Part shown: piece by piece, positions 1-64,000 of the stretch
Numbering within the stretch: position 1 is the stretch's first letter
Layout: every line of letters begins with the position of its first letter
Origin: Nereocystis luetkeana
Lineage: Eukaryota; Sar; Phaeophyceae; Laminariales; Laminariaceae
Assembly: GCA_031213475.1 (NCBI GenBank)
Contig: JARUPZ010000026.1
Location: 5,873,785-5,937,784 of the forward strand
DNA: 64,000 nucleotides
Direction of reading: 5' to 3'
Made by a program: the position numbers and the translations under genes
The notes under the pieces: generated by a model
Database searches by the model: none
What the model saw: the letters and a program-made list of their open reading frames with translations, nothing else
What the model was told of the DNA's origin: nothing

Positions 1-779
1 TATGAATACCATGGTACTACTTTTGTTGTAGGCGGGTGGGCGGGAGAAACCACAACAGTAGACCTGGTCTAGGTCTACCAATCGGCCCCAGGCATTGCCG
101 TGCTGTCTGCTCGTGTGCCTCTGCTCTACTCCCGCACCTATGCTTTTCAAGAGCATGAGGAACTTGAGGGTGACCCCTCTTTCCGTCCTCCGTGCCTTCA
201 ACTAGGATAACACCCTTGCGTCGGTAGAGCCCATGACTGTCAAAATTCGAATGGTTGGCAACAAAAGTCACAATAGAAACTGCGTTGCTTGACGTTAGAA
301 ATGTTATACTTTGTTGTATATCCTTCGAAATGTCATGTTAGTACTATTCTCAGTGACGCCGGGGAAGGGGCTCTACCGGCGTAGTACGAGAGCCGCGACA
401 CCGGCCACTGCTTCTCGTTCCCTATCGTATTGCCAGTACTCGAGAGTACCCCCCTCCCCCCCCCCCAGCCGCGCTTGGTGCAAGAAAGGCCTGTCTGGTC
501 GGTGAACACCCGACGCGCTCCGTCCCGGCATTGTAGGGTTGCGAGGGTCTGTGGTCATACGACTACGGCCATGCATGATAATGAGTACACCCCCCCCCCA
601 CCCCCAGACGACCGGCCGGGGCCCTAACACACGCAGTCTCAGACGACCGAGACCCCCAATGGTAACAGACTATTGATGTACCCCAACTCCGAGGTCATGT
701 CGATACTGCGGTGTTCGGTCCCATGTGGTATCCTCACCTGGCTGCCTCTGCTCTATCTTCCCCGTTTTTCGCTAGTTTA
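1..779. other. No recognisable gene
   Basis: This stretch has moderate to high GC and short C-runs near 452-467 and 591-605. Open frames are short, overlap on both strands and resemble no family I know. I see no coding signal. Confidence 0.4.
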
Positions 780-1154
780 CGAGATAGATACTGTAGCCGC
801 GTCCTCGGGGTTGTTGCGGGTGCGTTCCTTGGGAGACTCTGAGAATATCCATCTACCTCATATCTGGATTGCCCTCGGCGACACCTCTCCCTCGGCCGCC
901 AGCGTAGTGGCCCCACCGATACGCGATGAATTGAGGTCGACTTTGCTGGGATCATCTCCTGTCTTCGCTACCCCCTGCCGAAACGCTCCGAGGGCCTCCG
1001 TGTACGTCCACGCCCTAACATCGTTACCGTACCGATACAACGACAGGGACGGGCGATTTCCGGCAATGTCGAACAGCCCGGCAGCAGCTCCATGAGGGCG
1101 ACGACGCCGCCACCTGCTCATACCCCGGAATGCGCCCCCCAGCCGTCGTCGCAC
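780..1154 (-). pseudogene. Tyrosine recombinase relic (Crypton/DIRS-type C-terminus)
   Basis: On the minus strand the translation carries the C-terminal core of a eukaryotic transposon tyrosine recombinase: a segment resembling RYGNDVRAWTYTEALGAFR, then LNSSRIGGATTLAAEG and a GRW block. In the family, the SRIGG segment is the H-x-x-R catalytic box. Here the His position reads Asn, and an in-frame TGA follows RAIQI just before GRW. Beyond the stop the same frame still reads a family-like RNNPEDAATVS. The missing His and the stop mark it as dead. Upstream sequence to about 1.6 kb may hold more of the gene but I cannot align it. The assignment to recombinase is fairly secure; the exact transposon class is not. 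Confidence 0.6.
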
Positions 1155-2882
1155 GTGCCCACGATTACCGACCCCTGCTGGGTCTGGTCGCCCTTATGGC
1201 CTCGAAACAGACCTCGATACTGGCGGCCTGGTGCCGCCGCAAAGAGGTAAACCGCCGCCCGCCCAGTACGGCGCTACGTCTCCCCCCGAGGCGTAAAATT
1301 TGTTCGACCTCGCCACGAAACAGATATCACAACGCGAGGGACATCCGAAGAACTCGGCCGCCCGCCCCCCGCCACGAGGCCAAATCCTGTCCTCGCAACA
1401 ACGTCTCCCACTACTGTACGTGGGATGACGAGGTCTCAGCGGGGTTCCTGTGGCAACGTGCGACCATGAACTCCCCTTCCGTGCGCGTTATAGTAAGCGG
1501 CGACGACGTAGGCGACAATATCTGCGCATTGCGTAATACGCCTGACAGGTTCCCCGCGATAGTACCGGCTTGACTTACTCCAGCGCACCAAGTACTCAAC
1601 CTCTCCTATCAACCCCGAATAAGAAAAAAGTAAAAACGGTCGAAAGACCGGAAAATTAACGTGGAAGCGTGGTGAGACGAACGTGCAACGGACTAGAGGA
1701 TGAGCTGGCTGACGGCACTCCTGCGCATAACGCGGCGCCCACTGGCCCCAGCACCTCCAGATGTTCTAGAGGACGCATGGGCTTCCCCGATCGGGGTTCA
1801 TCGGTGCACCTCCGTACCCAAACTTACCCACCTCTCCCCACCCCCTCCTGTCCTATGGCAATCCCGTCCGCCTGTCCGGAATAGAGAGGAACAAGCGAGC
1901 AGCCCCCATGTTCCCCCCCACGGGGTGGCCGGAGATGTCGCGCTGTCGGTGGGAAAGCCCCGGCTGCGGGACCCTCGAACGGCTATCCGATCGTGCCCAC
2001 TCCGACAGGGTCACCTGCGAAGCTGCAGGCCTCCCTGACGGGCCTACGGATCGGATGACCGAGCAGAATGTAAAAAAGCCTTGCCAGGGACACAGGTACA
2101 TGCCGCTCGGACCTCGACGAGTTGGGCAAACCAACCCACGCTGCCTACATCAGCAAAGCAGCACCGGCAACACAAGCAGCACAAACAGGACCAGCAGCAC
2201 CATCGCAACAACAGCACAACACCAGATACCTGGTACGTGACGACCCCCCAACAAGCACTTCGCCGATTTTTCTGCTCTCAAAAGTAAAATTCCACAAGCT
2301 GTACCATGGCACACTGGAACACTGGGACGTACACTCGGTACATATGCAGCAGCTGTAAATGGGACACAACTCGAGCATATAAAGCCAGTCCTACACGTAC
2401 GTGGACGTATAGGGTGTCGAGTACGAGCAATGGTCTTCTCGAAACAAAACACGAATGCATGACGCACCTACCTCTCTCCCCTCGATTCAGACGAGAGCCT
2501 TGAGAGACTCACTCTGTATGCCGAGAGGCGTCGAAGTCGCTCTCCCTCATCGCGGCCAGCAGCTTGAGGTTCGTCTTCTCCCTCTCAGCAATGGAAGGTG
2601 CGATCATCAAGGTCCTCCACAAAAGGAACGACCGAAATGATTGCAACAACCACCGGAGGATTTCGCTCAATGCCTCGCAGGAAACGTGTTACGGTAGAGG
2701 TCGCAAATATTTTTTCTAAGGCTCTTCATCTGACTTTAAGGAGCTCTATATCTCCCCCAAAAAACTGTTTCCACAGAAAAAACGGACGCTTAACTTCGGC
2801 CTATTGTGGCCAGAATGATACACTGAAGAAAAAAATGGAACCAACGATATTGGGCAGTCCTAAAGCTGAAGGACCCTCTCAC
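1155..2882. other. No recognisable gene; low-complexity CA/CAG-rich patch
   Basis: Overlapping short open frames on both strands show no family resemblance. Positions 2145-2225 form an imperfect CAR/AAC-rich low-complexity patch. A TACCTGGTA motif sits at about 2227-2235. Confidence 0.35.
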
Positions 2883-2939
2883 TCAGGAATGGTTTCGGTC
2901 CAATAATGCTACCTCTACACCTGGTATATCGAGGCACGC

Positions 2940-3010
2940 TTCCACGTGTCGCTTTGCCACATCGCTCCTCTCCGCGTCGTGCCATTTCCGCATGTAAAAC
3001 GGCGTGCTAG
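2940..3010 (-). pseudogene. LINE ORF C-terminal scrap
   Basis: The minus-strand translation YMRKWHDAERSDVAKRH resembles the FMRKWHTDEKEASAERH end of the larger LINE relic at 4699-5415. It looks like a very short fragment of the same retrotransposon family. Confidence is limited by its length. Confidence 0.35.
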
Positions 3011-3331
3011 GGCCGTGAATATCGGAGAGTTCCCCCCCCCCAAAAAAATTGTCAAAATTATACCCACCTTTGTGAAATTGCCCTTTCCACACATTTCGCC
3101 CTCTGTTAATTTCACCTATCTATTTGGAAAGTATTTCACAAATATGGAAATTCTGGCTCTCCGATAACGATGACCCTCAATGGTTGTCTTGGTTCGTTCG
3201 GTACAAGAACTTGGGGAGCCTTAAAGCAAAAAACGAGTTTTCCGCAGGAATTTACGTCTGAGAATGCCTTTTTTGTTCTGAGGATCTGCCAAAAACCCCA
3301 TTGTTGTATTGAAAGAACCAGGAACACCTAA

Positions 3332-3421
3332 CCCTTTTAGAACCGCGGGCCCATTTTGGGGACATTCCAGTCAAAATTCCAAGTAGTTTGTCCCCAAAAC
3401 GGGACTGCGGTCCTAAAAGGG
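3332..3421. mobile_element. TTAA-flanked MITE, family B copy 1
   Basis: This is a roughly 90-bp element whose two ends are inverted copies: CCCTTTTAGAACCGC at the left, and GCGGTCCTAAAAGGG at the right, with shared GTTTGTCCCCAAAACGGG-type sequence inside. The right flank is TTAA and the left flank is CTAA, consistent with a TTAA target duplication with one change. TTAA plus a CCC-start terminal repeat is the signature of piggyBac-type transposition. The element is too short to code for anything. Related copies lie at 12454, 59199 and, more diverged, 62684. Confidence 0.65.
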
Positions 3422-3776
3422 TTAACACGCCGTGTTTTCCCAACGACGCCTGGAGTAGGAACAGGCACCGGAAGGCCTTTTCGAGAAACCGAAAACCGGA
3501 TAGGAGGTGTTATTCTAAACATAACTTTCCCGTTTTTTTCTGCCGGTTTGCACCGGGCAACCGAGAACCGGTTCAACCGATTTCAAGTAGTAACGCATCC
3601 AAAACATTGCAAACCACGTTCGCTATCCATTGAGTGACACCATGTGGTGTAATCACGATCACAAGTAAGTGCGTCTTTGATTCCGTTCGCAAACTCCTGC
3701 GTGTTTTTGAGATGGATTGCCGTGCGTATCGATGTTGATCAGCCGGAATAGGATAAAGGACGACGTCCGACTTACA

Positions 3777-3886
3777 GTATTACAGGGGACCACAGGTAAT
3801 AGGACCCACGGTACACACAAAACCGATATATTTCGCTATTGTTGCTAACAATATTTGGTCCTATTAACTAGGGTCTTCCGTAATAG
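3777..3886. mobile_element. 111-bp MITE, family A copy 1
   Basis: It has imperfect terminal inverted repeats of about 28-30 bp around GGGGACCA...TAATAGGACC and its reverse GGTCCTATTAACTA...., with an AT-rich centre containing AACAATATTTGGTCC. The length and ends match four other copies in the window. This copy is the more diverged (GGGTCTTCC at the right end). Confidence 0.65.
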
Positions 3887-4095
3887 TGTTGAATTAACGA
3901 GACGAACCATGATTGGTCATGATTATTTATAATATCACGTAAACGGGGCTCATGAATATTTTATATGTATGGACTTAATTTTAGCACTCCAAACGCCATG
4001 TAAATAAAGCGTACTACTGTAGGTATGGGTTTTAGAACGCCCATTGATTGCTTAATCTGTACCAGGTACACAACAAAATGTACCGGGTAGGTATT

Positions 4096-4206
4096 CTATT
4101 ACGGGGGACCATATTCAATAGGACCTACGGTACATACAAAAACCTACATATTTCGCTAGTTTTACTAACAATATTTGGTCCTATTTACTATGGTCCCCTG
4201 TGATAG
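4096..4206. mobile_element. 111-bp MITE, family A copy 2
   Basis: Terminal inverted repeats start CTATTACGGGGGACCATA and end TATGGTCCCCTGTGATAG. The centre reads ...TACATACAAAAACCTACATA... and is shared with the other copies. Its right edge directly abuts the (GTT)n tract that ends the neighbouring LINE tail, so one element probably inserted beside the other. Confidence 0.7.
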
Positions 4207-4698
4207 TGTTTGTTGTTGTTGTTGTTGTTGTTGTTGTTATCACATTAACTCACAATACAATGCAGTCCGTGGTCGCAGAACAGGCTCCAATAACTCTGGA
4301 GTGGAAGAAATACCTCGGTAGTAAAACAGAGGCGAAAACAAAAAACAAGCATACGCACTCCACCACTGCGGACACCAGGGAAGCAAAAAGGAGACTATTA
4401 ATAGCAGACAAAAACCTAAAAAAAGAAGATGAAGCTAAGCAAAACAAAAACAAAAACAAAACTAAAACAGACGCAGATAGCAAAAGGCAAAAAAGGCGAA
4501 ACGGACCATACTAACAGAGACACAAAGAGGTACAAACGGGAATGAAAGAAAGAAAGATGAAAGAAAGAAGGGACGCAAAGCGATAATCACGGGCGGGGGG
4601 GAAAACAAATACGAAAGGCAGGCACAGGAGCATACAGACACGCAAAGTTGCCCAGGTGGCACCATGCTAGTTACTTGGGTCCCAAAGAAGGGAGTGCA
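4205..4698 (-). mobile_element. LINE 3' untranslated region ending in (AAC)n
   Basis: Read on the minus strand, this follows the LINE ORF relic, contains a T/C-rich region, then the block GGAGCCTGTTCTGCGACC, ACGGACTGCATTG, GAGTTAATGTGA and an (AAC)n tail (4207-4238 on the plus strand as GTT). The same order is seen at 37440-37720 on the plus strand, so it is a mobile 3' end. I infer that this LINE family ends in an AAC microsatellite rather than poly-A. Confidence 0.55.
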
Positions 4699-5415
4699 TC
4701 ATGACGATGATGGCCATAACCAGGCTTCAGTCTGTTGGGCAGACCGCCTCCCCCCCCTCCCCCCCCCATTCCCCCTCGTCCCCCTTTCGCCCCCCCCCTC
4801 TTCCCTGCCATTCTGCGCACTCGCGTGGGCGTCAACGACTGTGGTCGTTGTTGCAGCTATTCTATGCCGTTCTGCCGATGCCTCCTTCTCATCTGTATGC
4901 CATTTCCGCATGAAGGCCTCCGCCCCTTCCTCGACCCGTCGGAACCATCTGCCGGCTTTCTGTGCTGCCTCGCGCCACCCTTCGAGGTTGATGCCGAACT
5001 CCTTGAGGTCCTCCTCAAGGTACCTCATCCAGTCCCACTCCTGTCCTCCGGAGTAACCCTTTCCCCCAACCATCTCCCCAAACATCACCCTCTTCGGCAG
5101 ACGCTCCCCTCCCATGCGTGTCACAAAGCCCGCAAACAAGAGCCTACGTCTGAGTACCGTCGTCTCAACGCTCTCAGATTTTGTCCTGAGAAGCGCGCTA
5201 GCATAGGATAGAATGTGGTCTTCGCGCTTTCGTTTTCGCCAGCCGATGCATCGGAGGAGCATCTTGTGGTGAACCTCCCGTAGCCTACCGTAATCAGTCT
5301 TGCTAGGTAGACACATATCGCATAGGTTTCGGCATACCATACTGAAAGCCAAGATTAACATGCATCTAGGATTTAGTACGCCATAGTATACAAGCAATTC
5401 AAGCCAAACAATCAA
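4699..5415 (-). pseudogene. Non-LTR retrotransposon (LINE) ORF, C-terminal relic
   Basis: A 238-codon open frame encodes the region downstream of a LINE reverse transcriptase. Recognisable parts are the HHKMLLRCIGWRKRKREDH segment, the ETTVLRRRLLFAGFVTRMG segment and the ERLPKRVMFGEM box, followed by WDWMRYLEEDLKEFG. The same order appears in the relic at 23792-24887, which retains the RT active site upstream. The C-terminus becomes low complexity (Gly/Arg-rich) opposite a C-rich tract. No RT catalytic motif remains here, so it is a 5'-truncated copy. It belongs to a LINE; the exact clade is not clear. Confidence 0.6.
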
Positions 5416-5885
5416 ATCAAGTACAGCAGTAGAATCATGATCAATCGACCAAAAAGGCCCAAAATTCTCAATAATCAGATCAAAACTATTCTATGGCTGA
5501 ACACAACACTACATCATTATTAACAGCCCGAATCCATCAAAACCACCACAACCAGAGACCGGCACACTCCATGCTCCCGAAGCTCCACAAATCATCGTCA
5601 TGGTGACCACCATGGTGCGAAGAGAGCAACAGTAGTCGCCCTGCTTGTCTCTACACATGACACGAGTGTTGGGTGTGGGGTAGGGCTGTTATCCAACGTC
5701 GATTTATCGCGCGCGATCGATGCCGGATTCACCTACTTTCAGGTTGTCATGTTCTGATCTAATCTGCTAATAATAATAAAAAATGCACAATCGACGTTGG
5801 ACCACCCAACGTTCATGCTGTGTTCTTTTTTTTTAATGTTAGAAGTCACGTTATCCACTGCTGCTGCAGGCACGTTTTCGAGTGA
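5416..5885. other. No recognisable gene
   Basis: AT-rich spacer with no convincing coding frame. I see nothing definite in it. Confidence 0.35.
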
Positions 5886-6655
5886 GGGCCACTCCTAGCG
5901 AACGAAAATAACCTAGTCTCGTGAGATTTTTGTCGTGAATCTTGATTTTTTGTCGTGATTTTTTTGTCGTGATTGAATCACGACAAAAAAATGACGATTC
6001 ATGACGCCATTTTGTTTAGCTTTAAAAGTTTTCCAAAAAAATAAATAAAAAAAAATCACGATTCGTGACACTTGTCGTGTCTCCAAATACGCCCGATCAA
6101 AAGGCAGTAGTACGCAACCCATGCGCACCAACGGTATCCGAAGGTTGGTATAGGGGCATGGCAGACTCTGCTTCGTACGCCGCTTGAGGACATGGGGCGG
6201 CTACCCAAAGACACCGCTGGGCGCGGGCTAACGAGCAGGTTGTGGCCTCGAAATTTCGAGGAGGAGGAGGAGGAGGAGTCACAGCTCGAAGACAAACAAA
6301 CGCGAAAATGACCTGAACATGTCCAAAGGCCAGGCCGGGCAGACGTCCTGCGAGATGGAATCTCGGGAACCGCGAGCTTAGCCGACGGTCGGTGAAATTG
6401 GAATCTCGCAGGCTGGGTCAGGCTTCGGCCCGTGATTCGAATATACCACGAGCCCCACTCGCGAGAGTTGGCTCCACCCGCAAAAATCGTTTGGTTTGAA
6501 ATCTCGGGAATTTTTACAATTTGAAAATGACACGAAACGTGACGTTTTTCGCGGCTTTTTTCGTAGGAACCGAAAATATACGGTTGGTTCGTGATCTTTA
6601 GGCATGCCAAAAAGTCACGAATCATGATTTTTTTTCGGTTCGTTAGGAACGGCCC
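5886..6655. mobile_element. Non-autonomous Harbinger-like DNA element (770 bp)
   Basis: The left end GGGCCACTCCTAGCGAACG is an imperfect inverted match of the right end, which in reverse complement reads GGGCCGTTCCTAACGAACC. The flanks are TGA on the left and TAA on the right, fitting a decayed 3-bp TWA target duplication. GGGCC-type ends with a TWA duplication are typical of the PIF/Harbinger superfamily. Inside are repeated GTCGTGA/TCACGAC palindromes next to T-runs (5930-6060, 6530-6640). The 207-codon minus-strand frame that crosses it shows no transposase motif and extends past the end, so I do not call it a gene. Confidence 0.5.
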
Positions 6656-7499
6656 TAAAGCAAGTGGACCACAAGTCAACCTTTTTCCGGTTCAACCGGC
6701 GACCGGACCTCAAAAGCGGCCTGTTCTTGTTTTGAAAAGCCGGGTGATCACACACGCCTGCTGAGTTTCCACGAACCGTGGTCATCCTTTTTTTTCTATC
6801 AGGTGCACATCTCCAGCCCTGACTAACAATGAGCGTTCGAATTTTCGATTTTTTTTCCTTGCGCTTTTTTGGTATCATCGTCGAATTAAAATTTCAAGGT
6901 AAATATTCAAAGTGACCATTTTCAAGAAAAAAATCCTGCAATACCATCAGCAAACCACATTCTGGACACGACACGTATTGAAAAGGTGAAATCTTCTAGT
7001 CACGTCAAACTCAATAGTAGTCATTCGATCTTCATCCAAGTTTTTTTCGAGTAAAATATTCATTTTCCATGGCGTTAAACTTTTGCCCGTTTTTCCGGCT
7101 TTTCCTTACTGAAACAAATCGAGTAAGAAATTACAAGTAGTGAGATCATCGTAGGTGCGTATCAGACACCAACCAGGTACATACCATATGAAACGCAGCG
7201 CAAGTCGCAACAGAAACCGAGGAAACGGCAACGTTCATGAGTGAAGAGTAAAGAGACAGGATTAATCAGTTTGACCTCTAAATCGAAATCGAGTCCGAAG
7301 GGGGAAGAAAGCGAGCAAGAGAAAAACCGAAAAGGCGATATAGGGGAGAACGGAGAACGGATAGATGAAAACGGAAAAAAGGAAAAAAAGCGGAAGAGAG
7401 GAGAAAGGAAGGAAGATGAAAGAAGAGAAGAAGAGAAAATAAGAACATTAATAAACGAAAGAAAGGCACGGGCCAGCGGGGGCCTATAGAAAGGCAAGG
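6656..7499. other. Spacer with purine-rich repeat remnant
   Basis: Positions 7190-7320 resemble 12950-13070 (shared CAACAGAAACCGAG-like and GACAGGAT-like blocks, then AAATCGAAATCGA), so both are remnants of one repeat. The 7300-7460 segment is a GA-rich low-complexity tract. No gene seen. Confidence 0.4.
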
Positions 7500-7705
7500 A
7501 GTGTGTCCGGGCGGCACTATGCTAACTACTTGGGTCTCAACGGGGGGGACGTAGGCATCATAAATTGAAGATGATGAAAGTTATGAGTGATCAATGTTGA
7601 AGATCATGCTGCACATTTGTCGGATGTCAAGAGAAATAATAGTAGTAGAAGATGATGGTCACATCCAGGCGTCATTCTGTTGGGCAGACCGCTGCCCCCC
7701 CCCCG

Positions 7706-7738
<33 letters not shown>

Positions 7739-7935
7739 ACCTCCCGCGCGCGTGCTTTGGCGTCAACGGCTAGAACAGCAGTAGTCGCGGTTACGGCCGT
7801 CCTGTTGCGTCGTCGTCGTCGTCGTTGTTGTTGTTGTAACAATGTTGTTCTCATATCGACTCATGTCCAAATTATTGAGTCCGTGCTCACAGGAGAGGCT
7901 CCGAAAAAATGGAGCGGGAGAACAAGAGTACCTCA
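7500..7935 (-). mobile_element. LINE 3'-end relative with a 44-nt C tract
   Basis: Segments at 7505-7545 and 7655-7700 match the start of the LINE 3' region at 4650-4745 (GGCACTATGCTAACTACTTG and TCTGTTGGGCAGACCGC). Positions 7695-7738 are a run of 44 bases that are all C except one G. On the minus strand 7935-7815 carries the GGAGCC...GAGCACGGACT block and ends in (AAC)n then (GAC)n. It is a decayed copy of the family found at 4205-5415. Confidence 0.45.
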
Positions 7936-8910
7936 AGCGAAAAAAAAATACCTGTCTGAGTAGCTCTGCCGTTGCCTCCTCAGCCGTACAGGTGTGGCGT
8001 GAAATCCAGCTATTATTAGCGGCAGGATGGGTCCGTCAACGAGAAACGCCTATCCTACCAGGCACCAAAAATGAGCAAGCCTTACGTAGAGCCTTGTTGT
8101 AACACCATCCTTGGGCACCCTTGAACATACAGCACTCGACAGCAGTTAGTTGTTATGATCAAGGTCAGGACACTTTGAGACAGTATAATAAAACCTCCTA
8201 TTTTGGCTCAAGGCTCGCGGCTTATCATGAAGTCGACAGGTTTTGAAAGTTTTATACCAGGTTTATGATGAGTGACGTCCCTTGCTGAGCACAAACAAGT
8301 GCTTACGTAGCCGTAAAACCTTAATTTTCGAAAAATCTCAGCTCGAAATTCTTGACTATTCATGCCAAGATGCCAAGTGGTTAATACATGCTGCTTTACT
8401 GCCTGTTTGGGCGTGCGTAGCTCCATTTCTCCTTGGGATCTGATTCGACCTTATTTGCTTGATTTGATGGTTTCGAATTTCATTAAATAAATGTCACATT
8501 GCTTCAGTTTGTTCGACTTCGGCTTTCGTCTGGTTTCGTCATGACTTTCAGTATCCGGCCCCATTCGATGAGTAGGTTTAGCAATCTATCTGGGAGAAGG
8601 GTTATTTAGGGATGTTTTTGACTCGAAAAATGAGCAGCGTGGTTTGCACTTACTTCGGAATCGTCGTCCGCAACTGAGAAACTTCCTGGTTCGATGCAAA
8701 CGCGGCGCAGCCGTGTTTATGGCCCGTTTTGGCTGCTCCAGTTTGGGGTCAGGGTTAGGGTTAGGGTTAAAATTAGGTTGAGAATTGTGCAAATATTCAA
8801 CTTTTTCGTGTTTGAGGTGTACGATGAGTTTCGGCCATGATGATGTGTATCTGTGGCGGTTTTTGAGTTTTTTTAGTGTTCGATTTGACCTATATATACA
8901 TGCAAGTATA
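7936..8910. other. No recognisable gene; short telomere-like repeat
   Basis: Mostly AT-rich spacer. Positions 8747-8769 hold GTCAGGGTTAGGGTTAGGG, about three TTAGGG units, a short interstitial telomere-like patch. No coding frame is convincing. Confidence 0.4.
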
Positions 8911-9019
8911 TATTGCGGTGGACCATAGTAAATAGGACCATTTTTTCTCAGTGATAATAGGTGAATATATGGGTTTTCGTGTATACCCTAGGTCCTATTT
9001 ACTCTGGTCCCCCGTATTA
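8911..9019. mobile_element. 111-bp MITE, family A copy 3
   Basis: It has ends GGTGGACCATAGTAAATAGG and a right end reading CCTATTTACTCTGGTCCCCC, the inverted match. The centre retains GGGTTTTCGTGTATACC. It is the most diverged of the five copies at its left edge. Confidence 0.6.
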
Positions 9020-9059
9020 TATGTTTTCTCTGATGACGAAGTATAAGTATTCATCCGCT

Positions 9060-9165
9060 TAGAGTGTTTTTCGGAGCCTGTCCTGTGACCACGGACCACT
9101 GACTCAATATTTTCGGCATGATGATGCAAGAGTTAAATAATGTGAGATTGACAACAACACACCAT
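9060..9165 (+). mobile_element. LINE-type 3' tail fragment
   Basis: Contains CGGAGCCTGTCCTGTGACC, ACGGACCACTGACTC, GAGTTAAATAATGTGAG and a short ACAACAACAC end, in the same order as the 3' ends at 4205 (minus) and 37645 (plus). It is a small 5'-truncated piece of the AAC-tailed family. Confidence 0.45.
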
Positions 9166-9282
9166 ATAATTTACTTACCAGGTATACTGTAATATTGTAC
9201 CTTGTGGATTTCTCAATCCAGTTTTGCGCCCCCCCAGAAAGTTAGCCTTTCTATGTTTTTAGAGTAATAGATACTGTAATAT

Positions 9283-10174
9283 TGGGTGTAAACGTCCCCC
9301 TCACGATAAACGCCCCGGGGCGCTATTCTCAACGAAAATTGTCAAAATCCGGTGTAAACGCCTCCTCCTGTCAAAACAAAATATCTATGAAAAACGTCCT
9401 GATCTAACAGTAAACGCCCCCCCCTATCATTTTTTTGGGTAAACGCCCCGGGGCCGAGCTGGGCAAGTGTTTTGAGGTGTGGGAGCTGGAGCTGTTTCCG
9501 AAGCAGGCAAAAGGGAAAGGCGTGATTTTCATAGGAAACTTCATGACTGGGATGTGGGTTGGTCATGTTTGGCGCATAAACAGCAAAAAAACAGACAAGT
9601 CGGACGCGGACACAGCCCCTGTCCCAGCCCGGTCGCCGCTCCACGGTTTCCCACGAGGCCGCCGTCGTTGCAGCGGAGGCGGGTGTAGTCGATCACCATG
9701 AGGTTTGTCGCTGTCGAGTAGGAGTGCCGCCCCCCTCGGCCCCACTGGACGCTCCAGTTCAAATGTCGGAGGGTAAATAAACGTGAAGGACTGGTCCGCG
9801 CTGTACCACCTGAGCAACAGGCGCGGGAGCTGAGGACAGCGTGCGTCCCCCCGTGGGCGCCGCTTCACCAGGACGACGCAAGCTCCCCCAAGAGTTTGAT
9901 TGAGATCGTCAGTGCGTTTGTCGGTGATGGGTGCCTTGTCGGTGCCGCTAGGTTGCGGCATGATCAACACGTACGTGCTGCTGCCTTGCTGTTGCTGTGC
10001 GCGTGTGAGAGGTGTGTGTGCTTTTTTTTTTTTTTTTTTTTTGGTGTCGCCCCGGGGGGCCAAAAGCACCGAAATCGTTTTTCAGAAAACGCCCCTGTAT
10101 CACAATAAACGCCCCGGGGCGTCTTTTTACACCTACCTGCAAAATCGTAGAGCCCCGGGGGGCGTTTGCTCCCA
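9283..10174. mobile_element. Candidate DNA transposon with AAACGCCCCGGGGCG subterminal repeats
   Basis: The left end TGGGTGTAAACGTCCCCC and the right end (reverse complement TGGGAGCAAACGCCCCCC) are inverted. Several copies of TAAACGCCCCGGGGCG or close variants sit near both ends (about 9309, 9430, 10104). The inside is GC-richer and has open frames on both strands (9435-9701 plus; 9563-10069 minus) that I cannot match to a transposase. A T-run lies at 10022-10042. Target duplication is not clear. It could be a non-autonomous element or carry a decayed captured gene. Confidence 0.4.
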
Positions 10175-10667
10175 TTATGACGGTAATAGCTTCTTTTTAA
10201 TCGTGGGCCTTTATTTTACTCTGTATATACCGTATACTTCGTATACACACCAGGGGTATAATTAGATGTTGCGCTGGCGCAACATTTTGGTCAAAACAAC
10301 CATTTTCCGCAACAGTTAACAGTCGCGGAGGGCCAGCGCAACACGCCATTTTGGGCGCGCAATTTTTTCGGCCGCAGGTCCAAAAAATTGTTGGGGCCTT
10401 TTCAGTTCGCCGTAGGTGATTTTTCTTTTGAAACACTGTTTTTCGAATTCGCCTTCATCGTTTTTTTGTTTAACCCCCTTCTTGAATTCGCCGGAGGCGA
10501 ATTGTGTTTTTAGGCCCTTTTTCCATTTCGCCTGTATGTAGTAGAACAAGATAAAAATAGGTTCTGGTCCCGATACACGCCTTTTCGAGGTTCGGGATGC
10601 GTTTCAACGCACTTTGTTACTTGGTTTTCGGGCATATATTAGCGCATATATCCCCGGTGGCTTGGGA

Positions 10668-11510
10668 GGTGGTTCGCGTGCCTATCATAATCAATTTTGT
10701 TGGTTTAAGTCTCACCGAGTTCATGCTCGTAGGGACTTTTTCTTGCGTGAAAAAAATGATTAGCGAAACGCGAGAGAGAGAGAGTGAGTTAGCTACATAC
10801 ACTCGATGAAAATCGACGAGCAGTGGGAATGCTGAACCCTATGCGCAACAAAAATAAATGCACGTACCGGGAGGGAGAAGGGACGACACCTGTGACCACG
10901 GCTTGTCCAGAAGATCGCTGAGGGTGAAACCTCCTATGAGTTAGGCCACTTCTTATGCAATCGGATTTGCAGTCAGTTGGAAATGATGCTATCTGCACGT
11001 TCGCACGAGCTTTTGCGCCGGAAATGTGCGAAACTGCAGTTTCTCGCCTCTGAATGACTTGGGCTTTTCTCCCCGACCTATCTAGAGCTGTTTCCCGCTT
11101 CTCCAGGTAGGTGCCCAGCTGCGGGAAACCACCTCCGGTACTTTTCCGATCCAACTGGTTCAAATACGATTACAATCCCCGATTGGATCGGAAACACCTC
11201 CAGGTGCCCAGCTGCAGGAAATCACCTCCGATACTTTTCCGATCCAACTGGGTCAAATAAGATTACAATCCACGATTGGATCGGAAATAGTGCAGCTGGG
11301 CACCTGGAGAAGTGGGAAACAGCTCTAGATAGGTGTTGGAGAAAAGTCCAAGTCATTCCGAGGTGAGAAACAGCAGATTCGCACATTTTCGGGGCAAAAG
11401 CTCGTGCGAACGTGCCGATAGCACCATTTCCAACTGACTGCAAATCTGACTGCGCAAGAAGTGGCCTTAGGCTGAAAAGTAAAAGTGACGATTAAAAAAA
11501 TAAAATAAAA
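10668..11510 (+). repeat. Dispersed repeat R1, copy 1 (split by a fold-back element)
   Basis: Segments 10668-10943 and 11467-11510 together match 34298-34615. Shared landmarks are ACTTTTTCTTGCGTGAAAAA, GATGAAAATCGACGAGCAGT, GAATGCTGAACCCTATGCG, CACCTGTGACCACGGCTTG and TTAGGCTG.AAAGTAAAAG. The match stops exactly at the TTA where the 523-bp element has inserted, so copy 2 acts as the empty site. Nature of R1 is unknown. Confidence 0.6.
10944..11466. mobile_element. 523-bp fold-back element with TTA target duplication
   Basis: The two arms (about 10944-11125 and 11290-11466) are long imperfect inverted copies: the left begins GGCCACTTCTTATGCAATCG and the right in reverse begins GGCCACTTCTTGCGCAGTCA, and both go on to TTTGCAGTCAGTTGGAAATG. 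The centre holds a tandem pair of about 90-95 bp units (CAGCTGC.GGAAA.CACCTCC, TTTTCCGATCCAACTGG). TTA lies on both sides (10941-10943, 11467-11469), and the related repeat at 34298-34615 has a single TTA there. This supports precise insertion by a PIF/Harbinger-like activity. It codes for nothing I can recognise. Confidence 0.7.
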
Positions 11511-12453
11511 ATCGCAAACTTTTGGCCGCCGCGCTGGGCCGGCCAAGAGTCTATACCAGAGCGGCAGATTGGCTATGCCCGCCTCAATAGTACGAACTTG
11601 GATGTGGTTTTTTGACAAGGTGCTATTTGTGCCCCGAACAACCTTCGGGATGCCCTCTCTTTTTTTCATATATATGTTCCCCCCCAGGTTTTATGACCGA
11701 TCCAGAAGCCCGTAAAATCAGAAAGCCGTAGTGCGAACAAAAAACACGAAAATTAAAAAAGGGATGGTTCGGAACACTGTTGTACATTGGCGCTTATGGT
11801 TCAAATAAATGCGAGATTAAAAATCCAGTCGGAAATTTGCGAAATTGAGCGGGGCATCCCGGCAAGAAAATGCCATGCACGTTATTATTAAATAGTTGTT
11901 TTAGCATAGACTCGTTTTTTAAAGATATCTCGATGGGTGATGAACTGGGCAATGCAACTTACACCCATTGCCTCCCTGTGTCTCCAGCGTTGCCTACACG
12001 GAATATCACCTTGATAGGGAACGACGATTTGTTTTATCATTAATTATACGAATTTGGTGTCAAATATTCGGTAGAAATACTAATAATATTAAATGTTGTT
12101 GGGACTTTTAACTTTTCAAGGATTTCTCGGCGAAATCGAGTCGGATCACCAAAAATGTGAAGACATTTTTTATGCAGGTGGATTTTTTTTGCCAGGACCA
12201 TTGCTTCGAAGTTTCAAGTCCTGCGTCGCCAAAGTGGCAGCGCTAGATAGAGCCTCGGGAAGGAATATCCGTTGACCCAGCTCGTCCCTTGTAGTGTATT
12301 ACCTGGTACCTGGTACCAGGTATATGATTTCATGCAATTTTTATACATCGTACAAAGGCTTGCCGCTATGGTTTTTTGGCAATTAATTATTAGGGATGTT
12401 GAGACGTGACAATGATGTTGATACAAACGAGTTTCGCTTAGGCTCGATGTTAA
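11511..12453. other. No recognisable gene
   Basis: AT-rich spacer. A cluster ACCTGGTACCTGGTACCAGG lies at about 12301-12320. No coding frame resembles a known family. Confidence 0.35.
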
Positions 12454-12541
12454 CCCCTTTAGAACCGCAGTCCCGTTTTGGGGACAAACTACTTGAAATT
12501 TGACTGGTTTGTCCCCAAAACGGGACTGCGGTTCTAAAAGG
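12454..12541. mobile_element. TTAA-flanked MITE, family B copy 2
   Basis: This is the cleanest copy. The left half CCCCTTTAGAACCGCAGTCC...GGGGACAAAC and the right half GTTTGTCCCC..GGACTGCGGTTCTAAAAGG are near-perfect inverted repeats around a short spacer. TTAA precedes it (12450-12453); the right flank reads TTTT, a decayed duplication. Confidence 0.65.
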
Positions 12542-13454
12542 TTTTTATCGAGGAGCGTTTTCCAGTTTTTTTTTTTTTTCAGATTTTGTTCTCAGTATTT
12601 TCCCAAAATTTCGTTCTTTTTTGTTTGCGCTCTCGTTAGTTTGCATTCGGTGGCTTATCGAGAGTTCACGCGTTGACATACTACTACGTACTGCGGTCGT
12701 ACAGAGTTGGGAGCAGAACCAATACAGGGCCAGCCGTGTTGTGGCTGCGCACAGCTATACCAGTGCACGCAAAAGACAAAACGCGCAGGTCAAACACGAT
12801 AAACGGCATACTGTCTGTGATACCGTAAAAAACAAAACAAGCAAAGAGTAGTACACCTCATAACTGAGGCACATCTGCACATCTGACAAAACGACAAAAC
12901 ATAAAAAGGGAGGTCCGCGCACGTACGTGTCAGATATACGCGGTACGCTGTACAAGTCGCCACAGAAACCGAGAAGACCACATACTAAATAGACAGGATG
13001 CAAATAACAACTCGAGGTCGAAAAATCGAAATCAAAATCGAAAAAATCACACATCCAAAAGGGAAGAGAGAGAAAAAAGTTCAAGCCACGCAAGGAAGCA
13101 ATAGAAGGCAACAAATCAAGAAAGGAAACACACAAGAGAATGCGCAAACTTTGGCAGACTGCAGGCTCGCATGCTTCGCGAGGGGTGTAGAACAGAGATA
13201 AGAAAAAAAAAAAACAAGCATACCCCCTGCGCAGGGAAGCAAAAAAAAGACTAAAACTACTACCAGGTATTAAATACTGGTAGCGGACACAGAAGAACAA
13301 AAAGGAAGACGAAGCAAAGCAAAAAATAAAAGCAGATAGATAGCGAAAAGCAAAAAAGCAAAACGGGATGGAAGATACAGAAACACAAAGAGGTACAAAC
13401 AAACGGGAAACAAGGATATGAAAACTTGAGTATAAACGCGTTACGCAGTACTGG
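12542..13454. other. Spacer with two repeat remnants
   Basis: Positions 12950-13070 match 7190-7320. Positions 13225-13420 match the LINE 3' region at 4380-4545 (shared AAGAAGATGAAGC-like and ACACAAAGAGGTACAAAC blocks). Relative to that copy, this one carries an added palindrome TACCAGGTATT.AATACTGGTA at 13260-13281. No gene seen. Confidence 0.4.
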
Positions 13455-13574
13455 GAAGGGTGTAGAAGAGCCTGCTATGTGACCCCGGATCTGAGTTACG
13501 AGTTGGAAGGAGAGAGAGAAGAAGATGAGCGAAGATGATAAATAAATGGGATGAGCAAAAAAAATAAAAATAAA
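13455..13574 (+). mobile_element. SINE1, 5'-truncated copy
   Basis: Matches the 3' part of the full-length SINEs at 22633 and 38083: GAAGAGCCTGCTATGTGACC, CCGGATCTGAGTTACGAG, GGAAGGAGAGAG and GGGATGAGC followed by an A-rich tail. The tRNA-like head is missing. Confidence 0.6.
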
Positions 13575-13576
13575 TA

Positions 13577-13683
13577 GTGTGGGGAGCGGGTGTCCACGAC
13601 TTACTTTCATACTAAAGAGTGGTTAAGAATCTTCTCTTTCTTGATTACGAAAATCGTGTACGTCTTGTACACCCGCTCCCCAC
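13577..13683. mobile_element. 107-bp MITE with TA flanks, family E
   Basis: Left end GTGTGGGGAGCGGGTGTCCA and right end (reverse complement GTGGGGAGCGGGTGTACAAG) are inverted repeats of about 20 bp. TA lies on both sides (13575-13576, 13684-13685), as for Tc1/mariner-type insertions. Only this copy is seen in the window. It directly abuts the tail of the truncated SINE. Confidence 0.5.
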
Positions 13684-13685
13684 TA

Positions 13686-14714
13686 ATACGTACCTGGTAC
13701 AGAATAATACTTTTAATACCTAATAGCTGGTATTCTTTATCATCTCGTGGTTCCTGTAGTAGTAGCAAGGGCGATGCGGTTTCGGCCATATATATATATG
13801 TGTGAGTGATACTACTCGTGACTCCGTACCAGGTTTGTACCTCGTGTATAATACACGCGGCTGCTATGCTGACGTACAACAGGAGGTACTCGTAGTTTTG
13901 TATGATGAGGTATATACATACCTGGTACAAAAAGAAGAAAAAAAGTAAAAAACGAAAAACGAAGCTGTGATGATGATAGATATCGCGAAATCGAAATGAC
14001 TAAAAAAACATCATTCTTTGCAAGCGACATGTATGTGACGAGGCTCACGTACAGAAAGAGAGAAACTCACAGCGAGGCGAACAAGCCGCAACTAACTATC
14101 TTAGGAATTGTGCACTGACCCCTTTTCGGGCCTCCTTCGTTCTTGCTGTCGCGGCGCCGTCCTGTGCTTAGAAACGCCATTGTTGATTGCCCAACACAGA
14201 TATATGTATGCTGTGTAGATGCCCCTTTTAATCGTGTATACCTCGGTATAGACAGAGTACCAGGTATGTATGTATGTATACCGTAGACACCTCCTCTAGG
14301 CCCTGTGGTACACCGCTGTTCTGGTTTTGTGCGCAATGAGTAAGGCACAAATCTGACGTCTGTGACGATAACTTCGTGGTCTCTACAGCAGTGATGGGTA
14401 CCGACACCAAACCGAACCGAACCGAAAGGGCTGGAATTCCGGTATCGGTATGCGATACGGACCAAACTCGCCATAATAAAACGAGTCCGCTGTCGGTATT
14501 ATATCGATACCGACATACCGGAATCCGGTATTTCGGTATTTTGGTCCTCCTTTTTTCAGAATGCCCAGTCCCCCATACATACCAAAATGTATAACAACAC
14601 CTATCGCCTACGAGTAAACGCGAACCACGACGCGGACCACAACTCACGACTTGTCGGTTGTCTGGCATTAATTTTTTTACCGACACCGAAATACCGATAC
14701 CGATATGTCGGTGT
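13686..14714. other. Spacer with ACCGA-type repeats
   Basis: Positions 14398-14530 and 14675-14714 are rich in ACCGAACCGA/CCGATACCGATA and its reverse, giving partial palindromes. Such ends are common in non-autonomous hAT-like elements, but I cannot define borders or a duplication. Several TACC(A/T)GGTA motifs occur (about 13691, 13919, 14257). No gene seen. Confidence 0.35.
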
Positions 14715-14785
14715 TGTGGGATTTGCTCGTACCAAAGTCTGATTTTCTGATTGTACTGCATTTGTGGCGATTCTTGCCAATCGGG
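14715..14785 (+). repeat. LTR fragment of the old Copia element (left)
   Basis: About 46 bases from TGTGGGATTTGCTCGTACCA onward match the start of the sequence at 18203, then the match weakens over another 20 bases. The right-hand copy follows a polypurine tract, so this is the 5' start of an LTR. Here it is cut short. Confidence 0.5.
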
Positions 14786-14901
14786 AGGACATCGACACCA
14801 CGCTGGGCGATCAGCGACCGCCCTACAAGCCTCCGGACTTGCCTCACTGCTAAGCCTCTGACATATGGTCACGGTCGCTCGGGCACGGGGTGCAGCGCAC
14901 C

Positions 14902-15762
14902 ATGGTGGGTTTTGTGGTTTTAGGGGAGGAGCTTCCTTGGATGACAAGGATCCTCGATCAGGAGAGGCGACACCGCGAGGGAGCGGACATCGGGTTGGGG
15001 ACATGGACTCCTGAAGAACGGAAGGAGCTACAGGAAACAGCAGCAGCCCCATCAGCAGCAGCAGCAGCAGCAGCAGCATCAGCGGCGGCAGCGGCAGCAG
15101 CAGCAAAGCAGCAGAAGCAGGAGCAGGAGCAGGAGGAGCGTCACGGTAGGCCGGGCGCAGGATGCCGCATGGATTTATCATCTTTCCACTTGCTTACCGT
15201 CAAGGAGCAACAAGAAGCCATTGAAAAACATGTTGACCAGCAGCTGAGAGCTAGGAGGGGTTACGCAACCGCCGCGAATGCACGAGAGGAGGCAAGGAAA
15301 AAGACAGAGAACACGCACCAAGCCCAGGACAATGGTTCGAGGAGCTGCGACAACTCGTCACCCGCCGACCCAGTGCTATCGAGAGCAAAAAGTGCGGCCC
15401 AACAGCAACAGCAGCAGCAACAACAAGTACGGGCTTCTACGTACGTCAAGAAAGGCGACGAGGAGGAGTTGATGGATATTACTGAGGAGGAGGAGTCGGA
15501 TGAGGAGGAGCAGCACGGTTTGGAACGTGAGGGGGTACCAATGGATGGCATGGGTCTGGTGGGGGAGATTGGTGTGACGGAAGGAGCTGTCGGGTGTTCG
15601 GAGAACATTGACGAGGACGACGGTGCGCCGAATGGAAGCGCTTGGGAGCGAGTTGGGATCGGTACGGGTTGGTCATGCAGCGGCATCTTCGTGGGGTGGG
15701 GGTGTGAGGTGGCCGGTCGGCGTCCGACTCGGCTACGGCGGGCGCGCGTGCGAGAAAAGTGA
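14902..15762 (+). CDS. Unrecognised ORF with Ala, Gln and acidic runs
   Basis: The frame is open for about 287 codons from the first ATG (an in-frame GTG lies 12 bases upstream). The product has an N-terminal segment with WTPEERKELQE, an Ala-rich run, a KQQKQEQEQEE run, then the more complex stretch MDLSSFHLLTVKEQQEAIEK, a poly-Gln run and an acidic stretch ELMDITEEEESDEEE. I do not recognise a domain. It lies between two LTR fragments and upstream of a Copia pol relic on the same strand, where a gag gene would be expected, but it lacks a zinc knuckle and does not look like Copia Gag. It may be a captured host exon, a host gene, or chance. The complex central stretch is the main reason to list it. 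Confidence 0.35.
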   Translation: MVGFVVLGEELPWMTRILDQERRHREGADIGLGTWTPEERKELQETAAAPSAAAAAAAASAAAAAAAAKQQKQEQEQEERHGRPGAGCRMDLSSFHLLTVKEQQEAIEKHVDQQLRARRGYATAANAREEARKKTENTHQAQDNGSRSCDNSSPADPVLSRAKSAAQQQQQQQQQVRASTYVKKGDEEELMDITEEEESDEEEQHGLEREGVPMDGMGLVGEIGVTEGAVGCSENIDEDDGAPNGSAWERVGIGTGWSCSGIFVGWGCEVAGRRPTRLRRARVREK

Positions 15763-16680
15763 AGGACCATCATCTTCGAGCAATTGCTCATCAGGCACGT
15801 TCTTGCTGTCTGTGTTTGGTTTGTTTTTAGAAACGTGATACTCGTACGAGTACGAGTAGTCTAGTCTTCGCTGTGGATTTGATCTTGTGTGTTTTTTTTT
15901 GTTTTGCAGCGTTTCGAGACTTGTCATAATTTGGTGATGGCCATTTGATGAGTGGCGTGTGTGACTGCAACTTTTGGAACTTTGAGCTTTCATTTACGAG
16001 TATACGTATCAAGTTCCGGACATATGTACGATTCACGTAGTATACGATACACGTAACGTGTTGGATAACAAAAACGCAGTTCGTATACGAGTAAAAACTA
16101 CTGAGACGAGCGCGGCTGGAGGATAGAAAACTTGACTGGTATATACAATGTTTGCGATGGGCACAGACTAGGGAGGGTAGTATGAGAGTTCAGTTTGAGC
16201 ACATCGGAAATTCACACGGAATACCGGGTATCTTGATTGATACCTGGTAGTTTGCATGACCCTGGTTGCTCCCCCCACAGACAATATTTGAGGTGTACAC
16301 AGGCCATGCGGGTGATATCCTCTTCCAACTATCACCAAGCTATTAATGTTTCGTCCGATAGGATGAAGAGTCACCAGATTCCCTCATTCGAGTACCTTTG
16401 CTTTTCCCCCCTTTCGCTGTCGATGATTTGCCGAATCTCTGCTTGGAGACTGCACTGCGTTGATGGCATCAGGTGGACGGTTGACGAGAGGACCAAATCA
16501 CGACCGGGCATGGTGAACGGAGAAAATGAGGTGGATGCTCGACGGTCGTGATGTGTGGTTGTAGTGGTACTATTTTATTGGGTAACGGTTGGTATGGATT
16601 AGTGTTTTTTTGTTGTGCCTTTTTTATTATTTTGCTCGGTACTGCTATGTAAAAAGCGCAGGTAGTGGTTCGTTTTTGCT
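15763..16680. other. No recognisable gene
   Basis: AT-rich spacer. A short poly-T, several ACGAGTA/GTATACGA palindromic patches (15838-15860, 16000-16090) and one TACCTGGTA (about 16241) are present. Confidence 0.35.
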
Positions 16681-16689
16681 TGACATTGT

Positions 16690-17944
16690 GTGTAGCTTCT
16701 TCCAGACAGATCTTGCCGACACAAGTTCTACTGCCATTTTGACTGTTGAGCAGGCTTTCGTGCAGTCTGATCTTGAGGAAAATGTTTTCATGCGTTTGCC
16801 TCAGGGATGCGGTAGACTGTCGGGGAAGATAGTAAGACTGAACAAGAGCTTGTACGGTTTGAAGCAGGCATCGAGGCAGTGGCATGCTCACCTCACTAGG
16901 TGCTTACTGACTTTAGGGTTTGAGCAGTGTCTGGCTGATGCATGAGTATTTCGTTTGATGGATGAGGGGAGAGTAGTGATGACTATAGTGGTGCATGTGG
17001 ATGATATTTTTGCGGTAGGGGAGAAGGCAAGGTGTGACCAGTTTGGCAAGGAATTGGACAAGATGGTTCCAGTTAAGAACCTGGGAGAGTTGCGTTGGTA
17101 TTCGGGGTGTTTCTACGAGAGGGATTGGGAAAAGGGGGTGCTGAAGATTTCCCAGCAGACATTCGCTGAACAATTGGCGGATGAATACGGGATAGAGTTT
17201 GGTAAGAGTGTTCCGCTCCCTGTTGGCACAAAACTTGCGGACTTTGACCAGGATGAAGCGCCAGGGAGCTGGCCGTTTCGCGAGTTGGTTGGCTCACTGA
17301 TGTGGCTTTCAACTCAGACTCGGCCAGACATCTCCAACGCAGTAAGAGCAGTGGCTAGGTACTGCGCTGCTCCCAAGTTAGTGCACTGGAGGGCAGCACT
17401 TGGTATTTTAGGGTATGTGAGGAGGACTAGTTCTTTCGGAGTCACTTTTCAGAGAGGTACGGACGGGGGGCTGAGCTTGCAGGTGTTTGCTGACGCAGAC
17501 TATGCAAGCAAGGCGGCTGACAGAAGGTCAGTTTCAGGAGGATTGATGATGTGTGGGGGTGCATGCGTGTCTTGGTTTTCTAGGACTCAGAAATGCGTCA
17601 CACTTTCCACGACGGAGGCAGAGTACGTGGCACTTGCAGACGTCATTAAGGAAGTGTTGTTCTTGAGGCAGGTTTGGCGCTTCATGTTGCCTGATGTAGG
17701 CATGCCGTGCATACCGGTGTTCGAGGATAATCAGGGTGCGGTGCAGCTTGCACAGAACCCTATCACCAACTCAAACTCCAAGCACATCGACGTGCGACAC
17801 CACTTCCTCAGGGAACTGGTTGGGAGGAAAGAGATATCGATCATCCACGTACCGTCCCATTTTCAGCATGCGGATTTTCTAACCAAGGCCATCTCGCGAG
17901 AATCGTTCGAGCTCCACCGTAGCCTTGCGATGAATATGTGGTGA
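16690..17944 (+). pseudogene. Old Copia element, RT-RNase H relic
   Basis: The translation follows Copia pol from the EQAFVQSDLEENVFMRLP segment through SLYGLKQASRQWHAHL, the active-site box VVHVDDIFAVG, the TRPDISNAVRAVARY box, and the RNase H blocks FADADYASKAADRRSVSGG, TTEAEYVAL, EDNQGA and HIDVRHHFLREL, ending at a TGA at 17942-17944. A TGA at 16943-16945 replaces a Cys codon found in the younger family, and the frame is disrupted just before EQAF. It shares the HVDD active-site variant with the two younger elements but is clearly diverged from them. A polypurine tract (18190-18200) and LTR start follow. Confidence 0.8.
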
Positions 17945-18188
17945 CTCTATTGGTGTGGTATTGATTCCATCGGGTACTGGTGATCGTTAGCCATGGCCAG
18001 TACCTTAGTAAAATTCGTGTTAATCCCAACGGGTGTCGATGATCGTTAGCCATGATTGACACTTTAGTGACCTTCCTTCGGACTGTGTTATTTTATTTTG
18101 AGATTTCAGGGTGTTATCATTAAAGGCGTTGGATGCATAGGTTTTATTTTTGATATTTTGACCGGACGAGAGTTATCAGGACTGTGAA

Positions 18189-18401
18189 ACGAGCAGGGGG
18201 AATGTGGGATTTGCTCGTACCAAAGTCTGATTTTCTGATTGTACTGAATTGTGTGATTCTTGTAAATGTAATATATCTACGGAGATTGCGGCGGGATTAG
18301 TGTTTCCCCGAGGAGTTGCATAAAATTGTGTTTGACCTGCTTTCAGGGGTCTTATAGAGTCTAGGGGAACGTGGCCCCCTTGCTCTCAGTCCACCAGTAC
18401 A
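18189..18401 (+). repeat. Polypurine tract and 3' LTR of the old Copia element
   Basis: ACGAGCAGGGGGAA (18189-18202) is a polypurine tract like that of the young elements, and TGTGGGATTTG at 18203 begins the LTR. The start matches 14715. The right border is uncertain; a possible CA end lies near 18401. No target duplication could be assigned. Confidence 0.45.
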
Positions 18402-18635
18402 CTAAAATAATTGATACCTTTCTACTTCTTCTACCCACCGCCTCATGGCAAGCCCCACCCACGCATCACCCAAGCGTACCCGGTGCTCGAATTGATCCCT
18501 TAGGTGTAAGGCATATTATACTCCCTGCATAAAGAAAACATGAACACATTTATGGCCTGTGCAAGGTGGCCGCCAAAAATGAAAAACAAACTGTGAACAG
18601 CAGTCACAGAATGTTTTTCCACTAGGCAGGGGGGG
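18402..18635. other. Short spacer
   Basis: No feature recognised between the old Copia LTR and the MITE C copy. Confidence 0.3.
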
Positions 18636-18849
18636 CGGAGAGCTTTTTCCCCATAATTTCGACATTTTTTCGCGCAATTTTTCAATCTTCCATATTTTCC
18701 TGTTTTTTTTTTCCAAATACGTGAAATTTAACGAACTTGATTTTTTTGCTTCTGGAGAATTGAACGAATAGTGACCGAACGCCTCCGTACATTGATACAT
18801 ATCTCCAAATATGTCCAAATTTTTGAAATTACGGATAAAACGCTCTCCG
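18636..18849 (-). mobile_element. MITE family C, copy 1 (214 bp)
   Basis: Left end CGGAGAGCTTTTTCCCCATA and right end (reverse complement CGGAGAGCGTTTTATCCGTA) are imperfect inverted repeats of about 24 bp. The interior matches 62782-62968 in the opposite orientation (ATACATATCTCCAAATATG-like and TTCCATATTTTCCTG blocks). Too short to code. Confidence 0.55.
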
Positions 18850-19145
18850 ATTTTACTATTATACGAGAATCAAGCGTGAATGAAAATATAACAAGGCCGA
18901 GTTAATGAAAACAAGGCTCATATATACCAGGTATATTTCCCCCCCCTGTTCTCATCATGCATATAGTGTGATCATCATGTATTATTATTTCTCTTGCCAT
19001 CCGGCAATGTGCAATGTGCAGCATGATAGCATGATCTTCAACATGGATCACTAATAACTTTCCCGAAAGAAGAAAACCTCGGAAACAAAAGGAAACCCAT
19101 GCGCCAAGACTTAGTATTGTATGTTATCATATATACTATTGATAG

Positions 19146-19565
19146 TGGGAAGCGAGGGGAGCGGAGGGAGTGGAGGGAGTGGGGGGGGCGGGGGGAGCGG
19201 GGGGAACGCAGGGAGCGGAGGTAGCGGGGGGATCGGGAGCAGCGAGGGGAGCGGGAGGAGCGGGGGAAGCGATGAGAGCGGGGAGAGGGGGTAGTGCGCC
19301 ACCTTCGTCAGCAGGCAGGGGGTGGGAGGGAGGAGCGGGGGCGAGGGGGGGGGCGAGAGAAGCGAGGGGACAGGGGGGGGGCGGGGTGGAGGGAGGGAGG
19401 GAGGCGGGGGAAGCGGAGGGAGGGGGGAGGGGTACCAGGAGCGAACCTACCAGAGAGGAGAGAGATAGTGAGGGTAGAGGAGAACCGGAAACGGGAGGGC
19501 CGCGGAATGGGGGGGGGAGAGGGGGGAGAGAAGGGAGAGAGACGGGCCAAAGAAGTGGAGGGAGA
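19146..19565 (+). repeat. G-rich purine tract at the 5' end of the RT ORF
   Basis: About 420 bases are nearly all G and A on the plus strand, with an imperfect GGGGAGCGG-type short-period repeat. The tract is in frame with the downstream RT and would encode Gly/Arg/Glu-rich sequence. It has many G-runs that could form quadruplexes. Whether it is translated is unknown. Confidence 0.5.
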
Positions 19566-22193
19566 GGAGCCGCAATGGAAGACAGGGGGTCCGGGATGCC
19601 AAACGACGAGGGTCCAACCGGAGGATCTCCCAGGGTGTCGGGGAGGAGACCCGGGAACGGGACGCGCCCCAGGGCCTTCCTTGGCGACACCACAGGGGAA
19701 GTGGCGAGCGGGGTCTGCGGTGTAACGCTACAACTAGGGCACCGGGCGGTACGCTTTCCATGTGGACAAGGGCGCCACGTGCTTCACGCCCGTTGTGTGG
19801 TGGAGGCCCTTGCGAGAGGCGCAGCCCCGGCACCTCTCCGCTGCCCAGCAACCAACTGCGGGGCACAACATCCAAGACGGGAAGCACTGCAGGCAGCGGT
19901 CCAAGCGGACCCGGGGCTTCGTAATCGGGCAGCGAGGATGGGAGGGGGGACCATAGATGACGAGGACCTCCGCAGCCGGGGGCTTTGGTACGGGTGGGAC
20001 CAGAACAGCTTGGGTATAGGGCCACCACTTGATGCCGTTTCCTTGGATGACCTGGGCCAACGTTTCGCAACCGGGAAAACTGTGCAACCGCAGTTGGCTG
20101 GCGCACACGCGCGCATTAGCATTCACGTGCTCGGCATCCTCAACCACGCTATGGGTGAGCACAGGCCGAACCGAGAGTCGGCGACGCCGAAATCGCTCCT
20201 ACGGGCGATCAAGCTATGGTACCTCATGCCAGCCCTGCTCCACTCACCGGACGGCCGAATCAAGAGGCGACAGAGGTTTGCGTTGGTGGAGAGCGGGGAT
20301 ATAGTACTCCTGCTCCCATGGCTGATAGCATTCACCAGGGGAGGGGACCTGAGGCGACGGGATGCCGCCCAAGAAGATTCGGAGGAGACGAAGCTGGAGC
20401 GGGCGTCGTCGGCGTGTCGCCACGCAGGAGGGGTCAAAGTGGCAGCTCGGAACCTGCTAGCAGAGCCACGATCAGCTGGAAACGAAACGACGTGGAGCAC
20501 ACTTGTGGCCAAGTTCCCCTCCGAAGATCGCGCCGCAGTGTCCGCGGCGGCGGCGGCTGCGGTGTTGGCGACCGCCACCGAGGTGGAAGACGGAAACGCC
20601 CCTCCGTGGCGCCCTGATGATGAGTACGCCTTCGAGGTGCTCTTCGACGTCATCAGCTCCCGCAGTGCCCTTTCAGGCCCCGGAAACGATGGTCAACGCT
20701 TTGCGCACCTGCAATCCATCATCCACACCGACATCGGGCGGGAAGAGTTCGGAAAGGGCATGACAGCCTTCTGGCGGAGAATCGTCGACGAGCCGGACGC
20801 GTTCCCGCCAGAATTCTGGCAGCTTTTCTTGCAGTCGAGCCTCACTGCCTTGGGGGGAAAGTGCCGGCCGGTCTGCGTGGGCATGACATGGAGGCGGCTC
20901 ATCACCGCGGGGGCTATGCGACAGTGGCGGCCGCGGTTGGAGGAGGTCAACCGAGAGGTGAGGCAGTTTGGGGTCGCAGTACCCGGAGGAGTGGAGCATG
21001 TGGGACTGAGGGCTAGGACGTTACACGAGACGGGCAACTGGGTCGTCCTAACGGATTGCTCCAACGCCTTCAACACGGTTAAACAGACGGCGGTGCTTGA
21101 AGAGGCGGCCAACTGCGTTCCAGCGCTCACGCCGTTTGTGGCGAAGTGCTACGGCACAAGACCCGCCGACGTGTATTTCCGGATGGACTCAGGGGACACC
21201 AGGACGATCGCCTGCTCCACCGGTGTCCAGCAAGGGGACCCCATGGGGCCAGAAATGTTCTGTCTGGCGTTGAGACCAGGGCTGAAGCGTTTCCGACAGG
21301 AGTTCGAAGGAGAAGGAGTGGAAGCCTCCGCCTACATGGACAATGTATCTCTCGGCCTTATGGGGGTCACGGCCAACACGATTAGAGCTTTTGCCTTCCT
21401 CCGGCGAGAGCTAGACGACATCGGCATTGTGGTCAACCCCGCCAAGACCGTAGCACTACCACCCAAAGGACACGTCTCGACGGCGGAAGAGATATTGCTC
21501 CTGGAGAGCGTTGACGTCCGCATCGCAGACGAAGGAGGGGTGACGGTGGTTGGTGCCCCGATCGGCTCGGATGAATACGTGCTGGGGCGAGCAATGGAGG
21601 TGGTGAGGGACGGAGGCGCGGACCGTCTTGCACGCTGCCTCGCTAACATGCCAGACAAGCAAGCGGCGGCCCTCATCACCGTCGAATCCCTCGGGCAGCG
21701 GACGGGCTACCTCGAAAGGGCTCTGGACCCGGGGCTGTCACTCGAAGCATGCCGAAGGGCCGACAACGGGGCTCAGTGCGCCTACGAAAATATCCTAGAG
21801 CTACCGGGAGCGGCGGACGCACAGTCGTTTTTCCAGGAGGGGTGCCCGGCCAGCCAACTGACTCTAAAACCCTACCAACAAGCCCAAGCACGCCTTTCGA
21901 CGGGAGCAGGAGGGTTAGGGCTGCCGTCGACGGAAGCGAGGCGAATGTCTGCCTCCATTGGGAGTAGGGTGGGCATCCTGCCGGAGGTTCTAGCAGACCT
22001 CACGGGCCCGCTAGGAGACAGGGTAAAGAGGGGTCTCCCTCATTCGAGCATCATTGCTGAGCTCGGGGGCAGCCTGCGAGAGATCAGGGACACGTGGGGC
22101 GTGACAAAAGAAGCGATGGAGGGCATCGTCCCCGAATCCTGGCTGGAATGGAGCATGGGCGCAGAGGGGGACCTCGTCCCAGGGCCCGGTTAG
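19272..22193 (+). CDS. Reverse transcriptase of a non-LTR-type element, RING-like N-terminus, variant active site
   Basis: The frame is open from a GTG at 19170 to a TAG at 22191-22193 (about 1000 codons); I start at the first ATG, and another ATG at 19575 lies after the G-rich tract. Numbering from 19170, residues 177-240 hold a degenerate RING-like cluster (FPCGQGRHVLHARC, then LRCPATNC). RT motifs follow: PGNDGQRF (about 510), motif A VLTDCSNAFN (about 627), motif B GVQQGDPMGP (about 684) and motif C YMDN (722-725). The family normally has Y-x-D-D; here the second Asp is Asn (AAT), which in known RTs would abolish polymerisation. No endonuclease is visible at either end. The C-terminal STGAGGLGLPS segment is typical of this RT group. 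GC content is much higher than the flanks. It may be a recent element with a fatal change, or a retained non-polymerising protein. Confidence 0.75.
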   Translation: MRAGRGGSAPPSSAGRGWEGGAGARGGAREARGQGGGGVEGGREAGEAEGGGRGTRSEPTREERDSEGRGEPETGGPRNGGGRGGREGRETGQRSGGRGAAMEDRGSGMPNDEGPTGGSPRVSGRRPGNGTRPRAFLGDTTGEVASGVCGVTLQLGHRAVRFPCGQGRHVLHARCVVEALARGAAPAPLRCPATNCGAQHPRREALQAAVQADPGLRNRAARMGGGTIDDEDLRSRGLWYGWDQNSLGIGPPLDAVSLDDLGQRFATGKTVQPQLAGAHARISIHVLGILNHAMGEHRPNRESATPKSLLRAIKLWYLMPALLHSPDGRIKRRQRFALVESGDIVLLLPWLIAFTRGGDLRRRDAAQEDSEETKLERASSACRHAGGVKVAARNLLAEPRSAGNETTWSTLVAKFPSEDRAAVSAAAAAAVLATATEVEDGNAPPWRPDDEYAFEVLFDVISSRSALSGPGNDGQRFAHLQSIIHTDIGREEFGKGMTAFWRRIVDEPDAFPPEFWQLFLQSSLTALGGKCRPVCVGMTWRRLITAGAMRQWRPRLEEVNREVRQFGVAVPGGVEHVGLRARTLHETGNWVVLTDCSNAFNTVKQTAVLEEAANCVPALTPFVAKCYGTRPADVYFRMDSGDTRTIACSTGVQQGDPMGPEMFCLALRPGLKRFRQEFEGEGVEASAYMDNVSLGLMGVTANTIRAFAFLRRELDDIGIVVNPAKTVALPPKGHVSTAEEILLLESVDVRIADEGGVTVVGAPIGSDEYVLGRAMEVVRDGGADRLARCLANMPDKQAAALITVESLGQRTGYLERALDPGLSLEACRRADNGAQCAYENILELPGAADAQSFFQEGCPASQLTLKPYQQAQARLSTGAGGLGLPSTEARRMSASIGSRVGILPEVLADLTGPLGDRVKRGLPHSSIIAELGGSLREIRDTWGVTKEAMEGIVPESWLEWSMGAEGDLVPGPG

Positions 22194-22632
22194 GGCTGCC
22201 GTCTGCTTGGAAAGGCTCTCTCTGGTACACGAGTAGACCCACTTGGCGTTCGGGCCTCCCGAGGCATGCTCTATATCTAAGTAAGTTCGCCGGAATGGGC
22301 AGACCTACGATACGTGAACTATTAATAGATACGTGCGATCGCAACACCAAAGGAACAGTTTTTTCGTTGTTTTCATTTCACGACGTCACATTGTGGTGTC
22401 ATGCCCTATCACATGTCGTATGTGCAAGTGTCTGTGTTCTTCACATTAAACCGTTCGTTCTCCCCGTCGACATCCAGCACAACCAGTGTCCGTGCCGATT
22501 CTTCAATCCTAAAAGAGATACAAGTTATGTGGTTACAAAGCCACGCCACAGAGATACTACGTTGCCACGTACCAAAGTGCAGTAAGCACAGCAGTGGGGA
22601 GCAACGCAATGCCATGCCATCATACTATTCCT
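22194..22632. other. 3' flank of the RT ORF, nothing recognised
   Basis: GC content falls sharply after about 22,300. I see no tail repeat or second frame that would define the 3' end of the element. Confidence 0.35.
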
Positions 22633-22966
22633 CCGGTGGGCCAAGTGGTTAACCTCGAATTCTACTTGTGTTTGAGTCCTGGGTTCGAGCCCCAGGTGGG
22701 TCGGACATTTGACTTTATTTGCAAACATAAAAAAAAAGGATTCAATTGTTGAGAGCGCCTTGCAGCGTGGGTAGGCACAATTCGATGCGGGTCGACGAGG
22801 GAAGAAAAGGCTGAATTCTTCTCGCGATAAAAATGAAGGCACGTACCGTAGCGGGAAGGTAGAAGAGCCTGCTATGTGACCCCGGATCTGAGTTACGAGT
22901 GGGAAGGAGATGTAGAAGAAGATGTGCGAAGATAATAAATGGGATGAGCAAAACAAAAAACAAAAG
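22633..22966 (+). mobile_element. SINE1, full-length tRNA-derived copy 1
   Basis: The head has a box A-like GGCCAAGTGGTTAACC and a perfect T-arm-like stem-loop CTGGG-TTCGAGC-CCCAG with box B GGTTCGAGCCCC, so it derives from a tRNA with an internal Pol III promoter. The 5' segment cannot pair with the 3' side as an acceptor stem, so it is not a tRNA gene. A body follows (GAGAGCGCCTTGCAGCG, AATTCGATGCGGGTCGACGA, CGCGATAAAAATGAAGGCAC, CCGGATCTGAGTTACGAG) and an A-rich tail after GGGATGAGC. A near-identical full copy lies at 38083 and truncated copies at 13455 and 57318. Confidence 0.7.
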
Positions 22967-23605
22967 GCTATTAATAGAATACCAGTACGACAGGCACGAC
23001 ATGCACATTCTATGAAATAGAGAAACGAAACGAAACAATCAACGAGAAAACAAAAACAAAGAAGACAAATCGAAAGAGAAGAAGAAAAAAAATGAATGCA
23101 AAAACTAGAAGAAACAACCTGTCGTGCCCCCCCCCCGCAGGCGTTGTGGCCAACACTTGAAAAAAAACGAGCTGGAAACAAAGAAAAAATAACAAAAACA
23201 CCACTTCTTGTAACAGAGTGAGACAAAGAACCAAGGAAAAAATAACAGAGGGAAAATCACAGGCAGACCAAAGCCCAAAGCACCCTTCAGGTGGCGGCAG
23301 CAGTTTGTGGTACGAATAGTATAGCCAGGTTCTCTCTGCTAATCCGCCTGGTACCTTGCTACCCAGACTGCCGTCTCCGTCAACTATGCCCAGCCCCTTG
23401 GCGTCAGACAATACGAGACGAGCAGAGCACGTTCGTCACCCAACCACGCGCCACACGACTCCTTCAGTACGACTTATCAATCAGAAAAGGAAGACAAATA
23501 ATTAAAATTAAAATCACGGAGCATCAGCGCAAGAAAGAAAAAAACAAAACAAAAAGAGAAGACAAGGGAAGACCACGTTCGAACCAGCTGCACCAGTTGG
23601 TGGCA
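22967..23605. other. No recognisable gene
   Basis: A-rich spacer with a C-run at about 23131-23137. Nothing further seen. Confidence 0.35.
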
Positions 23606-23716
23606 CTATTATGGGGGACCATAGTTAATGGGACCTGTGGTATACATAAAAACCTTTATATTTCACCATTCCTACTAACAATATTTGATCCTATTAACTA
23701 TGGTCCCCCGTAATAG
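23606..23716. mobile_element. 111-bp MITE, family A copy 4
   Basis: Ends are CTATTATGGGGGACCATAG and CTATGGTCCCCCGTAATAG, an almost perfect inverted pair. The centre holds TATACATAAAAACC and AACAATATTTGATCC. Length is exactly as in copies at 4096 and 63454. Confidence 0.75.
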
Positions 23717-23791
23717 TAGTATGGCCATGTTCTACTTCCTAGTCGGCCTGGTGCCTTGCTACCCTGTCTGCCATCTCCTTCTTACTTTCGT

Positions 23792-24887
23792 CTACCGCAG
23801 TTTCCCTTCTACTCCTCCTGTTCCCCCCCCTCTCCGCATTCCCTTGGTCGGGTTTTCTGCCACTTCTCCTGTTGCCCCCTCCCCCCACATTCCCTTGGAC
23901 ACACCACCCACGGCGGATGCGCGGCGCCGCCTACTCATCTCAGCCTCAGCCTCGTGCCACCTCACCATGAACCGTTCGGCTGCTTCAAGGATCCCCCGGT
24001 ACCACTTCCCCGCCTTTTTGGCTGCAGTGGACCACAACGCGGTCAACTCCAAACACCAAGGGGCAACTTCCGTTGACCCTTCGGTGGCTCGGAACTCTCT
24101 AAGGTCTTCGACTATGCATCTATGCCAAGTCTTACACTGCCCGTCTGGTCTCGGGTTCTCCCCACCAGCTATCGTCCCGAACATTACCCGACTGGGTAAT
24201 CGCTCCTCTTGCTTTGCCGTGCCACGCCCCCCGCAAAGAAGAGCCGCCGTTTACGAATGGTCGTTTCGATGCTCTCGTAACGTGTCATCTTGAGGGCCTT
24301 CGCGTACGAGAGGGTGGCATGGTCAGTACGAAGTCGGCGCTGGAAGCCAATGACTCGCAACAGGACTTGGTGGTGAGCCGTTCGAAGCCTGGCAAAGTGT
24401 TCCGCTCTGAGGGTGCACGTCACACACCCGTACAGCAGGGTCTCGACCTCCTCGGCCTTCAGCATTCGGACTTTAAGGCTAAGGGGGGCGGTCGTCCTAT
24501 CATACAACTCCGGGCCGAACCGTTTGAGGTATGCTCGCATGAGGCGGATCCGTCGGTCGATTTCGAGCAAGAGGTCAGCGTTGCCGTGGATAATGCCGCC
24601 TAGGTATATAAGAACTGGGTCGTCTGCTTATACCCCTGGCCTGCCGCTTCGATGACGAGCGGTGGTGAGAGGGTTGTCTAGTCTGGTGTTTGTAGGAGCA
24701 TTACCGCGAGGCCTGCTGCTTCGAAGACAGTCACGACGACTGCCATCATTTTCGCGAGCCCTTCAGCCGACTTCAAAACATTTCCTGCATCATCGGCGTA
24801 CAACATGCCCCGTACAGCCCTTCGCACACACGCCAATGGCTTTTGCTTCTCTGTTCGAACTACTCCAGCATCACTGAGTTGGACCAA
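23792..24887 (-). pseudogene. LINE relic with RT active site
   Basis: Reading 5' to 3' on the minus strand: RGMLYADDAGNVLKS (about 24,800), an intact Y-A-D-D RT box, then a stop, then a GGIIHGN box and EIDRRIRLMRAYLKRFG, the ETLLYGCVTCTLRAEHFARL and LLRVIGFQRRLRTDHATLSY segments, and ETTIRKRRLFFAGG. Just after this the frame shifts by one base near 24,190, and the LPSRVMFGT box continues in another frame with DLREFRATEG. It belongs to the same LINE group as 4699-5415. The stop after LLQTPD and the frameshift show decay. Confidence 0.65.
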
Positions 24888-24971
24888 ATCCCTTACGATG
24901 GCTTCGTCTTGGCTGAAGCGTACTAGTATACGACGTGTACGAGTATATGCATCGATTTGTGATTTAAAGTT

Positions 24972-25229
24972 TATTGACTGTGCTCAATAGACACGACGTA
25001 GATGTTTCATTTAGTATCAGGGAGTTCCATATATTGATGTGGGATTATAAGAGCGGGAGATTAATTGTGCCTGCAATGTGATGGATAATCGTGTGGATGC
25101 GCCGCCACCTGAGTCACTCGACAGCACTGATACGTAATAATATATATAAGAGAAGTTCCGTGTTATTGTCTGGAGTCAACCACGCGTTCCCGTGCCAGCT
25201 GCGTCTATACCTTTAGAGATCAATCAACA
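24972..25229 (+). repeat. 5' LTR, Copia copy 1
   Basis: It starts TATTGACTGTGCTC and ends GATCAATCAACA. The terminal TATTGA and TCAACA form a near inverted repeat, so the first dinucleotide is TA, not the usual TG. The borders are fixed by the 5-bp duplication and by the 3' LTR starting right after the polypurine tract. Confidence 0.85.
25139..25150 (+). promoter_or_regulatory. TATA-like box in the 5' LTR
   Basis: AATATATATAAG lies about 80 bases before the LTR end, in the position expected for a Pol II promoter driving the element. It is conserved in all four LTR copies. Function is inferred. Confidence 0.45.
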
Positions 25230-25301
25230 CACTAGTGAACCGGTGATCTTCTATTGGCAAGCGTAGCCGAGGCCAACCTAGAGAGGTGGGAACCTTCCGA
25301 C

Positions 25302-28300
25302 ATGTCTGGTTCAGATGGCATGTCTAGTCAGAAAACAAGCGTGGCCATGGAAGAGATGCTGAGGATGAAAGAGAAAATCGAGATCCTGGAGAAGATGATA
25401 GAAGAGCAGAAGTTGGGCGCCGAGAGGAACGCGCCGCAAGAAGGAATGGAAGGGGGGGCCGGTGGGGGGGCGAGAGGAGAAGCAGCTACGAGGGAACCAG
25501 CAGCATCGACGGTGACGACACCTGGGCTGGGAGCCCGTCCAGGCATGTCACTAAACACTTCTTTATACCGCCCTAGTTTGTCCCAGTCGAGACCCCCCAA
25601 ATTCGATAACATAGAAGCCCACTTTAGTATGTGGCGTAGCAAGTTCGAAGCGTACCTGTCATCCCTAGGGTGCCTTCATGTGTTAAGCACGTCAACCCCT
25701 GTTATGGTTGGTGACGTGAGGGTGTCGGAAGAGGAGCTAGCATCGAGGCATTCTCCTCAGGAGATTAGGGATGCCCGATTAGTTTATGGACTGATGATGG
25801 AAGCAATGACTGGATACGCAATGGCTGAGTTCAGAATGCAGAAGGCAATGTCGCCAAGTGGTGCATGGAAGGAATTAGAAGATTACTACATGCCAAGGAC
25901 AATAGCGGCCACCCATAGACTGAAGAGAGAGTTTACAACCATCAGAATGATCGAGGACGAAAACCCCGTGCTGTTCCTAGGGAGGGTGGATAAGGCAGCA
26001 GATGAGCTGGCCATGCTTGGCTGTGGGATGAGTGTGGAAGAGGTTAACCGACATATCGTGACGAACCTCTCGCCTCTATATATGATACAAAGCAAGTCCG
26101 TTCTTTCCCGCCCGTCCATCCCCCGTTCCGAGATCGATGAGATCATCCGCGATGCGTACGCAAACGATAAGGCAGATAAAGAAATGGTTTCCAAGGCGTT
26201 GGGTGTGCAGGGAGTGGGAAACCAGCATGCTTTGTACGCCGGAGGTGCGCAGCCTACCAGTGGTGGAGGTGCGGGTCCAGGAAGGGAAAGGAGGGACAGG
26301 AGAGGCGGGAGGTACAAGGGTGGGCAGCAGCCGCAGCAGCAGCAGCAGTATCAGCAGCAGCAGCAGCAGCAGTATCAACAGCAGCAGCAGTATCAGCAGC
26401 AACCGCAGCAGCAGCGGCAGCAGCAGCAGCAGCAGCGACCCCAGCAGCAGCAGCAGTACCATCAACAGCAGCAGCAGCAGCAACAACCCCAGCAACAGCA
26501 GTACCAGCAGCAGCAGCATCGTCCCCGTCGGCATGATGGCAACCGGGGAGGAGCTTCGCCGGGGGGAATTACCGGCCCCAAATGGCGTTGGGATGCCGTG
26601 GCCTGCAGGTACCGATGGGATAACTCCGGTCCCGACCCCTTCGGTGCGGGTGGGGCGGTCCCGCCCATGGGTTGGGTACCTACCGAGCCACCACCAGGGG
26701 CAATGCCCCCTATGCCCCCGCCGCCCGTAATGACTCCGGCGGGCTGGGGTTTCCCGCCGAACAACACGCAACCGAGGAGCAAGGGGGTCTGTTTTCGGTG
26801 TGGCAAACACGGCAACTACGCCGCAACTTGCCCGGCAGCCGCCCCGCAGATGAACGTCGCAGTCCCGAGTACTGCTGCCCCTCCCCCTCAACAGATATAC
26901 TACGGAGGTGGCTGGCAGCAGGAGACGCCCTACGGCAGTGGTGGGTATACCTCAGCCGGAGCTTTCCCGTCACAACAACCCTCCTCGAGCACTTTCCCTT
27001 CCCCTGGCCCAGCGAACAACGGCAACCCTATGCCTACGTTCGACCCGCACCTCCTCACCGCGCAGTTTGCGCACCAAGGCAAGAGTATTTTTAGCGACGA
27101 TCTGTTTTGGGCTAGTGGGAGGGAAGAGTGGGTGGCGGATTCGGGAGCAACCTTTCACGTAACTGGAAACCCCTTTGGTATGGTAGGCTGTTACCCCCCT
27201 CCCCCCGGTAAGAGTAGTTTGGTCGTCGGTGACATGAGGTCACTGAAGGTCGAGTACTTCGGACAGATTCCGATGGTAATGCACAGCCCGCAGTGTGATG
27301 TCCAGGTTAGGTTTTTGGACGTAGCCTACGTGCCCGGTGTTCGGTTCAACCTGTTTTCACTTCACGCAGTAATGCTGAAATGCCCGGTGACTTTAGATTC
27401 CCAGGGAGCTCACTTGTTGGATGGGCAATTGTCCTTTATGCGTAAGGACGCAGGTTCGTACGTAGACGCCACGCGGACTGTAGAGACCCCGATTGCTGCC
27501 GCTGTTTTGGCTCCCGGAAAAATGCGGAGGATTGATATTAACGACCTTCACGTTTCCCTTGCCCACTCCCATGCTGACACTCTCCGTGAGACGGCACGCC
27601 AGATGGGCATTAAGGTTTTTGGGGAGTTGGTTTCGTGTGCTGGATGTTCTGAGGCGAAGGGGAGGAGGATGGCGGTGCCATGGACGACCGAGTGCCGCTC
27701 CACCAGGCCTCTGGAACGTCTGTTCGTGGATCTGTCGGGACAGCAGTCGACGTCTGCTGGCGGTGCGCAGTACATGATGATGATCGTCGACGACTACTCG
27801 CGACTGGGATGGCCGTATTTCTTGAAGCGGAAGTCCGACGTCCCGAAGGTCTTCGCTGGTTTTCTGGCCGACATCAACGCCAAGGGTGTTCCGTCCATCG
27901 TGGAGTGCCTTCGCTCGGACAACGGCACCGAGTTCACCAAGGCGGAGTTCGTGGAGCTGCTCAACCACCACGGTATCCGCCGCGAGCACACGCCCGTCGA
28001 TTCTCCGAAGCATGACGGCGTGGTCGAGCGGCGAATTGCGATGACGCTGGAGCTTGCAATGGCGTCCCGCCTAGAGGCCCCCCGCCTGTTCAGCGATGCA
28101 AGGATGCCGGCGACGCAGCCCCTTTGGGCTGAGTCCTGCGTGTACGCGAGCGACGTCATCAACATGACGGCAAGGGTGAGGGACAAGCCGGAAATGCACT
28201 CGCCGTACCGCAAATTTTACGGGAGAGCACCGTTTGCGCGGCTGCTCCCATTTTTGAAGCCAGGTTTCCACCACGTCAGGAGGAGCTTGAAGACCGAGCC

Positions 28301-29243
28301 GAAGGCGGAGGCTTGTTTCTACCTCAACGGCGGCAACCACCACGCAGCTGACTGCAGCAAGATTCTGCTGGCATCTGGCCGGAGGTCGTTCTCCCGCGAC
28401 GTCACTTGGGAGCACCCGAGGAAGCCGTTCGTGGGGTTACTGCCTTCGGAGGAGGAGAGCTCCCCACCGCCGCCGTTGCCGTCACCACCGCCCCCGGGTA
28501 CGCCGGAGCCTCTGAGAGGCCCTGACGTATGGCCCGAATTACCGTCCCCATCCCCACTGCTGCCGCCGCTACCGCCGTCATCACCGCCGCTACCGCCGCC
28601 GCCGCCGCCGTCGCCGTCGCCACCGCCCCCGCCGTCACCGTCGCCGTCGCTGCCGCCGTCATCGTCACCGCCGCCGCCGCCGCCACTGCCACCGTCACCG
28701 CCACCGCCGTCGCCACCGCCGCCGCCGCCGCCGTCGCCGTCGCCGCCGAGATCATCGCCGTCGCCGCCGCAGCAGTCATCGCAGCCACAGCTTTCGCAGC
28801 GTGCTGCTCGGGAACTGGGTTCTTATATCCCGGACCCGGAGGATGGCGACGTACTGAGGGGGCGGACCAGGGGGAAGACTGCACGGCACCAGGAGGGTGG
28901 CGGCGGTGTACAGGGTGGCCGGACAGTGGGGGAAGCTGGACGACACCCGGAGGAAGGGGACGTTCTGAGGGGGCGGACAAGAGGGGAGACCGCGCGGAAC
29001 CGCGAGGCTATGGGGCATGGGCTGCTATCGCTGATGGCAGCACGGGAAGGTATAGGCCATGTGCTTTTCCACCAAGCCCCACCGCGCGAGAATCCTCCCC
29101 TTCCCACGCGCCCGGCAAGCGAGCTTTCGACGCCGAACTCGTATGCTGAAGCGTGTGTGGACGAGTATTCGACGATCTGGAGGCAGGCGATGGACAAGGA
29201 ATATCATGGACTGGCGGACGCGGGGACGTTTGGAGCGACGTAG
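25302..29243 (+). CDS. Copia Gag-protease-integrase polyprotein, copy 1
   Basis: The frame is open from an in-frame TTG at 25254; the first ATG is at 25302. Numbering from 25254: Gag up to about residue 600, with a long Gln-rich stretch (about 355-420) and a CCHC-type knuckle CFRCGKHGNYAATC near 513-526, in which the zinc-binding His is Asn (codon 26814-26816; copy 2 keeps His). Protease follows with ADSGATFH (about 628). Integrase has an H/H/C/C finger (HVSLAHSHADT...CAGC) and catalytic D, D, E in FVDLSG (about 825), RSDNGTEF (about 888) and VVERR (about 924). A Pro-rich linker (about 1065-1180) and a repeated DVLRGRTRG segment lead to the UAG at 29241-29243. Acts in assembling virus-like particles, processing and integration. 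Confidence 0.9.
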   Translation: MSGSDGMSSQKTSVAMEEMLRMKEKIEILEKMIEEQKLGAERNAPQEGMEGGAGGGARGEAATREPAASTVTTPGLGARPGMSLNTSLYRPSLSQSRPPKFDNIEAHFSMWRSKFEAYLSSLGCLHVLSTSTPVMVGDVRVSEEELASRHSPQEIRDARLVYGLMMEAMTGYAMAEFRMQKAMSPSGAWKELEDYYMPRTIAATHRLKREFTTIRMIEDENPVLFLGRVDKAADELAMLGCGMSVEEVNRHIVTNLSPLYMIQSKSVLSRPSIPRSEIDEIIRDAYANDKADKEMVSKALGVQGVGNQHALYAGGAQPTSGGGAGPGRERRDRRGGRYKGGQQPQQQQQYQQQQQQQYQQQQQYQQQPQQQRQQQQQQRPQQQQQYHQQQQQQQQPQQQQYQQQQHRPRRHDGNRGGASPGGITGPKWRWDAVACRYRWDNSGPDPFGAGGAVPPMGWVPTEPPPGAMPPMPPPPVMTPAGWGFPPNNTQPRSKGVCFRCGKHGNYAATCPAAAPQMNVAVPSTAAPPPQQIYYGGGWQQETPYGSGGYTSAGAFPSQQPSSSTFPSPGPANNGNPMPTFDPHLLTAQFAHQGKSIFSDDLFWASGREEWVADSGATFHVTGNPFGMVGCYPPPPGKSSLVVGDMRSLKVEYFGQIPMVMHSPQCDVQVRFLDVAYVPGVRFNLFSLHAVMLKCPVTLDSQGAHLLDGQLSFMRKDAGSYVDATRTVETPIAAAVLAPGKMRRIDINDLHVSLAHSHADTLRETARQMGIKVFGELVSCAGCSEAKGRRMAVPWTTECRSTRPLERLFVDLSGQQSTSAGGAQYMMMIVDDYSRLGWPYFLKRKSDVPKVFAGFLADINAKGVPSIVECLRSDNGTEFTKAEFVELLNHHGIRREHTPVDSPKHDGVVERRIAMTLELAMASRLEAPRLFSDARMPATQPLWAESCVYASDVINMTARVRDKPEMHSPYRKFYGRAPFARLLPFLKPGFHHVRRSLKTEPKAEACFYLNGGNHHAADCSKILLASGRRSFSRDVTWEHPRKPFVGLLPSEEESSPPPPLPSPPPPGTPEPLRGPDVWPELPSPSPLLPPLPPSSPPLPPPPPPSPSPPPPPSPSPSLPPSSSPPPPPPLPPSPPPPSPPPPPPPSPSPPRSSPSPPQQSSQPQLSQRAARELGSYIPDPEDGDVLRGRTRGKTARHQEGGGGVQGGRTVGEAGRHPEEGDVLRGRTRGETARNREAMGHGLLSLMAAREGIGHVLFHQAPPRENPPLPTRPASELSTPNSYAEACVDEYSTIWRQAMDKEYHGLADAGTFGAT

Positions 29244-29252
29244 CAACCAGAG
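29238..29252 (+). promoter_or_regulatory. Candidate stop-codon read-through signal
   Basis: The sequence ACG TAG CAA CCA GAG places an amber codon before CAA CCA, an exact fit to the UAG-CAR-YYA consensus known from tobamovirus-type read-through. It is the only stop between integrase and RT in 1,800 codons, and the same 9 bases occur at the same place in copy 2 (42812-42820, minus strand). I infer that a small share of ribosomes read through to make RT-RNase H. It could also be an inherited nonsense change. Confidence 0.6.
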
Positions 29253-30659
29253 GGGCTCAACGTCATCTCGGCGAAGTGGGTGTTCGCCTGGAAGTCCAAC
29301 GAGCATGGTGATGTGGTGCGGGCGAAAGCAAGGCTGGTGGCACGAGGTTTCAAGCAGCGTGAGGGTATTGATTTCTTTGAGACTTTTGCTCCGACCCCTG
29401 CAGCGTCTTGTTTCCGTTTGCTGGGTGCCGTTGCGTGCGAGTTGGGTCTGGATTTGTGTCATTTTGATGCTGAGCAAGCATTCGTGCAGTCGAGTTTGGA
29501 GGAGGATGTTTTCATGCGACTGCCCCCTGGCTGCGGCGAAATGTCCGGTAAGGTAGTCAGGTTGAACCGCAGTCTCTATGGCTTGAAGCAAGCGTCGAGG
29601 TCGTGGCACAACCACCTTCTCACTCACATGAAGAGTCTAGGCTTTGAGCAGAGCCCCGCTGACGCGTGTGTCATGAGGTTGGTCGAGTCGGGCTCTGTCT
29701 CCATAGTAACAGTGGTTCATGTGGATGATATTTTTGCTGTAGGGCGCAAGGCTAGGTGCGATCAGTTCTGTGAAGACCTGAACAGCCTTGTTCCGATCAA
29801 CAATCTGGGCGAGTTGCGGTGGTATGCTGGTTGTTGTTTTTCGAGGGATTGGGATGCTGGTACTTTGACGATTTCGCAGCAGGCGTTCGCTGAAAGGACC
29901 GCGGCGAGGTTTGGTGTTAGTTCCGGGAGGAATAATCCGCTTTCGACTGGTGTGAAGCTCGAAGAGTTCGACGAGAATGAACCCGTGGGTGATTGGCCTT
30001 TCCGCGAGTTGGTGGGGTGCTTGATGTGGCTTGCGAACCAAACACGACCGGATATTGCGAACGCGGTGAGGGCGGTAGCGAGGTACACGAATAGGCCGAG
30101 GGAAGTACACTGGGAGACAGCGGTCGGTATTTTAGAGTATGTTTTTTCTACGAGTGATTTCGGCATTACGTTTCAGAAGGGTAGCGGGCTTGAACTGGTA
30201 GCGTTTGCGGATGCGGACTACGCCAACAAAGCCACTGACAGGAGGTCAGTTTCAGGTGGGGCTATCATGTGTGCTGGGGCGTGTGTGTGCTGGTTTTCTA
30301 GGACACAGAAATGCGTTACGCTCTCGACCACTGAGGCCGAATATGTAGCACTAGCAGACACTATCAAGGAGGCGATGTTCTTGCGCTACGTTTGGAGTTT
30401 CATTTTTCCGGGGTTCGGGGAGCGATGCATTACGGTTTTCGAGGATAACGAGGGGGCAAGGCACCTGGCACAAAACCCAGTGTGCACGTCGAATTCTAAG
30501 CACATCGATGTTCGACACCACTTTTTGCGAGAGCTTATTTCCAAGGGGGAGTTTGTTATTACCCATGTAGAGTCGGAGGAGCAGCGCGCAGACTTCTTGA
30601 CAAAGCCGCTCAACAACATGGTTTTTCGTTACCACCGGGATTTTCTGATGAACCTTTGA
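29244..30659 (+). CDS. Copia reverse transcriptase-RNase H, copy 1 (via read-through)
   Basis: In the same frame as Gag-PR-IN, just after the UAG. The RT begins with the NVISAKWVFAWKS segment and KARLVARGFKQREGIDFFET, both typical of Copia RT, and has FDAEQAFVQSS (motif A), SLYGLKQASRSWHNHL and the active site VVHVDDIFAVG, with both Asp present but His in place of the usual Tyr. RNase H carries AFADADYANKATDRRSVSGG, TTEAEYVAL, FEDNEGA and HIDVRHHFLREL. It ends at TGA 30657-30659. The frame has no lesion. There is no good separate start codon near its 5' end, which favours fusion over independent initiation. Confidence 0.9.
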   Translation, partial: QPEGLNVISAKWVFAWKSNEHGDVVRAKARLVARGFKQREGIDFFETFAPTPAASCFRLLGAVACELGLDLCHFDAEQAFVQSSLEEDVFMRLPPGCGEMSGKVVRLNRSLYGLKQASRSWHNHLLTHMKSLGFEQSPADACVMRLVESGSVSIVTVVHVDDIFAVGRKARCDQFCEDLNSLVPINNLGELRWYAGCCFSRDWDAGTLTISQQAFAERTAARFGVSSGRNNPLSTGVKLEEFDENEPVGDWPFRELVGCLMWLANQTRPDIANAVRAVARYTNRPREVHWETAVGILEYVFSTSDFGITFQKGSGLELVAFADADYANKATDRRSVSGGAIMCAGACVCWFSRTQKCVTLSTTEAEYVALADTIKEAMFLRYVWSFIFPGFGERCITVFEDNEGARHLAQNPVCTSNSKHIDVRHHFLRELISKGEFVITHVESEEQRADFLTKPLNNMVFRYHRDFLMNL

Positions 30660-31366
30660 CGCCTTGTTTCCGAGATGTTTTATTTTAAGTTTTTTTTGTG
30701 TTTTCCGAGTGGTCACAACGTCAAATAAATTTCTAGTGGGGAAACCTATGTGCTATCTCGCATTACCGTCGCGATCTGTGTATCTATGGCGGGAGTAGGG
30801 GATAAGGGGAGACTCTTGTCCGGAGGAACGGGGTTCCTCGCGATCTCTGGCATTAAGTTTCTTGACTTGATTTTATTTTGATTGGCATGACCACTCCTGT
30901 GGTATTTTTCTGATGATACTTGTGATTTAGGTTTTTGACAAGGCTGAAGTGAGACTAGGAAGCGCCTGGGGGCGTGTGCGGTCCACATGAAAATGTTTTC
31001 CGACGTGAGAGAGGTCGGTAGAACTGAAGAGACACTGTGATATATTTGAATCAATTCCGCGGAAAATGCCGTTTTACCTGGCTGAATCCGAGAAGAATGC
31101 CGTTTTACCTGGCATTGGATTTCGGTATTTTTATATGTTTGCAACGGAGAGAGGCTATGGATTTGAGCATTTGAATACTGGTTTGAGGATTTGAGTGTTG
31201 ATTCGAGAATTTTATTTTTGAGTCACATGTTGGGTATTTGAGTTTCTGAAGTTCATATGAGTTGGTCATAAAGAAGAGATATATCGACCCAGCGAAGTCG
31301 TACATTGTCATGTTGCCGACCTGGGGGGATATTGAAGTATGGTCCGTGTATAGTGAGCAGGGGGGG
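30660..31366 (+). other. 3' non-coding region and polypurine tract, Copia copy 1
   Basis: About 700 bases with no frame. A direct repeat AATGCCGTTTTACCTGGC occurs twice (about 31066 and 31095). The polypurine tract AGCAGGGGGG lies at 31357-31366. A similar GGGGGGATATTGA at about 31323-31335 looks like a decayed second tract. Confidence 0.6.
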
Positions 31367-31632
31367 TATTGACTGTGCTCAATAGACACGACGTAGATGT
31401 TTCATTTAGTATCTGATAATCAGGGAGTTCCATATATTGATGTGGGATTATAAGAGCGGGAGATTAATTGTGCCTGCAATGTGATGGATAATCCTGTGGA
31501 TGCGCCGCCACCTGAGTCACTCGACAGCACTGATACGTAATAATATATATAAGAGAAGTTCCGTGTTATTGTCTGGAGTCAACCACGCGTTCCCGTGCCA
31601 GCTGCGTCTATACCTTTAGAGATCAATCAACA
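31367..31632 (+). repeat. 3' LTR, Copia copy 1
   Basis: 266 bases, TATTGACTG to ATCAACA, the same length as both LTRs of copy 2. It differs from the 5' LTR of its own element by one substitution and 8 extra bases. Confidence 0.85.
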
Positions 31633-31637
31633 AAGTT

Positions 31638-34297
31638 GTAGTCTTTGCGAACCAAGGGTTCCCAAGGAGGCCGGCGTCCCCGGTGGTTTTGTAGGTGTGT
31701 TATAGATCGGGAGCATACAGTTCATGAGGTCTAGGGTCAGGATGAGGCAAGCAGCTCAGGCATGATAATGAGCCTATTCGAAGGATCGTCGTTTAACAGA
31801 CAAATCTGAAAAATGGGAACGAAGCCTAAAATGAGAACCAAGCCGTATCTCCAGAACCATGTGGTGTATCAGAGAACCAAAATGATCCTGCGAAACCCCT
31901 TGGCCAGCCCTGTGAGAGGAGCTCGTCAGAACGGTCATGCTCCATCTCGTGCCTTCGGGTGGGCGCAAAAAGCGATATACGCTGGCTCTATTGTGATTTC
32001 TCTAGATGCTGGCTACCGCGGCGATGCCGAGGACTTCCAGCCTGAGCGACAGCTCATTCGAAGGCTGCTGTACAGCCCCACAGGACTGTCAACTTTTTTT
32101 CTTGGAGTTGTACACAATTGGTTTGCTTTCTAAAAAAAACCGTCCGTTCCCATTTTTTGTTTCGTTCCCATTTTTCCGTTTTGTCTGTTGTTTACAGTCC
32201 GCATCAGATGGAGTAGGATTACAACAACACTTACTTGACTTCAATATATATGCAAATATACAAATAGTAGAGAACACCAGATCAACCTCAAGTCTGGCCA
32301 CGATCCAACCGAGTCGAGACGTGCGCTCGGACGTGTTCCGGAGAGATAGAGCGTGCTTCTGACGCTAGGGAGAAGGTCTCCCAGGTTTGTAGATGATAAA
32401 CTGATTGCTTTGTGCCCAGGTCGATAGCGATGACCAAGGCAACATGTAGGACCACCGAGAGGAGGACTAGAAGATACTAGGAGTGGCAATCCACAAATTA
32501 ATTGAGGGAGGGGCCGTAAATGACGCGGCCCCTGCTGATACAAAACGCAAGTCATAATAACTCCTGAAACGGTCCAAAACCGTAACATCGCCCCTAGAAT
32601 AATGCGAAGAACTGAGCAAGATGCTATAGCAATCTTCGACGATGACCAAGGGTAAATAACCCCAATATTCTATACAAAAATAATGATCTCGGGGATAGGC
32701 AAGTAAGAACAAACCGAAAAAGCAAGGGCCATCAGAGGGAAATCCCCGATAAAAAAACCTCACCCTTGCCTTTTCACTGCGAGTTTGACTGCCTGACCAA
32801 TATTCAATGATTTATAGTCTCTCTACCACACTTGTTCAACTGTGAATAAGTGCAGTGCACTAACGCCTAGGCTTAAACCGCCATTAACGCGTTCTCCGAA
32901 CGGGTCAAAAGTCAATACCCGTGTAAGTTATGTCCCCCCAAATAAACAGAAAATAAACGAGGAGGTCGCATCATCAACACATCCATTTGCCCACTACAAG
33001 GCACTGAAGAGACAACCCCCATACAGCAAAAATGCCCAACAACTGATCTACGCCAGACTGACTCACTGCTACAACAAGCAGAAATCACTCAATCTCTCAC
33101 AAAAACACCTGCATCTTCGAACAGAACCAGACATATTCACGTCCTCGGCGAACGCTTATTATTATCGCTTCAGGTCTGGAACTGCTCCTCACTTGAATAC
33201 GAAATAGCACCCCATCAGGCACGGCAAAGTACGCTCCCTCTCAACCTAAACACACAAACATTTACGCAGTCACCTCATACACCCAGGACCCCTCCCCCGC
33301 TAGCACTACCAGGCACGGAAGAGTACGCCTCGTCGCAACCCAACACACACACACACACATTCTCACAGATCAGTCACAACATGCATCTAGCACCCCACAA
33401 TTCTATACCCAACTGTCCCACGCCCGACGGACGCACACCCTTTCATAGGCACACAACAACAAAGGACAGGAGCAGAAGATCTCCGTCTCCTCGGCGAACG
33501 CTTAGTGTCGCTTCTGGTCTGCGACTGATCCATACAGCGACTGGTCAGCTCCTTCCAATTTTGGTCGTTGGGCAGTACCTGGCACGATCAAGGCATTGAA
33601 GCGAGAGTGCAGCGCACGGGCGCGAACGAGCGATGGACGGACAAGACACCGAAGCGAGGGAGCGGTGGAGCGAGCCGTGGACGAGTACGACACCGGATCG
33701 AGGGAACGCACATTGTCGGAGCGAGGGAGCCGCGCAGCGAGCGGCGGACGGCAAGACACCGGAGCGAGACAAAGCACGGCGTCGAAGTGAGGGAGTGGCG
33801 CACGGGCAAGACATCGGTGCAAGGGAGCGGTACACGGGAAAGCGAGGGAATAATAGCGCACGCCAGGTAGAGAGGGGACGGCGCACGGGAAAGCGATTAA
33901 ACGGCGTAACGGCAAAGCGAGACAAGAAGAGAGGAAACGGCGCACGGGAAAGCGAGGGAGCGGTCCACAGGGCGTGATGCTCGATAATCGCTCCAGCTCT
34001 TCAACTGCTCCATCTCGCGGCGGGTTGGCTCCTCCCGATTCTGGTCGCTGTAGCGTAGTCGCCAGTAGCGGTCTCTGTAATCGTACACTTGATTCTACGG
34101 TCTGAGATCGCTACCAAAAAAACGTCTTTTCGTAAAGCGATTCCTATCGGAAACAGGGGCAAGGCTGATCCGGGTTGGTGATATCTGAGCCGCTTGGTTG
34201 ATCTCGGTGACCTCATGCCGTTGCAGGCTTCCGACGAACGCGTCGCCCTCCCCCCGTCAACGAGAATAGAAACGAAAAATGACCGTAACAGGTGGTC
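31638..34297. other. Spacer with a purine-rich degenerate tandem tract
   Basis: No gene recognised. Positions 33600-33970 are a degenerate short-period repeat (GGCGCACGGGAAAGCGAGGG-like units). Related segments flank it (CAGCTCCTTCCAATTTTGGT at 33547 and GGCTCCTCCCGATTCTGGTC at 34026). A CTCGGCGAACGCTTA block occurs at about 33143 and 33494. A (CA)n run lies at about 33344-33359. Confidence 0.4.
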
Positions 34298-34615
34298 CGC
34301 GTGTCTATCAAGATCAATTTCTTCGTGGGTCCAAGTGCCACCGAGTGCGTGCTCGTACGAGTACGGACTTTTTCTTGCATAAAAAAATGATTAGCGGAAA
34401 GCGCGAGAGCGTGAGTTAGCTACTACTTTCGATGAAAATCGACGAGCAGTGAGAATGCTGAACCCTATGCGCGACAAAAAATAAAGGCACGTACGTGCCG
34501 GGGGGGGAGAAAATGGTAGACACCTGTGACCACGGCTTGTCCAGAAGCTCGTTGAGGGTAAAAACCTCCTACCTGGTACGATTTAGGCTGGAAAGTAAAA
34601 GTGAAAATTATTATA
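34298..34615 (+). repeat. Dispersed repeat R1, copy 2 (empty site)
   Basis: Matches 10668-10943 plus 11467-11510 without the fold-back insertion, keeping a single TTA at about 34592. Relative to copy 1 it has extra bases containing CCTGGTACG at about 34571, just before the TTA. Confidence 0.6.
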
Positions 34616-34732
34616 GAAAAAAAAAACGGCTCCACAGATAAAAGTATTTGAAAAAACGAAAATCCTACCTGGTACAATATTTTTTAGTTCCTTACAAACT
34701 ACAGCGCAGCATACGTACCAGGGTATATATAC

Positions 34733-34865
<133 letters not shown>

Positions 34866-34877
34866 CTCACATTATTA

Positions 34878-36345
34878 ACTCTCTGACGAAGGAGTCCGTG
34901 GTCACGCAAAGGTGCTGGAGCCCAAGGAAGATCCGAAAAACAAAAAAAAACGAAAATTCGGCTGCCTAAAAATACACGAGACGAAGAAAGCGCACACGAG
35001 CTAAAACCCATGTATGTGCAAACTGAACTAACATGGCCGCGGGAATATCCTCTCAACTACAACATAGAGTACCCCCGTTCCCACCACTAACCAACTCGTG
35101 ACTGCTGACTACAGCGGATGCTGTCTGAAGTGCTGCCTGCACCGTACGAAACGTACGGTAGTCTTGAAAACGAAAGAGGAACACACCAGTACCTGCCTGC
35201 TATCTGGAGTGCTGTCGGAGTGAAGACTCGCGGATATGCAGTGAAAAAAGGAGCAATCGAACATTACTACCACACGAATATCAACGATCGCCATCTCTTC
35301 CTGGACTGTCTGACACAAAAAGGTGCAGCACAGTTATGGTACCACGTCCCTGATAATTGCGTACCGGTAGGTTATTCCCCATGAAGGGTAAACAACTCGT
35401 TAAACTACAAAGACCAGTCAGTGACGACGTTAACAACAAGTACCGGTAGATACTATTCTGCCTCGTGAAAAACAATAATACCAGGAAAAAACAAACTATG
35501 ACTGCTTCTCTCGTGATGATAGTGTGCGCGCAGATCATGGGTCCCCGTGCACCGTCTTCCTGCCGCTCTTCATTGGCCGCCTCATCGCCTTGGCCCAATC
35601 CACCCGCTCCTTTGCGCGTGCACTCGTTGCCATTCCCTTCCAGTCGATTCCCTTTCTCCGTCATCCTGAAAAACAAAATGCTCCTCGCACTTGCGGTTCT
35701 GTATATATACCATGGTATATATTACTACAGTAGTAGTAGGCATACATACATACGCGAAGTAACAGTTGACTGCTGTGCCGTCGTAGGACACAATAGTTTA
35801 ACGAGTTGTATACCCTTCATGGGGAATAACCTACGCAATTTTCAGGGGCGTGGTATCATAACTGTGCTGCACCTTTTTGTGTCGGATAATCCTGGAAAAG
35901 ATAGCGATCGTTGATATTCGTGTGGTAGTAAGGTTCGATTGCTCCTTTTTTCACTGCATAATATATATCCGCGAGTCTTCACTCTGACAGCACTCCAGAT
36001 AGCAGGCAGGTGTGTTCCTCTTTCGTTTTCACGACTACCGTGCGTTTCGTACGGTGCACCGGCAGCACTTCAGACAGCATCCGCTGTAGTCAGCAGCCAC
36101 GAGTTGGTTAGTGGTGGGAACGGGGGTACTCTTCTATGTTATAGTTGAGAGGATATACCCGTGGCCATGTTAGTTCAGTTTGCACATTGGTTTTAGCTCG
36201 TGTGCCCCTTTCTTCGTCTCGTGTATTTTGAGGCAGCCGAATTTTCGTTTTTTTTCGTTTTTTTTTTCGTTTTTTCGGATCTTCCTAGGGCTCCAGCACA
36301 TTTTGTGTGACCACGGACTCCTTCGTCAGAGAGTTAACAACAACA
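34878..36345. repeat. Large imperfect palindrome (two arms of about 530-550 bp)
   Basis: Arm 34878-35405 and arm 35797-36345 are inverted copies at roughly 90% identity by eye, with about 390 bases between. Both outer ends carry GTTAACTCTCTGACGAAGGA or its near match next to (GTT)n. The arms contain GATGCTGTCTGAAGTGCTGC, GTGAAGACTCGCGGATAT and ACCACACGAATATCAACGAT. The outer 60 bases of each arm resemble the 3' end of the AAC-tailed LINE, so the structure may be two head-to-head retrocopies. Short indels distinguish the arms. Confidence 0.7.
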
Positions 36346-36353
36346 ACAACAGT

Positions 36354-37439
36354 AAGATGATACCCGCGGCACTCTCTCTGCGGTCGTAATACAAGTAGGT
36401 CAGCTTTGAAGATAGATTTCGAAGCAGCGTGCCCCGCCTCATCGACTTGGGAGCTAAAGCTCACCATTCCCCGGCCTGCTCTGCTATTAATAATTGTGTA
36501 CCTGGTAATCAGTTATGTCGGGTTTGCGTGCATATTACCGGGTAAATATTTTTTGTTTTTATTACATTTTTACCAATCCGCCGGTGGATAAAAACAATAA
36601 TAAAAATAATAATAAAAAAATCAGCCGGTGTCGAACCGATTGGTTGTTCAAACTTCAGAACCGACTGGTTAACCGTTGTTGTTCAAACTTCAGCTCTCAT
36701 CTAATCAGAAGAACACATACATGCATGAGACCACATGAATGCGCAAAAATGCGCTCAAAGCCAGTCAGTGTTCAAAAGTATCGGTATTATTGTCCAACAG
36801 GGCAAGAGAGAGGGAGGAGGAGGAGAGAAGGGAAGGCGTGGACGAGTGAGAGTGGGCACGGTCGATCGATCATGGAGCTCTCAGCTCTCAAAACCCCTAG
36901 CATGCAGTCAAGACTAAAACTCGAACCGAAAACCTCGGCTGAACTAGAAACGGTATTTCGGGGTTTTCTGTCGCACGCAAACCCGGCATACTACTACCAC
37001 ACTTACTTACTTGCACGTTTAGATTTCGTGTCGGCGTGTGTCATTTTAACCTATATAGCTCTCGTTGCAACACTAGCGCAGGCTGCTGTTGCTACTGGCG
37101 CTTGGGCACGTTGACCCGACCTGACCCCCGAGAGGGACAGGTGCGGTGGAGATAGCGACCCGGGAGAGTCATCTCTCCCGGGTATTATTGTGGGACTTGG
37201 ACACCGGCTGAAGTGCTTCCCTCTGCGGCGGGCCCTGCCTGATCTAACTCAGCAGCCGCGCACACACGCGCACTGCGGAGATTCTGCTAAGAGTTAGGCC
37301 TAGCGTTAGAGTTCCTATCGGAGTGGTGGCCGTCGGCCGTCGTTAGCCGAAGCCGAAAAAGTCAGCTCGGAGTCGGCAACAAAAAGAAAGAAAAAAAACG
37401 AGTACCTACTATTTTTACGGGGGACTAAATAGTTTTGCC
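36354..37439. other. No recognisable gene
   Basis: Mixed-composition spacer. A hairpin-like CCCGGGAGAGTCATCTCTCC lies at about 37160-37180. A TTTTTACGGGGGACTAAATAG at about 37410-37430 may be a scrap of the 111-bp MITE end. Confidence 0.35.
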
Positions 37440-37720
37440 TTTTTTTTGCGTTTTGCTATCATCTGCTTCTGGTTTTTGTTTTGTTTTGTTTTTTTGCTTC
37501 GCTTCATCTTCTTTTTCAGGGTTTTGTCTGCTATTATTAATAGTCTCCTTTTTGCTTCCCTGGTGTCCGCAGTGGTGGAGTACGTATGCTTGTTTTTTGT
37601 TTTGCCTCTGTTTTACTTGAGGTATTTCTTCCACTCCAGAGTTATTGGAGCCTGTCCTGCGACCACGGACTGCATTGTATTGTGAGTTAATGTGAGAACA
37701 ACAACAACAAAACAGCAACA
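37440..37720 (+). mobile_element. LINE 3' end, 5'-truncated, (AAC)n tail
   Basis: Clearly similar to the minus strand of 4205-4500: GCTTCATCTTCTTTTT, CTATTAATAGTCTCCTTTTT, CCCTGGTGTCCGCAGTGGTG, GGTATTTCTTCCACTCCAGA, ACTGCATTGTATTGTGAGTT, then AACAACAACAAC. The internal open frame is a by-product of T/C richness. It shows that this 3' region moves as a unit. Confidence 0.55.
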
Positions 37721-37734
37721 ATATTATAGTCGTA

Positions 37735-37850
37735 ACTCAGATCCGGGAGGGGGCACACATAGCAGGCTATCCTTACTCCTTACCCCGTCGTCCCCAATAA
37801 ATACGTACGTACGGTTCGTGCCTTCATTTTATCGCGAAAAGGATACATGC
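37735..37850 (-). mobile_element. SINE1 fragment, minus strand
   Basis: On the minus strand it reads TTTATCGCGATAAAAT-like and ATGAAGGCACGAACCGTACG, then GCCTGCTATGTGTGCCCCC and CCGGATCTGAGTTACG, matching the body of SINE1 with internal changes. A second scrap with CCGGGGTCACATAGCAGCTG lies at about 39640. Confidence 0.45.
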
Positions 37851-38082
37851 CGGGTACAACTACTACTGCTGTATGCCGTAGTATTAATTAGTCGAATGGA
37901 GACCGAGATATAACCATGAAAAAGCCGAATGACGGAAGTAATTCGTTATACATACGCGTATAACGTATGTGTGCCAACCGACATCTTCTGCATGCGCTTT
38001 TCGACCTCAACAGAAAAAAATGTACGGCGGCTACGTATAGAACAGCAACTTTGATTGAGCATACATATAGGCTAATGTCGCC

Positions 38083-38415
38083 CCGGTGGTTCAAGTGGTT
38101 AACCTCGAATTCTACTTGTTTGAGTCCTGGGTTCGAGCCCCAGGTGGGTCGGACTTTGACTTTATTTGCAAAAATAAAAAAGGATTCAATTGTTGAGAGC
38201 GCCTTGCAGCGTGGGCAGGCACAATTCGATGCGAGTCGACGAGGGAAGAAAAGGCTGAAATCTTCTCGCGATAAAAATGAAGGCACGTACCGTAGCGGGA
38301 AGGGGGGAGAAGAGCCTGCTATGTGACCCCGGATCTGAGTTACGAGTTGGAAGGAGAGAGAGAAGAAGATGTGCGAAGATATTGAATGGTATGAGAAAAA
38401 AAAAAGAAAAAAAAG
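38083..38415 (+). mobile_element. SINE1, full-length tRNA-derived copy 2
   Basis: Same order as copy 1: box A-like GGTTCAAGTGGTTAACC, T-arm CTGGG-TTCGAGC-CCCAG, body, and A-rich tail from about 38395. Sequence is very close to copy 1, so the family has been active fairly recently. No clear target duplication seen. Confidence 0.7.
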
Positions 38416-39930
38416 ATACTGGTAGGATTTAGTGAAGCGCTCGCCGCTGGGCACAACATCTTGATCCAAATTTCTTAGCGCCCCCCCCAGAAGTGACGAA
38501 GTATGACCCTTACGTTGGGGTGTATTTATTATACGTACCGAGCACATATATATACCACAGATACGTTGTTCTAACAATTATAGAACTACTTATAGATATC
38601 TCACTCTCTGAGCGTGCTCGGTTGGTGTCATACATCCCTGGCCTCTCAGAGCTCCCACCTGGGAACCGCCTCGCTTTATTACTTGGCGGACCTTTCCAAC
38701 GGTTCTTTTGCTTTTTCCATCTCTCTTGGCACTTTCGGTCCTTTTTTCCTTTTTCTTCTTGCGTTTCGTGTGCGTGCGTGTACTCCGAGCACGGTACCGT
38801 GGGCGAGCCCGGCGCCGTCGCGGATATCAGCGGGTGCTGGCGGGTGAAGGGGGGGTTGCAAGGAGCGCGGTCGCCGTTTTCGTGACTACTAACTAGGCGT
38901 CGCGTGTGCTTCACAGACACGAGGGATGCATGAATGGGCTCGGTCTGGTCTCCATTTATTTGTGATTTTTGATAGAGTACGTACGATTATTTAATCGTTT
39001 GGGATTGGCAGATAAGATTCAAGCGGTGCTTATTTTTGCGACCACGCTAGAGCTGAAACAGAGAGCTGCGCAGTCTGAGCACCAACATTTTGTCGAGCTG
39101 GCGAACGACGGCCACGATGAGCACCGGGCTTCACGACGGGCGGGCGACGGGGCCGACTGTGGTAGAGAGTGAGGGAAGCTTTAACCGGACCGAATCGGCG
39201 GCGAGGTGGTCGTGAGGGGGGCGGGTGGCGTACGAGGCTGAGAGAGAAGCTTTGCTGTTCATTTGTTTTTTTTTACCGGTGCAAGGTGTTCCAATCAAAC
39301 ATTACATGAGGGGACGGGGGTTTTGTTTTTTCTTTCCATATTTTTCGGTTTCATTTTCATTGTTTTTGTGGTGCTGCCGTGCCGTGCTGCACTTTCTCTT
39401 TCGTACATGCAGCAAGAATAGATAAAGAAGAAAATAAGTACCCTACCTGGGGTATGTACGTACGTACGTACGGCATGTATGTGAGGGAGCGTATGTGGCG
39501 TCTGAGCTGTTTGTATGTATGTATGTGGCGTACGAGCTGTTTTTCCAGTTGAGCCGGTTATTTTTTTTTGTGTCTTCCATCCTATTATTATCTTCGCGCT
39601 TCCTTTCCCTGTACCTACCTGTTGTCGACACCCAGAGATCCGGGGTCACATAGCAGCTGTAGTAGTAGTAGTAGTGGTGGTGGTATTAGTAGTTGGCTCT
39701 CCCCCATCCCCACTACGGTACGGCCTTGCGTTGTTAGCGTGAGAAGGGTGTAGCAGTCCCTTCCCTCGCCGACTCGCGTCGACTTGTACTCAGGGCCAAA
39801 TAAATACCAAAATACAAAATAAAAGGGGGGATTCGCCGCAGTGGGCAGACGCCCGCCTTGGCTCCGCGCATGCCCGCAATGACCGAGGATGCACGATCGA
39901 TCGCAAGCAACTCGAGGCCGTAAATACGAC
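38416..39930. other. No recognisable gene
   Basis: Spacer with a (ACGT)-type run at about 39456-39470 and a GTA/GTG run at 39658-39690. No coding frame resembles a known family. Confidence 0.35.
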
Positions 39931-40299
39931 AGTGCTGCAAAGGGGTACTACTGTACATTGCAAATAAGCCGTGTTTATTATTTGAGCGAAGAGAAGGAAA
40001 ACATTGGGATCAGATTCACTGACCGAGCAACAAAAAAAGCTCGGCGCATGCTCGCTCGTGTTAAGGTCCCAGTCTGTAGGGCTACTATTCATAGTCCAAG
40101 GTTAGCCGATTGCCTACCCAGTCCAAGCCTTACAACACTATTTATTCCCCCCTTCGGAACAACGGGGTTGTTGATAATATATATTCGTATGAGGCAGAAC
40201 GTGCCTAGTCCGAAGGTCTTACAAAAAATCTCTCGAGACTCAGGAAGAGTACTTTATCAGATTCTTGAACATTGTCAAGAGGAAATTCACTCTTTTTAT

Positions 40300-40392
40300 T
40301 TCAAAACGTTTTTCATGGTGGACGTGAGATTCGAAGTCACGCCCAACAACCGATGTACTGCCGACGACGCCATTCGTTAAGGTATTATATCT
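40300..40392 (-). repeat. tRNA-like repeat (SINE2), part disrupted by Copia copy 2
   Basis: On the minus strand: CCTTAACGAATGGCGTCGTC, then GGCGTGACTTCGAATCTCAC and GTCCACCA, closely matching 47560-47625. The other half lies across the Copia insertion at 47184-47235, where the minus strand reads ACCCCAACGGACTAT. The TTCGAAT loop in a near-paired stem resembles a tRNA T-arm. Confidence 0.5.
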
Positions 40393-40397
40393 GGTAT

Positions 40398-40663
40398 TGT
40401 TGATTGATCTCTAAAGGTATAGACGCAGCTGGCACGGGAACGCGTGGTTGACTCCAGACAATAACACGGAACTTCTCTTATATATATTATTACGTATCAG
40501 TGCTGTCGAGTGACTCAGGTGGCGGCGCATCCACACGATTATCCATCACATTGCAGGCACAATTAATCTCCCGCTCTTATAATCCCACATCAATATATGG
40601 AACTCCCTGATTATCAGATACTAAATGAAACATCTACGTCGTGTCTATTGAGCACAGTCAATA
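40398..40663 (-). repeat. 3' LTR, Copia copy 2
   Basis: Minus-strand reading starts TATTGACTG and ends ATCAACA. Identical by eye to 46913-47178. Confidence 0.85.
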
Positions 40664-41401
40664 TCCCCCCTGCTCACTATACACGGACCATACTTCAATA
40701 TCCCCCCAGGTCGGCAACATGACAATGTACGACTTCGCTGGGTCGATATATCTCTTCTTTATGACCAACTCATATGAACTTCAGAAACTCAAATACCCAA
40801 CATGTGACTCAAAAATAAAATTCTCGAATCAACACTCAAATCCTCAAACCAGTATTCAAATGCTCAAATCCATAGCCTCTCTCCGTTGCAAACATATAAA
40901 AATACCGAAATCCAATGCCAGGTAAAACGGCATTCTTCTCGGATTCAGCCAGGTAAAACGGCATTTATTTTCCGCGGAATTGATTCAAATATATCAGTGT
41001 CTCTTCAGTCCTACCGACCTCTCTCAATTTCCGAATACTATCCAGACCTTCCCTCGTCGGAAAACATTTTCATGTGGACCGCACACGCCCCCAGGCGCTT
41101 CCTAGTCTCACTTCAGCCTTGTCAAAAACCTAAATCACAAGTATCATCAGAAAAATACCACAGGAGTGGTCATGCCAATCAAAATAAAATCAAGTCAAGA
41201 AACTTAATGCCAGAGATCGCGAGGAACCCCGTTCCTCCGGACAAGAGTCTCCCCTTATCCCCTACTCCCGCCATAGATACACAGATCGCGACGGTAATGC
41301 GAGATAGCACATAGGTTTCCCCACTAGAAATTTATTTGACGTTGTGACCACTCGGAAAACACAAAAAAAAACTTAAAATAAAACATCTCGGAAACAAGGC
41401 G

Positions 41402-42817
41402 TCAAAGGTTCATCAGAAAATCCCGGTGGTAACGAAAAACCATGTTGTTGAGCGGCTTTGTTAAGAAGTCTGCGCGCTGCTCCTCCGACTCTACATGGGT
41501 AATAACAAACTCCCCCTTGGAAATAAGCTCTCGCAAAAAGTGGTGTCGAACATCGATGTGCTTAGAATTCGACGTGCACACTGGGTTTTGTGCCAGGTGC
41601 CTTGCCCCCTCGTTATCCTCGAAAACCGTAATGCATCGCTCCCCGAACCCCGGAAAAATGAAACTCCAAACGTAGCGCAAGAACATCGCCTCCTTGATAG
41701 TGTCTGCTAGTGCTACATATTCGGCCTCAGTGGTCGAGAGCGTAACGCATTTCTGTGTCCTAGAAAACCAGCACACACACGCCCCAGCACACATGATAGC
41801 CCCACCTGAAACTGACCTCCTGTCAGTGGCTTTGTTGGCGTAGTCCGCATCCGCAAACGCTACCAGTTCAAGCCCGCTACCCTTCTGAAACGTAATGCCG
41901 AAATCACTCGTAGAAAAAACATACTCTAAAATACCGACCGCTGTCTCCCAGTGTACTTCCCTCGGCCTATTCGTGTACCTCGCTACCGCCCTCACCGCGT
42001 TCGCAATATCCGGTCGTGTTTGGTTCGCAAGCCACATCAAGCACCCCACCAACTCGCGGAAAGGCCAATCACCCACGGGTTCATTCTCGTCGAACTCTTC
42101 GAGCTTCACACCAGTCGAAAGCGGATTATTCCTCCCGGAACTAACACCAAACCTCGCCGCGGTCCTTTCAGCGAACGCCTGCTGCGAAATCGTCAAAGTA
42201 CCAGCATCCCAATCCCTCGAAAAACAACAACCAGCATACCACCGCAACTCGCCCAGATTGTTGATCGGAACAAGGCTGTTCAGGTCTTCACAGAACTGAT
42301 CGCACCTAGCCTTGCGCCCTACAGCAAAAATATCATCCACATGAACCACTGTTACTATGGAGACAGAGCCCGACTCGACCAACCTCATGACACACGCGTC
42401 AGCGGGGCTCTGCTCAAAGCCTAGACTCTTCATGTGAGTGAGAAGGTGGTTGTGCCACGACCTCGACGCTTGCTTCAAGCCATAGAGACTGCGGTTCAAC
42501 CTGACTACCTTACCGGACATTTCGCCGCAGCCAGGGGGCAGTCGCATGAAAACATCCTCATCCAAACTCGACTGCACGAATGCTTGCTCAGCATCAAAAT
42601 GACACAAATCCAGACCCAACTCGCACGCAACGGCACCCAGCAAACGGAAACAAGACGCTGCAGGGGTCGGAGCAAAAGTCTCAAAGAAATCAATACCCTC
42701 ACGCTGCTTGAAACCTCGTGCCACCAGCCTTGCTTTCGCCCGCACCACATCACCATGCTCGTTGGACTTCCAGGCGAACACCCACTTCGCCGAGATGACG
42801 TTGAGCCCCTCTGGTTG
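41402..42817 (-). CDS. Copia reverse transcriptase-RNase H, copy 2 (via read-through)
   Basis: Open throughout and nearly identical to copy 1, with one visible change in the SSLDEDVFMRL segment (Glu to Asp). The active site is again VHVDD and all RNase H blocks are present. It lies in frame behind a UAG at 42818-42820 followed by CAA CCA. Since the upstream frame has an extra nonsense codon, Gag-RT fusion from this copy would need two read-through events. Confidence 0.88.
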   Translation of the reverse strand, partial: QPEGLNVISAKWVFAWKSNEHGDVVRAKARLVARGFKQREGIDFFETFAPTPAASCFRLLGAVACELGLDLCHFDAEQAFVQSSLDEDVFMRLPPGCGEMSGKVVRLNRSLYGLKQASRSWHNHLLTHMKSLGFEQSPADACVMRLVESGSVSIVTVVHVDDIFAVGRKARCDQFCEDLNSLVPINNLGELRWYAGCCFSRDWDAGTLTISQQAFAERTAARFGVSSGRNNPLSTGVKLEEFDENEPVGDWPFRELVGCLMWLANQTRPDIANAVRAVARYTNRPREVHWETAVGILEYVFSTSDFGITFQKGSGLELVAFADADYANKATDRRSVSGGAIMCAGACVCWFSRTQKCVTLSTTEAEYVALADTIKEAMFLRYVWSFIFPGFGERCITVFEDNEGARHLAQNPVCTSNSKHIDVRHHFLRELISKGEFVITHVESEEQRADFLTKPLNNMVFRYHRDFLMNL

Positions 42818-42820
42818 CTA
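42812..42820 (-). promoter_or_regulatory. Candidate read-through signal, copy 2
   Basis: Minus-strand TAG CAA CCA, identical in sequence and position to copy 1. Its conservation shows the stop was present in the parent of both copies. Confidence 0.6.
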
Positions 42821-44860
42821 CGTCGCTCCAAACGTCCCCGCGTCCGCCAGTCCATGATATTCCTTGTCCATCGCCTGCCTCCAGATCGTCGAATACTCGT
42901 CCACACACGCTTCAGCATACGAGTTCGGCGTCGAAAGCTCGCTTGCCGGGCGCGTGGGAAGGGGAGGATTCTCGCGCGGTGGGGCTTGGTGGAAAAGCAC
43001 ATGGCCTATACCTTCCCGTGCTGCCATCAGCGATAGCAGCCCATGCCCCATAGCCTCGCGGTTCCGCGCGGTCTCCCCTCTTGTCCGCCCCCTCAGAACG
43101 TCCCCTTCCTCCGGGTGTCGTCCAGCTTCCCCCACTGTCCGGCCACCCTGTACACCGCCGCCACCCTCCTGGTGCCGTGCAGTCTCCCCCCTTGTCCGCC
43201 CCCTCAGTACGTCCCCTTCCTCCGGGTGTCGTCCAGCTTCCCCCACTGTCCGACCACCCTGCACACCGCCGCCACCTTCCTGGTGTCGTGCAGTCTCCCC
43301 CCTGGTCCGCCCCCTCAGTACGTCGCCATCCTCCGGGTCCGGGATATAAGAACCCAGTTCCCGAGCAGCACGCTGCGAAAGCTGTGGCTGCGATGACTGC
43401 TGCGGCGGCGACGGCGATGATCTCGGCGGCGACGGCGACGGCGGCGGCGGCGGCGGTGGCGACGGCGGTGGCGGTGACGGTGGCAGTGGCGGCGGCGGTG
43501 ACGATGACGGCGGCAGCGACGGCGACGGTGACGGCGGGGGCGGTGGCGACGGCGACGGCGGCGGCGGCGGTGGTAGCGGCGGTGATGACGGCGGTAGCGG
43601 CGGCAGCAGTGGGGATGGGGACGGTAATTCGGGCCATACGTCAGGGCCTCTCAGAGGCTCCGGCGTACCCGGGGGCGGTGGTGACGGCAACGGCGGCGGC
43701 GGGGAGCTCTCCTCCTCCGAAGGCAGTAACCCCACGAACGGCTTCCTCGGGTGCTCCCAAGTGACGTCGCGGGAGAACGACCTCCGGCCAGATGCCAGCA
43801 GAATCTTGCTGCAGTCAGCTGCGTGGTGGTTGCCGCCGTTGAGGTAGAAACAAGCCTCCGCCTTCGGCTCGGTCTTCAAGCTCCTCCTGACGTGGTGGAA
43901 ACCTGGCTTCAAAAATGGGAGCAGCCGCGCAAACGGTGCTCTCCCGTAAAATTTGCGGTACGGCGAGTGCATTTCCGGCTTGTCCCTCACCCTTGCCGTC
44001 ATGTTGATGACGTCGCTCGCGTACACGCAGGACTCAGCCCAAAGGGGCTGCGTCGCCGGCATCCTTGCATCGCCGAACAGGCGGGGGGCCTCTAGGCGGG
44101 ACGCCATTGCAAGCTCCAGCGTCATCGCAATTCGCCGCTCGACCACGCCGTCATGCTTCGGAGAATCGACGGGCGTGTGCTCGCGGCGGATACCGTGGTG
44201 GTTGAGCAGCTCCACGAACTCCGCCTTGGTGAACTCGGTGCCGTTGTCCGAGCGAAGGCACTCCACGATGGACGGAACACCCTTGGCGTTGATGTCGGCC
44301 AGAAAACCAGCGAAGACCTTCGGGACGTCGGACTTCCGCTTCAAGAAATACGGCCATCCCAGTCGCGAGTAGTCGTCGACGATCATCATCATGTACTGTG
44401 CACCGCCAGCAGACGTCGACTGCTGTCCCGACAGATCCACGAACAGACGTTCCAGAGGCCTGGTGGAGCGGCACTCGGTCGTCCATGGCACCGCCATCCT
44501 CCTCCCCTTCGCCTCAGAACATCCAGCACACGAAACCAACTCCCCAAAAACCTTAATGCCCATCTGGCGTGCCGTCTCACGGAGAGTGTCGGCATGGGAG
44601 TGGGCAAGGGAAACGTGAAGGTCGTTAATATCAATCCTCCGCATTTTTCCGGGAGCCAAAACAGCGGCTGCAATCGGGGTCTCTACAGTCCGCGTGGCGT
44701 CTACGTACGAACCTGCGTCCTTACGCATAAAGGACAATTGCCCATCCAACAAGTGAGCTCCCTGGGAATCTAACGTCACCGGGCATTTCAGCATTACTGC
44801 GTGAAGTGAAAACAGGTTGAACCGAACACCGGGCACGTAGGCTACGTCCAAAAGCCTAAC
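42818..44860 (-). pseudogene. Copia integrase and linker, copy 2, downstream of a nonsense codon
   Basis: Continues the Gag-PR frame after the private TAG. It holds the integrase finger (HVSLAHSHADT, CAGC), the D, D, E residues in FVDLSG, RSDNGTEF and VVERR, the Pro-rich linker, and three copies of a 37-residue unit beginning DVLRGRTRGETARHQEG (copy 1 has two). It has no good start codon of its own, so it is probably not made unless the stop is read through. Confidence 0.75.
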
Positions 44861-46840
44861 CTAGACATCACACTGCGGGCTGTGCATTACCATCGGAATC
44901 TGTCCGAAGTACTCGACCTTCAGTGACCTCATGTCACCGACGACCAAACTACTCTTACCGGGGGGAGGGGGGTAACAGCCTACCATACCAAAGGGGTTTC
45001 CAGTTACGTGAAAGGTTGCTCCCGAATCCGCCACCCACTCTTCCCTCCCACTAGCCCAAAACAAATCGTCGCTAAAAATACTCTTGCCTTGGTGCGCAAA
45101 CTGCGCGGTGAGGAGGTGCGGGTCGAACGTAGGCATAGGGTTGCCGTTGTTCGCTGGGCCAGGGGAAGGGAAAGTGCTCGAGGAGGGTTGTTGTGACGGG
45201 AAAGCTCCGGCTGAGGTATACCCACCACTGCCGTAGGGCGTCTCCTGCTGCCAGCCACCTCCGTAGTATATCTGTTGAGGGGGAGGGGCAGCAGTACTCG
45301 GGACTGCGACGTTCATCTGCGGGGCGGCTGCCGGGCAAGTTGCGGCGTAGTGGCCGTGTTTGCCACACCGAAAACAGACCCCCTTGCTCCTCGGTTGCGT
45401 GTTGTTCGGCGGGAAACCCCAGCCCGCCGGAGTCATTACGGGCGGCGGGGGCATAGGGGGCATTGCCCCTGGTGGTGGCTCGGTAGGTACCCAACCCATG
45501 GGCGGGACCGCCCCACCCGCACCGAAGGGGTCGGGACCGGAGTTATCCCAACGGTACCTGCAGGCCACGGCATCCCAACGCCATTTGGGGCCGGTAATTC
45601 CCCCCGGCGAAGCTCCTCCCCGGTTGCCATCATGCCGACGGGGACGATGCTGCTGCTGCTGGTACTGCTGTTGCTGGGGTTGTTGCTGCTGCTGCTGCTG
45701 TTGATGGTACTGCTGCTGCTGCTGGGGTCGCTGCTGCTGCTGCTGCTGCCGCTGCTGCTGCGGTTGCTGCTGATACTGCTGCTGCTGTTGATACTGCTGC
45801 TGCTGCTGCGGCTGCTGCCCACCCTTGTACCTCCCGCCTCTCCTGTCCCTCCTTTCCCTTCCTGGACCCGCACCTCCACCACTGGTAGGCTGCGCACCTC
45901 CGGCGTACAAAGCATGCTGGTTTCCCACTCCCTGCACACCCAACGCCTTGGAAACCATTTCTTTATCTGCCTTATCGTTTGCGTACGCATCGCGGATGAT
46001 CTCATCGATCTCGGAACGGGGGATGGACGGGCGGGAAAGAACGGACTTGCTTTGTATCATATATAGAGGCGAGAGGTTCGTCACGATATGTCGGTTAACC
46101 TCTTCCACACTCATCCCACAGCCAAGCATGGCCAGCTCATCTGCTGCCTTATCCACCCTCCCTAGGAACAGCACGGGGTTTTCGTCCTCGATCATTCTGA
46201 TGGTTGTAAACTCTCTCTTCAGTCTATGGGTGGCCGCTTTTGTCCTTGGCATGTAGTAATCTTCTAATTCCTTCCGTGCACCACTTGGCGACATTGCCTT
46301 CTGCATTCTGAACTCAGCCATTGCGTATCCAGTCATTGCTTCCATCATCAGTCCATAAACTAATCGGGCATCCCTAATCTCCTGAGGAGAATGCCTCGAT
46401 GCTAGCTCCTCTTCCGACACCCTCACGTCACCAACCATAACAGGGGTTGACGTGCTTAACACATGAAGGCACCCTAGGGATGACAGGTACGCTTCGAACT
46501 TACTACGCCACATACTAAAGTGGACTTCTATGTTATCGAATTTGGGGGGTCTCGACTGGGACAAACTAGGGTGGTATAAAGAAGTGTTTGGTGACATGCC
46601 TGGACGGGCTCCCAGCCCAGGTGTCGTCACCGTCGATGCTGCTGGTTCCCTCGCAGCTGCTTCTCCTCTCGCCCCCCCACCGCCCCCCCCCTCCATTCCT
46701 TCTTGCGGCGCGTTCCTCTCGGCGCCCAGCTTCTGCTCTTCTATCATCTTCTCCAGGACCTCGATTTTCTCTTTCATCCTCAGCATCTCTTCCATGGCCA
46801 CGCTTGCTTCCTGACTAGACATGCCATCTGAACCAGACAT
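44861..46840 (-). CDS. Copia Gag-protease, copy 2, ended by a private nonsense codon
   Basis: Starts at the first ATG (an in-frame TTG is at 46888). Gag has an intact CCHC knuckle CFRCGKHGHYAATC (about 45340-45385) and a Gln-rich stretch shorter than in copy 1. The protease box ADSGATFH is present. The frame ends at TAG 44861-44863, where copy 1 has CAG (Gln) after HSPQCDV; the following bases (GTT AGG) do not fit a read-through consensus. So this copy could supply Gag and protease only. Confidence 0.85.
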   Translation of the reverse strand: MSGSDGMSSQEASVAMEEMLRMKEKIEVLEKMIEEQKLGAERNAPQEGMEGGGGGGARGEAAAREPAASTVTTPGLGARPGMSPNTSLYHPSLSQSRPPKFDNIEVHFSMWRSKFEAYLSSLGCLHVLSTSTPVMVGDVRVSEEELASRHSPQEIRDARLVYGLMMEAMTGYAMAEFRMQKAMSPSGARKELEDYYMPRTKAATHRLKREFTTIRMIEDENPVLFLGRVDKAADELAMLGCGMSVEEVNRHIVTNLSPLYMIQSKSVLSRPSIPRSEIDEIIRDAYANDKADKEMVSKALGVQGVGNQHALYAGGAQPTSGGGAGPGRERRDRRGGRYKGGQQPQQQQQYQQQQQYQQQPQQQRQQQQQQRPQQQQQYHQQQQQQQQPQQQQYQQQQHRPRRHDGNRGGASPGGITGPKWRWDAVACRYRWDNSGPDPFGAGGAVPPMGWVPTEPPPGAMPPMPPPPVMTPAGWGFPPNNTQPRSKGVCFRCGKHGHYAATCPAAAPQMNVAVPSTAAPPPQQIYYGGGWQQETPYGSGGYTSAGAFPSQQPSSSTFPSPGPANNGNPMPTFDPHLLTAQFAHQGKSIFSDDLFWASGREEWVADSGATFHVTGNPFGMVGCYPPPPGKSSLVVGDMRSLKVEYFGQIPMVMHSPQCDV

Positions 46841-46912
46841 GTCGGAAGGTTCCCACCTCTCTAGGTTGGCCTCGGCTACGCTTGCCAATAGAAGATCACC
46901 GGTTCACTAGTG

Positions 46913-47178
46913 TGTTGATTGATCTCTAAAGGTATAGACGCAGCTGGCACGGGAACGCGTGGTTGACTCCAGACAATAACACGGAACTTCTCTTATATAT
47001 ATTATTACGTATCAGTGCTGTCGAGTGACTCAGGTGGCGGCGCATCCACACGATTATCCATCACATTGCAGGCACAATTAATCTCCCGCTCTTATAATCC
47101 CACATCAATATATGGAACTCCCTGATTATCAGATACTAAATGAAACATCTACGTCGTGTCTATTGAGCACAGTCAATA
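46913..47178 (-). repeat. 5' LTR, Copia copy 2
   Basis: Identical by eye to 40398-40663. Carries the same TATA-like box. The internal edge is followed by the same 24-base leader as in copy 1. Confidence 0.85.
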
Positions 47179-47183
47179 GGTAT

Positions 47184-47235
47184 TTATAGTCCGTTGGGGT
47201 ACTGGTAACAGCAGTTAACCAATCGCCTTCCCAAT
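47184..47235 (-). repeat. tRNA-like repeat (SINE2), 5' part disrupted by Copia copy 2
   Basis: Minus-strand reading includes GGCGATTGGTTAACTGCTGT, ACCAGTACCCCAACGGAC, which resembles the region before the box A-like part at 47515-47555 and 47785-47825. It joins 40300-40392 if the Copia element is taken out. Confidence 0.45.
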
Positions 47236-47509
47236 TTTAAGCCTTATAATTAACACCCGTCATGATCGAAGATAAGATTTAAGCAAATAAATCGAGGTTG
47301 CAAGTAAGTGCGAGTGCTGCCAGAAGGGGTACATTATAAATACAGCAGTGTGTAATGTTCGAGTGAAGAGAAAAAACACTGGAATCAGGCTCGACGAATC
47401 AGCAATTAATTGATATATATATGTTGCCATCCGGCACACGTTTGGCACCACCTGGCACAATGTGTAAACCATATTTATAAATGTTCACGTATTGTATACG
47501 GCTTATTAT

Positions 47510-47650
47510 ATTGGGTAGACGATCGGCTAACCTTTTACCAGTAGTGGCCCGACGGACGCCTTAACAAATGGCATCGTCGGCAGGACATGAGCCGTTGGTC
47601 GTGACTTCGAATCTCACGTCCACCACGGAAAACGGTTTAAAAAAAACGAG
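47510..47650 (+). repeat. tRNA-like repeat (SINE2), intact copy
   Basis: Box A-like AGTGGCCCGACGGACGCC, then a T-arm-like GTGACTTCGAATCTCAC (47601-47617), then GTCCACCAC and an A-rich end. The T-arm stem has one mismatch and no cloverleaf with a matching acceptor stem is evident, so I call it tRNA-derived rather than a tRNA gene. Related partial copies lie at 40070-40140 (minus) and 47785-47850 (plus). Confidence 0.5.
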
Positions 47651-47784
47651 TTACTTTCCTGTTTCCTCATCTCAAGAGTCTGAAAAATACTTCTTGATCC
47701 CCAAAAAATGGAACCGCGTGTTGGTGGCACGTCGACCCATATTACCGGTCCGTTTCAGGGGGGGGGGGGGGTTTAAGGAGTTGA

Positions 47785-47850
47785 TTGGGTAGGCGACCGG
47801 TTAACTTTTTACTCGTAGCCCAACGGACTAAGACCTTAACATCGTACATA
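47785..47850 (+). repeat. tRNA-like repeat (SINE2), partial copy
   Basis: GGGTAGGCGACCGGTTAACT, TAGCCCAACGGACTAAGACC and CTTAAC match the front of the copy at 47510. The back half with the T-arm is absent. Confidence 0.4.
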
Positions 47851-50800
47851 CTGTAGTACATAGAGTTGGCCACGAAGTACGCGAAAAGCCAACACAGTTT
47901 TTTCGCGCTCGAGTATTACCATCAAGTATCGCTCTCCCCACTTGGGCCTACTTCAAGGTGCCATTGATACCCACGGGCACTTGACTTGTTCGTACAATCG
48001 CAGCAACGTCACTACCGTTGTTGTGCACAATATGACAACTTGTACGCTCGTTCGTATACCTACAGAGAACACCTGCTTGCATGATGATATATATATGGTA
48101 CAACGCGTGGAAACAACTTCGTCGTCAACAAACAGCAGCAGCATACAACCAACACCACGTACGTAATATTATATGGTGGCATCATATAATATAATGATAT
48201 AATACAACGTGATGATTGTGATACAACCCGTTAAAATAGGGCTGCTGCTGTCAAGAACGCATGGCAGTAGCATATACATTATTTGGTGGCACTATTATAG
48301 AATACGACGTGGTGATAGATTCATTTACGTTGTTGTCAGCGACAAACTGCAGCAGCAACACAGCAAGCATATATATATGTGGTGCCAAACAACAAATAAG
48401 GGGTAAACAAACAAACAAAAACTCTGCTAGATTCGAACACCCTAAAATTCTCATTTGAAAGTGAACAGGCCGTGCTGCGTTGAGCCACTCGGCATAGTAT
48501 ATAATGTGCCATAGACTGATGCCATTCTACATGCACGAGTAGACGTCTTTTTTTAAAAAATCACGATTTTAGCACTCTCCCTCGGGACGGCGTGCGAACC
48601 GGCCGAGGCCGCCCCTGGCTGGATCGGGAAGCGCGCAATGTGAGGCACGTCCATAAATCAACACACCGAGAAAGGAATATCAAGTTATTATAGGTCGTTT
48701 TCGGCCCAAAATGTAGTACGAGATCGACCTTCAACTGCTGAGCGTGAACTCCCATGGGTCATCCTACATGTATTCAATTTCCACTGACTGGTGGGAAACC
48801 GGGAGTTGGGTGGATTTTGTATCCTCGTCCCATTGCATTAATTAGAGCAAGCCAAAGCTAAGGATGTGTGACGGCAAGCTCCTCGGCGTGAGCTGCAATC
48901 GCTCCTTTATCTGACTTGCCTCCTCAGTTCGTACGTTGGGCCCATCGACAGTCACAGTGACTCCAGTGTTTCGCTCAGGCAAGATCGAAGCAAACGATCA
49001 CCAACACCCCCGACTACGAGTGATGCAGATACTTGATTGGGCTCGCAGTCACGCGGAACGATACATTTACGCGAGCGTACAGTCCGTTCGGTCTTTTATT
49101 CTTTGGCACTTGGCCCTTTAGTCCACTTTTTAGGATTCGCACGTTTTCTCTTCGTTACCTGGTAGCGTCTAAAGACACTCGGTGTTGGCCCATGGGCTAC
49201 ATGCGCTGTACACCTTGGTCAGGCATTTTGCATTCAGCAGGCTAGAACCGTCTGCTGAATGAAACACCCATCCCATTCCCACAGAGTAATCCACCTCCAC
49301 TCTGCACCCAACGACTCGTGGCTGCATGCCTCGACTCGTCGTAGTTATGGCTGCTCACACGTCCTTCCACCGCAACACATGCTCATTGCATCAATGGCGG
49401 GTTTAAGTGAATAATCACCAGCCTGCTGGAGAGGGTGATAACTTTTAGGTGTACTGAGGTAGTTTGGCTAAGAAAGCAGCCCAAAAGTGTAGATTATTGT
49501 CTTTTTCACGAAATAAATGTCGTGGCACCGCCTGCGGCAAAACCTTCTACGGCATCTTCCACGGCAAACCACCGAACCCTCCCCGGACCTCCACGGCATA
49601 CCATGGAACCCTAACCCTAACCCCAACCTAGGTACCGTGAACATTAGGGTGCCCCCGGGGTTGCCATGACGTTCCGTGAGGTTACCATGGAGTGCCGTGG
49701 CGGTTGCAACGGGGGTTGCCATGGTACCACCCGTGGCATGCCACGGCACCCCCCCAGCGTGCCACGAAATCCTATCCCATACCATGGGATGCCGTGGGGA
49801 TGAACGCTGAAACAGTGACTGCTGCTTGCGAGGTAAGGGGTTCAGACTGCTGCATGCAGGGCAGTAGAACTCGTAGCGCACTACTTTTTTTGTTGAATCC
49901 GTTATACCCCAGATACCGACGATCCAAATGTTCGCTGTCTGTTGGAGACCGCGAGCTCGATGGATCTCGCAATAGAGTTCGCCACTTCTTCGATATTTTC
50001 CTGTCGACGGCGCCAAATGTAGAGGTGTTCCTTGAAGAAGAGTTCACAGGGGTGTCGATATTGGCGAGGGCACGCTCTTTCTTGGCAAAGTTCTTTTTGT
50101 TGCTTATCTTATAGAGGGCTCGATCATAGAGTACGAAAACAGAACGAGATGAACGGGGCCAGTCACGTACTGGACAGTACCCTGAACCATGTATCTTCAC
50201 ACATGTATTATGTACAGAGGCGTTTCCGCTACCATTGATAGCATGTCAGATGACCTCATACTCGTCGTACGCATTCACTCATCTCCTCCATACTACTGTA
50301 GTACTGGTATGATCTACGGAGACGTTTCCGTTACTAGCACGTCACGTGGTCCATACTGGTACGTATTACATCGCCCTATCGCTACTACTACGCGTGGTAC
50401 CATCACATAGACCACCCTGAATAGTCGTAGATGCAGATCACACGACGATCACAGGATGACGACCATGTCATCCCAAAAGTCAGAAAGTCGAAGGTGCGGC
50501 CATTGGAAACGAAATAATGAAGCTATGAATACCCCACACCTCGAAATGAGGCTTCGACGCTTCGTGCGTGGGACAACCACGCCATACCAGAAGAAATGTT
50601 ACGATATGCCTACAGCAAGCGGGCGACGACGGAGACGAAAGCCAAGTATGCGAATGGGGCTTGAATGTGCGAAAAAAAGTACAGAAGATGGGAGTGGAAA
50701 GTAACAGACAAGAGAGAAAACAGTGTCCGCTGCGATGCAAAAAGTACGGTCCTGAACTTGGACTTGAAGAGGCTACGTAGCGTGGGGCCAAGCGTCGGGC

Positions 50801-51749
50801 CAAAGAAGAAAAACACATGGATGTCGGCCGAAAGAAGGCGCAAGCACGCTACAAACGCAAGCTGAAATGCAGTGAAATTGTTCGTCTGACCACAGGTAGG
50901 CCGAGAAACGAGAGGTCGAAAGGGAGTGCCTCGTACACGACAATATTAAGATGAAATATTTCGTGTCCTCACGTATATTGCAGGGACTGGAGCTATGCGT
51001 AAGCCGTGTGAAAGGCTACTCAATAAAAAGACGGAAATGACGAGGACAGCAGGGTCAAGAACAAACGCCTGGTACACTGCAAAAAAAGCAGAAAGTACGT
51101 AATTCCTGTCGAAATAGACGGATAGGACAAGGAAACTCAGGGCTCGAAGACAAAAGTCCGTGTGAAAATACGGTAGCACCACGGTTCGGCGGCGGTGACA
51201 AAGGGGGATAGGCGGTAACGGCGGTGGAAGTTGAGTATATAAACTGGTATTATATATATGAAGGACCAAAACAAACAACGAAAAATCACCCGAAAGTACG
51301 CCATTGCTGAAGGTAGGCGGCCCTCGGGAGCGGAGACGAGCGAAAGCAGAAGCGGTGTATAGAAGAAACACGTAAATATGCCCACCATACAGTACTCTGG
51401 CAGTTCAGCGGCCCTCGCGAGAGGAGGCAGGCGGAACTGGCAGTGGTATATTGAGGGAACACATAAATACGCCCGAAAGTACATTACCCTGGCAATCCAG
51501 CGGCTCTGGCGAGAGGAGGCAGGTAGAACTGGCAGTGGTAGATCAAAAACTAAACGCGAACCCGAACACGCCGTACCGAACTGAACAAACGCAAAATATG
51601 TAAAAAAGAGCCACTATGAAGGCAACAAAAAAGGGTGTCCGAACAGAACCAGAAACTAATCGTGGGGGGAAGGAGAGACAGCTGGAGCACTGCGAGACGA
51701 GTCTGAGTGGCGTAGTACCCCGCGAGCTAGACTGCCAGTTTCATGGCGT
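47851..51749. other. Spacer; a short-motif cluster and a tandem duplication
   Basis: No gene recognised. Positions 49550-49800 carry many copies of GCCGTGG, CCATGG and GTTGCCATG-like motifs, with a telomere-like ACCCTAACCCTAACCCC at 49609-49625. Positions 51400-51445 and 51497-51545 are a tandem pair (CAGCGGC.CT.GCGAGAGGAG, about 97-base period). Confidence 0.4.
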
Positions 51750-51759
51750 TACAAACACG

Positions 51760-54700
51760 ACGATCCGTAGTTGGTGACGCTGGGGGCTGTACTAGCTCGT
51801 CGGCCAGATGTTGAAATTGATCGGTCCAGGGTCGTCGAGGAACCGGATGTTGTAGTTGCTGTCCGAAGAGGAACCCGAAAGCGTTTACTAAGGAAAGTCC
51901 GAGGGAGCGCTATGGGTGATGATGCCCAGCCACTGCAAGCCGCTGCGAGCGAGTCTTGTGCCAAAGCTATACCCCTGGCGAAAGTACGGTCGAGCTATAA
52001 GTGCGGAGCTAAATATCGCTGAGGACGAACGTGTAGCCGGGGGCAAGGAATCTCTGGCCGCGTGATCACGATTGCTTTCGCTGCGCCCGGCACCGATGGG
52101 CCTTTGTTAGTAGAGGCGGTTTTCCTCCCGGCGTTGTGTTGGGGTGCCGGACCAGCAAAGTAGGATATGGTGTCTAGAATATTAAAGGTCAAGTTACCAC
52201 TCTCAGGAAGGGCTGAGCAGTCCGACCCAATGGGTCTTGTACTAAACCGCCATAACCCCGCCACGGCCGCGAACGAGTTGATTGCCCGTAAGATGTTCGA
52301 TCTCGAGGCGTTCCGGTGGCGTTGAGACGTCGTCGAGGGTGACGTGGAACAGACGGGACTTAGTGGAGTAGGAGTTGAGCACGTACTGTTCGAGGTGGGC
52401 TGATAGGCACTTGGACATACCGGAGGTGTCGTCTGGGTTCCGGAAAGACTTACAGCGCTGGACAGAGACGCAGCGTTTGGAGTCCCGCCCCGGCAGGTCG
52501 CAAGGTAGGTCGGGGACGAGAAGTTCGTCGTGGAGGGAGCAGTTGTCGGGGACGTCGGAGGCCGGAACTGAGCCCACGGTGAGCATCTTGAATGCTCCCA
52601 TCTAGTTGATGAAGAGTTGTGTCTTGAGCACGACGGTATTGGTGCCATTATTTGCGCATTGGTTGATGGTGGCCACGGAGTTGTTGACCCATGCCCTGTC
52701 GCCAATAGAGCAAGGGGGGGGCAAGGGGGGAAAACGTGAAGGGCGTCCATGATGGGGCTGTTGCTGTGGGTTTACCACGAAACGGTGGCGGTGTTGAGAT
52801 CGTGGACGAGGCGGTAAACACGTTGTTGGCGCTCGGTGGCGAGGCTGCAGTAGGGCAGGTGGTCACGGTCGAGGCTCTGGTGGCCGTAATAGGGGGGTCT
52901 ATGGCCGAACGAAAGGTGGCCCATTCGAACTTTGCTGGGGACGAGCCCTGTGGAAATGTTGACAGAGTTGTTGCAGGCGGACTCGACGTGCGCCAGAAGC
53001 GCATCCCGGTTCTTCTGCAGTTCGTTGCAGCCCATGGCCAGCATCAGGGCAATGGTGTGGTTGACACTCTACGCCGCATTTGGTGCAGGGGTGGTTCGAG
53101 CTAGTGGTGATATTGTTATTGCCAAAGCGCTCGCAGGGGGCGTTAGAGAGCTTAGATCTCAACTGCAGGCCGTTGTCAGAGCGTGGCGGGGCGCCCCCAG
53201 AGACGTATGTTCTGGTCGACGAGGGATTCGACGGTGCCCGCGGCCTTACACTGGGTTGCTGCCACCGCGCAAATGTCGCCACGGCGATGGAAGCGGTCGG
53301 TGAAGAGAAGGGTGCACCTGGTAGGAGTTTCCGCAAGGTGTAAGTGGCAGCGGGCCGATTTAGTCGACATGGACGGATACATGAGCCGTTGGGTTCGGGT
53401 AAGGAGAGGATAGGCCAGCGGATGGTTTTGCGCGAAGTCATGAGCGCCTGGCACTCGAGGCAGCGCCGAATCCACCAGCGGGTAGAAACGTCCAGTCCAA
53501 TCCACCACAAGAAGCGCGCGAGCATACTGTCCGTGCTCGAAACTCCCCAGTGGCAGGAGATGATAACATGGTAGGTGTGTAGCACCCAAAGGCGCATCAA
53601 CATCGGGATATAGAATCACGCGGGTGGGGCGGTCGAACGTATGCTGGAGGGTATGCTGTCGCCAGTGTGGAGGGGCTCAGGTGGTCGTCAAACCAGGAGG
53701 ACGGTGTTGTCGTCGGTGTGGTGGAGTTGGCTTTTAACGGCGAGGGAAATCACGTCGGAGAGCTTCGGGCGCCGAGACGATGAGAAACATCCAGGAGGTC
53801 GATCGACGGAGGGGCAGGGGAGTTCAAGGATAAACAATGGATGGTGGCGGCGAAGGGGGGCTCGGGGTGTTGTTTACGCGCCCAGCCCGTGAACGTAAAG
53901 TGCTCGATGCAGGAAAGAAGGTAGGGGTCGTCATCAGGTTCAATGGCGGGCTCCGGCACGCGAGGCGGCGGCGTTGTTGAAAGCGGTGGACGAGGGTGCG
54001 CTCGGGTCGATCTTGAAGGGGCGTCGTCGCGCTCGACGACGGGCTTCGGAGAGTGGAGCACTGGAGGTGGAGAAGACAATGTCGAAGGCGATCTTGGAAG
54101 AACGTCGTCGAGTTTGACAACTGTCTCCAGGGTGCGGAGCATCGGAGGTGGAGACGATGTCGAACACGATCTTGAGCCAGTGGGCGCCTGCAGTAAGACC
54201 TGCGCCGACTGGAGGGGGCGGCCGGTCTGAGGCGTGGTCAGTGGCAAAGGCCTCGGCGGTTCCCTGTCTGGGGGCGCGGGGGCGCAATGGTGAGTAGGTG
54301 CTCAGCTTAGAGGCCAGCACCATAGTCGGTGGTGGCGCGGGGAGTTCTAGCGGCGGCGGCGAGATTTAGGGTTCGAGAAGAGATCAAATCTTGACGGGCT
54401 GGAACTGGGGCATCAACAGTGGATGGTGGGGAGACGACTGTCGGCCTGAACGCCAAGCCAAAAGGAGCGCTGGTGTCCACGACGGAAGTCGCGGATTGCC
54501 TATCGCCCCGGCGGCGCTGTCGTGGGTCGAAATAGGTCCGCCAAAGGGTTTGGGAGTGGAGGAGGGGCCGAGGGCGTGCGTGTACGGTCCAAGGCGGAAA
54601 TCACCCAAGTCGTCGTCGGTGAGGGGATTGGTCGGATGACCGGGATGGGCAAGGAGGGAGGGGACACCCGCCCACCCAAATCGATGCCCGGCATGGAGGG

Positions 54701-57700
54701 TTCGCGAGGCGTAAAGCAACAGGGTTGGATAGGGCAAAGGCCCACGGTGTCAGGGATGGTGAGGCGGTTGGGTCCAGTGCAGGCGGCGACAGTGGCGGAC
54801 TGGTGAAGGAGGGAAAGAAAATCGGCGTTTGAGTTGGCCGAGCCTTTGTGGTACTCCAGCGTGTATGTGTACACGGAGAGGAACTGCAGCCAATGCTGGA
54901 CTCGGCCGTCGTGCTCGCCTACCTTGGTGATGTTCTTGAGTGCCTTGTGGTTCGAGTATACGAAAATTGGCGGACCAAAGGCGACGGCGGTGTCGTTTGA
55001 TAGCCCAAACGATGCTGCAGGCTTCAAGGTCCAGCGGTGTCCAGGAACGTTCGGTGTCCAACGTGGAGCGGCTAATGAAGAGGATGGGGTGGACGGAGCC
55101 GCCTGGTTGTTATTGCTCGAGGTTATCGCCAAGGCCGTCGTGGCTGGCGTCACAGTACAAGCGGAAGGGGCGGGAGCTGTCGGCCACGGCTTCCCAGTTG
55201 GGGAAGACCAATATCGGAGGTTTGGCGAGGTGGTGGAGGATCTGGCGAACAACGGTTTCCATGATCGGGGTGAAGAGGTACTTGCCCCTTGATTGAGAGG
55301 TCCCGTGATGGAGCTGGTGTTTGCAAAGGTTGTCGAGGACCGTTAGGTAATAGTCGATGCCATCATCGAGCTCGTGCATTTGCCTCACGTTCGGCGACAT
55401 TGACGTATTGGTCAAAGCAGCGACACTGTCGGCACTAAGGCTGACGCCGTCGAAGGAGATCATTTGTCCCAGGAAGCCGGCTTCGTGGAGCCAATATTGG
55501 CCTTAACGGAGGAAAGCTTCAAGTTGTGTTTTCGAAGGAGTTCGAAAAGGATCGGATGTGCGCGGTGTCGGCGGTGAGGTCAGGATCGTAGATGATGAAG
55601 ACATCGAGTAAGCGGGCTTCGCGTTTTAGGCCTTTGATTGCCTCTTTAACTACCTTGACGAACCAGCCGGCGGCAAAACTGCTGCCTTTCGGCATGACGA
55701 GCCACTCAAAAAGTCGTTTAGGTGTGCGGAAGGCGGCGAGGGGAATGGCACGCTTGTCGATGGTAATCTGGTGGAAGGTGGAGACGAGGTCAAGAGGGAA
55801 ACAACGCGTTCATTGCCTAGGGAGTCGAAAATCTTGCCAACGGGGGGGATGGGGAGTTGTCCGAGGGAATTGATGGCGTTCATCTTCTTGTAGTTGATAG
55901 TGAAGCGAACGCTTCCATCCTTCCTCGGATGGCGACCATTGGGCTGGAATACGGGGAAGTGGAATGCTGGATAGGGCCGGCGGCCAGGTACTGGTCGATA
56001 ATGGCATCGGCCTTTTCGGTCAGGATTGGGTTCATCCGGTAGGGGGAGAAGGTGATGGGGGCCCTGTCAGACGGGATGGTGATCTTGGATAGTATCGACC
56101 AGCACGACCCGAAGTCGGTCTTGGACGTGGAGAAGACGTACAGAATTCGCTTAGAACGCCACCTACATCGTCGATCACCGACGGTGACCAGCCGGTACCG
56201 TGGAGGTCGAAGGTGATGTCGTGTAGGTGCGGTGGCAGTCGGTTCCAAATGCGTAAGACGTTCGTACGTTGGTTGGGAACCGGAGCCACGGGCGGCCGAA
56301 ATCATGGTAACGTCTAGCACACTAGCAAACGCTACGAGCCTCTCGGCATTAGTTGGCAAGTCCCAGCATTACTCATCGAGAAGAGACGTCGAGGTTAGCG
56401 TCCTTATAAGGCTCGACGTTTCGGCCCCCTCACGCCCACACCTCAAAGCAACCGCATGGCCAAAAGGATCAGTGCTTAATTAAGTGGTTGGTGTTAAGGT
56501 CGGGAGAGGGGGGGGGGCGTTCAAGACCAGGGGTAACGGTGGGGAGGATGTGGTAAGCACGGACGTCGTGCGGCCCGTGCTTACCATGTGTGCTCGCAGG
56601 AGGTGCTGTTGATGGAATTGCGATGGTTTCACCATCGACCGGTCAGTTCGTCCAGAAGGTACCCGGCAGTCGATGTTTGTTGTTGGGCGTGTAATAGGGT
56701 CCGAGGCGCATGTTCGCCGAAGGAGCGGCTGCGGCGATGCTCACCGTAGAGGCGTGCACTGTCAAGACTGTGGACGGAGCTGCGGCGGCCGCCAAAGCTT
56801 CAAGGCGTTGCTGTTGGAACGGCTGTCCATGCGCCTGTTGGTTGCGGTTGTTGTCGTTTATTGTGGCGCCCATTGTTGGAGCTTCCGTTGTTTCTGTGGT
56901 GTCGGAGGTGTCGGCCGTGGTTGGAGTGGCCGTTGTTGTTCTGGTAGTTCTTGTCGTCGTTGTAGCGGCCGTTGTTGTTGTTGTTGCGGTTGTTGGAGTG
57001 ACGGTTTGCGTTAACATTGCGCTCGACGTCACGCTCGTAGTCCCCGCGGCAGTAGAACCGCATGCATTGTTGCCACTGTCGGAAGGCATGGCCTCCACCG
57101 TTAAGCATACCAAGCGCTACGTTCAAAATAGTAGACTAGTTTGGAGAATGTTTAGGCTGTGGTCGGTCGCGCCGCAGTTGAGGCAGTGGTCTCGACGGTC
57201 GCTAAGGGCTTGTGACCTCGCGGATTTGGTTAATTGTGGCGAACATAGTGTACGGTCCGAGGTGGACATATTTTCCTATGACCGCGGTCACTTCGGGCCA
57301 GTACCTCACAGTGGCCAATTCGATGCGAGTCGACGAGGGAAGAAAAGGCTGAAATCTTCTCGCGATAAAAATGAAGGCACGTACCGTAGCGGGAAGAGGG
57401 GAGAAGAGCCTGCTAAGTGACCCCGGATCTGAGTTACGAGTTGGAAGGAGAGAGAGAAGAAGATGGGCGAAGAAAATAAATGGGATGAGCAAAAAAAAAA
57501 AGTGGCCACAGTCGGCGGCGTCGTCACAGAAGAGGTCGAGGTTGTTGGGGGCATTCAATACCACGGGATTGAAGGAGGGTTCCCGCGCGTGGGTGTACGG
57601 GCCACGCGGGCGCTGCGGGTTCGACGAGTATGAGGTAGTGCAAACCGTTGGAATGGGCGTAAACACTCTTGACCATTTATGGCCGGCGTCTCGTTCGCCA
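51760..57700 (-). pseudogene. Gypsy/chromovirus-type LTR retrotransposon relic
   Basis: On the minus strand, in order: gag-like segments (57.7-56.6 kb) with a decayed knuckle CLNCGATDH and an Asn-rich run; RT N-terminus (NRLPPHLHDITFDLHGTGW, about 56.2 kb), KITIPSDRAPITFSPYRMNP, FTINYKKMNAINSLGQLPIP and FEWLVMPKGSSFAAG, with the active-site box reduced to LLDVFI; RNase H YCDASHDGLG and FVYSNHKALKNITKVG (54.9-55.2 kb); integrase finger TRWWIRRCLECQ (about 53.5 kb) and core FTDRFHRRGDI, LLSDNGLQLRSKL; and a chromodomain-like end IEHLTGNQLVRGRGGVMAV with YKTHWVGLLSPS after a stop (52.2 kb). RT-before-integrase order plus a chromodomain marks a Gypsy element. Frameshifts and stops are frequent. 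LTRs were not found. Confidence 0.75.
57318..57500 (+). mobile_element. SINE1, 5'-truncated copy inside the Gypsy relic
   Basis: Starts at ATTCGATGCGAGTCGACGAG and ends GGGATGAGC plus a run of A. An 8-bp target duplication AGTGGCCA flanks it (57310-57317, 57501-57508). The Gypsy frame resumes on each side. This fixes the SINE 3' end and shows LINE-style 5' truncation. Confidence 0.75.
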
Positions 57701-59198
57701 CAACGACATCAACCGCTTGCCACATCGCCTCTACAAAGGACCATGGCTCGCTCATGGTCATGAGAGCGCTTGGAAACAGCGTCGGCCTCGGGACTGGGTA
57801 TTGCCGGCCGACACCGGACAGAACGGACTCGACGACCGTCGCTCGGCTTGGAGGCCTCCTCCGCACCCTGAATTAAAGAGATTATATATTAGGAACACGC
57901 GAGGTAGATGGCAAACCCCGTGTTAGTGAGCATTTGTTTTCTGCGCGCAGCCGAGTGAACTCTTCTTCTTGGTCACCGGTGTCGGGTGGGCCACCTTTGA
58001 GTTTTGTATTTTTTACAACAGGCATATTTTCGTTGTGTGAAATCCTTACCGCCACCACTGCTGCTGTAGTTCACAGCACTCAGTAGGTATATTATTTCCA
58101 CCTATCTATCTGTGAGCATCAAACTGTCCTGATATCGATAAACGATGTCAACAATCTGGTTGGTCATACTTGCCTTGGTTCAGTATGCTGACCAGAATTA
58201 CGTGGAGTACCAGGCACCGTTTTCGATGTCGACGAGGAGCTTGGGTTTAATGCCCACATTTACACGTTGGATTTTCATGGTTTTGTCATGAGGTTTCCGT
58301 GTGTTGATCCTTACCACCACCACTGCTGCCGTAGTTCGAAGAGCTCAATCTTTATCTTGTTTGCACCACTAATAAAATGAAAGCATCAGGCTATAGTTAG
58401 ACATCGATCAACGATGCCAACCAGCTGGCTGGTCATACTTGCCTAGATCCAATCACCGACACAAATAATATCATTGTGGGGTATCCATCGTTTGTGGCGT
58501 TGACAAGGAGCATGGACCTATCACCCAGGTTTACCCGTTAGAAAATAGTGTTATCTGCAACAGGTATTATTATTATCTGCATCCTCACCACCACCGCCGC
58601 TGTAGTGCGCAAAACTCCATATATATGTACTCGTGTATTGTCTTCGTTGGACTACGAGTATGAACCTGACTGGATATCAACGATGTCAACGGGCTGGTTG
58701 GTCATATTATTCTTTGTTTTTTGCCGATGACGACTGTTTCGTGGAGTATCGTGTCTGGCGTCGGCAAGGAGCTTGGATCTATGAAGCCTACGCTTACCGT
58801 TTAGTCTCGAAGCTGAAAAAGGAGATGAAATACAACGGGAAAGGAGAAGAATGGGACCCCGTCCGCCGGGTAGGAAATCCGTGCTTGAGCCCGTTGGTAG
58901 ATTCGTACCTTACCTTCGTATCTGAGGAACAGGAGCAGGCCGGGGTTCAGGCCAATCAGGCCGCGCCAGTGTTTGAACACACATTCATATGTATGTCTGC
59001 TGAGCGACATGCGGTCGCGCGCTCAGGCGGCTAGCTCTCTGACGGAGCGTATTTCTCGGATCCGAGATATTGCCTTGTCTCATTTGGTTTTCTAGAATAA
59101 TAGTCGATGCGTGGGGCGTGCGATCTTTCCTTTTCCATATTATGGGGTCGCAGATCTTAAAACTCCCAGCGTTCAGTTTGTCAAGACGCTTCGCGCCT

Positions 59199-59287
59199 CT
59201 AGTTTAGGACCGCAGTCCCGTTTTGGGGACAAACCAGCCCAATTCCAAGTAGTTTGTCCCCAAAACGGGGATGCGGTTCTAAAATGG
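59199..59287. mobile_element. TTAA-flanked MITE, family B copy 3
   Basis: GGACCGCAGTCCCGTTTTGG at the left and CCAAAACGGGGATGCGGTTC at the right form the inverted pair, and TTAA follows at 59288-59291. The left flank is decayed. Confidence 0.6.
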
Positions 59288-59419
59288 TTAACCCACTCCC
59301 TGTTCTCCGAGTACTTTAGTGGTGGTATTTGATTTGGGTAACAGGAGGAGTTCCCTAGCAGCAATGGAAAGATGCGATAATGCACTCGCTAAACGGTCGG
59401 TTGAGAGGAGTGGTAGGCA

Positions 59420-59783
59420 GTGGTAGTGTTAGCGGACCGGGACTGGCCGGCGATTTGCGTCTTGCGGGTGGTTACGGCGTACATCTCTGCCGCACAGCGG
59501 ATTGGGTGGGACTTAACCACCGGGCACCTCTTCCCCGTTGCTACGGCGGAAAGTGGCCGGGGCTGTCTCTCTCTCTCCGCAGTTCGTATGACGGTGGACC
59601 TTCAAAGCTATCTGCGGATGGCAGACCTGCCGAACCACTTCACGATGCACTCCATTCGAGTGGGAGGCTCGCAGAAAATCCCTGACCGGGACGGCTGAGG
59701 ACGAGATCATGAAAATTGATGGCTGGAAGACAGAGTCAGTTGCGAAGTACTACATCGGGGCTACCTCGAGTGGACAAGACTAA
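59420..59783 (+). pseudogene. Tyrosine recombinase relic (C-terminal catalytic part)
   Basis: The translation contains GHLFPVATAESGR, then HFTMHSIRVGGS, the H-x-x-R box with both residues present. A one-base shift near 59672 moves the reading to SLTGTAEDEIMKIDGWKTES and VAKYYIGATSSGQD, which hold the GW box and the catalytic Tyr, ending at TAA 59781-59783. It lies inside the tandem array region, near the family B MITE. It differs in sequence from the relic at 780-1154. Class (Crypton, DIRS or Ngaro) is unresolved. Confidence 0.6.
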
Positions 59784-61840
59784 GTGCGGATAGCAAGAAG
59801 AAACGTGGCCAAAGCTACGCGGACGCTAGCGAGCTACGATTGTCACCAGAGTTCAGAAAGGACTTTGCGGCGTGTGCGGGAAAGGACTGAGGCAATGTTA
59901 TAGAAGTTTGGGTGAGACGACTCTGCCCCGGACCAGCGGTCAACTGATAATGGAATCCTAAAGAGGCGCAACGAAGTATGGGCGGGACAACAGGCCGGCG
60001 CAGGAAGCCCCTTCCAATCCAATACTTACATTTAATGATCCACGGTAGAGAGACAGAATACAGGAAAAAATCATTTGCTTTGCACCAGATATCTTTCGTT
60101 GTCCGAGTCCTTACCACCACCTCTGCCCCTGGTGTAGTACTCTACTCAGCGCGGGGGGGAATACCAGACGAGACCTCCTACCCGGTGCAGGAGGCCTCAT
60201 CCAATTCAATACTTACATTAAATGATCCACGGTAGAGATACAGAATACTGCAAGAAAAAGTATTTGCTTTGCACCAGATATCTTTCATTTTCCGGGTCCT
60301 TACCACCACCTCTGCCGCTGCTGTAGTAGTAGTGCAAATCACCCAACCTTCACGCTGTTTTCACTATATTTGAAAATCAAGCTGGGTGAATATCGTTAAA
60401 CGATCCCAACGGGCTGGTTGGTCATACATACCGTGGTTCTATCACCGATGCTGATCATATCATGGAGTATCGTTTTTAGCGTCATGAGGAGGTTGGATCT
60501 TCAGCCCACAATAATACCCGTTGGAATTTCACGTTTTCTACACCTGGAACATTTCGTTGTGTAAACCCTTACCGCAACCACTGCTTGCTGCTTGCTGCTG
60601 TAGTTCAAAGCATTCATAATCTGTATGCTGTTTCCACTTTACATTGACTGTGAGCATCAAGCTGGCTGGATATCGATCAACGATTCCCATGCGCTTTTTG
60701 GCCATCAATGCCTTGCTTCAACCATCAATGTAGTCCTTACTAACGCAGGATCGTTGGAGAGCCGAAAATCACCTTGGATCTAGAGCGACGCCCCGATTAA
60801 GTTAAACCGCTAGGATTTTCATGTGTTTTGCACCGGGTATGTGGTTCGCTGTATGAATCCTTGCCGGAATCATTGCTGCGGGAATTCAAAGCACTCAATC
60901 TGCACTTACTTCGTACCGGTATGTTGTTTTCAAATAACAAATAAATGTGAGTATCAAGCTGGCTCGACACCGACCGCTCAACGATGTTATTTGGTCATAT
61001 TTTCCACCAGGTATTACGAATCATTTTGTGAATGCATACCGCTTCACTGCTGCGTTTACTTACGAACACTACAAGTGGTTATGCTGCATTCACTAAACTG
61101 CGAATGAATACCAAGTTGGCTGGAGATAGATCAACGATGCCGACGAAATGGTTGGCCATTATCATACTTGCCTTGGTTCAATCACCGATCGATGCAGACC
61201 ATAATACCGTGGAGTATCGGTAGTAGTGGAGTCGACAAGGAGCTGGGGTCCATAGCCCAAGCTTACTCGTTGGGATGTATGTTCGAGTCTAGTGCAGCAG
61301 CAGGCATCTTTCATTATTATTGTCTGAATGAACCCTTACCGCCACCACTACTACTGCTGCAGGTCCCAAAGAATTTAGATTCCAGAATCTGTAGCTTGTC
61401 TTCACTCAACTAACTGTGAGCGTCAAAATGGCTGGATGTCAACCAGCGATCCCCACTGGCGTTTTGACCATCCTTGCCTTGCTTCGACCACCGACCGATG
61501 CATGCAGCCCTTATTAGTACAGGATCCGTTTTGAAGGGTCGAGAAGCACCTTGGGTCTCGAGCCCCGGTTACCCCTTTAGGACTTTCATGTGCTTCTGCA
61601 CCAGGTATTCTTCGCTGTCTGAGTCCTTCCGCGGAACCGCTGCTGCTGCTGCAGTTCAAAGCGCTCTATATTAACTTCGTGCTGATAGTATGTTGTGCTC
61701 ACATACATGTGTATAAAGCTGGCCAGACGTCGATCAATCAATGGCGCCAACGGGTTTTTTGGTCATAATATTTAACCGCCGACGCCAACCGTATTTTGTG
61801 TAGTCTCGTAGTTTCGCGTTTGGCGTCGAGAAGTACCTTA

Positions 61841-62677
61841 GGGCCGGTCTTATCGAGGGCAAAATAAACGAAAAAAAAAACGAAATAAAAAAACGAAAAA
61901 CAGAACTAATAAAGAGTACGTGAGTTTTGTTGGTCAAATTGTAAAAATTAGAAGTAGAGATCTGATCCCGATACCTCCGTTTTCACATTTAAATTTTCGT
62001 TTTTTTTAAGTCCCAGAGACTTGAAAAAAACGAAATGGGTGCCAAATAAACGAAATATGGGATACCCAGGGTCGAAGAGGAACATAGAGGAGCTCGACGC
62101 GTTGAGATGAAGTTCCGATAAAGTTTCTACGACCGGTTGGCAAGCGCACGATGGCCGAGGTAGTGCATGTGGCTGCCACGCGGCTTGTCTGCTGACGGCG
62201 CGAGCACATATGGGTAGGGAATCACCATGGGGTGCCCTCGTAAGAAACCGGGGGATCAGGAAGTGGCTGTGGCGGTATATTTTTGGACATTATGTCATAC
62301 ATGAGTCCCACTCAACATTCAAACGTCTGCCATCGAACAGCGATGGCCGATACACAAGTTCTAGAGCACTCCGTAGGGAGCGGGTTGGACCACGAGAACC
62401 GCCTGCTGCGGAGGGTGTCTTAGGTGTGCGAGTTGTGTCCATCCACCGTCGCTGTCGAGCGCTATCGCCGGGAACCACACGTGCTGTGGCGGTTGAGTCA
62501 TTCCGAAAAATTGCACCGCGTACAAATTCGACTCGGCTTCTTATTTTTGTTTCGTTTTTTTTTTCGTTTTTTTTTCCCTCGTTTGGACTCAACCTGCCGT
62601 TTTTTGCGAAAAACGAAAGTCTGTTCGTTTTATTTCGTTTTTTTTCCCGTTCATTTTGCCCTCGATAAGACCGGCCC
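61841..62677. mobile_element. Non-autonomous Harbinger-like DNA element (837 bp)
   Basis: Left end GGGCCGGTCTTATCGAGGGC continues AAAATAAACGAAAA; the right end in reverse complement is GGGCCGGTCTTATCGAGGGC, a perfect 20-base match. TTA flanks both sides (61838-61840, 62678-62680). The inner edges are rich in AACGAAAA/TTTTCGTTT. Open frames inside show no transposase motif. It splits a unit of the tandem array. Confidence 0.75.
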
Positions 62678-62683
62678 TTAGCG

Positions 62684-62775
62684 TCCAGAGCCGTAGCCCC
62701 GGTTTGGGGACGAACCAGTGAAATTGGAAGCAATTTGTCCCGAAAATGGGACTGTAGTCCCACATTTAGGTTCCT
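62684..62775. mobile_element. MITE family B, diverged copy 4
   Basis: Contains GTTTGGGGACGAACCAGTGA and AATTTGTCCCGAAAATGGGA with GTCC.AGAGCCGTAGCCCC and GGACTGTAGTCCCACATTTA at the ends, an eroded form of the family B inverted repeats. No TTAA remains. Confidence 0.4.
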
Positions 62776-62781
62776 TCCTCT

Positions 62782-62968
62782 CCGAGAGCGTTTTTTCCGT
62801 AATTAATTTCCAAAGTTTGGAAATAATTGGAGATATATATGTATCAATAAACGGAGGCGCTCTGTCACTATTATTCGTGAAATTCTCCAGAACCAACAAT
62901 AATATCAAGTTCGATAACATTCCAATACTTGGAAATAACAGGAAAATATGGAAGATTGCTCTCCGATA
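62782..62968 (+). mobile_element. MITE family C, copy 2 (187 bp)
   Basis: Begins CCGAGAGCGTTTTTTCCGTA and ends with GCTCTCCGATAAG, matching 18636-18849 in reverse. The interior ATTGGAGATATATATGTATC and GGAAAATATGGAAGATTG are shared. A further fragment with GGCTCTCCGATAACGATGAC lies at 3108-3175. Confidence 0.5.
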
Positions 62969-63090
62969 AGAATGACCCTTACCCGTTGGGGTTTTCACGT
63001 TTTTGGCACCAGGTATATTTTACTGTGTGAATCTGTACCGCCACCACTGCTTGCTGGTGTAGCACTCTGTTCGGTACACTCACTGATATA

Positions 63091-63453
63091 ATGGGCCAAG
63101 CCTGAGTCGAGTCATTGAAGCCCCTCAGGGTACATATATAGTATATATCTATTATCCACGTAGAACACACACGTCGTACGACAAGGAAGAAAGGGGGGAA
63201 CAGCACGAAGAAGTAGAAGACAGAACACGCGTCCCAACCTGCTGGCCGCTCCAAACAGAAACACGCATATTTCCTGTGTGGAACTCCCAAATACCGTTAC
63301 ACATGAATCTATGCACCAAGTACGTGAGCATCCCGAACAGCCCCTGTGGTCTCTACTTCGACCCGGTAACCAACACTCAGCCTTCCCGTGGCGGTTGGTC
63401 CAACGGTCATCAGCAGAGTGAGATAGGGTCGAAACAAGTGTAGACTAAAATCT
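63091..63453. other. No recognisable gene
   Basis: Spacer. GGCGGTTGGTCCAACGGTCA at about 63390 resembles a tRNA 5' half (box A), with GGGTCGAAAC 30 bases on, but no cloverleaf forms. Confidence 0.3.
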
Positions 63454-63564
63454 CTATTACGGGGGACCATAGTTAATAGGACCAAATATTGTTAGTAAAA
63501 ATACTCAAATATATAGGTTTTTATGTATACCATAGGTCCTATTAACTATGGTCCCCCGTAATAG
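63454..63564. mobile_element. 111-bp MITE, family A copy 5
   Basis: The best-preserved copy: CTATTACGGGGGACCATAGT at the left and ACTATGGTCCCCCGTAATAG at the right are perfect inverted matches and extend to TAATAGGACC. The centre is inverted relative to the copies at 4096 and 23606 (AATATTGTTAGTAAAAATAC). Confidence 0.8.
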
Positions 63565-64000
63565 ACCAAATATCCAAGTCAAGTTCAACGGTGGAATCCC
63601 AAAATCCAAAACTGAAATCAATTTCATGAATGGTAAATCAAAGTCCAAACTCAAATCCGCGAGAAACCTGAATATCAAATAATACCAAAATTCTAAATCT
63701 TTGGTCTCAAACGGAAAAAACCACACTCTCAGTTCCAAAATCCAACCCATGAATTTATTACTAAATAGTAAAGAGCTACCAAATCCAAGAAAGTCTCCAC
63801 TCAGAAAACTCTGTCAACTAACCTACTCCTCTCCGTCAAGAAAATAACTCATGTATCTAGTATCACCAAATCCAAGAAATCCCCACCCACCCAATAAAAG
63901 TCAACTCATATACATACATGATGAAGTTCCTGTGGAAACGGAAAGCGTCTTTCGGAAGGGGTTTCGTCAAGAAAAAACGGCATGTTGGTATTCCGACTTC
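63565..64000. other. AAATCCAA-rich spacer
   Basis: Low-complexity sequence with repeated AAATCCAA/AAGTCCAA. ACCAAATCCAAGAAA occurs at about 63778 and 63865, suggesting a local duplication of about 88 bases. No gene seen. Confidence 0.4.

Follow-up and report, generated by a model that had tools for sequence, protein, structure and literature searches.

In most retroelements it is Pol as a whole that is kept scarce relative to Gag. Tca2 of Candida albicans belongs to the Ty1/copia type of such elements. The closest described systems with a leaky or in-frame stop are the following. In tobacco mosaic virus (TMV), a stop followed by CARYYA gives a readthrough extension, and the wider hexamer CARNBA can stimulate readthrough in yeast (PMC4132726). 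In murine leukaemia virus (MuLV), the UAG between gag and pol lies after gag, and a purine spacer and a pseudoknot are required (PMC2194720). Tca2 carries a UGA between gag and pol together with a candidate pseudoknot, and its stop region alone gave no directed readthrough in yeast, which is a caution for any readthrough reading (PMC2194720). In SIRE1, a Sirevirus of soybean, a stop divides pol from an envelope-like gene (PMC2829016). A paper on diatoms mentions gag and pol being separated by stops or frameshifts (PMC2806351), while a plant survey mentions ORF organisation and random stops (PMC6317226). The terms "stop codon" and "readthrough" are absent from the main text of an Ectocarpus survey that covers 35 Copia families (PMC12477816).

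The element analysed here lies in a window of 64,000 nucleotides, which is the whole stretch of Nereocystis luetkeana DNA that was studied. Like the TMV type, it has a stop directly followed by CAR-YYA or CAR-N-B-A (PMC4132726), but this stop belongs to an LTR retrotransposon, sits inside pol, and is conserved in a genome-resident clade. Tca2 shares with it an in-frame stop that interrupts the Gag-Pol frame; there, however, a UGA marks the gag/pol border, whereas here a UAG follows integrase, away from that border and inside the reverse transcriptase (RT). SIRE1 is likewise of the Copia type with stop-codon suppression, but the stop of the window element splits pol itself. As in MuLV, readthrough of a UAG would ration a polymerase polyprotein, the difference being that the UAG of the window element is inside RT. 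No description of a stop conserved at the junction of integrase and RT was found among the open-access matches listed, as far as their titles and the starts of their abstracts go, and a stop just inside the RT domain is a position that we have not seen described in the excerpts of the open-access literature searched.

Two Copia-type copies in the window

Two nearly identical copies of one element were delimited. Copy A, a Copia-type LTR element defined by its LTR ends, repeats, and flanks, spans 24972..31632 on the forward strand and is bordered by a 5-bp target-site duplication, AAGTT. Its 5' LTR lies at 24972..25229 (forward), and its 3' LTR (31367..31632, forward) is preceded by a purine run; both LTRs begin with TATTGA and end with TCAACA, opening with TA rather than the usual TG. 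ORF 1 (25239..29243, forward, 1334 codons) ends at the TAG and encodes Gag, a protease region, integrase, a linker, and, by prediction, the opening stretch of the RT domain. Pfam placed Pol_BBD and rve above their cut-offs on this frame, the latter at residues 822-923, and gave a weak match to Retrotran_gag_2 that fell under its cut-off. The protease region was recognised by eye through a DSGA motif, which we take to be its signature. Gag, the protease region, and integrase thus share one frame, and the stop comes after integrase. The readthrough-type signal TAG CAA CCA (UAG-CARYYA) occupies 29241..29249 of the forward strand, with TAG at 29241-29243, CAA at 29244-29246, and CCA at 29247-29249. 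Directly behind the TAG, and in phase with ORF 1, runs the RT-RNase H frame (29244..30659, forward, 471 codons), which ends at a TGA. This frame matches RVT_2 with an E value of 3.1e-43; RVT_2 was the only Pfam family reported for it, and the RNase H assignment was made by eye.

Copy B, the same element on the reverse strand (40398..47178), has a 5-bp target-site duplication of ATACC and LTRs at 46913-47178 and 40398-40663. Its TAG CAA CCA lies at 42812..42820 (reverse), the TAG at 42820-42818 being followed by CAA CCA, and its RT-RNase H frame covers 41402..42817 (reverse, 471 codons). A further in-frame stop at 44863-44861 (44861..44863, reverse), outside the signal, is damage, and copy B is therefore counted as damaged upstream of RT. 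Copy B, unlike copy A, has an in-frame tandem duplication of 111 nt in its pre-RT linker (43054-43275). When the two copies were compared (25239-30659 against 41402-46903), most differences fell in the Gag half, with 13 substitutions within 25332-25903, and few (2) in RT-RNase H, as if these parts had separate histories. With their LTRs and 5-bp duplications, and with integrase ahead of an RVT_2-type RT, both copies have the make-up of Ty1/copia elements.

The window also holds a truncated RT-RNase H of a second lineage, named D (16748..17938, forward), which is 65% identical to copy A; its RT start is missing, and the fragment is uninformative on the stop by itself. A distinct frame of 1015 codons at 19146-22193 encodes, according to Pfam, a reverse transcriptase of the RVT_1 type and is not a Copia element.

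Position of the stop and start of the downstream frame

The sequence-only reading of this locus had reported an in-frame TAG CAA CCA in both copies, placed between integrase and RT, with the RT-RNase H frame open and in phase behind it and lacking a good start of its own. The hexamer context was read in both copies, and the downstream frame is as described. The placement between the two domains has to be corrected. Indeed, the RVT_2 match in the piece of copy A that follows the TAG begins at profile position 10 of 244, so the stop is predicted to fall a short way into the RT domain, not between two domains, and the first nine or so RVT_2 positions should precede it. On the upstream frame, where only about nine of its positions would lie, RVT_2 was not reported by Pfam.

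Past the stop, the first methionine occurs at residue 91 in representatives of lineages A, B, and C, and at residue 100 in a relative from a separate record, L003 (lineage E). In all four it falls downstream of residues 75-80 of the RT frame, which we take to be motif A. Only in lineage D does an ATG stand close by, two codons past the stop. This ATG is what speaks for true termination at the TAG, with RT-RNase H arising from an initiation event of its own, whether internal, non-AUG, or by reinitiation past the stop. We regard such separate initiation as very unlikely: outside lineage D, a product started at the first methionine would begin beyond motif A; the RT domain starts ahead of the stop, and a sequence of the EF-GL-AGTF type is kept up to the stop in most lineages (3 to 11 residues separate the conserved TF from the stop); and separate initiation leaves the conservation of CAR-N-B-A unexplained. 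Most likely, the ribosome has to pass the stop to make the copying enzyme.

Copies in the same genome

The 465-Mb assembly that contains the window (G000) was searched with three queries; the counts that follow cover the copies scored or read, and most candidate places in the genome lie outside them. With the RT of L003 as the query, 89 copies were scored out of 2748 candidate places, and the junctions of all 89 were read. They comprise lineage A (the window type, with an RT frame of 471 codons), lineage B (a frame of 476), and one copy of lineage C. TAG stood at the site in 88 of them, followed by CAACCA in 58, CAGCCA in 28, CAACCT in one (L100), and CAGCGA in one. The phase upstream of the TAG was fully open over the stretch examined in 55/58 rows of A (mostly 99 codons only), 25/28 of B, and 5/9 of C, as well as in L003.

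The one copy with a sense codon, L091 (G000:C39:776302-777720), has a frame open over 1539 codons. Over 1503 sites it shows 41 differences from the window copy, which places it among the more diverged A copies, and no young copy without the stop was seen among the 89. In lineage B, 17/27 copies show no difference across a 1503-nt stretch that includes the TAG (the truncated L098 was excluded), and the stop-bearing form has therefore, by this measure, multiplied recently.

Lineage C, about 69% identical, was searched with its own query (90 scored of 2683 candidates), and TAG was found in all 12 copies read (L102/L103, which are one copy, L104-L112, L123, and L124). Nine of these continue with CAACGA and one with CAGCGA; the remaining two have AAACGA (L105) and TAACGA, that is, another stop right after the TAG (L112). 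It should be noted that L103 (G000:C8:1656197-1657615), the representative of C, has a histidine at the motif-A residue where the other 8/9 C copies have aspartate, and it may be inactive.

The D fragment of the window, used as the third query, gave 121 scored copies of 2246 candidates. Among D-type rows, the frame was exactly 473 codons in 17 and was never longer at an identity of at least 83%, as expected with a stop at the same place. From the scored copies of this search, D and two more lineages, F and G, were each read at the junction alone, in two, four, and two copies, respectively: L113 and L116 (D), L118, L119, L120, and L122 (F), and L117 and L121 (G). Frame length was part of the reason for choosing L113, L116, L117, and L118, and diversity guided the choice of the remaining four. 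All eight junctions have the TAG, followed by CAATCA in six, CAACCA in one, and CAAGCA in one; the two D copies read TAG CAA CCA and TAG CAA TCA. Nine matches to one element type were also observed on a single contig (G000:C22:151195-640922) at intervals of about 48-70 kb, a spacing that suggests a repeated segment.

Conservation at the stop

Among A, B, C, and L003, dS was 0.42 for the A-B pair and 2.0-5.4 otherwise, with one pair undefined. RT-RNase H is, on its omega values of 0.04-0.09 where defined, under purifying selection. Fourfold sites were identical in 9/96 codons among A, B, C, and L003, and in 3/70 among A, C, D, and L003. Silent sites between the deep lineages are thus estimated to be near saturation (dS about 2-5), yet TAG-CAR-N-B-A is kept. 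A stop-anchored alignment of representatives from six deep lineages had 11 invariant columns out of 57; seven of these are the TAG, the CAA, and the sixth base, A, and the other four are scattered. Each lineage fits CARYYA or CARNBA at the level of the copies read, barring L091, L100, L105, and L112, which are single-copy departures. Such hexamers are rare elsewhere in the four RT frames: CARYYA occurs in frame at 4 of 1876 codon pairs, three of the four being the stop site itself, and CARNBA at 11 of 1876, of which four are the stop site.

The first codon after the TAG is CAG in place of CAA in B and in one C copy. The second codon is CCA, CGA, or TCA (GCA and CCT once each) and would specify proline, arginine, serine, or, once, alanine, whereas its final A is present in every lineage, with L100 as the lone exception. 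Since the residue changes while the final A stays, it is the nucleotides and not the protein that are conserved, and the pattern at the stop is best read as selection on a nucleotide signal.

The sequence-only reading had named beforehand, as its test, conservation of the TAG and of CARYYA across the family with a low dN/dS of RT. The TAG has held up in the own-genome copies read and in L003, and the low omega was obtained between lineages that all carry it. CARYYA is found in A, B, D, E, F, and one of the two G copies read, while C has the wider CARNBA, as CAACGA.

The base preceding the stop varies among lineages. This bears on the proposal that the TAG is a 3' splice acceptor, through which a subgenomic RNA would connect an upstream exon with RT-RNase H. 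AG is indeed the normal end of an acceptor, and the RT frame continues in phase directly after the TAG; nevertheless, the pyrimidine content of the 20 nt before the TAG is 0.20-0.55 in eight representatives, a poor acceptor context, and conservation extends 3' of the TAG to the sixth base, where acceptors need little. Together with the variable base ahead of the TAG, this makes splicing highly improbable.

In a tree, the stop-bearing lineages A-E were split from the included sense-codon lineages with a support of 1.000; F, G, and two sense-codon loci, L114 and L115, represented by their junctions alone, were left out. The tree is consistent with one origin of the stop. Ordinary nonsense decay would instead place the origin of the stop in a single dead source copy, from which it spread by passive copying while an intact element provided the enzymes in trans. 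An inherited lesion could indeed be shared by two copies of one window, and other stops are present in many A copies. Against this, several lineages separated by a dS of about 2-5 keep the stop, and their RT-RNase H has the omega given above; the stop recurs in the D, F, and G junctions and in the second record, L003, and is followed by a hexamer conserved as nucleotides, and the only scored copy without it (1/89), L091, is a diverged one. We therefore give nonsense decay almost no credence.

Meaning of TAG in the host genome

TAG is a real stop in this genome. It closes the RT-RNase H frame in 23/28 B copies; an earlier TAG is found in one of the others, and in four the stretch ends before the stop. 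All glutamine codons in the two frames of copy A (91 and 14) are CAA or CAG. Over 34 matches to actin, TAG was counted once, TGA twice, and TAA three times, with no excess of TAG. A chaperonin was also tried for this test of the genetic code, and it returned 70 equal-score matches on small contigs, plastid-like in our reading, which are not informative on nuclear genes; actin was used instead. A host that decodes TAG as an amino acid would have no stop at the site at all, and the continuation of the frame in phase with a conserved protein would suit this. The TAGs that end RT-RNase H, the glutamine codons, and the actin matches all run against it, and a free sense codon should drift like the fourfold sites, of which 3/70 were kept. 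Reassignment of TAG is thus extremely improbable.

Predicted expression of the element

Our preferred reading, to which we assign a probability of about 0.86, is tobamovirus-type programmed readthrough at the conserved TAG, rationing RT-RNase H against Gag-protease-integrase. The TAG would be a maintained recoding site. Most ribosomes would halt there and yield Gag-protease-integrase, while a minority, aided by the 3' context UAG-CAR-N-B-A, would decode UAG as sense and produce one long Gag-PR-IN-RT-RNase H chain. The leak would thereby ration the reverse transcriptase relative to Gag and integrase. Both the occurrence of readthrough and its effect on the stoichiometry of RT-RNase H to Gag-PR-IN are inferred by us from the sequence pattern.

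A linear signal of the tobamovirus type seems the simplest account. Four 100-nt strands after the stop folded no better than their shuffles (z of 0.28, -1.09, -1.62, and 1.42). A fold of the alignment of four sequences gave a hairpin of 21 pairs, 92% paired, with a covariation term of +0.25 and double changes at 2 pairs; its covariation score was matched by 56 of 500 shuffles, a comparison that covers only four sequences and a model that does not include pseudoknots.

We also consider it likely that these elements form a distinct class of Copia expression, in which Gag, protease, and integrase would be made in bulk and only RT-RNase H would be rationed by a UAG-CARNBA inside RT. The termination product would be integrase with an inert RT stub, and the arrangement would have arisen once and outlasted the memory of silent sites. 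If this is true, integrase goes with Gag and only the reverse transcriptase is scarce, which would offer a natural test of which part of Pol must be scarce. The locus also provides a comparative case in which the context of a stop is kept base by base while the encoded residue varies (proline, arginine, or serine), and its many genomic copies are a large set for studying stop-codon context.

Relatives in other records

Scans of viral contigs returned no relatives of the element, and a phage scan gave zero matches. Three matches, all distant, were found in plasmids. Of two scans of other genome contigs, the first gave no relatives and the second yielded five loci, of which one, L003, is close: its RT is 73% identical to that of A, and it has TAG CAA CCA at the same point in a separate record. 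L003 is filed under a Robiginitomaculum metagenome-assembled genome (MAG; G001) and probably represents algal DNA that was grouped with the bacterium during binning. L010, from another contig of this MAG, shows 49% identity and carries a sense codon in place of the stop. When L010 was used as a query, two loci of the window's own genome, L114 and L115, were 55% and 48% identical to it. Like the window element, they encode a Copia-type RT, but a sense codon replaces the stop in both, and each has one uninterrupted frame, of 1629 and 1586 codons, respectively.

Several contigs of the Robiginitomaculum MAG bear Copia elements (L003, L009, L010, and L011), and these are probably eukaryotic contamination. 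Plant-like Copia polyproteins were also observed in actinobacterial plasmid and genome records (L001, NZ_CP115454.1, and L004-L006), where they are probably contamination as well.
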